DNA from: Minisyncoccota bacterium
GTDB taxonomy: Bacteria; Patescibacteriota; Minisyncoccia; Phycocordibacterales; UBA1006
Assembly (NCBI GenBank): GCA_021209525.1
Contig: JAJOIF010000011.1
Location: 1-32,257, forward strand
DNA length: 32,257 nucleotides
Direction of reading: 5' to 3'
Below the pieces are notes generated by a model. That model was not told the origin of the DNA. It saw only the letters and a program-made list of their open reading frames with translations, and did not search any database. The translations under genes were made by a program, and so were the position numbers. This document shows positions 1 to 32,257 of the stretch, piece by piece. Every line of letters begins with the position of its first letter. The stretch's first letter is position 1.

Positions 1-60
1 AAGATCACTCAAGCAGGATTCGTACAATTTATTATGATGTTGATAGAGATCATAAGATAA
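1..60 (+). CDS. Possible C-terminal end of an upstream gene (partial)
   Basis: The first reading frame is open from the window edge to a TAA at 58-60, and the palindromic CCAA-type intergenic repeat begins immediately afterwards. That would fit a gene end followed by intergenic sequence. Only 19 residues are visible, they match nothing I recognise, and frame 3 is also open to about position 86. This is a weak call. Confidence 0.2.
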   Translation, partial: KITQAGFVQFIMMLIEIIR

Positions 61-175
61 AGTACCAAATTCCAAGAAACAAATAACAAACAAGGTACAA
101 GTCTCAAATTCCAAAAACCGGTTATGCTGGTTTTTGTGTTGGGCGCTTGGGATTTGCATTCCTGAATTTTACTCA
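61..175. repeat. Palindromic CCAA-type intergenic repeat, copy 1
   Basis: A run of CCAA/ACAA words on the left (61-112), a central hairpin and a right arm with TTGG and GGGATTTG form a long imperfect palindrome. The left arm CAAATTCC is matched by GGATTTG near 163-170. The style is shared with 11851-11940, which has the words TACCAAATAACAAA and GCTTGGGATTT. The core hairpin is nearly the same as the one at 26936-26959. Confidence 0.55.
113..135 (+). terminator. Hairpin with T tract, core of the CCAA repeat
   Basis: AAAAACCGG pairs with CTGGTTTTT (one G.T pair) around the loop TTATG. The A/T flanks allow it to act as a terminator on either strand. It would end a gene entering from the left edge. 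Confidence 0.5.
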
Positions 176-208
176 GTAATGCTTTACTTTTTCTTCATAG
201 ATAATCCG

Positions 209-227
209 TATACTATGTCATTATACG
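209..227 (+). promoter_or_regulatory. Candidate -10 elements for the 61-residue gene
   Basis: TATACT (209-214) and TATACG (222-227) lie 28 and 15 nt before the ATG at 243. TATACT is the word used before most genes in the window. No good -35 element or Shine-Dalgarno sequence is seen. Confidence 0.4.
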
Positions 228-242
228 TTTAACTTTTCATAT

Positions 243-428
243 ATGGACCTATCATCACAAGACAAACAAGACCTTTTGCGCGCACTCTACGCAACTCAAG
301 AAGAAACTATTCGTCATTTGCAATTTCATACAAAATTAATGCATGAGTATCATGAAAAAATAGAAGATATGTGGTATGCAGCCCTTGAGAAAATGCAAGA
401 AGAAAAAGACCGCATGCTTGTTTCATAA
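243..428 (+). CDS. Small helical hypothetical protein, 61 aa
   Basis: Not recognised. The 61 residues are strongly charged and predicted to be almost all helix, with many Glu, Lys, Gln, His and Met residues. There is no membrane segment, signal peptide or cysteine, so it looks cytoplasmic. It begins at the first ATG after two TATAC-type -10 elements and has no Shine-Dalgarno sequence. The next gene (525) is on the same strand 97 nt away with its own possible TATAAA at 496-501, so the two need not be an operon. The composition and clean start and stop favour a real gene, but no function can be assigned. Confidence 0.55.
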   Translation: MDLSSQDKQDLLRALYATQEETIRHLQFHTKLMHEYHEKIEDMWYAALEKMQEEKDRMLVS

Positions 429-524
429 TACATCACACTGTCAGCGCTCTTGGTATGCACCTGATGTACAAAAGCATCAAGATGTGTTACTCTTGTATAA
501 ATCAAGAACATAAAAAACGGCATA

Positions 525-1541
525 ATGAAAAAATTACACAATAGTTATTTGGGCAATATACTTGCGCGAATATTCGGAAAGCCAATTCTAAAAGGCATCT
601 ATAATTCCAAAAAAAAGTACCAAGAAGTACTCGAAACGCATTCTTCAGCGGGTGTACTTCAAAAAATAGAAATGTGGCATTCCGCTGAACAAAGAGCTGT
701 AATCAATCACTATCGTCCTGATGAAGTATTAATAGAACAGCAGGTGTGGAATCCTCAAGGAGTGCTCACTTTTAGTCAGAGAATAGAAGATGGGAAAATA
801 TACAAAGAACATTTTTATGCGTCAGGAAGTATACAAGAACGACAAACAGGTATTCTCACGGATGACGCTCGTTCGTATGCGCTCATACGCAAAGAGTCTT
901 GGTACGAAGATGGTACATCTTGCACACAACAAATATGCACCGCAGAAGGAATAAAGATACTTGATCGTGCATGGTATCCAGACGGATCGCTGAAGCGCGA
1001 ACAGGAATATAATGACACTGGCGCATGTATTTTACATACACAATTTCACCCAAACGGAATCATTTCGTATATTGAAAAATATAGATATCCCGGCATGGTT
1101 GTAGAGATTGTTGAGTACCATGCAGATGGTTCTAAAAAATCATATGATCGTTTCTGTGCATTAGGAAAAGAAATTTGTTCGTATGAATGGTACGATAATC
1201 ATTTGCTCAAATCCGCAAAGATTCATACATGCAATGAAATCCACTATCATACTTGGAGGGATCAAGGGCAAATAACCATGTATCCTATATATATGCACGA
1301 TAAACATGATGTTCCGGTACAGAGATACGAATCCGTAGGGCCCCTGGAGTCTGTTGAGATATATACGCTTGATAATAAAATTAAAAAAGAGCATATATAC
1401 TATTCTAGTGGCGAAGAAGAAATATTTCATTATGATCATAATGAAGAATATCACGGCAAGCAATATAAAAAATTTGCTGATGGGGTAGAAGTATACGAAG
1501 TGTATTGGCATGGCGAAAAATGCATCCCCATGCATACATAA
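525..1541 (+). CDS. YwqK-like protein with MORN-variant repeats
   Basis: This 338-residue protein carries at least six copies of an aromatic-x-x-D/N-G motif followed by a polar strand: WNPQG, WYEDG, WYPDG, FHPNG, YHADG, FADG. This is the pattern of the MORN-variant repeat in the 'toxin-antitoxin system YwqK family antitoxin' annotations. Such repeats form an extended beta-sheet. The antitoxin label is inherited from annotation, and no toxin gene is visible next to it. There is no signal peptide or membrane segment; the first 30 residues are basic. It is followed by a strong intrinsic terminator, so it ends its own transcription unit. Family assignment is good; biological role is unknown. Confidence 0.7.
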   Translation: MKKLHNSYLGNILARIFGKPILKGIYNSKKKYQEVLETHSSAGVLQKIEMWHSAEQRAVINHYRPDEVLIEQQVWNPQGVLTFSQRIEDGKIYKEHFYASGSIQERQTGILTDDARSYALIRKESWYEDGTSCTQQICTAEGIKILDRAWYPDGSLKREQEYNDTGACILHTQFHPNGIISYIEKYRYPGMVVEIVEYHADGSKKSYDRFCALGKEICSYEWYDNHLLKSAKIHTCNEIHYHTWRDQGQITMYPIYMHDKHDVPVQRYESVGPLESVEIYTLDNKIKKEHIYYSSGEEEIFHYDHNEEYHGKQYKKFADGVEVYEVYWHGEKCIPMHT

Positions 1542-1561
1542 ATGCCCCAAAAAAATCACCG

Positions 1562-1590
1562 GCAGTTCTTTTGAGAACTGCTTTTTTTTT
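1562..1590 (+). terminator. Intrinsic terminator after the YwqK-like gene
   Basis: A perfect 8-bp stem GCAGTTCT/AGAACTGC with loop TTTG is followed by nine T residues. It separates the YwqK-like gene from the mraZ operon. Confidence 0.9.
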
Positions 1591-1607
1591 GTGCGCCTCC
1601 GAAAGAG

Positions 1608-1616
1608 TTATCCACA
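1608..1616 (+). other. Isolated consensus DnaA box
   Basis: TTATCCACA matches the consensus DnaA box exactly and lies about 30 bp before the mraZ repeats. A related but imperfect TGTGGAAGA follows at 1630-1638. There is no cluster, no AT-rich unwinding element and no dnaA/dnaN, so this is not evidence of an origin. DnaA could act here as a transcription factor, or the match could be chance. Confidence 0.3.
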
Positions 1617-1627
1617 TATTTTATGTT

Positions 1628-1675
1628 TGTGGAAGAGTGTGGGATGTAGTACAATAATTGTGGGATGAAGTGGGA
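1628..1675 (+). promoter_or_regulatory. mraZ promoter and MraZ operator (three TGGGA repeats)
   Basis: TGGGA occurs at 1640-1644, 1661-1665 and 1671-1675. The last two start exactly 10 bp apart, the spacing known for MraZ boxes (TGGGN direct repeats with 5-nt gaps), and the first is 21 bp upstream, two helical turns. A promoter TTGTGG (1628-1633), 16 bp, TACAAT (1650-1655) fits, so the repeats flank the -10 and the expected start of transcription. Autoregulation by MraZ is therefore likely. The upstream in-frame ATG at 1665 lies inside the operator and is not the start. Confidence 0.75.
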
Positions 1676-1706
1676 TAATTTTATCCCTCACCATCCACCC
1701 TTTATT

Positions 1707-2141
1707 ATGCTTATCGGCGAATACACACATACACTTGATGACAAAAAGCGCGTATCACTACCTGCAAAATTTCGCAAAGAAATTGGAAAAAAGGTAATCA
1801 TTACGCGCGGACTTGATCAATGTCTCTTTGTGTATTCAACTGCTGAATGGAAAAAATTCTCTGAAAAATTAGGAGAGCTTTCTATGGGGCAAGCTGATAC
1901 GCGTGCATTTAATCGTTTTTTACTCGGAGGTGCCCTTGAAGTAGATATTGATGCAAGTGGACGTATGCGGATTCCAGATTTTTTGAAAGAATTTGCATCG
2001 CTTGATCAAAAAATTGTTCTCGCTGGTCTGTATAATCGTATTGAGATTTGGGACGAAAAAGCATGGACACGCTATACGCAAGGTGTCGAAAAGAAAGCCG
2101 ATGCGCTCGCAGAAAAACTTGGAGACATTGGCATGATCTAA
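1707..2141 (+). CDS. mraZ: Transcriptional regulator MraZ
   Basis: This 144-residue protein is of normal MraZ length. It consists of two SpoVT/AbrB-like half-domains, each with the family DxxxR signature: DDKKR at residues 11-15 and DASGR at 82-86, each followed by a LP/IP turn. MraZ forms a ring-shaped oligomer that binds TGGGN repeats and represses the division/cell-wall cluster. Matching repeats lie just upstream (1640-1675). The start at 1707 gives the conserved MxIGEY N-terminus; the longer frame from 1665 would run through the operator. It is followed after 21 nt by rsmH, the usual partner. Confidence 0.95.
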   Translation: MLIGEYTHTLDDKKRVSLPAKFRKEIGKKVIITRGLDQCLFVYSTAEWKKFSEKLGELSMGQADTRAFNRFLLGGALEVDIDASGRMRIPDFLKEFASLDQKIVLAGLYNRIEIWDEKAWTRYTQGVEKKADALAEKLGDIGMI

Positions 2142-2162
2142 TGAGTATATACCTTCATCATA

Positions 2163-3125
2163 ATGAGTACCCATTCCCACAAACCCCATATCGCTCGTGA
2201 TGATGAACGTGTATACTCACCGCCTGGAGAGAGTGTACATATACCCGTTCTTTTACAAGAAATACATGAATATCTCAATCTATCAGAAGGAGATGTGTTC
2301 TGTGATGCCACGGCTGGTGGAGGAGGGCATAGCGCTCTTCTTGGTGCATATCTTGGCAAGAGAGGAGTACTTCTTTGTCTTGACCAAGACGAAGACGCGC
2401 TTGCGCGCACGAAAGAACGCATTGCATTACTTCCATGTGTCACGCACACGCACTTGACCAATTTTAGAAATTTGGACAGTGCTTGCGCTACATACGGCAT
2501 TACTTCAGTTAATGCATTCCTTTTTGATCTCGGCTGGAGTTCAGATCAAATCGCTGACCCAGAACGAGGATTATCATTTATGCATGATGGACCACTCACG
2601 ATGACCTTGAAAAAAAATCCATCTCGCGAAGATATTACTGCGTATGATGTGGTCAATTTTTGGCAAGAGGAAACACTTGCAGACATTATCTACGCTTTTG
2701 GTGACGAACGCTATGCACGTCGCATTGCGCGAGGTATTGTCGAAGCACGAGCAATACAGCCAATCAAGAGCACTCAAGGGTTGGTAGATATCATCAAACA
2801 ATCAGTGCCTCATGCATATCGCCATGGACGCTTGCATCCAGCAACGAGAACTTTCCAAGCGCTTCGCATTGTTGTTAATGATGAATATGGCGCCATTACC
2901 GAAGCTCTAGAAAAAGCATATGCGCTCCTTGCGCCGCTTGGGAAAATAGCAGTCATTACGTTCCATAGTGGCGAAGACAGAATTGTAAAACATGTATTTC
3001 AAACACTCAAAGAATCAGGCAAGGTAGTGTGGCTCAATAAAAAAGTTATTGTGCCATCTCTGGAAGAAGAACGCTTTAATCCACGGTCACGAAGTGCCAA
3101 GCTTCGCATTATTCAAAAAATATAA
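2163..3125 (+). CDS. rsmH: 16S rRNA m4C1402 methyltransferase RsmH (MraW)
   Basis: RsmH methylates N4 of C1402 in the decoding centre of 16S rRNA using SAM. The SAM-binding loop DATAGGGGHS is at residues 48-57. The motifs DLGWSSDQ, GLSFMHDGPL, HPATRTFQALRI and FHSGEDRIVK, and the C-terminal NPRSRSAKLR, are family signatures. At 320 residues it is full length. The segment after GPL reads TMTL where DMRM is usual, a mild deviation near the active site. It lies second in the mraZ cluster and ftsL follows after 11 nt. No Shine-Dalgarno sequence is seen. Confidence 0.95.
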   Translation: MSTHSHKPHIARDDERVYSPPGESVHIPVLLQEIHEYLNLSEGDVFCDATAGGGGHSALLGAYLGKRGVLLCLDQDEDALARTKERIALLPCVTHTHLTNFRNLDSACATYGITSVNAFLFDLGWSSDQIADPERGLSFMHDGPLTMTLKKNPSREDITAYDVVNFWQEETLADIIYAFGDERYARRIARGIVEARAIQPIKSTQGLVDIIKQSVPHAYRHGRLHPATRTFQALRIVVNDEYGAITEALEKAYALLAPLGKIAVITFHSGEDRIVKHVFQTLKESGKVVWLNKKVIVPSLEEERFNPRSRSAKLRIIQKI

Positions 3126-3136
3126 TCCATATTACC

Positions 3137-3481
3137 ATGAACACATTCGCATCATCATTTCATACTTATTACACCGCCTTGGTACAGGGCTCACGCGTAC
3201 GCATGACTATTGTCGTGGGGAGCATGCTCCTTGTTACAGGTATTGCGCTCTATGTGTTTATGATTGGTATGGCGACCTCATATGTGAGCAAGCGTCATGT
3301 TATGGATCAAGCGATTCGTGACACGCACACGCGTATTGCATATCTCGAACGAGAATTTTTAACACTACAAAATACGATTCACCGCTCAGAAATTTTTGCG
3401 CTTGGATATACCGAAGTGCGTTCAACTAATTTTGTTTCATTGAATCCAGAACCAACAGCGCTTGCCTTGCGTACCGAATAA
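3137..3481 (+). CDS. ftsL: FtsL-like septum protein
   Basis: This is a small bitopic protein of 114 residues: a short cytoplasmic N-terminus, one membrane helix at about 23-46, then a heptad-like helix at about 52-82. Sequence alone is weak evidence because FtsL diverges strongly. The topology, size and position between rsmH and ftsI are exactly those of ftsL. FtsL recruits and activates the FtsW-FtsI peptidoglycan synthase with DivIC/FtsB. Its stop is 7 nt before the chosen start of ftsI, so the two are probably co-translated. Confidence 0.75.
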   Translation: MNTFASSFHTYYTALVQGSRVRMTIVVGSMLLVTGIALYVFMIGMATSYVSKRHVMDQAIRDTHTRIAYLEREFLTLQNTIHRSEIFALGYTEVRSTNFVSLNPEPTALALRTE

Positions 3482-3488
3482 GGCTTTC

Positions 3489-5264
3489 ATGCATTCTATG
3501 ATTCGCAACCTGATCAGTATTATCAATCCCTTTAGTGATAACACCAAAAATCGCCTGTACTGGATTTTGGTGTTTTTTGTATGCATCGCTCTTTTTATGG
3601 TGTACACTTTGTTTCGTATACAAATTGTCCATGGAGACTACTATGTAGAAGCGGCTGAAAATCAATATGTTACACCAGCTGCTTCAGTTTTTGATAGAGG
3701 GAGTATCTTTTTTCAAAAGAAAGATCGCGAGCTCGTTTCTGCCGCAACTATGACGACAGGATTTGTGCTTGCCATTAATCCTCAAATGATTACCGATCCT
3801 CAGTCGGTATATCAAGCACTTCATGACATCATTCCGCTTGACCAAGATGACTTTATGAGAAAGGCTGGTCGCACACAAAGTGTCTACCAAGAAATTCATA
3901 CGAGACTTGATACAGAAACCGCAGATCGTATTCGTGCACTCCGCATACGCGGTGTCCAAGTACTCCGCACAAAATGGCGATCATATCCCGGAGACACTAT
4001 TGCCGCACATGTGATTGGTTTTGTTGGTTTTGGGCGTGACGGCAATGTACTCACTGGTCAATATGGTGTTGAACGATTTTACGACGAGGTATTATCGCGT
4101 AACAGAGAAGGAATGCGTGTCAATCCATTTGCAGAAGTATTTGGTAATCTTCATACACTGGTTAGTGAAGGATCAGGCACCTCAGGAGATATTGTGCTCA
4201 CTATTGAGCCTACCGTGCAAGCACTTGCTGAAACCACCATTGCTTCTATTTCAGAACGATGGTCTGCCCAAGAGACAGGTATTATTATCATCAATCCTCA
4301 GACCGGAGCACTGTATGCAATGTCAAAAACACCCGCATATGATCTCAATAATTTTAGATCCGTGCCGAGTCAGTCAGTGTTTCGAAATACTTTCGTAGAA
4401 AATGTTTTTGAAATGGGCTCTATTATGAAGCCTCTCGTTATGGCGGCAGCTCTTGATGTCGGTGTTATTTCTGCAAATACTTCATATTATGACTCAGGTT
4501 CCGTGACAGTGCGTAATCGCACCATTTTCAACTTTGACCGCAAAGGGCGCGGGCAAGTGACTATGCAAGATGTTATGAATCAGTCGTTGAACACAGGTAT
4601 GGTGCTCATTTCTCAAAAAATGTCTAAACAGGACTTCAAAGACTATATGCTCGCATTTGGTTTTGGGGAAAGAACAGGAATTGACTTGCCTGCAGAGACA
4701 ACAGGACTCATTGGTAACTTGAATACAAATCGCGATGTAGAATACGCAAACATTTCATTTGGGCAAGGAATTGCAGTGACGCCTATTTCTGTGGTGCGCG
4801 CATTGTCGGCGCTCGGTAATGGCGGGTATTTAGTGACGCCTCATGTGGTGGATCGCATTGATCGTCCTTCTGGGCTTTCAAAAAATATGACACCATCTCG
4901 TGGTCCTCAAGTAATTTCAGGAGAGACTTCAGATGAAATCACACGTATCTTGATAGAAGTAGTTGACTCAACTCTCTTGAATGGTAATGCCGCTCTTGAT
5001 TATTATTCTATTGCCGCAAAAACAGGAACCGCTCAAATTCCAAGTCCTGGAGGAGGGTATTATACAGATCGTAATTTACACTCATTTTTTGGATACTTTC
5101 CTGCATATAATCCGCAATTTTTGATTTTCTTGTACACTATTCACCCCAAAGGTGCGCGCTATGCCTCACAAACACTTGCCTCTCCATTTTTTGATATGGC
5201 AAATTATCTGCTCAATTACTACAATGTGCCACCAGATCGTGCACCCAAGCCACAATCTCTATAA
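3489..5264 (+). CDS. ftsI: Penicillin-binding protein FtsI/PBP2-type transpeptidase
   Basis: This is a class B penicillin-binding protein that cross-links septal peptidoglycan. One N-terminal membrane helix (about 20-43) is followed by the PBP dimerisation domain and the transpeptidase domain. The three active-site motifs are all present: SIMK with catalytic S311, SLN at 366-368 and KTG at 511-513. At 591 residues it is of normal length. The ATG at 3489 follows AAGG (3480-3483), one of the few weak Shine-Dalgarno matches here. An alternative ATG is at 3498, and the in-frame TTG at 3462 would overlap ftsL and is less likely. It is preceded by ftsL and followed by murF, which has its own promoter. 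Confidence 0.93.
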   Translation: MHSMIRNLISIINPFSDNTKNRLYWILVFFVCIALFMVYTLFRIQIVHGDYYVEAAENQYVTPAASVFDRGSIFFQKKDRELVSAATMTTGFVLAINPQMITDPQSVYQALHDIIPLDQDDFMRKAGRTQSVYQEIHTRLDTETADRIRALRIRGVQVLRTKWRSYPGDTIAAHVIGFVGFGRDGNVLTGQYGVERFYDEVLSRNREGMRVNPFAEVFGNLHTLVSEGSGTSGDIVLTIEPTVQALAETTIASISERWSAQETGIIIINPQTGALYAMSKTPAYDLNNFRSVPSQSVFRNTFVENVFEMGSIMKPLVMAAALDVGVISANTSYYDSGSVTVRNRTIFNFDRKGRGQVTMQDVMNQSLNTGMVLISQKMSKQDFKDYMLAFGFGERTGIDLPAETTGLIGNLNTNRDVEYANISFGQGIAVTPISVVRALSALGNGGYLVTPHVVDRIDRPSGLSKNMTPSRGPQVISGETSDEITRILIEVVDSTLLNGNAALDYYSIAAKTGTAQIPSPGGGYYTDRNLHSFFGYFPAYNPQFLIFLYTIHPKGARYASQTLASPFFDMANYLLNYYNVPPDRAPKPQSL

Positions 5265-5267
5265 ATG

Positions 5268-5276
5268 TGGTATACT
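5268..5276 (+). promoter_or_regulatory. Extended -10 promoter of murF
   Basis: TGG TATACT begins 4 nt after the ftsI stop and ends 9 nt before the ATG at 5286. This gives murF a start independent of the mraZ promoter and a predicted leaderless transcript. Confidence 0.65.
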
Positions 5277-5285
5277 ATAAGGCAT

Positions 5286-6581
5286 ATGTTTCTATTACGA
5301 TCAGGCATTATTACGATTATTCAATGGCAAGCACGATGTATTATCAAAAGATATCAACCCAAAATTATTGCGGTCACTGGTAGCGTCGGCAAAACATCAA
5401 CCAAAGATGCTGTATATACGCTCATCTCTGAGCAAGCTCATGTGCGTCGCAGTCGCAAAAGTTTTAATAGTGGCATAGGTATTCCGCTCACCATTATTGG
5501 TGCGCCTACAGGATGGCGTGATATTTTGAAGTGGTTGCGTAATATGATCAAAGGTTTTTGGGTAATGCTGCGTCCTTGGGGTGCATATCCTGAATGGCTC
5601 GTACTTGAAGTGGGGGTAGGCAAGCCGGGTGATATGGATGAGCTCAAGACATGGGTGCGTCCAGATATGGTGGTCGTGTCTGCATTTGGATCATTGCCAT
5701 CACATGTTGAATTTTTTGAAGACGAAGAAGCAGTATGGGCAGAAGAATCTGCCATCATTGATGTCCTCAAACCAAATGGGGTATTAGTACTCAACAGAGA
5801 TGACGAGCGTGTATATGCACTCAAAAAAAGGCGTACCGAAAATCAGCGGGTGATTACTTTTGGTTTTCACGAAGATGCAGATATTGCTATCAGTAATTAC
5901 GCATACATATCTGCTGATGGGCGACCAGTAGGTACACGAGCGGATCTGGTATGGCGAAATACTGCGCAGTCAGTAGAGCAAACAGCAACATTGGGCAAGA
6001 GTTTTTATTATGCGCTCGCTGCTGCATATGCAGTATATACAGATTTGTTTGGTGCACACCCTCACCTCCAAGATATTGTTGATACGCTTGTACCGCCTCC
6101 GGGGCGCTTGCGTGTTCTTGAAGGTGTTCTTGATACGGTACTCATTGATGATACCTATAATTCATCTCCACCAGCACTTATGCATGCACTCGATACACTC
6201 AAAGAACTCGATACCAAGGGTCGCAAAATTGCTATTATTGGTGATATGTTAGAATTGGGTAAGTTTTCCGATGATGCGCACCGTGATGCAGGTATTCGCG
6301 CTGCTACATTCGTTGACTACCTCATTACCGTAGGTCCGCGCGCTGAATTATGTAGTCAAGCTGCATTGCAACATGGATTGCCGCAATCTATTGTATTTCA
6401 CGCTGCCGATGCTGATATGGCATTAGCGCATATGCTTGATATCATTGAACCTGCTGATACTATTTTGGTCAAAGCATCTCAAGGGGTTCGTTTAGAAAAG
6501 GTGAGTTATGGGCTCCTGAAAGACAAGGAACGACGTCATGATTTATTAGTGAGACAGGAGAAGGAGTGGTTGGACAAATAA
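5286..6581 (+). CDS. murF: UDP-MurNAc-tripeptide--D-Ala-D-Ala ligase-like Mur ligase (MurF)
   Basis: MurF adds D-Ala-D-Ala to the UDP-MurNAc tripeptide using ATP. The P-loop GSVGKT (residues 32-37), a Mur-ligase central domain and the C-terminal domain motif DDTYNSSPPA are visible. At 431 residues it lacks most of the N-terminal UDP-substrate domain: the P-loop starts after about 31 residues instead of about 100. The first 20 residues are hydrophobic and could touch the membrane. The ATG at 5286 is chosen because the upstream in-frame ATG at 5265 lies in front of the -10 element. MurF is the best assignment, although another Mur/cyanophycin-type ligase role cannot be excluded. Confidence 0.85.
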   Translation: MFLLRSGIITIIQWQARCIIKRYQPKIIAVTGSVGKTSTKDAVYTLISEQAHVRRSRKSFNSGIGIPLTIIGAPTGWRDILKWLRNMIKGFWVMLRPWGAYPEWLVLEVGVGKPGDMDELKTWVRPDMVVVSAFGSLPSHVEFFEDEEAVWAEESAIIDVLKPNGVLVLNRDDERVYALKKRRTENQRVITFGFHEDADIAISNYAYISADGRPVGTRADLVWRNTAQSVEQTATLGKSFYYALAAAYAVYTDLFGAHPHLQDIVDTLVPPPGRLRVLEGVLDTVLIDDTYNSSPPALMHALDTLKELDTKGRKIAIIGDMLELGKFSDDAHRDAGIRAATFVDYLITVGPRAELCSQAALQHGLPQSIVFHAADADMALAHMLDIIEPADTILVKASQGVRLEKVSYGLLKDKERRHDLLVRQEKEWLDK

Positions 6582-6586
6582 GAAGT

Positions 6587-7384
6587 ATGGCAATAACGTA
6601 TACACTTTACAATAGAAAAGGGTTAATGATTATAGGTGATTTACATAAACCAGAGCAGAATATAAAAGGAACTTGTATTCTACAGCATGGGTGGGGAGGT
6701 ACGCGTAAACATGCGACCATACAAGCAATGGTTCGAGCTTTTATTGAAAACAGTATTCAAGTTTTTGTTTTCGATACAACGAATAGTTTTGGTGAAAGTG
6801 ATGGTGATTTTGAGCAATCAACACTCGGACTACATACAGAAGATTTATTTGATGTTGTTGATTGGGTACTATCTCAAGATTGGTTTATAGGGCCGCTCTG
6901 GCTTTCAGGTCATTCAAAAGGAGGATATGCAGTATGTAGATATGCTGCAGCGCATCCGCATAGCATTGATGGCGTCGTCGCTCTTGCTCCTGTTGTTTAA
7001 GGAGAGCTTTCTGTGCAAGCATATCAAAAATACAAACCCGCAGAATTTAAAGAATATCAAGAAAAAGGTTTATTGCAAACAACTTCTCATAGTGGGTATA
7101 TAAAAACAAAACATTGGTTTCAGTTTCAAGAAAGACTGAATCACGACCTCTTGGATCATATAAATAGTTTGAGTATGCCTATGCTTGTTATTGTTGGAGA
7201 TCAAGATACATCCTGTCCAGCAGAGCATCAAAATATTTTTTTTGACGCTTTACCACATAAAGAAAATAAACAACTTATTATTCTTGAAAATCAGCAACAT
7301 AATTTTTATACAGAAGCGGATTGCGATGTGCTCACTGCGGCAATAAGTAAATACTTACATGACTATTATCATGCCTCTTTATAA
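6587..7384 (+). pseudogene. Alpha/beta hydrolase interrupted by an in-frame TAA
   Basis: The two halves (6587-7000 and 7001-7384) are in the same frame and together make one alpha/beta hydrolase of about 265 residues. The oxyanion-side HGWGG and the nucleophile elbow GHSKGG are in the first half. The acid (VGDQD) and the catalytic-type His (NQQHNFY) are in the second. A TAA at 6998-7000 separates them, after LAPVV and before GELS. GGAG at 7001-7004 followed by GTG at 7013 could allow restart of the second half. The gene may be a recent pseudogene, a split gene, or an assembly error. The start is ATG 6587; GTG 6566, overlapping murF, is an alternative. Specificity is unknown. Confidence 0.75.
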
Positions 7385-7400
7385 AAAACATTCTATAAAA

Positions 7401-7796
7401 TTACCAATTTATCATAGTAATCGTCACTTGAAGTACCGTTGCAAAACTTACCCAGAGGAGATAAGGGATATTTATAAAAGCAACCCATCGTGCAATAGGG
7501 AAAATGACTATGAGTGCCCATATAAGTGTTCCCAAGATGAGAAAAATATCAATCATCGCCAAGAAATTATTCTGCAAACCAAATTGTAGAGGCGAAAAGA
7601 GGAGATTGAATACAATATTTAATGCAAAGGGCAAGAAAATAATCCATGAAATTTCTTTTTTAAAGAAGAGATAGGTGACATATCCAAATGATATGATAAT
7701 GAGTATGTAGAGCACGCTCCACACAGGACCAAAGAGCCATGCTGGTGGTGCCCAGCTAGGCTTTTCCAAGAGCGCATACCATGTTGATTGATTCAT
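7401..7796 (-). CDS. tspO: TspO/MBR family membrane protein
   Basis: TspO is a five-helix membrane protein that binds porphyrins and related tetrapyrroles and is linked to stress and light responses. The 131-residue protein shows the family features in order: KPSWAPPAWLFGPVWSVLY in helix 1, NIVFNLLFSPLQFGL in helix 3, and PYLLWVSFATVLQ in helix 5. It is shorter than the usual 155-165 residues because loops are trimmed. It is convergent with the broken hydrolase, with only 16 nt between them and no hairpin. Its promoter lies 9 nt upstream of the ATG. No tetrapyrrole biosynthesis gene is visible, so any ligand would probably be scavenged (inference). Confidence 0.92.
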   Translation of the reverse strand: MNQSTWYALLEKPSWAPPAWLFGPVWSVLYILIIISFGYVTYLFFKKEISWIIFLPFALNIVFNLLFSPLQFGLQNNFLAMIDIFLILGTLIWALIVIFPIARWVAFINIPYLLWVSFATVLQVTITMINW

Positions 7797-7805
7797 ATGT
7801 GCTCA

Positions 7806-7814
7806 AGTATACCA
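7806..7814 (-). promoter_or_regulatory. Extended -10 promoter of tspO
   Basis: On the minus strand TGG TATACT ends 9 nt before the tspO ATG, the same spacing as for murF and the META-domain gene. A leaderless transcript is predicted. Confidence 0.6.
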
Positions 7815-7884
7815 TATACACAATGCACAACATATGGTGTATCAGTAAAAATACCTCCTGTGGAAAAACTTTTGTATATGCATA

Positions 7885-7900
7885 TGGTATACTGTATACA
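7885..7900 (+). promoter_or_regulatory. Promoter region of the 42-residue gene
   Basis: TGG TATACT (7885-7893) is followed at once by TATACA (7895-7900). The ATG is at 7932, so a leader of roughly 25-30 nt is expected, unlike the leaderless arrangement elsewhere. Confidence 0.45.
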
Positions 7901-7931
7901 TATTAGCCATAAGTATATCGTGTGTTTATAT

Positions 7932-8060
7932 ATGAATATGAAAATTGAAATTACACCAGAAATGCTCGAAGCAGCTCGTCGTAAACGAGATGCAGAGCGA
8001 GCCCTTGAATCAGATATTGTTGATCCTGGTTCTGAAAATATTTGTATTGCATGTGAATAA
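7932..8060 (+). CDS. Small acidic hypothetical protein, 42 aa
   Basis: Not recognised. The 42 residues start MNMKIEIT, contain a predicted helix of Ala/Arg/Glu residues and end with CIACE, a CxxC pair at residues 38-41. A single CxxC could bind metal only as part of a dimer or complex. The gene is bracketed by its own TATACT promoter and an intrinsic terminator 15 nt after the stop, which argues that it is a real monocistronic unit. An upstream in-frame extension to 7788 would read through the promoter and is rejected. ATG 7938 (residue 3) is an alternative start. Confidence 0.6.
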   Translation: MNMKIEITPEMLEAARRKRDAERALESDIVDPGSENICIACE

Positions 8061-8075
8061 CATCACAGAGAACAC

Positions 8076-8103
8076 AAAAACTTCCTTTCGGGAAGTTTTT
8101 TTT
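8076..8103 (+). terminator. Intrinsic terminator after the 42-residue gene
   Basis: ACTTCC pairs with GGAAGT across the loop TTTCG, with A residues before and a T run after the stem. Confidence 0.85.
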
Positions 8104-8110
8104 ATGTATG

Positions 8111-8123
8111 AAAGGAGTATACT
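8111..8123 (+). promoter_or_regulatory. Shine-Dalgarno site and TATACT before the Smr gene
   Basis: AAAGGAG (8111-8117), then TATACT (8118-8123), then ATG at 8124. This is the strongest Shine-Dalgarno sequence of the window, with 6-nt spacing. The TATACT sits too close to the ATG to make a leaderless message from 8124. It may be fortuitous here, or may drive a form starting at ATG 8130. Confidence 0.5.
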
Positions 8124-8399
8124 ATGTTTATGAATAGATATTATCGCGAACCTGACCATATTATTGATCTCCATGGATGCACACGCGAAGAAGCGCGGTA
8201 TATGCTTGATGATGTATGCTTTCAGTATGATTTCAAAACAGTGCGCATTATTACAGGTAAGGGAAATCACAACCCCGAAGGTGTCGGTATTTTGAGATCA
8301 TTTGTGCAGCAATATTTGCGCGGGCATAATTTTTCATTTCGTCCTGCGCGCATTGAGCATGGTGGCGACGGTGCTTTTGAGGTGACCTTGCGGACATAG
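8124..8399 (+). CDS. Smr-domain protein
   Basis: A stand-alone Smr domain of 91 residues. The signature DLHG is at residues 15-18, and the second motif TGKGNHNPEG, normally TGxGxHSxxG, is at 44-53. Smr domains (MutS2 C-terminus, yeast Cue2, bacterial SmrB) bind or cleave nucleic acids; SmrB cuts mRNA at collided ribosomes. Whether this short form is catalytic cannot be told. The start at 8124 is supported by AAGGAG at the right spacing. It follows a terminator and has no obvious operon partner. Domain assignment is firm; substrate unknown. Confidence 0.88.
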   Translation: MFMNRYYREPDHIIDLHGCTREEARYMLDDVCFQYDFKTVRIITGKGNHNPEGVGILRSFVQQYLRGHNFSFRPARIEHGGDGAFEVTLRT

Positions 8400-8502
8400 G
8401 TGAGAGACAGGTTGTGCAAAAAAGTGTCGGCGCATAGAATGTATCTCTTGATTATTTACGGCAGAAGAGTACTATAGAGACAAACATCATAATTCGTACT
8501 TT

Positions 8503-8934
8503 ATGAAAAATAAAAAAAGTCATGCCCTCATTGCGCAATCCTTATTATATGATTTGCCGACCGAGATGTCGCGAATCATGTTTTGTCCATCATGTGCAGC
8601 ACGCCGCGCACCTCTCAAGGGTGATCGTGTGCTCCTCTATCATGCTGATGAAAAACAGCATTATATACATTCTATCAAGAAAGATCATAGATATTTTGGC
8701 TTTACGCCACATTTGATTACTGATATTGTCAAAGAACATTTTGTGAATGGTTGCATTATTAGTTTTTCTGCCGTATGTTGTATTGAGAACTGCGGTGTTA
8801 TTTTTACCAAGACAGAGAAAGACCCGTTTCAGTATCATTGGCACAAAATACATCAAAAGCAGTGTTATATGAATCCCTATCGATTTATATCATTTGCAAG
8901 TATCAAATTTTATGATTTGTATGTGTATATCTAA
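8503..8934 (+). CDS. Hypothetical protein with CxxC and CCxxxxC motifs, 143 aa
   Basis: Not recognised. Residues 28-31 are CPSC, followed by a basic stretch (AARRAP), and CCIENC lies near residues 92-97. Four or five cysteines in two groups suggest a small zinc-binding fold, which is inference. The protein is rich in His, Tyr and Phe and has no membrane segment. It ends 16 nt before a bidirectional terminator shared with the gene on the opposite strand. A TACTAT about 30 nt upstream could be its -10. It is a real gene by length and bracketing, with function unknown. Confidence 0.6.
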   Translation: MKNKKSHALIAQSLLYDLPTEMSRIMFCPSCAARRAPLKGDRVLLYHADEKQHYIHSIKKDHRYFGFTPHLITDIVKEHFVNGCIISFSAVCCIENCGVIFTKTEKDPFQYHWHKIHQKQCYMNPYRFISFASIKFYDLYVYI

Positions 8935-8946
8935 CACGCCTACAAC

Positions 8947-8976
8947 AAAACCCCGTGAATATTCACGGGGTTTTTT
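8947..8976. terminator. Bidirectional terminator, 20-bp perfect palindrome
   Basis: CCCCGTGAAT followed by its exact reverse complement (8951-8970), with AAAA on the left and TTTTTT on the right. It sits between converging genes and can stop transcription from both sides. Confidence 0.9.
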
Positions 8977-8989
8977 GATCTGTGGCGAC

Positions 8990-9352
8990 TTAAAAATTTG
9001 ATCTCGTCAACACTTCTTCTTTGTATTTGGTTACATACATATATACCTCTTCCCAAATTTTAGATTGTTTCTGAAAATCAGAATCCTTTTTTGCTGCATA
9101 ATAGTCATGTGATTTTTGTGCAAGATTATATTTTTCAGCAACTTTACGCATGTCTTCTTCCGGCCACAATCTCATGTATTTGATTCCTTTTTTTGTGTCT
9201 ATGGCTTTGTAAAAGAGGAATACATATTTCCATGCAGGTCTCTGGATGTTTTGAAGACGAGTAATTTCTTTATCAACATCTTTTCCTGTGAGAAGTTCAT
9301 CTGTGTCAGCGAATTGAAGTCCGAGATCGTTTTTTACATTGTTTTTGTGCAT
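8990..9352 (-). CDS. Small basic helical hypothetical protein, 120 aa
   Basis: Not recognised. The 120 residues are charged (many Lys, Glu, Asp) and aromatic, mainly helical, with no cysteine, signal peptide or membrane segment. The central part (about 39-75) is rich in Trp, Tyr and Lys, and the C-terminal half looks like a long helix. It is convergent with the 143-residue gene across a shared terminator and divergent from the META-domain gene. The start ATG at 9352 is the first in frame, preceded by an AT-rich stretch with AATACT. Other hypothetical proteins of this size are common in these genomes. Confidence 0.6.
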   Translation of the reverse strand: MHKNNVKNDLGLQFADTDELLTGKDVDKEITRLQNIQRPAWKYVFLFYKAIDTKKGIKYMRLWPEEDMRKVAEKYNLAQKSHDYYAAKKDSDFQKQSKIWEEVYMYVTKYKEEVLTRSNF

Positions 9353-9444
9353 AAGTATTAAATTTTAAAGGTTTAAAAAATGTCTATATATCACTTTAGC
9401 AATAATAAAAAATCATGTCAATATCCTTGTGTGGTGGATAATTG

Positions 9445-9453
9445 TGGTATACT
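9445..9453 (+). promoter_or_regulatory. Extended -10 promoter of the META-domain gene
   Basis: TGG TATACT ends 9 nt before the ATG at 9463, identical in layout to murF and tspO. The in-frame TTG at 9442 lies inside or upstream of this element and is not a plausible start. Confidence 0.65.
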
Positions 9454-9462
9454 ACATATGTT

Positions 9463-10218
9463 ATGAGCATAATCAATACACCTATGATCAAAAATATTTT
9501 AAAAGCATTAGCAATTCTTATTGCGCTATTGGTGATTATTACATTAGTTTCACCTGATACTCAAAAAAGAAAAGCTAAAAACACAGACGCTACACCTATT
9601 GTCTTTGTAAATGACGCGCTCGGTGCATCGCTCTCAGTTATTTTCCAAGACAATATGGCTCTTATTCAAACCACAGAAGGCACCTCATTCCCACTAATGA
9701 GTATTTCATCTGCTTCTGGGGCGCGCTATACCAGCGAAGACGGCACATTGGTGCTTTGGAATAAAGGCGATAGTGTTACTATTTTCTTGAATGATGAAAT
9801 TATCTTTGAAGGAACAGCACTCGGAGGTGCTGGGTTATCTGCAGGATCAGATGCAGTCACGCAAAAACTTACCAGCGCTGTATGGGTTTGGGAAAAAACT
9901 CAAATGAATAATGATGACCTCTTTGAGCCTCTTCGTGCTGGTGCATTTACGCTCACTTTTACCAATGATGGCAATATCTACGGCACGACTGACTGTAATG
10001 GTTTTGGAGGATCGTATACACTTGACGGCACAAAAATTTCTACAAGTGAATTCTTTTCAACAATGATGTTCTGCGAAAATTCACAAGAGCGTGATTTTAT
10101 GGATATGGTTTCTGTAGCAGATCAGGTATTCTTTGACGATGCAGACAATCTCGTACTCTTGCTGCCATATGATTCAGGTTCTATTATTTTTTCACGACAA
10201 CCAAATATTCAAGAATAA
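9463..10218 (+). CDS. Membrane-anchored META/HslJ-domain protein
   Basis: Of 251 residues, about 10-31 form one hydrophobic N-terminal helix (signal anchor). A beta-rich middle domain covers about 42-125, and a META domain (HslJ-like) covers about 135-248. The META signature is the run W-x-W/L near 138, FTxDGxxxGTTDCNGFGGSY near 170, and the later MMFCE. HslJ and related proteins are extracytoplasmic and linked to heat shock and novobiocin resistance, with no known enzyme activity. The two cysteines in DCNG and FCE are positioned to form a disulfide outside the cell (inference). The start is fixed by the promoter. Confidence 0.85.
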   Translation: MSIINTPMIKNILKALAILIALLVIITLVSPDTQKRKAKNTDATPIVFVNDALGASLSVIFQDNMALIQTTEGTSFPLMSISSASGARYTSEDGTLVLWNKGDSVTIFLNDEIIFEGTALGGAGLSAGSDAVTQKLTSAVWVWEKTQMNNDDLFEPLRAGAFTLTFTNDGNIYGTTDCNGFGGSYTLDGTKISTSEFFSTMMFCENSQERDFMDMVSVADQVFFDDADNLVLLLPYDSGSIIFSRQPNIQE

Positions 10219-10228
10219 ATAAATGAAT

Positions 10229-10284
10229 TGCCCGGGGTACCGCCCTTGTTCAACACAATGTTCTCATGCTCGAAGTACTGAGAA
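10229..10284 (-). repeat. Structured intergenic repeat, copy R (short form)
   Basis: On the minus strand it reads TTCTCA, a short loop with ACTTCG, TGAGAA, then CAAGGGCGGTACCCCGGGCA. It aligns with the right half of the copy at 13617-13756: ACTTCG, GAGAACAT, CAAG and GTACCCCGGGCA fall in the same order with near-equal spacing. It lacks the left arm and the second half of the GC-rich hairpin. Confidence 0.6.
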
Positions 10285-10317
10285 TAAAAAATCTCACCCG
10301 TGCGGTGATTTTTTTAT
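10285..10317. terminator. Imperfect bidirectional terminator
   Basis: TCACC/GGTGA with a small bulge, flanked by A and T runs, lies between the converging META-domain and photolyase genes. Confidence 0.65.
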
Positions 10318-11816
10318 TGTGCAGATGCATCTCTAAGGCGTCTATGAAAATCACGCACTGTCGCATGGTAGTACGCAATCTCTTGGGGTGTTTTTTTAGA
10401 TAATTGAGCAATAATAAAAGGCATGCGTGCTTGAGTTTTAAAGAATGCAGCACGCTTGTTAATAAATGACCAGTAGAGACTGTCCCACACCGCTTCCCAT
10501 GGTCCGCGAGGATAATCACCCATTTTGCGTATATAGTTTGATCCGCTCATATAGGGCTTGGTGGCAAAAACACCACCACTTGCAAATTGACTCATGTCAT
10601 AGACATTAGGAACCATGACCCAGTCATAACTATCAATAAACATTTCCATAAACCAACGATAGACATTGTGCGGGGCATATTCTCCAAGGAGAAATATATT
10701 ACCGAGTACCATGAGTCTTTCAATATGATGCGCGTATCCTGTGCGTATTATTTTGGTAAGGGTAAAGTCAACAGGAGTGAGATGAGTATTTCCTTTCCAA
10801 AATGCCTGAGGTAATGGTCGTCTGTGTGTGAAAAAATTTTGAGAACGCATATGAGTTCCATGCGAGACATACATGCCGCGCATAAATTCTCGCCAGCCTA
10901 TAATTTGCCTCACCAGGCCTTCATACGAAGAAAGGGGAATGGTATGGTCATGTGCATACGTCATAATATGCTCAAGTACTGTCTGCGGAGTAATGAGTCC
11001 AATATTGAGATAGGGCGTCATAACACTGTGGAATAATGTGTCGTGTGTATGTGACAAGGCGTCTTCATAGGTTCCAAAGAGCGAAAATCGTTCCTGCAGA
11101 AACATATGCAGAGACGCGAGTGCCTCCGCTTCGGTAATAGGATAGAGAAGATCTGCAGTGTCACCGTAATGGTGATCAAAATATTGTGCAACATATGCCT
11201 TGGCTTCATTGCGATATATGTCTTGATGATTGAGCCATGGCGTACGGGGGAGAGAGATGCCTTTTTTTGGTAAGGGTTTTCTGTTTTCGTGATCGAAACT
11301 CCATTGACCACCTGCGGGTTTTCCTTCGGCATCAATCAAAATACCTAATCGCTTGCGTTGCCATATATAAAATGAATGCATGCGTAATTGCTTGCCTTTT
11401 TGTGTATCGTGCCACGCATGCCATGTGTCTAATGGTGTCAGAAAAAGTGGGCTTTCGTGGATAATAATATGCGCATCAAGTTTTTCAATATCTTGACTGA
11501 GCCATGTATCAGTCGGATCAACAATATGAATAGTGTCTTGGTTTGTGTGGTGAATATGTGCAAGCCAATCACCTCTTTTCTTGAGTTCATATGCCGAGAT
11601 ATAGGTTGCTGCATATCCTTGAGCAATGAGTTGGTCATAGTATGCACGCATACTTGCACGATGGAGCATAATTTTTTGTTTATGAAATTGATATTGTGAA
11701 AAAAAGAGGTATTCTTCAATGAGATATATATGATCGAGTGATATGTCAGAGCGCATAATTGGGTGCTCCGAAAAAGGAAAGAGTTGGTGAGGGAAGATAA
11801 TACCAATTGATTGCAT
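10314..11816 (-). CDS. Cryptochrome/photolyase family protein (FeS-BCP/CryPro type) without any cysteine
   Basis: Bacterial photolyase-related protein of the group that contains Agrobacterium PhrB, a (6-4) photolyase with FAD and a 4Fe-4S cluster. The N-terminal Rossmann domain (about 1-130) begins IGIIFPHQLF. The FAD/helical domain carries GGQWSFDHENRKPLP (169-183), YEGLVRQIIGWREFMRG (298-314), PNVYDMSQFASGG (403-415), and ATKPYMSGSNYIRKM (418-432). At 500 residues it is full length. All four cluster cysteines are missing: the segment near 343-352 reads NTHLTPVDFT, and 433-449 reads GDYPRGPWEAVWDSLYW where CxxC and CP are expected. The whole protein has no cysteine. It probably repairs UV lesions with FAD; cluster loss is visible, activity is inferred. 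Confidence 0.9.
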   Translation of the reverse strand: MQSIGIIFPHQLFPFSEHPIMRSDISLDHIYLIEEYLFFSQYQFHKQKIMLHRASMRAYYDQLIAQGYAATYISAYELKKRGDWLAHIHHTNQDTIHIVDPTDTWLSQDIEKLDAHIIIHESPLFLTPLDTWHAWHDTQKGKQLRMHSFYIWQRKRLGILIDAEGKPAGGQWSFDHENRKPLPKKGISLPRTPWLNHQDIYRNEAKAYVAQYFDHHYGDTADLLYPITEAEALASLHMFLQERFSLFGTYEDALSHTHDTLFHSVMTPYLNIGLITPQTVLEHIMTYAHDHTIPLSSYEGLVRQIIGWREFMRGMYVSHGTHMRSQNFFTHRRPLPQAFWKGNTHLTPVDFTLTKIIRTGYAHHIERLMVLGNIFLLGEYAPHNVYRWFMEMFIDSYDWVMVPNVYDMSQFASGGVFATKPYMSGSNYIRKMGDYPRGPWEAVWDSLYWSFINKRAAFFKTQARMPFIIAQLSKKTPQEIAYYHATVRDFHRRLRDASAQ

Positions 11817-11822
11817 GTATAT

Positions 11823-11831
11823 AGTATAGCA
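11823..11831 (-). promoter_or_regulatory. Extended -10 promoter of the photolyase gene
   Basis: Minus-strand TGC TATACT ends 6 nt before the ATG at 11816, predicting a leaderless message. Confidence 0.6.
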
Positions 11832-11850
11832 TAGGGTGAGAAATCTCAGG

Positions 11851-11940
11851 TATCAAGCACCAAGCAACAAGTAGCAAGTACCAAATAACAAAACCTATCA
11901 GCCCTGTCTGGCGTAATTTGACGAGAGTGCTTGGGATTTT
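11851..11940. repeat. Palindromic CCAA-type intergenic repeat, copy 2
   Basis: The left arm is CAAGCACCAAGC followed by CAAGTA/ACCAAATAACAAA words. The right arm has GTGCTTGG at 11927-11934, the reverse complement of the left arm words CAAGCAC and CCAAGC. It fills the gap between the divergent photolyase and flavin reductase promoters and ends about 10 nt before the latter. Confidence 0.55.
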
Positions 11941-11949
11941 TTGCTCTTA

Positions 11950-11958
11950 TGCTATACT
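11950..11958 (+). promoter_or_regulatory. Extended -10 promoter of the flavin reductase-like gene
   Basis: TGC TATACT ends 8 nt before the ATG at 11967. An upstream ATG at 11931 would precede the promoter and is rejected. Confidence 0.65.
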
Positions 11959-11966
11959 CAATCTCT

Positions 11967-12449
11967 ATGAGAAAAATATGGAATCATGCGCCGTATCCTG
12001 TATGGAGTCTCGTCACACGAGACGAAAAAGGTGACGCTCATATGAATATATGCACCTATGTCACTCCTATATCTATGCACCCCAAAGAATTCATCATAGG
12101 TGTATATTATGGAACTGCAACATATGATCATGTTGTGCGCGACCGTCGTGCATGCTTGCAATTACTGAGCAAAGACCAGATCGCATATGTACCATTGCTC
12201 GGCAAAAAGAGTGCAAAAAAACATCCTCGCAAAATGCAAAACAAGAAAATAACAGAACATACTCATATGTATAATTCTTGGACAGTACTTGAAGGATGTA
12301 TTGGATATATTGACCTTGAAATATATGATATACAGGACACAACCGCAGATCATGCTATTGCATATGCGCGTGTTATACATGCTCGTACTGTGAGCAATGA
12401 TCCTGTGCTTACCCTTGTGGATCTTTATGACGCAGGTGTGATTGGATAG
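11967..12449 (+). CDS. Flavin reductase-like FMN-binding split-barrel protein
   Basis: A 160-residue protein with the layout of the flavin reductase-like family (COG1853). It has PVWSLVT at the first strand, then NICTYVTPISMHPKEFIIGV, in which the NxxTYVTPxS segment binds FMN phosphate in relatives. This is followed by the T-Y-D-H-V and LLSKDQ segments. Such proteins reduce free flavin with NAD(P)H or use bound FMN. It is divergent from the photolyase, which needs reduced FAD, so it could supply reduced flavin or electrons (inference). Its 3' end overlaps the convergent DUF2256 gene by 25 bp. Confidence 0.82.
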   Translation: MRKIWNHAPYPVWSLVTRDEKGDAHMNICTYVTPISMHPKEFIIGVYYGTATYDHVVRDRRACLQLLSKDQIAYVPLLGKKSAKKHPRKMQNKKITEHTHMYNSWTVLEGCIGYIDLEIYDIQDTTADHAIAYARVIHARTVSNDPVLTLVDLYDAGVIG

Positions 12450-12580
12450 CGTCCTTTTCTACACGCTTCTCCGCAATACATAATACGATCCCACATATTG
12501 CGACTTGCCCATTTTTTTCTATTATGAAATGGTCTTTTGCAATGTAGGCATATTTTCTCTTCTCTGTATTTTTTCGTCAT
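12425..12580 (-). CDS. DUF2256-family small zinc-ribbon protein, 51 aa
   Basis: A 51-residue protein encoded opposite the gap between the flavin reductase and DUF1361 genes. It shows C11-x2-C14 followed by KRPF, then a basic RKKWA, W30-D31 and YCGEACR with C36-x3-C40. This is the DUF2256 pattern (CxxC, RxF, KKW, WDxVxYC, xxCR). Four cysteines predict one zinc site. The stop overlaps the flavin reductase 3' end by 25 bp. TATACT on the minus strand ends 10 nt before the ATG. DUF2256 genes are, as I recall, often found near photolyase/cryptochrome genes, which fits this locus; that association should be checked. Function is unknown. Confidence 0.8.
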   Translation of the reverse strand: MTKKYREEKICLHCKRPFHNRKKWASRNMWDRIMYCGEACRKGRYPITPAS

Positions 12581-12590
12581 ACTCTATGAT

Positions 12591-12598
12591 AGTATACG
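12591..12598. promoter_or_regulatory. Overlapping divergent promoters for DUF2256 (-) and DUF1361 (+)
   Basis: The palindrome GTATAC sits in AGTATACG. The minus strand reads TATACT (10 nt before the DUF2256 ATG) and the plus strand TATACG (5 nt before the DUF1361 ATG). TATGAT at 12585-12590 is an alternative plus-strand -10. Only one polymerase could use the shared element at a time. Confidence 0.5.
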
Positions 12599-12603
12599 TA
12601 TAT

Positions 12604-13308
12604 ATGAAATTTTTTTCAGCAAGACATGCGCACCCTTTTGTGTTTTTGTGGATATGCTATGCGTTCGTATTTACCGTACTTGCCCTATTGCCGAGAGAGC
12701 AGTCTGGATTCTGGATTGCTATGCTTTGGAATCTATTTTTGGTGGCGGTGCCACTTGCCTTGGCTTTGGGAATGCTCGCTGTGCATATACTCTCTATACG
12801 CGTGATATTGTGGCTCTTGGCGCTGGTGACTCTTCCTAATGCATGGTATGTTCTCACTGATGTGCGTCATCTCATTTGGCTTCATCCAAAACCAGACGGC
12901 GCTGTTACTATTGTGCGATATGAATGGGATATGCTTGCAGGAGGTAATGTATGGATGAGTGAATTACTGCTTTTTCTCTTGGCGGCGCTCGGTATTGCCG
13001 CGGGTGCATATGCTGGGTACATCCTTGCCCGGGAACTCGCCAGTCATATGAAGAGGCTCACATATCATTGGAATTTTTTGATAAGTGTAGTGACTATTGC
13101 ATATATGAGTGGATTCGCTATTTATATAGGGCGATATATTCGCCTTAATTCATGGGATGTCATAACGAGACCTCATATTGTTGCTGCTGAGATTTTTCAT
13201 GCACACACTGATCCGTATATGTTGTTCGTAACATTGCTCTATGGATCTATTGCTTTGGTGAGTATCTATACTGTCCAATATATTGCGCAGTCTGTAGGGT
13301 CTAGGTAA
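12604..13308 (+). CDS. DUF1361 integral membrane protein
   Basis: A 234-residue protein with about six membrane helices. Family marks are LWNLFLVAVPLALA (near 46-59), LPNAWYVLTDVRHL (near 78-91) and a YIGRYIRLNSWDVITRP motif (near 179-195); these match DUF1361 proteins, which have no established function. The start at ATG 12604 is chosen because the longer frame from 12505 would run through both promoter elements and is antisense to DUF2256. The following gene (13357) has its own promoter. The NSWD and TDxRHL motifs suggest a conserved polar site at the membrane, role unknown. Confidence 0.85.
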   Translation: MKFFSARHAHPFVFLWICYAFVFTVLALLPREQSGFWIAMLWNLFLVAVPLALALGMLAVHILSIRVILWLLALVTLPNAWYVLTDVRHLIWLHPKPDGAVTIVRYEWDMLAGGNVWMSELLLFLLAALGIAAGAYAGYILARELASHMKRLTYHWNFLISVVTIAYMSGFAIYIGRYIRLNSWDVITRPHIVAAEIFHAHTDPYMLFVTLLYGSIALVSIYTVQYIAQSVGSR

Positions 13309-13343
13309 GTATGTGGTATACTTATATGTATTACTCATTTATA

Positions 13344-13349
13344 TATACA
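13344..13349 (+). promoter_or_regulatory. -10 element of the 67-residue gene
   Basis: TATACA ends 7 nt before the ATG at 13357. A second, better TGG TATACT (13314-13322) ends 34 nt before it, so the gene may have a leadered and a leaderless start. Confidence 0.45.
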
Positions 13350-13356
13350 TATCATT

Positions 13357-13560
13357 ATGTCACACAATCATACCTACAATCTCATGAATCAACTTACCCA
13401 AGAAATGAAAAGTCTCTGGCGTATAGAAAAACACTATATTCCCGAAGCGCAGACAGATCAAGAACGAGAACTCTTTGAAGATATGGCTCGCGTCAAAAAG
13501 GCGCATATCGAAGCGCTCGAGCAATTGGTTGCACAAACCCTTGGGGGAGGACACAATTAA
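13357..13560 (+). CDS. Small helical hypothetical protein, 67 aa
   Basis: Not recognised by name. The 67 residues form two predicted amphipathic helices: about 8-27 with WRIEKHY, and about 34-60 with DMARVKKAHIEALEQL. They are joined by a short Pro-containing turn. The acidic/basic pattern resembles short helical-hairpin proteins common in Parcubacteria. There are no cysteines or membrane segments. It has its own -10 element and a strong terminator 17 nt after the stop, so it is a monocistronic unit. Confidence 0.65.
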   Translation: MSHNHTYNLMNQLTQEMKSLWRIEKHYIPEAQTDQERELFEDMARVKKAHIEALEQLVAQTLGGGHN

Positions 13561-13576
13561 AATACTATACATACAC

Positions 13577-13611
13577 AAAACTCACCGCAATGGTGAGTTT
13601 TGTTTTTTCAA
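13577..13611 (+). terminator. Intrinsic terminator after the 67-residue gene
   Basis: AAAACTCACC pairs perfectly with GGTGAGTTTT around a 5-nt loop, followed by a T-rich run. Confidence 0.88.
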
Positions 13612-13616
13612 GGGGT

Positions 13617-13756
13617 TATGTTCAATACTCATCAGGCGCTCTTTATTATTTAAATAAAATAATAACTTGTTCTCGGTAGTATGAACATGATACTTCGCCA
13701 CACGAGAACATCGCCTTAAGCAAGAGTAGTACCCCGGGCAGAGCCCGGGGTGCTAC
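13617..13756 (+). repeat. Structured intergenic repeat, copy A (longest form)
   Basis: Three pairings are visible. ATGTTCAATACT (13618-13629) pairs with AGTATGAACAT (13678-13688) with one bulged base. TGTTCTCG (13668-13675) pairs with CGAGAACA (13703-13710). A 14-bp hairpin spans 13726-13756 with ACCCCGGGC, loop AGA and GCCCGGGGT as its core. The second pairing starts inside the loop of the first, so the two form a pseudoknot or exclude each other. The left part aligns with 15611-15705 and the right part with 10229-10284 (minus strand). Confidence 0.7.
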
Positions 13757-13769
13757 ATTTCTAGAGAGA

Positions 13770-14831
13770 TTATTCTGCAGTAGGTTTTTCAATGAGCAGA
13801 GGATCAATATCGAGACTTTCTCCGGTAATACGCAAGACATCTTTGTCTACTTTTTTGAGTTCTTTGTAGGCATGATTGTAATGATTCACTGTTGTGCCGA
13901 GTGTGCTACCGAGTTTTTGCATATAGGTTTCATATGCTTGTAAGTGATTACCGAGCTCTGCGACACGTTTTTGAATTTCTTTTGCTGATTCTTCGATTTG
14001 CAATGAGCGGAGTCCTTGGAGGACTGTTTGCAAGAATGCGAGGAATGAAGTAGGGGAGACAATGAGTACTTTTTTCTTGAATGCATATTCAATGAGATCT
14101 GCGGTATTAATCTTCATACCACCAATTTCTGCAACCAAGAGATCGTAATAAATGGCTTCGTGAGGAATGAACATGAATGCAAAATCCATAGTGCCATGTT
14201 CTGGTTGAATATATTTGCTCGTTTCGTCAATGCGTTTCTTGAGATCATTTTTAAATGCGCGCTCCAAGGTGAGGCGATCGCTCTCATTGGTAGTATCAGC
14301 AATGCGTGTATAATTTTCAAGAGAGAACTTTGAGTCAATAGGAATAATTTTATCTTTGACAAATACTACAGCATCGACAATGTCTTCTTTGGTAAGTGTA
14401 TATTGCATTTGATACGATCCAGGAGGGAGCACATTTTTGAGTGTTGTTTCTAAATAGTATTCTCCTAAAATACCGCGCTGTTTTGGGTTTTTGAGCATAT
14501 TTTGCAAGTCTTGCAATTGCTCAGTAAAACTCATAACCTGCTCGCCTGTTTTCTTGACCTCAGTAATTTCTCGAGTAATTTCTTTGATGAGTTCATGAGA
14601 TCGTTCTGATTGATATTTGAGCGAATTACTCATTTCTCGTTGTGTGTCACCGAGTTTTTCATCAACAGCGCGAGATAGTGCATTCATTTGATGAAGCAAG
14701 AGCGCGAGTGATTGATCGTCTTGTTTTTGTACAGGTGCGTCTATTTTTTTCTGGAGGCGCATCACGAGAGTAATGAGCACACTAATGAGGAGAATACTAA
14801 TAATGATAATGATGATAAAAAAAGTTTCCAT
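13770..14831 (-). CDS. rmuC: DNA recombination protein RmuC
   Basis: RmuC family proteins limit recombination at inverted repeats and have a restriction-endonuclease-like core. This 353-residue member has an N-terminal membrane helix (about 4-24) and a coiled coil (about 25-110). The core domain carries NPKQRGILGEYYLE, VVFVKDKIIPIDSKFSLENY and MFIPHEAIYYDLL. The DSK pair fits the D/ExK nuclease motif. The start ATG at 14831 lies 12 nt after the stop of the exonuclease gene, so the two form an operon. Loss of strand-end processing at inverted repeats could matter here because palindromic repeats flank the gene. Confidence 0.93.
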   Translation of the reverse strand: METFFIIIIIISILLISVLITLVMRLQKKIDAPVQKQDDQSLALLLHQMNALSRAVDEKLGDTQREMSNSLKYQSERSHELIKEITREITEVKKTGEQVMSFTEQLQDLQNMLKNPKQRGILGEYYLETTLKNVLPPGSYQMQYTLTKEDIVDAVVFVKDKIIPIDSKFSLENYTRIADTTNESDRLTLERAFKNDLKKRIDETSKYIQPEHGTMDFAFMFIPHEAIYYDLLVAEIGGMKINTADLIEYAFKKKVLIVSPTSFLAFLQTVLQGLRSLQIEESAKEIQKRVAELGNHLQAYETYMQKLGSTLGTTVNHYNHAYKELKKVDKDVLRITGESLDIDPLLIEKPTAE

Positions 14832-14843
14832 AAGAGTAGATGA

Positions 14844-15584
14844 TTATGATGTCTGGTGTATACCCAGCGCTTGTTCTAATGTATAAATCCAATTTTCGTC
14901 ACGCACCTCTTCTTGTAATTTGGTGCGCAAGAGCCATTCCAAATATCCACGATCGCTCTGGAGCACATCTGTGATGCTCGTATTTTTGTATTTACCAAAA
15001 GGAAAGAATTTATAAACGAGAGGTGTTTCGCTAATATGGAGCATCTGCTCAATAGCAGTATCTTGAGAAAGGTTTTCTTGCTCCATGATTTTTTTCAAGA
15101 AGCGATAAAACAATTGTTCGAGCACGAGCACATCGCCTTTTGCATCATGAGCGACAGCATCAACTTCAATACCGAGCAAGTAGCGCAAAAATTGTAATTT
15201 GTACGAAGATACGCGTCCTTCGGGGTCGAGGTAATGTGCTATTTTCAGAGTATCAATCATGCGAGACACATGTAATCCTTCTCGTTTCAGCATCTCAGCA
15301 TCAAAAGGTGCATTATGGGCAATCATAATGGCGCCTTCCTGAAAACGCTTTTCAAGATCATGGAATTCTTTGCTACCTTGAAAAGGAGGTTTACCCTCGG
15401 TCATTTTAGGGGTAATGTGATGCACAGACATTGCTTCTATGGTAATAGGTACGGGCGCTGTATAGAGCTCGTCTACAAAAGGCGAGTCATCATTACTCGT
15501 ATAGGCTACTTGAATGAGGCGGTCCTCAGGTCCATTTCCAGTTGTTTCTGTGTCAAGAAAAATGAGTTGATGTGATATGTCCAT
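14844..15584 (-). CDS. DnaQ-fold 3'-5' exonuclease (DEDDh)
   Basis: A 246-residue protein. The exonuclease domain has all DEDDh residues: D11 and E13 in LDTETTG, D95 in AHNAPFDAEML, and H146/D151 in VAHDAKGDVLVLE. The C-terminal part (about 190-222) has FPFGKYKNTSITDVL and YLEWLL, a motif found after exonuclease domains in ExoX-like proteins. It could act in proofreading, repair or RNA trimming. The start at 15584 is chosen since TGC TATACT ends 8 nt upstream; the longer frame to 15707 would translate a repeat and the promoter. It is the first gene of an operon with rmuC. Confidence 0.88.
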   Translation of the reverse strand: MDISHQLIFLDTETTGNGPEDRLIQVAYTSNDDSPFVDELYTAPVPITIEAMSVHHITPKMTEGKPPFQGSKEFHDLEKRFQEGAIMIAHNAPFDAEMLKREGLHVSRMIDTLKIAHYLDPEGRVSSYKLQFLRYLLGIEVDAVAHDAKGDVLVLEQLFYRFLKKIMEQENLSQDTAIEQMLHISETPLVYKFFPFGKYKNTSITDVLQSDRGYLEWLLRTKLQEEVRDENWIYTLEQALGIHQTS

Positions 15585-15592
15585 ACGATAAC

Positions 15593-15601
15593 AGTATAGC
15601 A
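15593..15601 (-). promoter_or_regulatory. Extended -10 promoter of the exonuclease-rmuC operon
   Basis: Minus-strand TGC TATACT ends 8 nt before the ATG at 15584. Confidence 0.65.
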
Positions 15602-15610
15602 TACTTTTAT

Positions 15611-15705
15611 TCTCAATACTCCGACGATATGCGTTGGTTAAATAATAATGACTTGTTCGGAGTATTGTGAACATATAACTCACCGCATGAAAACTTGACG
15701 CAAAC
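15611..15705 (+). repeat. Structured intergenic repeat, copy B
   Basis: An 11-bp perfect inverted repeat CAATACTCCGA (15614-15624) and TCGGAGTATTG (15657-15667) encloses a loop containing TAAATAATAATGACTTGTTC. It aligns with the left part of copy A, which has TCAATACTC at the start, TAAATAA and ACTTGTTC in the loop, then AGTAT and GAACAT. The right, GC-rich part is absent. Confidence 0.65.
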
Positions 15706-15802
15706 ATTCATAGAATAATTCCTATTATTTGGTGAATATATCTTACTTTGAGTAAGGATTATGCTTCGATGCTCTGCCTCGAGAGTTTTTATTTGGGTGT
15801 GG

Positions 15803-15811
15803 TAGTATATA
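15803..15811 (+). promoter_or_regulatory. Candidate -10 of the MutY-like gene
   Basis: TAGTATATA precedes the ATG at 15815. TAGTAT would leave 6 nt to the ATG and TATATA 3 nt. Weaker than the TATACT elements elsewhere. Confidence 0.4.
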
Positions 15812-15814
15812 TAC

Positions 15815-16672
15815 ATGAAAAAAAGCACATTCCAAAAAATCATCTGGGATTATTATATACGCCATGGGCGTCATGATTTGCCGTGGCGTACCCATATTAC
15901 GCCATATCGTATTCTTGTTTCAGAGATTATGCTCCAACAAACTCAAGTAGATCGCGTTATTCCATTTTTCAAAAAATGGATGCGCTCATTTCCATCACTC
16001 AAAAAATTGAGTCAGGCGAGTCAGCGCGATGTCCTCGCTCATTGGAAGGGGCTCGGATATAATAGCCGCGCATTGCGTCTGCAGAAACTTGCCCAGATTA
16101 TTATGGATGCTCACGGAGGTAACATACCAATGAGCACAGTAGCGCTTGAGGCATTACCAGGTATTGGTCCTTATACAGCGAGCGCTGTGCGTATCTTTGT
16201 GCGTGGCGAGCCGGATATATGCATTGAAACAAATATTCGCAGAATTTTCTTGCATCATTTTTTTACCGATCAAGAAAATGTACATGATCGTGATATTTAC
16301 ACATTGATCGAAAAAACATTTCCTGTAAATCTACCAGACCATCCTTTCTTTGCTGATCATACTATTCCTCATGTTGCTACGCATTGGTATTGGGCGCTCA
16401 TGGACTATGGGTCTCACTTGCCCAAGAGAATTGGCAAGAATAGTAATACGCAGAGTAAACATTACACACAGCAAAAGAAATTCAAAGGCAGCGATAGGGA
16501 AATACGGGGCAAGATACTCGCTCTATTGCTTGAACATCAGACACTATCGCGCACCCGTCTCTATACCATGCTCGGTACAGAAAAAGACCGCTACGCCCGT
16601 ATTCTAGATGATATGAAGCGCGAGGGATTTATTACCATGACAGGACGGAGGGTGTTTTTGGTGGATAGGTAG
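15815..16672 (+). CDS. MutY-like A/G-specific adenine glycosylase lacking the Fe-S cluster
   Basis: HhH-GPD superfamily DNA glycosylase. Family marks are LPWRTHITPYRILVSEIMLQ with catalytic E37, the GLGYNSRA turn, and the HhH motif LPGIGPYTASAV. The catalytic Asp (D138 in E. coli MutY) is replaced by E138 within IETNIRR at the same position number. The C-x6-C-x2-C-x5-C cluster loop is absent, replaced by GSHLPKRIGKNSNTQ and a basic stretch; the protein has a single cysteine (C136). The C-terminal NUDIX-like 8-oxoG domain is replaced by about 55 residues resembling a winged helix. It may act in A:oxoG repair, but substrate range must be regarded as open. Confidence 0.85.
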   Translation: MKKSTFQKIIWDYYIRHGRHDLPWRTHITPYRILVSEIMLQQTQVDRVIPFFKKWMRSFPSLKKLSQASQRDVLAHWKGLGYNSRALRLQKLAQIIMDAHGGNIPMSTVALEALPGIGPYTASAVRIFVRGEPDICIETNIRRIFLHHFFTDQENVHDRDIYTLIEKTFPVNLPDHPFFADHTIPHVATHWYWALMDYGSHLPKRIGKNSNTQSKHYTQQKKFKGSDREIRGKILALLLEHQTLSRTRLYTMLGTEKDRYARILDDMKREGFITMTGRRVFLVDR

Positions 16673-16692
16673 ACACTCCTCGCACATTCATA

Positions 16693-16698
16693 TATACT
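16693..16698 (+). promoter_or_regulatory. -10 element of the 540-residue gene
   Basis: TATACT ends 8 nt before the ATG at 16707; no TG extension. Confidence 0.55.
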
Positions 16699-16706
16699 AA
16701 CCATAT

Positions 16707-18329
16707 ATGGAAAATCCTAAATTTCTCAAACAAAAGTACGGTAATCTCCACAAAAGCCCTGAAGTACAAAGTGCTGCAGAGCGTACAGAAAAAAGAACAG
16801 GTGAGTCAGTATCAGAAAACCCCGAAGTACGTATACAAAACTACCTCAATCGCTTCAATGAAATACTCAATCGTACTGACAAAGAAGACCGACAACAAGG
16901 TATTGAAGCCCTTAAAAAAGTTCTCACTAAAGAACTTGTCATCAAAGCAGAAAATGTACCCTATCGTGCATTTGAATTAGAACAAGACATTGCGGAACAA
17001 TGGGGACGTGGACGACCAGCTATTACTGAAAAATTCAAACAAGAAAAAATCAAGCAAATTCAAGAAGACCAAAAAGAATCACTCCATACATGGATTGACT
17101 ACCTTACGTCACCTGATGCCATGTATCCTGACTGGGCAAAGTACTGGGCATTTCGATCAATGGCTCAAATGGGAGGATACTCCAAGAAAGACAAGAAATT
17201 TGGTACAAGAAAAAAAGACACTGTACATGCCTTCCCGACACTCAATGCTGGATGTCTTGCTGATACTATAGGGCACATACAACAACATGTAGAGATAGCA
17301 GGCCTATCAGAAGATGACCCACAACGCATTGATAAAGAACATGCTCTCATGGAGGAGTTAGGTCACAATGAAGAAACACGCACTCTCCTTACCACAGAAA
17401 ACTTTGCAAAGATATATACTCACTATCTTGAGCAATTCGGTGGTCTCACGTGGGAGAACCTAGAAAACATCAAAGGATATTGGAAGAAATATGAACATAA
17501 ATCAGATCCACAAGAACTCGTTGATTCACTCAAAGGATATCCTCTTGAATGGTGCACCCGCAATATCTCAACAGCACGAACACACTTAGAAGGTGGTGAC
17601 TTTTATGTATATTATTCACAAAACAATGACGGCGAAGCAGTAGTGCCACGCCTTGCTATGCGTATGCGAGGTACCAATACTATTGCCGAAGTGCGCGGTA
17701 TTGAAAAAGACCAAAACATCGATCAATACATTCAACCAGTACTCGATGAAAAACTCAGTGAATTTGGGTCAGAAGGTGAGCGTTATCTTAAAAAATCAGA
17801 AGATATGAAACGCATGACTGACATCACCCAAAGATACAGAACTGGGCAAGCACTCACTTCTGATGATCTACGATTTCTCTATGAGATAGATGGTAATATA
17901 CAAGGCTTTGGATACAAAGCAGATCCACGTATTAAAGAAATACTTGATGGTAGAAATATGAAAGAAGACCTTGGCGTCCTCTTTAATTGTAGGCCAGATC
18001 AAATTGCTATTACACAAGAGGAGGCCCTCAGTGGTGATTGTGTGTATTACAGAGGAGATCTTGACTTAAGCAATCTCACCAGCGCAGAAGGCCTCACTTT
18101 ACCACAATCTATTGGAGGGTATCTTTACTTAAGCAATCTCACCAGCGCAGAAGGCCTCACCTTACCACAATCTATTGGTGGGTATCTTGAATTAAGAGGT
18201 CTCACCAGCGCAGAAGGCCTCACCTTGCCACAAAGTATTGAAGGAGGTCTTTTCTTAAACGGTCTCACCAGCGCAGACAAAGAAATGCTTCGTCAAAAAT
18301 ATCCTCAGTATGTGGATAAGATAAAGTAA
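16707..18329 (+). CDS. Lineage-specific protein with C-terminal beta-solenoid-like tandem repeats, 540 aa
   Basis: No named family is certain. The charged helical N-terminus (1-130) is followed by a region with YPDWAKYWAFRSM, and later by TVHAFPTLN. A globular part (about 275-370) carries EWCTRN, GGDFYVYYSQNNDGE, PRLAMRMRG and AEVRGIEKDQN. I recognise this combination from large Patescibacteria proteins of unknown function. Residues 450-535 are four tandem copies of a 21-residue unit (one 22) with L-T-S-A-E-G-L-T-L-P-Q-S-I-G-G, a pattern expected to form a short solenoid. It has no signal peptide. There are four tandem DNA copies at the end, and no clear terminator follows. Confidence 0.7.
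   Translation: MENPKFLKQKYGNLHKSPEVQSAAERTEKRTGESVSENPEVRIQNYLNRFNEILNRTDKEDRQQGIEALKKVLTKELVIKAENVPYRAFELEQDIAEQWGRGRPAITEKFKQEKIKQIQEDQKESLHTWIDYLTSPDAMYPDWAKYWAFRSMAQMGGYSKKDKKFGTRKKDTVHAFPTLNAGCLADTIGHIQQHVEIAGLSEDDPQRIDKEHALMEELGHNEETRTLLTTENFAKIYTHYLEQFGGLTWENLENIKGYWKKYEHKSDPQELVDSLKGYPLEWCTRNISTARTHLEGGDFYVYYSQNNDGEAVVPRLAMRMRGTNTIAEVRGIEKDQNIDQYIQPVLDEKLSEFGSEGERYLKKSEDMKRMTDITQRYRTGQALTSDDLRFLYEIDGNIQGFGYKADPRIKEILDGRNMKEDLGVLFNCRPDQIAITQEEALSGDCVYYRGDLDLSNLTSAEGLTLPQSIGGYLYLSNLTSAEGLTLPQSIGGYLELRGLTSAEGLTLPQSIEGGLFLNGLTSADKEMLRQKYPQYVDKIK
18062..18280 (+). repeat. Coding tandem repeat, 63-bp period
   Basis: CTCACCAGCGCAG occurs four times. The first three copies are spaced 63 bp, and the fourth has a 3-bp insertion. 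Copies one and two differ at only a few positions, which points to recent duplication by slippage or unequal exchange. Each copy encodes one 21-residue repeat. Confidence 0.9.
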
Positions 18330-18377
18330 AAAGACACATATTTAAATGCTCACCTCAGTGCTTTTTATATCTCTATT

Positions 18378-18386
18378 TGATATACT
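18378..18386 (+). promoter_or_regulatory. Extended -10 promoter of the helicase-nuclease gene
   Basis: TGA TATACT ends 7 nt before the ATG at 18394. Confidence 0.62.
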
Positions 18387-18393
18387 TTGACAT

Positions 18394-21300
18394 ATGTCTC
18401 TATCAAACGAAGAAAAATTCCAAAATGCCTATACCGGACTCAATCCTGAACAGCGAGACGCTGTTGACAGTATCGAAGGTCCAGTGATGGTGGTCGCAGG
18501 CCCAGGAACAGGCAAGACGCAAATTCTCGCACTTCGTATTGCTAACATTGTGCGGACTACAGATACAACACCAGACAGTATTCTCGCACTCACATTTACA
18601 GAATCAGCAGTGGTGAATATGCGCAAGCGCTTGCTCGGACTCATGGGGCCTGATGCGTATCGCGTAGGTATTTTCACTTTTCATGGCTTTGCTCAAAAAA
18701 TCATCCAAGATAATCCCGATGCATTTCCTGCAATCATTGGTTCAGAGCCTATGCTTGATGTTGATGCCGTGCGTATCATAGAAGATATTCTTATCACGCA
18801 TGATTTTGAATACTTGTCTCCTTTTGGGGATCCGCTCTTGTATGTCGGAGATATACGAGCGCGCATTGATAACCTTAAACGCGAAGGTGTTTCTGTGCAA
18901 GATTTTCAAGCAATTATTGATCAAGAACAACATGACCTTGATACATGTGATGACCTCTATCATGAAAAAGGGGCGTACAAAGGGCGCATCAAAAATAAAT
19001 ATGTTGATCTACAAAAACAAATCACCAAAAATCAAGAGCTCTGCACCATATATGGCGCATATCAAGACATGCTCCACGCAGAAAAGAAATATGATTTTGC
19101 TGATATGATTATGGAAGTAGTGCGCGCATGTGCGACCAATCAAGAACTCCTCTTTGGTATTCAAGAACAATATCACTATGTTCTCGTTGATGAACATCAA
19201 GATAGTAATAATGGGCAGAATAAATTACTTGAACTCTTGGTGAATTTTCATGATATGCCAAATATTTTTGTGGTGGGGGATGAAAAGCAGTCAATTTTTC
19301 GCTTTCAAGGCGCTTCGCTTGAAAATTTTTTCTATTTCAAATATCTCTATCCTCAAGCAAAGCTCATTACCTTGCGTACGAATTATCGCTCGTCACAGCT
19401 CATTTTAGATTCTGCCGAATCTATTATTCCAAGCAGTAAAAACTTACAAGCACATCATGCATATGATGCACACAAAATACGCATTATGCCATTTCAGGAA
19501 ACCAATGCCGAAGTATTTGGTGTTATTGAAAGTATTCGTAAACATATACGAGATGGGGTGCCTCCAGAAAAAATAGCTATTATTTATCGCAAGAACTCAG
19601 ATGCATTTGCATTTGCTGATATGTGCGCAAAATTGGGTGTTCCATGCATTATTGAATCAGATCAAGATTTATTTTCAGATATCTTGATTCGCAAACTCAT
19701 CACTTATATGTACGCAGCTGCGTATCCTGAAAATGATCGATATATGGGCGAAGCGCTCCATGTGGACTTTTTAGGATTGGATCCTTTTGATATTTTTCAA
19801 ATAATCCGCACAGCGGGTACTCGTCATGAAGCGTATGGGGTACTCACTATATACGACATACTGCATCGCTCTGATATTCTTGATACACTTTCTCTGAAAA
19901 ACAAGGATGCGTGTATGCGGGCAGGTGCAGCACTTGCTGATCTCCATGAGTATGGATACAATGATCGTATTACACGCACACTCGAGCATGCGCTCCGGGC
20001 TTCGGGGATGCTCGCTGCAATTATGGCAAGTGACGAGCCTGTGCGTGGTCTCGATACAGTAGATCGATTTTTTGATGAAGTGCGCACCCTTGAAGCAAAG
20101 AAAAATGATGCGACACTCCGTGATCTCATTGCTCATATTGAAATGATTCGCAAGCACAAGATTTTCTTGAAAAAGAAAAAACACAAAGGAGAGCAATCTG
20201 CAGTGCGCCTCATGACAGCACACCGATCCAAAGGACTCGAATTTCATTATGTGTATATTGTGCATGCGGTATATGGGGTATGGGGTAATACAAAATCACC
20301 AAACAGATTACCGCTCTTGCCGCGTGTCTATGCACTCATTGACGATGCTTCCAAGAAAGAAATAATGACCGAAACTTTTCCAGATCATGATGAAGAATTG
20401 CGTATTTTTTATGTTGCACTCACGCGTGCTGAATACGGCATCACTATTACCTATGCAGGGCAAGGAGATGACGGCAAAGAGCAACTCCCTTCAGCATATA
20501 TTGATATGATTAGCGATGATCACAAAGAATACATTGACACTACTGACCTAGAAGCACTCTACAAACAAGAGCGACCAACTCTCTATGCGGAAAAACCACA
20601 AGGGGTGTACGGTACGATTACGCCTGCATTTGTACGTGAATTATTTATAGCGCAAGGATTATCAGTGTCGGCGCTTAATAATTACCTCAAGTCTCCATGG
20701 CAGTATTTTTATCGTAACCTCATGAGAATACCGCAAACCAAAACAGCTTCTCTTGATTATGGAAATAGTATGCATGCCGTATTCAAAGATTTTTTTAATC
20801 ATCTCAAAAATGGAGGTGCTCCTTCTACTGATTTTCTCTTTGAGTTAGCGCGTACTCATGTTGCGCGCCTGCAGGCAACTGACCGCGAAAAAGAAATACT
20901 TCTGAAAAAGAGCTTGCGCGCGCTCTCTGAGTGGTACGCATACCATCAAGATGTGTGGCATGTAGACACTATTAACGAAGAACGCATTCGCGGTATCTTC
21001 TTGCGCGACGATGTGATGATCAAAGGAGATATTGATAAAATTGAATTGCATGGAGATGGAACAGTAACGGTTGTTGATTATAAAACAGGCAAGCATAAAA
21101 CACGCAATGAGATCATGGGAAATACCAAAAACAGTGATGGTGATTATTATCGTCAGCTCGTCTTTTACAAGTTGCTCCTTGATAGATATAAAAACGGCAT
21201 GTATCGTATGACCGAAGGGGTTCTGGAATTTGTAGAACCTGACGAAAACGGCAAGATAGAACGCCACACCTTTACTATTTCAGAGCAAGAAACCAGAGAG

Positions 21301-21420
21301 CTTGAAGCTACTATTATTCGTGTTGCTGATGAAATTATGAATCTTTCATTCTGGAATGAGCCATGTGATGATGCAGTGTGTGACTATGGTGATTTGGTAC
21401 AAGCATTGCGAGGATTTTAA
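18394..21420 (+). CDS. UvrD/PcrA-type helicase fused to a PD-(D/E)XK nuclease
   Basis: A 1008-residue SF1A helicase with a nuclease tail, an AddA/AddB- or AdnB-like layout for processing DNA ends. The helicase motifs present are Q motif LNPEQRDAV (16-24), Walker A GPGTGKT (36-42), Walker B DEHQD (266-270), GDEKQSIFRFQGA, TAHRSKGLEF, and VALTRAE (674-680). The nuclease domain has MHAVF, GDIDKIE (D879, D881), VDYKTGK (D895, K897) and a QLVFYKLL helix. In relatives four cysteines hold a 4Fe-4S cluster; here the first is S767 (KSPWQYFY), and only C991 and C996 remain at the C-terminus. The nuclease is probably active but without the normal cluster (inference). It is likely to work as a stand-alone RecBCD-like enzyme. 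Confidence 0.92.
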   Translation: MSLSNEEKFQNAYTGLNPEQRDAVDSIEGPVMVVAGPGTGKTQILALRIANIVRTTDTTPDSILALTFTESAVVNMRKRLLGLMGPDAYRVGIFTFHGFAQKIIQDNPDAFPAIIGSEPMLDVDAVRIIEDILITHDFEYLSPFGDPLLYVGDIRARIDNLKREGVSVQDFQAIIDQEQHDLDTCDDLYHEKGAYKGRIKNKYVDLQKQITKNQELCTIYGAYQDMLHAEKKYDFADMIMEVVRACATNQELLFGIQEQYHYVLVDEHQDSNNGQNKLLELLVNFHDMPNIFVVGDEKQSIFRFQGASLENFFYFKYLYPQAKLITLRTNYRSSQLILDSAESIIPSSKNLQAHHAYDAHKIRIMPFQETNAEVFGVIESIRKHIRDGVPPEKIAIIYRKNSDAFAFADMCAKLGVPCIIESDQDLFSDILIRKLITYMYAAAYPENDRYMGEALHVDFLGLDPFDIFQIIRTAGTRHEAYGVLTIYDILHRSDILDTLSLKNKDACMRAGAALADLHEYGYNDRITRTLEHALRASGMLAAIMASDEPVRGLDTVDRFFDEVRTLEAKKNDATLRDLIAHIEMIRKHKIFLKKKKHKGEQSAVRLMTAHRSKGLEFHYVYIVHAVYGVWGNTKSPNRLPLLPRVYALIDDASKKEIMTETFPDHDEELRIFYVALTRAEYGITITYAGQGDDGKEQLPSAYIDMISDDHKEYIDTTDLEALYKQERPTLYAEKPQGVYGTITPAFVRELFIAQGLSVSALNNYLKSPWQYFYRNLMRIPQTKTASLDYGNSMHAVFKDFFNHLKNGGAPSTDFLFELARTHVARLQATDREKEILLKKSLRALSEWYAYHQDVWHVDTINEERIRGIFLRDDVMIKGDIDKIELHGDGTVTVVDYKTGKHKTRNEIMGNTKNSDGDYYRQLVFYKLLLDRYKNGMYRMTEGVLEFVEPDENGKIERHTFTISEQETRELEATIIRVADEIMNLSFWNEPCDDAVCDYGDLVQALRGF

Positions 21421-21422
21421 TA

Positions 21423-21431
21423 TGATATACT
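21423..21431 (+). promoter_or_regulatory. Extended -10 promoter of the protease gene
   Basis: TGA TATACT overlaps the region just after the helicase stop. The ATG at 21433 is 1 nt from it and would lie before the start of transcription, so ATG 21445 (13 nt) is preferred. Confidence 0.58.
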
Positions 21432-21444
21432 TATGAGAGTACTT

Positions 21445-22434
21445 ATGCGCAAAATTACAGATATATTCAAAAAAATACAGCGTATGTATACACATTATCA
21501 TGCGTCAGCCATACAAGAGTATCTTGTGTTTTTCCTCATAGGCATGGTTGCGGTACTCACTATTTTTCTCGTCATTACACTTATCCAATTTAAAAAAACC
21601 AAGCGTGCTCACATTGAATTTCAAGACCTTGCCGTGCGCGAGATGAGGCAATTAGCACTCAATCAATCAGTATTTCTTGACCGGATGAGTTTTTTTGAAC
21701 AATCATCAGAGATTGGTTTTGAGCACCTGCGTACTGAAACCGAAGAGCGTTTGATCGCTGCGCGTGATGAAATTGAAGATGCGCGTACTTCAATTCAAGA
21801 AACATTGGCTATTCAATCTGGTCAATTACGGAGCACTATTCGCACATGGTCACCGCGTATTCCGCTTGTACGCTGTACTTTTGCTCAACAAATGCACACA
21901 GGACAAACACAATTTGTAACAACACGCGGTGCGGGTACATTGTTTCGTTCTGACGGATCTCTTCGTCTTGTTACGAATAGACATATCATCGAGGAAGCAG
22001 GGTACATACTACAAACATGTGCTTTGAGTTTTGGTGACGAGACACCACTCTTTATTTTTGGTGCAGATGCAGTCCAGTCGCAGGGTACATCTCTCGATAT
22101 TGCTTTTGTGGATATGACTAACGCTCCTGAAGTATATATACAACGATCAGCATCAATTCGTTCGCTTTGTGAAGAACCTGCTCTTGCTGGCGATCAGATT
22201 ATTATTATGGGATATCCAAGTATTGGAGCAGAGAGTACGGTTACAGTGACTGAAGGTATTATTTCTGGATATGAGGGCGATTATTACATCACTTCAGCAA
22301 AAGTTGAACGAGGTAATTCTGGTGGCGCTGCTATTTTAGTTAGAGAGAATTGCTATCTCGGGATTCCTACATTTGTTGCATCTGGTCGTATTGAATCACT
22401 TGCAAGAATTTTAGACGCGCGTGTGATATACTAG
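21445..22434 (+). CDS. Membrane-anchored trypsin-like serine protease
   Basis: 329 residues: a cytoplasmic basic N-terminus, one membrane helix (about 24-48), an extracytoplasmic coiled-coil (about 55-135), then a chymotrypsin-fold domain. The triad is visible: H180 in VTNRHIIEE, D218 in SLDIAFVDM and S292 in ERGNSGGAA. These are HtrA-like motifs, but there is no PDZ domain, and the protein ends soon after the last strands. It probably degrades or cleaves proteins at the cell surface. It has its own promoter and ends 59 nt before gap, so the two are not necessarily co-transcribed. Confidence 0.88.
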   Translation: MRKITDIFKKIQRMYTHYHASAIQEYLVFFLIGMVAVLTIFLVITLIQFKKTKRAHIEFQDLAVREMRQLALNQSVFLDRMSFFEQSSEIGFEHLRTETEERLIAARDEIEDARTSIQETLAIQSGQLRSTIRTWSPRIPLVRCTFAQQMHTGQTQFVTTRGAGTLFRSDGSLRLVTNRHIIEEAGYILQTCALSFGDETPLFIFGADAVQSQGTSLDIAFVDMTNAPEVYIQRSASIRSLCEEPALAGDQIIIMGYPSIGAESTVTVTEGIISGYEGDYYITSAKVERGNSGGAAILVRENCYLGIPTFVASGRIESLARILDARVIY

Positions 22435-22473
22435 AAAGTATATAACCGCTGTGTTATGAGTATTATTAATCAC

Positions 22474-22490
22474 TATACATAAAATATACA
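22474..22490 (+). promoter_or_regulatory. Candidate -10 elements of the GAPDH gene
   Basis: TATACA at 22474-22479 ends 14 nt before the ATG at 22494; another TATACA (22485-22490) is too close, with 3 nt. No Shine-Dalgarno sequence is seen. Confidence 0.45.
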
Positions 22491-22493
22491 TAT

Positions 22494-23549
22494 ATGGAAA
22501 AAAGCATACAGGTAGGAATTAATGGTTTTGGTCGTATTGGGCGGGCCTTTCTCAAGTTGTCGCTTGAACGAGATGATATTGATGTTATTGCTATCAATGA
22601 CTTGGGTGATATTGAGAATCTTGCGTATTTATTACGCTACGACACTGCATATGGGCCAGCTGATTTCATGGTTGATATTGAAGGCGACGAACTCATCATC
22701 ACTACTTTTTTTGATGATCACGAAGCCGCCCAACAGCATCGCATCAAAGTATTCAAAGAAATGAATCCTCAGGATATTCCATGGGGCAAGGCAGGTGTTG
22801 ATGTGGTCGTGGAATCAACAGGAATATTTACGACATACGACAAAGCAGCACTTCATCTTCAGGGTGGTGCTCGCAAGGTGGTTATTTCTGCTCCTGCAAA
22901 AGAAGAAGATGGCGCTACTGTGCATGGAGAAACAGTACTCATGGGTATTAACACTGACGCTTTGGCAACATGTGATGTATCATCAAATGGATCATGTACT
23001 ACCAATGCAGGGTCGCCACTTATGGCTATTTTAGATGAAAAAATTGGTATTGAAAAAGCTATTTTAAATACCGTGCATGCGTATACCGCAACTCAAGCTA
23101 TTGTTGATGGCCCCGCTAAAAAAGATTTTCGCGGAGGGCGTGCAGCGGCTCAGAATATCATTCCATCTTCAACAGGCGCAGCTATTGCAGTAACCAAAGT
23201 ACTTCCTCAATTAGCGGGTAAGTTTGATGGTATATCACTTCGTGTTCCTGTTGTTGCGGGATCTATTGTAGATATTACTTTTATTGCAAAGCGTCCCGTG
23301 ACGCGAGATGAAGTAAATCAAATACTTACTGATGCTGCCGAAGAAGATCGCTGGCAAGGAATTTTCACTGTCACCGAAGAACCTCTCGTCTCAACAGATA
23401 TTCTCGGATCATCATTTGCATCTATTGCAGATCTTGAAATGACGCGTGTTGTTGATGGTAATCTGGTCAAGGTGCTCGCATGGTATGACAATGAAATGGG
23501 ATATACACATACGCTGATTGAGCATGTTGTTACTACGATGCAAAAATAA
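22494..23549 (+). CDS. gap: Glyceraldehyde-3-phosphate dehydrogenase, type I
   Basis: Converts glyceraldehyde-3-phosphate, phosphate and NAD+ to 1,3-bisphosphoglycerate in glycolysis. The NAD fold begins VGINGFGRIGRAFL. Catalytic C168 is in SNGSCTTN and H195 in VHAYTATQ; GRAAAQNIIPSSTGAA and WYDNEMGY are also present. At 351 residues it is slightly longer than the usual 330-340. The second cysteine of the common SCTTNC motif is alanine here. No other glycolytic gene is nearby. A strong terminator follows 18 nt after the stop, so it is monocistronic. Confidence 0.97.
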   Translation: MEKSIQVGINGFGRIGRAFLKLSLERDDIDVIAINDLGDIENLAYLLRYDTAYGPADFMVDIEGDELIITTFFDDHEAAQQHRIKVFKEMNPQDIPWGKAGVDVVVESTGIFTTYDKAALHLQGGARKVVISAPAKEEDGATVHGETVLMGINTDALATCDVSSNGSCTTNAGSPLMAILDEKIGIEKAILNTVHAYTATQAIVDGPAKKDFRGGRAAAQNIIPSSTGAAIAVTKVLPQLAGKFDGISLRVPVVAGSIVDITFIAKRPVTRDEVNQILTDAAEEDRWQGIFTVTEEPLVSTDILGSSFASIADLEMTRVVDGNLVKVLAWYDNEMGYTHTLIEHVVTTMQK

Positions 23550-23566
23550 AAAATATACATATGAAC

Positions 23567-23595
23567 AAAAACACCGCTCCGCATGCGGTGTTTTT
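23567..23595 (+). terminator. Intrinsic terminator after gap
   Basis: AAAAACACCGC pairs with GCGGTGTTTTT (11 bp) across a 7-nt loop. Confidence 0.9.
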
Positions 23596-23624
23596 AGTGG
23601 ACTCTCAGAGAAGGTAAGTAACAT

Positions 23625-23647
23625 ACCTCTAAACTGGATTTAGGGGT
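23625..23647. other. 9-bp hairpin without a T tract
   Basis: ACCTCTAAA and TTTAGGGGT pair with one G.T wobble around CTGGA. It lies between the gap terminator and the gatC promoter, so it is outside the expected transcripts unless another promoter exists. Role unknown. Confidence 0.35.
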
Positions 23648-23707
23648 GCATTTTAGCCATATGTAAAAAGCAGATATAGGATGCCTTGAAACATTTCATA
23701 TATAGAG

Positions 23708-23713
23708 TATACT
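23708..23713 (+). promoter_or_regulatory. -10 element of the gatC-gatA operon
   Basis: TATACT ends 8 nt before the gatC ATG at 23722; preceded by AG, not TGn. Confidence 0.58.
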
Positions 23714-23721
23714 AGGTATAT

Positions 23722-24009
23722 ATGTATGATATGTCACCACAAGATATTGAGCGCCTTGCAGAATTATCTCGCTTGCGCATAGATGCTGCATCTATACCAG
23801 CTCTCCAAAAAGATTTCCAAGCAATTGTTGGATATGTAAGTAGTATTCAAAATATTGAAACAGGGAATACTGGTCACACGAGACATGATATTGCAAATGT
23901 TATGAGGTCTGATGATGAGGCGTATGAATCAGGTCGTTTCACCCAGGACATCCTCGATCAGTCACCAGACAGAGAAGGGGATTATATTCGCGTCAAGAAA
24001 GTACTCTAA
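23722..24009 (+). CDS. gatC: Asp/Glu-tRNA amidotransferase subunit GatC
   Basis: Small subunit of the GatCAB complex that turns misacylated Asp-tRNA(Asn) and Glu-tRNA(Gln) into the amide forms. The 95 residues have the GatC layout: an N-terminal helix with LAELSRLRID, the DFQAIVGYVSSIQNI helix, and a C-terminal extension with R-x-D-x-V-like residues and IRVKKVL at the end. GatC wraps around GatA and bridges to GatB. gatA starts 4 nt after the stop, so they are translated together. Presence of GatCAB implies that direct AsnRS and/or GlnRS charging is missing or partial. Confidence 0.93.
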   Translation: MYDMSPQDIERLAELSRLRIDAASIPALQKDFQAIVGYVSSIQNIETGNTGHTRHDIANVMRSDDEAYESGRFTQDILDQSPDREGDYIRVKKVL

Positions 24010-24013
24010 TTAT

Positions 24014-25447
24014 ATGTTGAAATTCAGCCATATCGATTCTATAGAAAAATTACACCAAGGATATCTCTCCAAGGATTTTACCGTGCGTGAAATTATAGAT
24101 GACTACCTCGCTCATATTGCAGCAGTAAATCCAGAGATGAATGCATATCTTGAAATTTTTGACGACATAGATGATCTTGTGAATCGCGCAGAGCAAATGA
24201 TTGCATCTGGAGATATACATCCACTGACGGGCGTGCCTGTTGCTATCAAAGACAATATGCTCTACAAGGGCAAGATTTCTTCTGCGAGTTCTCGTATGCT
24301 TGAGCATCATCGAGCAACGTATAATGCTGATGTGGTCGATAATCTACTTACCCAAGGGGCTATTATTATAGGGCGTACCAATATGGATGAATTTGCTATG
24401 GGTTCTTCTACAGAGACATCTGCATTTGGTATTACTAAAAATCCGCGCGATATGACGCGTGTACCAGGAGGTTCTTCTGGTGGCGCAGCTGCAGCTCTTG
24501 CAATGGATGGGGCACTCATCAGTCTCGGATCTGATACAGGAGGATCTATTCGTCAACCTGCGTCATTTTGTGGACTCGTAGGACTCAAGCCAACATATGG
24601 ATCTCTTTCTCGTTCAGGTCTTATGGCGATGGCGTCATCTCTTGATATTATTGGCCCTCTCACCAAAAATGTTGATGATGCTGAACGTTCATTTTACGCA
24701 CTTGCGCGTCATGATGAAAATGATAGTACGAGCATTCCTCAGTCTATGCGAGATGCGGTGACATCTCGCATACCTAAAAAAATAGGGGTCCCTCGATCAT
24801 TCCTTGCCCAAGACGGTATTAGCGAAGACGTGCGTCTTGATTTTGAAAAAAGTCTCAAGCTCCTCGAACAAGCCGGATATGAATTGGTAGATATTGATAT
24901 GCCGCTCCTTGAGCATGCGCTTGCCATTTACTATATTTTGATGCCTGCAGAAGTTTCGAGTAATCTCGCTCGTTTTGATGGGGTGCGCTATGGATTGCGC
25001 GTTGAACAAGATACACTCATTGATACGTACAAAGAATCACGCACGCAAGGATTTGGCCCCGAAGTACAACGTCGTATCTTGCTCGGCACCTATGTATTAT
25101 CTCATGGGTACTATGATGCTTTTTATAACAAGGCAATGTATTTGCGCGGTGCGCTTGAGCAAGCATTTAAAACACTCTTTGCTGATATTGATGCTTTTGT
25201 AACACCTACTACTCCGACAGGTGCATTTCGTTTTGGTGAAAAAAGAGATAATCCTCTGGAAATGTATATGTCAGATATTTTTACCGTACCTGCAAATATT
25301 GCTGGCGTGCCGGCGCTCTCTGTGCCTTCAGGGCAAGACAGTAATGGTATGCCTCTTGGATTACATATCACCGCAGGATATCTCCAAGAGTCCGTGCTCT
25401 TTGCCATTGGTAAAGACTTTGAGCGCATGCGCGATGCGCAGGCATAA
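24014..25447 (+). CDS. gatA: Asp/Glu-tRNA amidotransferase subunit GatA
   Basis: Glutaminase/amidase subunit that releases ammonia from glutamine. The amidase-signature triad is complete and falls at the same positions as in S. aureus GatA: K79 in IKDNM, cis-S154 in GGSSGG and nucleophile S178 in SDTGGSIRQPA. Length 477 is typical. The ATG at 24014 is 4 nt after gatC; the longer frame from 23912 lies inside gatC and is rejected. gatB is encoded 1.6 kb further on, beyond a membrane protein gene and three tRNAs. Confidence 0.96.
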   Translation: MLKFSHIDSIEKLHQGYLSKDFTVREIIDDYLAHIAAVNPEMNAYLEIFDDIDDLVNRAEQMIASGDIHPLTGVPVAIKDNMLYKGKISSASSRMLEHHRATYNADVVDNLLTQGAIIIGRTNMDEFAMGSSTETSAFGITKNPRDMTRVPGGSSGGAAAALAMDGALISLGSDTGGSIRQPASFCGLVGLKPTYGSLSRSGLMAMASSLDIIGPLTKNVDDAERSFYALARHDENDSTSIPQSMRDAVTSRIPKKIGVPRSFLAQDGISEDVRLDFEKSLKLLEQAGYELVDIDMPLLEHALAIYYILMPAEVSSNLARFDGVRYGLRVEQDTLIDTYKESRTQGFGPEVQRRILLGTYVLSHGYYDAFYNKAMYLRGALEQAFKTLFADIDAFVTPTTPTGAFRFGEKRDNPLEMYMSDIFTVPANIAGVPALSVPSGQDSNGMPLGLHITAGYLQESVLFAIGKDFERMRDAQA

Positions 25448-25479
25448 CATTATCAGTAACGCGTTCAATCATAGATAGT

Positions 25480-26091
25480 ATGGATCCGTATATCGTCACA
25501 ATTGAACAGCAAGGATTACTCAATAGCTTGGGTTCATTCCTCAGTAGAATTTCAGGAGGGTTTTCTGATAATGTATTTTTTTCAGGAATGCAATTTCTTC
25601 AAGGTTTTGGAAATGCTTTTGCCTTTTTTGTAGGAGTTGTCGTACCCTTGGTCACTATTGCTTTGGTATTGGTGTATGTATATACCTCATTTCAAATTGC
25701 TGATGTGCGTGACCAAGAATTGCAAAAATATCTCGCGCGTATTTACAAACGTCAGCAAGAAGATTTTGAGGCACCTCAAAACAAAAAGTGGAACAAGGTC
25801 TCTGAAATGTTTATGTCATCTGATTCTGCAAATTGGCGTATTGCTATCATTGAAGCAGATTCGCTTCTTGAAGAATTAGTAACCAGTCTTGGGTATCAAG
25901 GCGAGAGTCTTGGGGAAAAAATGAAAAATATTGATCCGGGTAATTTCCCATACCTCAAAGAAGCATGGGAAGCCCACTTGATTCGCAATCGTATTGCTCA
26001 TGAGGGTATGGAATTTCACCTAGATGACTTTGAAAAAAATAGAGTATTTCGTCTCTATGAAAAAGTCTTTATGGCAGCAGGATTTATCTAA
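25480..26091 (+). CDS. Membrane protein with a HEPN-like RNxxAH domain, 203 aa
   Basis: No named family is certain. Residues 45-72 form one strong membrane helix after a short N-terminal region. A charged helix with DQELQKYLARIYKRQQ follows, then a helical C-terminal domain (about 105-203). This domain carries EADSLLEELV, and R169-N-R-I-A-H174-E-G. R-N-x3-H is the usual form of the HEPN Rx4-6H motif found in RNases and in DUF4145-like proteins, so a HEPN-like fold is possible (inference). It starts 33 nt after gatA and may be in the same transcript. The family seems common in Parcubacteria. Confidence 0.7.
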   Translation: MDPYIVTIEQQGLLNSLGSFLSRISGGFSDNVFFSGMQFLQGFGNAFAFFVGVVVPLVTIALVLVYVYTSFQIADVRDQELQKYLARIYKRQQEDFEAPQNKKWNKVSEMFMSSDSANWRIAIIEADSLLEELVTSLGYQGESLGEKMKNIDPGNFPYLKEAWEAHLIRNRIAHEGMEFHLDDFEKNRVFRLYEKVFMAAGFI

Positions 26092-26102
26092 GAAAAGCGT
26101 GG

Positions 26103-26166
26103 GCGTAGCAGTGCTTGTATGAGAATAATTTTCTTGTCTTGAAAAGAAAAGAAAAAAATGCTACGC
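26103..26166. other. Inverted repeat over the tRNA promoter region
   Basis: GCGTAGCA (26103-26110) and TGCTACGC (26159-26166) are exact reverse complements. They enclose TTTTC...GAAAA, a smaller inverted pair. The element sits between the membrane protein gene and tRNA-CAT. It could form a cruciform or an RNA hairpin. Confidence 0.45.
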
Positions 26167-26167
26167 T
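26139..26167 (+). promoter_or_regulatory. Candidate tRNA-CAT promoter
   Basis: TTGAAA (26139-26144), 17 bp, TACGCT (26162-26167). The -10 overlaps the right arm of the inverted repeat. TATGGT at 26167-26172 is an alternative. Confidence 0.4.
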
Positions 26168-26194
26168 ATGGTGTGTCTTTTTAGGCGCATATAT

Positions 26195-26268
26195 CTCGGG
26201 GTAGCTCAGATGGTTAGAGCGTGGGACTCATAAACCCAAGGTCGTGAGTTCGATTCTCACCCTCGAGA
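26195..26268 (+). tRNA. tRNA with anticodon CAT (elongator Met, or Ile2)
   Basis: Full cloverleaf: the acceptor stem CTCGGGG/CCTCGAG has seven pairs (one G.T), with D arm GCTC/GAGC and T arm GTGAG/CTCAC with loop TTCGATT. The anticodon CAT is at 26229-26231. Position 73 is A, and CCA is not encoded. The anticodon stem TGGGA/ACCCA has an A31.A39 mismatch. C1-G72 is paired, so it is not the initiator. The sequence cannot separate elongator Met from lysidine-modified Ile2. Confidence 0.93.
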
Positions 26269-26307
26269 CACAGAGTCATGTATCTTGTATTTTTCATATA
26301 AATACAG

Positions 26308-26313
26308 TATACT
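26308..26313 (+). promoter_or_regulatory. -10 element of tRNA-Asp
   Basis: TATACT ends 10 nt before the mature tRNA 5' end. Because the RNA start must lie in that gap, it supports TATACT as the working -10 in this genome. Confidence 0.6.
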
Positions 26314-26323
26314 TGGCCTCATT

Positions 26324-26397
26324 GCACCGGTAGCTCAACTGGTTAGAGCACCCGCCTGTCACGCGGGAGGTTGCGAGTTCAAGTCTCGTCCGGTGCG
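26324..26397 (+). tRNA. tRNA-Asp (GTC)
   Basis: The acceptor stem GCACCGG/CCGGTGC is perfect, with D arm GCTC/GAGC, anticodon stem CCCGC/GCGGG with GTC at 26358-26360, and T arm GCGAG/CTCGT with loop TTCAAGT. The discriminator is G73, an Asp identity element. CCA is not encoded. Confidence 0.97.
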
Positions 26398-26405
26398 CAT
26401 AGAAT

Positions 26406-26434
26406 AAAAACTCATATTATGTATATGGGTTTTT
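26406..26434 (+). terminator. Intrinsic terminator after tRNA-Asp
   Basis: AAAAACTCATAT pairs with ATATGGGTTTTT (one wobble) around a 5-nt loop. Further T residues follow. Confidence 0.75.
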
Positions 26435-26485
26435 ATTTTAGAGAACTTGCTCATATTGTGATTTTATGATAGAGTGAAAACATAG

Positions 26486-26556
26486 AGCGGGGTAGAGTAA
26501 TGGTAGCTCGTGAGGCTCATAACCTCAAGGCGGCGGTTCGAATCCACCCCCCGCAA
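26486..26556 (+). tRNA. Initiator tRNA-fMet (CAT)
   Basis: Closely follows bacterial tRNA-fMet: AGCGGGG with CCCCGCA gives the unpaired 1:72 (A.A here) that marks initiators; GCTCG follows the D loop, and the anticodon loop CTCATAA has CAT at 26518-26520. The anticodon stem is TGAGG/CCTCA, so only two of the three classical G-C pairs (30:40, 31:39) are kept and 29:41 is A-U. The T stem GGCGG/CCACC has a C.A mismatch. CCA is not encoded. Confidence 0.93.
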
Positions 26557-26570
26557 CAAAAGTAATTCAT

Positions 26571-26600
26571 AAAAAACCTGCATTTCTGCAGGTTTTTTTG
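26571..26600 (+). terminator. Intrinsic terminator after tRNA-fMet
   Basis: AACCTGCA pairs with TGCAGGTT around TTTC, with flanking A and T runs. Confidence 0.88.
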
Positions 26601-27046
26601 TCGTATGCAAAGGTTACATGAGATTAAACACTCATGCACACCTCCGCTTCGCTATGAAATACTGAGCTCACTATGGTGAGCAAAATACAGAATACAAGAA
26701 ATGGTAAATCATTCCCGTCTTCACTACGCTAAGGCGGACAATGCCCGGAAAATAGGAGCGAAGAATCAATAAACAAATATGCGAGATATCAAAGTTTTTG
26801 CATATATACCGTATACATTCCATATTCATAGATAAGTGGTGCGTATGTTGGCAAATCATTAACAAGAAACGAAAGCCCATACATTTTCTCCGTGAGCGCT
26901 CCAAAAATTTAGAAAAAAAAGGGGGTGGTAATTCTAAAAACCAGTTCTGCCGGTTTTTTGGTTGCTTTTCTTGTTTTTGAGAAGAGTATCTTGTGTCTTG
27001 TATCCTGAGACTCACTTACTCTTCTTGCTCTCACCTTAAAATCCTG
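26601..27046. other. 446-nt gene-free stretch with hairpins
   Basis: No credible coding frame on either strand. It holds the hairpin GCTCAC/GTGAGC (26666-26681), the pair CCGTCTT/AAGGCGG (26715-26737), two TATAC-type elements (26805-26817) and a CCAA-type terminator hairpin (26936-26959). A short RNA of about 140 nt between the TATAC elements and that hairpin is possible but unproven. Confidence 0.5.
26936..26959 (+). terminator. Terminator-like hairpin, CCAA-repeat core
   Basis: AAAAACC pairs with GGTTTTT around a 9-nt loop, with a T run after it. The core nearly matches the hairpin at 113-135 (GTTATGCT versus GTTCTGCC). Confidence 0.55.
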
Positions 27047-27052
27047 TATACT
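27047..27052 (+). promoter_or_regulatory. -10 element of the gatB-pheS-pheT operon
   Basis: TATACT ends 8 nt before the gatB ATG at 27061. Confidence 0.62.
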
Positions 27053-27060
27053 ATACCTAT

Positions 27061-28530
27061 ATGTCAACAAATTTGATTCCTGTTATCGGTATTGAAGTTC
27101 ACGCAGAACTAAAAACAAACACTAAAATGTTCTCACGAGCTAAAAATGACCCCGATGAATCACGTCCTAATGTGAACATTGATCCGGTGAGTATGGCTCA
27201 TCCGGGGACGCTCCCTGTTATCAATAAAAAAGCCGTAGAACATATGGTGCGTATTGGTCTTGCTGTTAATGGCACTGTTGCAAATTTTACTGAATTTGAT
27301 CGCAAAAATTATTTCTACCCCGACATCCCCAAGGGATACCAAATTTCTCAATATAAACATCCTATTGTGAAAGGGGGATCTCTTGCTGGGGTACTGCTCA
27401 CTCGTGTTCATCTCGAAGAAGACACAGGAACAAGCAAGCACGAAGACGGCGGCTCACTCATTGATTTTAATCGCGCAGGTGTTCCTTTGATGGAGCTTGT
27501 TACAGAGCCGGTTATTCATAGTCCTCAGCAAGCCGCACAATTCGGTCGTGAATTGCAGCTCTTGTTGCAATACCTCGATGCTTCGGATGCACAAATGGAG
27601 AAAGGGGAATTGCGTATTGAAATTAACTTGTCTCTCATGGAAACCGATATGTCTTTGGATGAGGTCAAAGCGCTCTATCATTCTGATCGTGATCGTTATA
27701 TGTCACTCCTTGGCACGAAGACAGAAGTCAAAAATATTAACTCATTCAAGGCTGCAGAAAAAGCAGCTCACTATGAAATTGAGCGTATGTCAGCACTTAT
27801 TCGTGCGGGGCGCGGCGATGAAATTGTCCAAGAAACAAGAGGGTGGGATGACGCGCGTGGTATCACTATCTCGCAACGCTCAAAAGAAAATGCTGCTGAC
27901 TATAGGTATTTCCCAGATCCTGATCTTCCTAAACTCTATCTACATGAACTCTTTGACCTTGAGAGTATGAAGCAAGCATTGCCTGAATTACCAGCATCAA
28001 AACGTGATCGTTATCGCGCCGCTTATGGTATCTCAGAAGAAGCTATTGAAATCTTTGTTAATCACCACGAACTTGCACATGTTTTTGAACAAGTTGCAGA
28101 GGCACTTTCTTCTGCTGATATGTACCATACCGCATCAAATTATGTAACATCTGACCTTATGGGAATACTCAAGGAGGACAAGGGTGCGCGTATCCCAGAC
28201 ATTGCTTCATTTGTAGAACTCATGAAAATGATTGAAGCAAAAGAATTAAATTCTCGTGGCGCAAAAGATATTTTGCGTATCCTTGCAATACAAGGAGGAA
28301 GTCCTCAAGATCTTGCTCAATCACTTGGGCTTATCCAAAATAATGACCCCGAAGCATTGCGCGGATTAGTGACTCAAATCATTACAGATAATCCAAGTGT
28401 CGTTCAAAAATTTAAAGACGGAGATCATAATGTGCTCAAGTTTTTTGTTGGGCAAGTTATGAAAGAAACCAAAGGGAGCGCAAACCCAGAACTTACCGAA
28501 TCATTATTCAAAGAACTATTGAATGCATAG
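27061..28530 (+). CDS. gatB: Asp/Glu-tRNA amidotransferase subunit GatB
   Basis: GatB binds the misacylated tRNA, phosphorylates the acyl group and receives ammonia from GatA. The 489-residue protein starts VIGIEVHAELKTNTKMFSRA and keeps HPGTLPVIN, DRKNYFYPDIPKGYQISQ, and LEEDTGTSKHE of the catalytic domain. These are followed by the helical domain and the C-terminal YqeY-like tail (RGAKDILRIL). The CPVC seen in some GatB proteins reads DPVS, as in GatB forms without the zinc site. pheS starts 6 nt after its stop, so the three genes are one operon. Confidence 0.97.
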   Translation: MSTNLIPVIGIEVHAELKTNTKMFSRAKNDPDESRPNVNIDPVSMAHPGTLPVINKKAVEHMVRIGLAVNGTVANFTEFDRKNYFYPDIPKGYQISQYKHPIVKGGSLAGVLLTRVHLEEDTGTSKHEDGGSLIDFNRAGVPLMELVTEPVIHSPQQAAQFGRELQLLLQYLDASDAQMEKGELRIEINLSLMETDMSLDEVKALYHSDRDRYMSLLGTKTEVKNINSFKAAEKAAHYEIERMSALIRAGRGDEIVQETRGWDDARGITISQRSKENAADYRYFPDPDLPKLYLHELFDLESMKQALPELPASKRDRYRAAYGISEEAIEIFVNHHELAHVFEQVAEALSSADMYHTASNYVTSDLMGILKEDKGARIPDIASFVELMKMIEAKELNSRGAKDILRILAIQGGSPQDLAQSLGLIQNNDPEALRGLVTQIITDNPSVVQKFKDGDHNVLKFFVGQVMKETKGSANPELTESLFKELLNA

Positions 28531-28536
28531 CTGCTT

Positions 28537-29253
28537 ATGAATACACCAGATACATCACCTACTCCTGGGCGACGTCATCCGCTCACTGAAATGATAGAAT
28601 TTGTCACCTCTGTTTTTGTCGAGATGGGTTTTGAAGTTGCCGACGGCCCTCATCTGGAAGACGAGTTTCATAATTTTGATGCACTCAATATTCCTCCAAC
28701 GCACCCGGCACGTGATATGCAAGATACATTTTTTGTTCGTGGTATGGAGGGACATGTAATGCGTACGCATACTTCAAATGTGCAAATCCGTTTTATGGAA
28801 AATCATACACCTCCTTTTAAAATTATTGCACCAGGAATGGTGTACCGCAATGAAGCAACTGACGCAACCCATGAGGTACAATTTCATCAAATTGAAGGAT
28901 TAGTAGTAGGCAAGAATATTTCCGTGGCGCACCTCAAGGCAACTCTTGAAACATGTATTGCAAAAATTTATGGTCCAGATGTAGCATTTCGTTTGCGTCC
29001 AGGATATTTTCCTTTCGTTGAGCCTGGTTTTGAAGTGGATCTTAAATTTAATGACACATGGCTTGAAGTGCTTGGTGCAGGTATGGTGCACCCTCATGTG
29101 CTCCGTAATGTCGGCATTGACCCTACAGAGTATTCTGGATTCGCATTTGGTATAGGTATTGACCGTATGGCAATGATGAAGTGGGGAATTGATGATATTC
29201 GTCTCTTGTATCAAGGTGATATGCGACTCCATAATGGTCTTGAACTGCTCTAA
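28537..29253 (+). CDS. pheS: Phenylalanyl-tRNA synthetase alpha subunit, short form
   Basis: Catalytic subunit of PheRS. Class II motif 2 is in GMVYRNEATDATHEVQFHQI and motif 3 in GFAFGIGIDRMAM; HPLTEMIEFV, GFEVADGPHLEDEFHNFDAL and PGYFPFVEPGFEVD are also typical. At 238 residues it lacks the usual N-terminal coiled coil of about 100 residues. There is no room for it, because gatB ends 6 nt upstream. The coiled coil normally contacts tRNA-Phe, so binding must differ. It is co-translated with pheT, which starts 9 nt after. Confidence 0.95.
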   Translation: MNTPDTSPTPGRRHPLTEMIEFVTSVFVEMGFEVADGPHLEDEFHNFDALNIPPTHPARDMQDTFFVRGMEGHVMRTHTSNVQIRFMENHTPPFKIIAPGMVYRNEATDATHEVQFHQIEGLVVGKNISVAHLKATLETCIAKIYGPDVAFRLRPGYFPFVEPGFEVDLKFNDTWLEVLGAGMVHPHVLRNVGIDPTEYSGFAFGIGIDRMAMMKWGIDDIRLLYQGDMRLHNGLELL

Positions 29254-29262
29254 TATATCTTT

Positions 29263-31191
29263 ATGAAATTATCACATACATGGCTTCAAAAATATTTTAC
29301 AGAACCACTACCTCCTCTTGCTGAAATTGAGGCGGCTCTTGTGGTGCATTCTTTTGAAACAGAAGGAATGTCAATATATGGAGATGACGCAGTTATTGAA
29401 ATTGACGTGCTCCCTAACCGTGCACATGATGTATTGTCGCACGCTGGCGCTGCTCGTGAAATTGCAGCATTATTGGAGAGGTCTGATTATCGCGCTCCTT
29501 TGTATACTACACCACAAGTGGACGACACCCTTGTTCCACCTCTCGTACATATTCATGATACAGAGGCGTGTTCGCGATATCATGTGCGTCTCATACACAA
29601 TATCAATGTGCAAGAATCTCCTCTATGGTTAGTGCAATTACTTGGTGCTGTAGGGCAAAAGTCTATTAATGCGCTTGTAGATGCTACTAATTACATCATG
29701 CTTGATCGTGGTACACCAGTCCATGTCTTTGACGCTGACAAAGTGGTAGGCGATATTCATGTCCGTTATGCGCGCGATGGAGAAACATGTACACTTCTCG
29801 GTTCTGGTGAACAAGAGCGGACTCTCAATGCGTCTATGCTCGTCATTGCTGACGAAGAAAAAATACTTGCCCTTGCTGGCATTAAAGGAGGTACTGCTGC
29901 TGAGGTTACTTCGAGTACGAAAAATATTCTTGTTGAAATTGCTCATTTTGATCCAATGATTACCAGACGGACGCGCAATGCAACAGGATTAGTTACTGAT
30001 TCGGCAAAGCGTTTTGAGAACACCTTTCACAATCGTATGTGTGATGAAGTAGTTGATGTGCTGGCAGCGCTCATTGCTGAGGCGGAAATTGCTGGTACCG
30101 ATACATTGCGTATGAGTCCGGCTGTTTCGTATGGAGAAGCCGAAGCTGATCCTCAGGCTGTATCGGTTACGTATAATCATATTCAATCACTCTTGGGTGT
30201 TGCAATTACTCATGCAGAAATTCATGATATTTTAGAACGACTTTCCATGACGTATACAGTATCTGATGATACACTCCTAGTGACACCGCCATATTACCGC
30301 AAAGATATACATATTCCCGAAGATATCATCGAAGAAATTGGGCGCATGTACGGATATCATCGTATACCATCGCAACCTCTTCCTCATAATCTCTATACTC
30401 CAGAGGTGCATCAAGAAACAGCGCTCATGCATCGTATGCGATCATTTCTCGTAGATCGTGGATGGTCTGAAATTATGACTTATACATTTAGAAAAAAAGG
30501 TGATATTACGATGCTCAACCCCGTAGCAAAAGACAAGCCTGCACTTCGCACAAATCTCTCAGAAGGGATGCAAGAATCTCTGGATAAGAATATGTACTAT
30601 GCGGATCTCTTTGCTGCTGATACTATTCGTCTCTTTGAAATAGGGAAAGTGTTTACCGTGCAAGGAGAAAAACGCTCATTGGCAATTGGTCTTGGGTACA
30701 CAGATAAAAAAGCGCGCAAAATTCATGGTCCAGAGCACGAAGTACTCACGCAATTATTGCAAGATATGTATAATGCATGCGGTATTCACGAGGTATATAT
30801 TCCTCAATCAGAACACCATATTCATGAAATAGATATTTCTAAACTTGCTCTGTCTATGGACAAGGTGTCCACATATGGAAATACCTCGGCACTCCTTCGT
30901 CATACACGATTTACTTCGCTGTCGCCTTATCCGCATAGTACTCGTGATGTTGCGGTCTGGGTACCTGCTCATGTGTCGCAAGAGACTGTACATGCTATTA
31001 TTCGACAGCATGCAGGTCCGTATTGTTTCCGTATGGATCTCTTTGATGTTTTTTCAAAAGAAGACCGCATATCCCTTGCATTTCGTATTGTATTTCAAGC
31101 ACCTGACAAAACACTTACCGATACAGAACTCGATCAGTCTATGAGCGCTGTATATAATGCTTTAACCCAAGAAGGGTATGAAATTAGATAA
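29263..31191 (+). CDS. pheT: Phenylalanyl-tRNA synthetase beta subunit, lacking the EMAP/OB domain
   Basis: The 642 residues are about 150 fewer than usual. The N-terminal MKLSHTWLQKYF segment passes directly into VIEIDVLPNRAHDVLSHAG (about 45-63), so the B2 tRNA-binding OB fold between them is gone. The B3/B4 editing module (SPLWLVQLLGAVGQKSINAL, GTPVHVFDADK), the B5 domain (SVTYNHIQSLLG, YRKDIHIPEDIIEEIGRMYG), the B6/B7 core and the C-terminal B8 ferredoxin-fold anticodon domain (PYPHSTRDVAVWV) remain. It forms the alpha2beta2 synthetase with the short PheS. Confidence 0.95.
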   Translation: MKLSHTWLQKYFTEPLPPLAEIEAALVVHSFETEGMSIYGDDAVIEIDVLPNRAHDVLSHAGAAREIAALLERSDYRAPLYTTPQVDDTLVPPLVHIHDTEACSRYHVRLIHNINVQESPLWLVQLLGAVGQKSINALVDATNYIMLDRGTPVHVFDADKVVGDIHVRYARDGETCTLLGSGEQERTLNASMLVIADEEKILALAGIKGGTAAEVTSSTKNILVEIAHFDPMITRRTRNATGLVTDSAKRFENTFHNRMCDEVVDVLAALIAEAEIAGTDTLRMSPAVSYGEAEADPQAVSVTYNHIQSLLGVAITHAEIHDILERLSMTYTVSDDTLLVTPPYYRKDIHIPEDIIEEIGRMYGYHRIPSQPLPHNLYTPEVHQETALMHRMRSFLVDRGWSEIMTYTFRKKGDITMLNPVAKDKPALRTNLSEGMQESLDKNMYYADLFAADTIRLFEIGKVFTVQGEKRSLAIGLGYTDKKARKIHGPEHEVLTQLLQDMYNACGIHEVYIPQSEHHIHEIDISKLALSMDKVSTYGNTSALLRHTRFTSLSPYPHSTRDVAVWVPAHVSQETVHAIIRQHAGPYCFRMDLFDVFSKEDRISLAFRIVFQAPDKTLTDTELDQSMSAVYNALTQEGYEIR

Positions 31192-31217
31192 TGATATATA
31201 TACCCACAGAAACCCTC

Positions 31218-31245
31218 TTTACTTTTTATATTTTCTGTATATAAT
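31218..31245 (+). promoter_or_regulatory. Sigma-70-type promoter of rplY
   Basis: TTTACT (31218-31223), 16 bp, TATAAT (31240-31245), 11 nt before the ATG at 31257. The best -35/-10 pair in the window. Confidence 0.7.
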
Positions 31246-31256
31246 ACAATCCTGTT

Positions 31257-31886
31257 ATGAAATTTGAACTAAAAACACACATGCGCGATGCGCACACAGA
31301 CAATGATACATTGCGTCAAGAAGGCCTTGTCCCCGCTGTTTTTTATGGTGCTGGCAAAGACGCTGTTTCTATTGCTGTTCATTATAATGATTTTGTAAAA
31401 CTTTATAAAGAAGCAGGGGAGACTCATGTTATTGATCTTATTACTGATCAAGGAACTCAATCTGTTTTGGTGCATGATATGCAGCAAGATCCTGTATCAA
31501 ACAAGGTAATTCACGTTGACTTCAAAGTGGTTGAGAAAAACAAAGCAGTATCAGTAACTGTTCCATTTGAATTTTCAGGAACATCTCCTGCCGTAAAATC
31601 AGGCGCTGGTACACTCACCAAAGTAATGCATGAAGTTGAAGTTGAAGTACTTCCTGCGCATATCCCATCATCATTGATTGTAGATATTTCTTCACTAGAA
31701 AATGTTGGAGATCAAATCTTGCTCAAAGATATTCCTCTTGCAGAAGGATCATATACTGTTGACGGAGAATCAGTAGTAGCAGTTATTTCATCACTTCGTG
31801 ATGAATCTCAAGAAGAAGGTGCTGCAGAAATTGACTTCTCTCAAATTCAAGTTCAAAAGAAAGGTAAAGAAGTTACCGAAGAATAA
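31257..31886 (+). CDS. rplY: 50S ribosomal protein L25 (TL5/CTC form)
   Basis: L25 binds 5S rRNA. The 209-residue CTC-type protein has the N-terminal L25 beta barrel (about 1-92: LRQEGLVPAVFYGAGKDAVSI, VLVHDMQQDPVSNKVIHVDF) and the C-terminal TL5 beta domain (about 93-180). It ends in an acidic-then-basic tail. It has its own sigma-70-type promoter and a terminator right after the stop. Being downstream of pheT, it may also receive readthrough from the gatB operon. Confidence 0.95.
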   Translation: MKFELKTHMRDAHTDNDTLRQEGLVPAVFYGAGKDAVSIAVHYNDFVKLYKEAGETHVIDLITDQGTQSVLVHDMQQDPVSNKVIHVDFKVVEKNKAVSVTVPFEFSGTSPAVKSGAGTLTKVMHEVEVEVLPAHIPSSLIVDISSLENVGDQILLKDIPLAEGSYTVDGESVVAVISSLRDESQEEGAAEIDFSQIQVQKKGKEVTEE

Positions 31887-31887
31887 T

Positions 31888-31915
31888 AAAAACCTCGCTC
31901 CTGGCGAGGTTTTTT
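31888..31915 (+). terminator. Intrinsic terminator after rplY
   Basis: CCTCGC pairs with GCGAGG around TCCTG, with an A run before and a T run after the stem. Confidence 0.88.
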
Positions 31916-31947
31916 CTTGTATCCACTATCACTCATACATCATTATA

Positions 31948-31956
31948 TGCTATACT
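31948..31956 (+). promoter_or_regulatory. Extended -10 promoter of the surface protein gene
   Basis: TGC TATACT ends 36 nt before the ATG at 31993, giving a leader of about 29 nt, unlike the leaderless genes. Confidence 0.58.
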
Positions 31957-31992
31957 GCAGCCGCATTTATTAATCATTAATCGCACATCATT

Positions 31993-32257
31993 ATGACCAC
32001 AACCATCAAATACTTTATTACCATCATCACAACACTCACTGCATTCATCATTGCACCAACAGTATTTGGAGCAACAGTAGTTGTAGACACTACGAATGAC
32101 TCAGATAATAGCGGGGTAGAGTGTTCACTTCGTGATGCTATTAATGCTATTAATACAGGAGCACCTGTATCTACCTGTGTTGATACCTCAGGTGATGGTT
32201 TTGGTGTGAATGATCGTATACATTTTGATATACCAGGCGCGGGACCGCATACTATTA
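31993..32257 (+). CDS. Secreted CSLREA-domain surface protein (partial, N-terminus only)
   Basis: The 88 visible residues start with a Sec signal peptide (basic start, hydrophobic core about 6-24, cleavage likely after VFGA near 27). They continue TVVVDTTNDSDN and then CSLRDAINAIN, the CSLREA motif that opens many large extracellular parallel beta-helix or repeat proteins. The rest lies beyond the window. It is probably a cell-surface or secreted adhesin-like protein. Confidence 0.85.
   Translation, partial: MTTTIKYFITIITTLTAFIIAPTVFGATVVVDTTNDSDNSGVECSLRDAINAINTGAPVSTCVDTSGDGFGVNDRIHFDIPGAGPHTI

Follow-up and report, generated by a model that had tools for sequence, protein, structure and literature searches.

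What the [4Fe-4S] cluster does for DNA glycosylases and (6-4) photolyases is a matter of dispute, with structure, DNA binding and redox signalling all under consideration. The question is raised anew by a 32,257-nucleotide stretch of DNA from a Minisyncoccota bacterium (contig JAJOIF010000011.1 of assembly GCA_021209525.1; hereafter the window), which encodes a photolyase, a MutY-like glycosylase and a helicase-nuclease, all short of the cysteines that would hold such a cluster. Did all three enzymes lose the cluster within this lineage, perhaps through missing cluster assembly or a shortage of iron, as the initial annotation proposed, or did the three proteins arrive at this state separately?

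The genome from which the window derives is small (679,573 bases, or 0.68 Mb, in 15 contigs; 98.6% complete), and profile searches of this assembly found no SufB/D (SUFBD), no NifU/IscU-type scaffold (NifU_N) and no radical-SAM domain, bearing out the suspicion that Suf/Isc would be missing. As positive controls, the SUFBD, radical-SAM and NifU_N searches each matched most or all control genomes (14/14 for SufB/D and 12/14 for the IscU/NifU scaffold). ‘Fe-S marker’ is used below for SUFBD, NifU_N or radical SAM, and statements of Fe-S absence stand on these few marker families only. Fe-S cluster assembly is undetectable in the window’s genome, and the cell seems unable to make clusters. The genome does encode a NifS-like cysteine desulfurase (L293; C7:32114-33241) with an SxxSAC site (GIMCSSQSAC), alongside which no scaffold protein was found; this family is present in 27/27 genomes tested, and tRNA thiolation is an established role of such desulfurases. 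Its sole uracil-DNA glycosylase match is a family-1 UNG, which is cluster-free and keeps several cysteines. Four further proteins (L258, L261, L262 and L263) are family-4-like uracil-DNA glycosylases with one or two cysteines only, and thus without the four Fe-S ligands; the genome that encodes L258 has all three markers, SUFBD, NifU_N and radical SAM.

Table 1. Features of the three repair genes in the window (positions refer to the window; residues are numbered within each protein).
Feature	Position	Strand	Details
Clusterless prokaryotic (6-4)-type photolyase (DPRP family)	10314..11816	-	Intact ORF, 500 aa, 0 Cys; Pfam DPRP 9e-52
Y435/P436 junction, 10-residue deletion in photolyase	10509..10514	-	Seen on aligning 11 Fe-S photolyases and 29 further clusterless relatives; shared by the 80 nearest loci (80/80)
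MutY-like HhH-GPD glycosylase, clusterless, with winged-helix-like C-terminal segment	15815..16672	+	Intact ORF, 285 aa; HhH-GPD 3.7e-17, HTH_Crp_2 7e-4
Expected C-x6-C-x2-C-x5-C site, residues 200-213 of the MutY-like protein	16412..16453	+	No Cys; reads ALMDYGSHLPKRIGKNSNTQSKHY
UvrD/REP helicase fused to PD-(D/E)XK nuclease	18394..21420	+	Intact, 1008 aa; UvrD-helicase 1.3e-57, UvrD_C 9.3e-33, PDDEXK_1 7.5e-24
S767; almost every close relative of the helicase-nuclease has Cys here	20692..20694	+	Alignment of 29 class relatives
C991 and C996 kept; G999 is the fourth Cys in relatives (C-x4-C-x2-C)	21364..21390	+	Alignment with relatives

The photolyase is indeed devoid of cysteine, as initially reported, and its reading frame is intact. 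At the cysteine frequency of the window (62 of 9,275 residues, 0.67%) a protein of 500 residues would lack cysteine with a probability of 0.035, and the bare absence is only mildly unusual; the informative part is its position in the alignment. The best solved sequence relatives are the Fe-S (6-4) photolyases 8ijy and PhrB, against which a clean 10-residue gap (NYIRKMGDY-PRGPWEAVWD) removes the C-x2-C part of the PhrB C-x2-C-x12-C stretch, while the first PhrB cluster cysteine pairs with P348 and both PhrB ligand positions remaining outside the deletion are occupied by residues other than cysteine. All four cluster cysteines of the FeS-BCP type (PhrB C350, C438, C441 and C454) are missing, and chance was ruled out as the cause, since this specific deletion runs through the whole branch. 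The active-site motif HHIxRLM is present, with H363-H364 invariant, and an AlphaFold model (24 relatives as input; pLDDT 85, pTM 0.88) aligns by foldseek with the Caulobacter structure 9hnk (TM 0.91) and with PhrB (TM 0.90), so that the (6-4) photolyase fold is predicted to be retained without the cluster.

This state extends far beyond the window. Among GTDB genomes, the 80 nearest relatives (42-47% identity) lack the ligand loop without exception; they belong mostly to Bacteroidota, with others from Verrucomicrobiota, Planctomycetota, Ignavibacteriota and two candidate-phylum MAGs, and photolyases of class relatives, where long enough to judge, lack it as well. Bacteroidota members have 1-8 cysteines each, yet the four ligands are missing, and ligand loss there is therefore specific. 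In a tree of 11 Fe-S and the clusterless sequences, a single branch with 100/100 support divides the two groups; the window’s photolyase forms one clade with the 29 clusterless rows, which have the deletion in common. Because its relatives are clusterless and are joined to the Fe-S photolyases by this one branch, the alignment and tree indicate that the absence of the cluster does not date from the window’s own lineage. Prokaryotic (6-4) photolyases without Fe-S have already been described as ‘subgroup M’, for example PromaPL of Prochlorococcus (PMC9178010, PMC12082625), and the DPRP-type sequence and predicted fold, the HHIxRLM motif, the lack of all four cluster cysteines and the spread over several phyla mark the window’s photolyase as an enzyme of the subgroup-M type. 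It differs from them in having no cysteine at all and in residing in a 0.68-Mb genome without detectable Fe-S machinery. Such an enzyme would work by flavin and light, with no need of a cluster.

The MutY-like protein likewise matches its first description, having a single cysteine (C136, which adjoins the catalytic site and is not a ligand) and no C-x6-C-x2-C-x5-C loop. It scores 162.6 bits against the mutY equivalog TIGR01084, below the cut-off of 286.5, and its best solved match is the clusterless MutY 8uuc_A (7.6e-56), with which it shares an HhH-GPD core without Fe-S loop, an ETN(V/I)R motif and an NPxRRSxHxxxQxxFxGS-type stretch; a literature search on 8UUC found nothing. The canonical SExMLQQTQ is conserved as SEIMLQQTQ, whereas the canonical Asp (LDGNV) is replaced by Glu (IETNI), as in 8uuc and most other clusterless MutY sequences. 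No NUDIX-like 8-oxoG recognition domain was matched by Pfam, the C-terminus showing instead a weak winged-helix match (7e-4), and the protein is predicted to act with this Asp-to-Glu variant of the HhH active site and a winged-helix tail, free of a cluster. Adjoining the gene are RmuC and an ExoX-like 3'-5' exonuclease (13770-15707, minus strand), which together form a small DNA-repair neighbourhood, and a 540-aa protein (16707-18329, plus strand) ends in imperfect repeats of about 20 residues (LTSAEGLTLPQSIGGYL).

As with the photolyase, the clusterless state of the MutY-like protein is no peculiarity of this genome. A 28-row clusterless clade that includes 8uuc separates from Fe-S MutYs with 100/100 support (one clusterless row, G206, falls outside), and a MutY-like protein occurs in 33 class genomes, 30 of which have the clusterless form, with or without Fe-S genes; no association between MutY state and Fe-S markers was seen among class genomes. 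Judged by these alignments, the clusterless form is the norm in the class and not a lineage-specific loss. Clusterless MutYs were known before (Trasvina-Arenas et al. 2016 FEBS J, as cited in PMC11078426); compared with this known kind, the window’s protein is distant in sequence and has the winged-helix-like C-terminus in place of an 8-oxoG-recognition domain. The photolyase and MutY branches are common to phyla with ordinary Fe-S metabolism, and loss within the window’s lineage is contradicted for two of the three proteins, both belonging to clusterless branches (the 80/80 photolyases and the MutY clade with 8uuc) that reach beyond it.

The helicase-nuclease presents a different picture. S767, C991 and C996 are as first annotated, and relatives in the class have a cysteine at 767, upstream of the nuclease, followed downstream by C-x4-C-x2-C or similar (991, 996 and 999). 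Two of four ligand cysteines are gone (C767S and C999G) from a protein that still has 8 cysteines in total, and it would therefore hold no cluster in the usual way. The comparison with AddB/AdnB/Cas4-type Fe-S nucleases made at the outset survives as regards the loss of ligands and the bracketing of the PD-(D/E)XK domain by cysteine positions (767; 991/996/999); the spacing needs correction, this subfamily having C ... C-x4-C-x2-C as against C ... C-x2-C-x5-C in AddB/Cas4. In G110, a genome of the same order, the enzyme is short of the upstream cysteine only, and from these alignments the ligand loss looks more local than in the two enzymes above. Cys 767 and the downstream cysteines are nevertheless kept in nine genomes that have no Fe-S marker at all (G008, G016, G023, G025, G047, G067, G069, G088 and G090); in these, either the sites hold zinc, or absent assembly does not force their loss.

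A fourth repair enzyme, endonuclease III (Nth), is encoded outside the window, and examination of its cysteines, which the initial annotation had suggested, gave the outcome anticipated there. The loop reads GRTYGPARGWNQETD, the protein has one cysteine and no cluster site, and the catalytic Lys (GRKTANV), the Asp (VDTHV) and the HhH are retained in common with endonuclease III. The nth gene is split between contig C11 (L085/L291) and contig C3 (L087/L292), but a 127-base overlap of their ends joins the two parts into one open frame; a truncated gene or pseudogene was thereby ruled out in favour of an assembly gap. This loss, too, looks more local by sequence comparison than those of the photolyase and the MutY-like protein.

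Among 237 genomes sampled from the class, SUFBD was found in 38, radical SAM in 174, NifU_N in 142 and none of the three in 39; the state of the Nth loop was read in 98, comprising 71 with any marker and 27 with none. A four-cysteine loop is present in 41 of the 71 and in 0 of the 27 (Fisher 1.8e-8), and, taking the majority state of each family, in 12/26 versus 0/12 (p = 0.0065). When the trait is defined as ‘SUFBD or NifU_N’, the counts become 39/56 and 2/42 (p = 1.6e-11; family p = 0.0045). Radical SAM alone was rejected as a marker, the five apparent exceptions (Fe-S Nth with neither Suf nor radical SAM) all having NifU_N. The association controls for ancestry coarsely, at family level, and is not phylogenetically secure, since the best Nth tree has 7 changes, few of them on supported branches, and yields only 2 independent pairs on well-supported ones. 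Non-Fe-S Nths are also common where markers exist (30/57), and missing machinery is therefore not the sole driver.

In 34 of these 57 non-Fe-S Nths, from about 20 families, the loop contains a compact Cys/His quartet, its four residues lying inside a stretch of about 11 (for example CPAKPHDHDKC and CPARPHDCREH; carriers include L120, L093, L126 and L158), arranged as CHHC in 19 (counting G074), CHCH in 7, CHCC in 5 and CCHC in 3. Background frequencies of 0.9% Cys and 1.8% His are low, and the quartets are therefore not due to chance. Zinc sites typically show Cys and His replacing one another while the spacing is kept. The pattern suggests that in sister genomes the Fe-S site of Nth, whose place in endonuclease III the quartet occupies, was probably swapped for a zinc site. 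The window genome’s Nth lacks even this quartet. No description of zinc-type or Cys/His-quartet Nths was found in the literature searched.

Taken together, these observations make it likely, in our judgement, that an Fe-S-free end state, in a small genome without detectable cluster supply, was reached by separate routes, through old clusterless branches on the one hand and local losses on the other. The photolyase and the MutY-like glycosylase would come from branches that lost the cluster, or never had it, long ago in other lineages, while the helicase-nuclease and Nth would be members of Fe-S or metal-site families whose ligands were lost more locally. Where no clusters are supplied, a genome would keep, acquire or tolerate only cluster-free versions of an enzyme; packing would stand in for the cluster, taken as a structural element, and in sister Nths the substitute would probably be zinc on the Cys/His quartet. 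Read in the direction of cause that we infer, the lack of Fe-S supply would act by filtering which versions survive, and would not by itself account for all three losses.

The proposal from which we set out, that the window’s lineage itself gave up Fe-S in DNA repair, keeps its force for the helicase-nuclease, short of two of its four ligands relative to its relatives, and for Nth, and fails for the photolyase and the MutY-like protein. Missing assembly as the cause fares similarly: the want of any marker in this genome and of any Fe-S Nth in the 27 marker-free genomes speaks for it, but MutY state does not follow the machinery and nine such genomes keep their nuclease cysteines. As an account of all three enzymes, loss in this lineage through lost assembly or iron shortage is unlikely.

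Still less probable is a general depletion of cysteine, in which the genome sheds Cys and metal sites of any kind, Fe-S sites among them. The low cysteine content of the window, the absence of cysteine from GatB, RmuC and others, and the missing quartet in the window genome’s Nth would fit such a process, which may contribute; but UNG, the NifS-like protein and the product of ORF 8503-8934 still hold several cysteines, and Bacteroidota photolyases lack the four ligands while having cysteines to spare. In GatB (27061-28530, plus strand) metal-site cysteines may be lost as well, the stretch that we take to be the usual CxC ... CPxC zinc site reading MFSRA ... NIDPVSMAHPG. ORF 8503-8934 (plus strand) encodes 143 aa with 7 Cys, including a CPSC, has no Pfam or NCBIfam match and is possibly a small metal-binding protein.

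That clusters come from machinery of another kind or from a host, while something unrelated, for instance stability or exposure to oxygen, led the enzymes to lose theirs, is very improbable, for although some class genomes have radical-SAM genes but neither SUFBD nor NifU_N, and the desulfurase with its SxxSAC site is encoded here, radical SAM too is absent from the window’s genome, no cluster user was found, and tRNA thiolation may, by analogy, account for the desulfurase.

A wider form of the preferred reading, that a whole group of small-genome bacteria abandoned Fe-S, with the Nth loop becoming a Cys/His zinc site in many and metal-free in a few, including the window’s, is one we hold tentatively, as having slightly less than an even chance. 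Within the class, Nth loops form a natural gradation (Fe-S, Cys/His quartet, none) that can be compared with the presence or absence of assembly machinery, and natural enzymes that apparently work cluster-free, in a cell seemingly unable to make clusters, are a direct test of what the cluster is for. Should the wider reading hold, the cluster would be a structural part that these repair enzymes can replace, and an essential role for it in redox signalling would become less likely.
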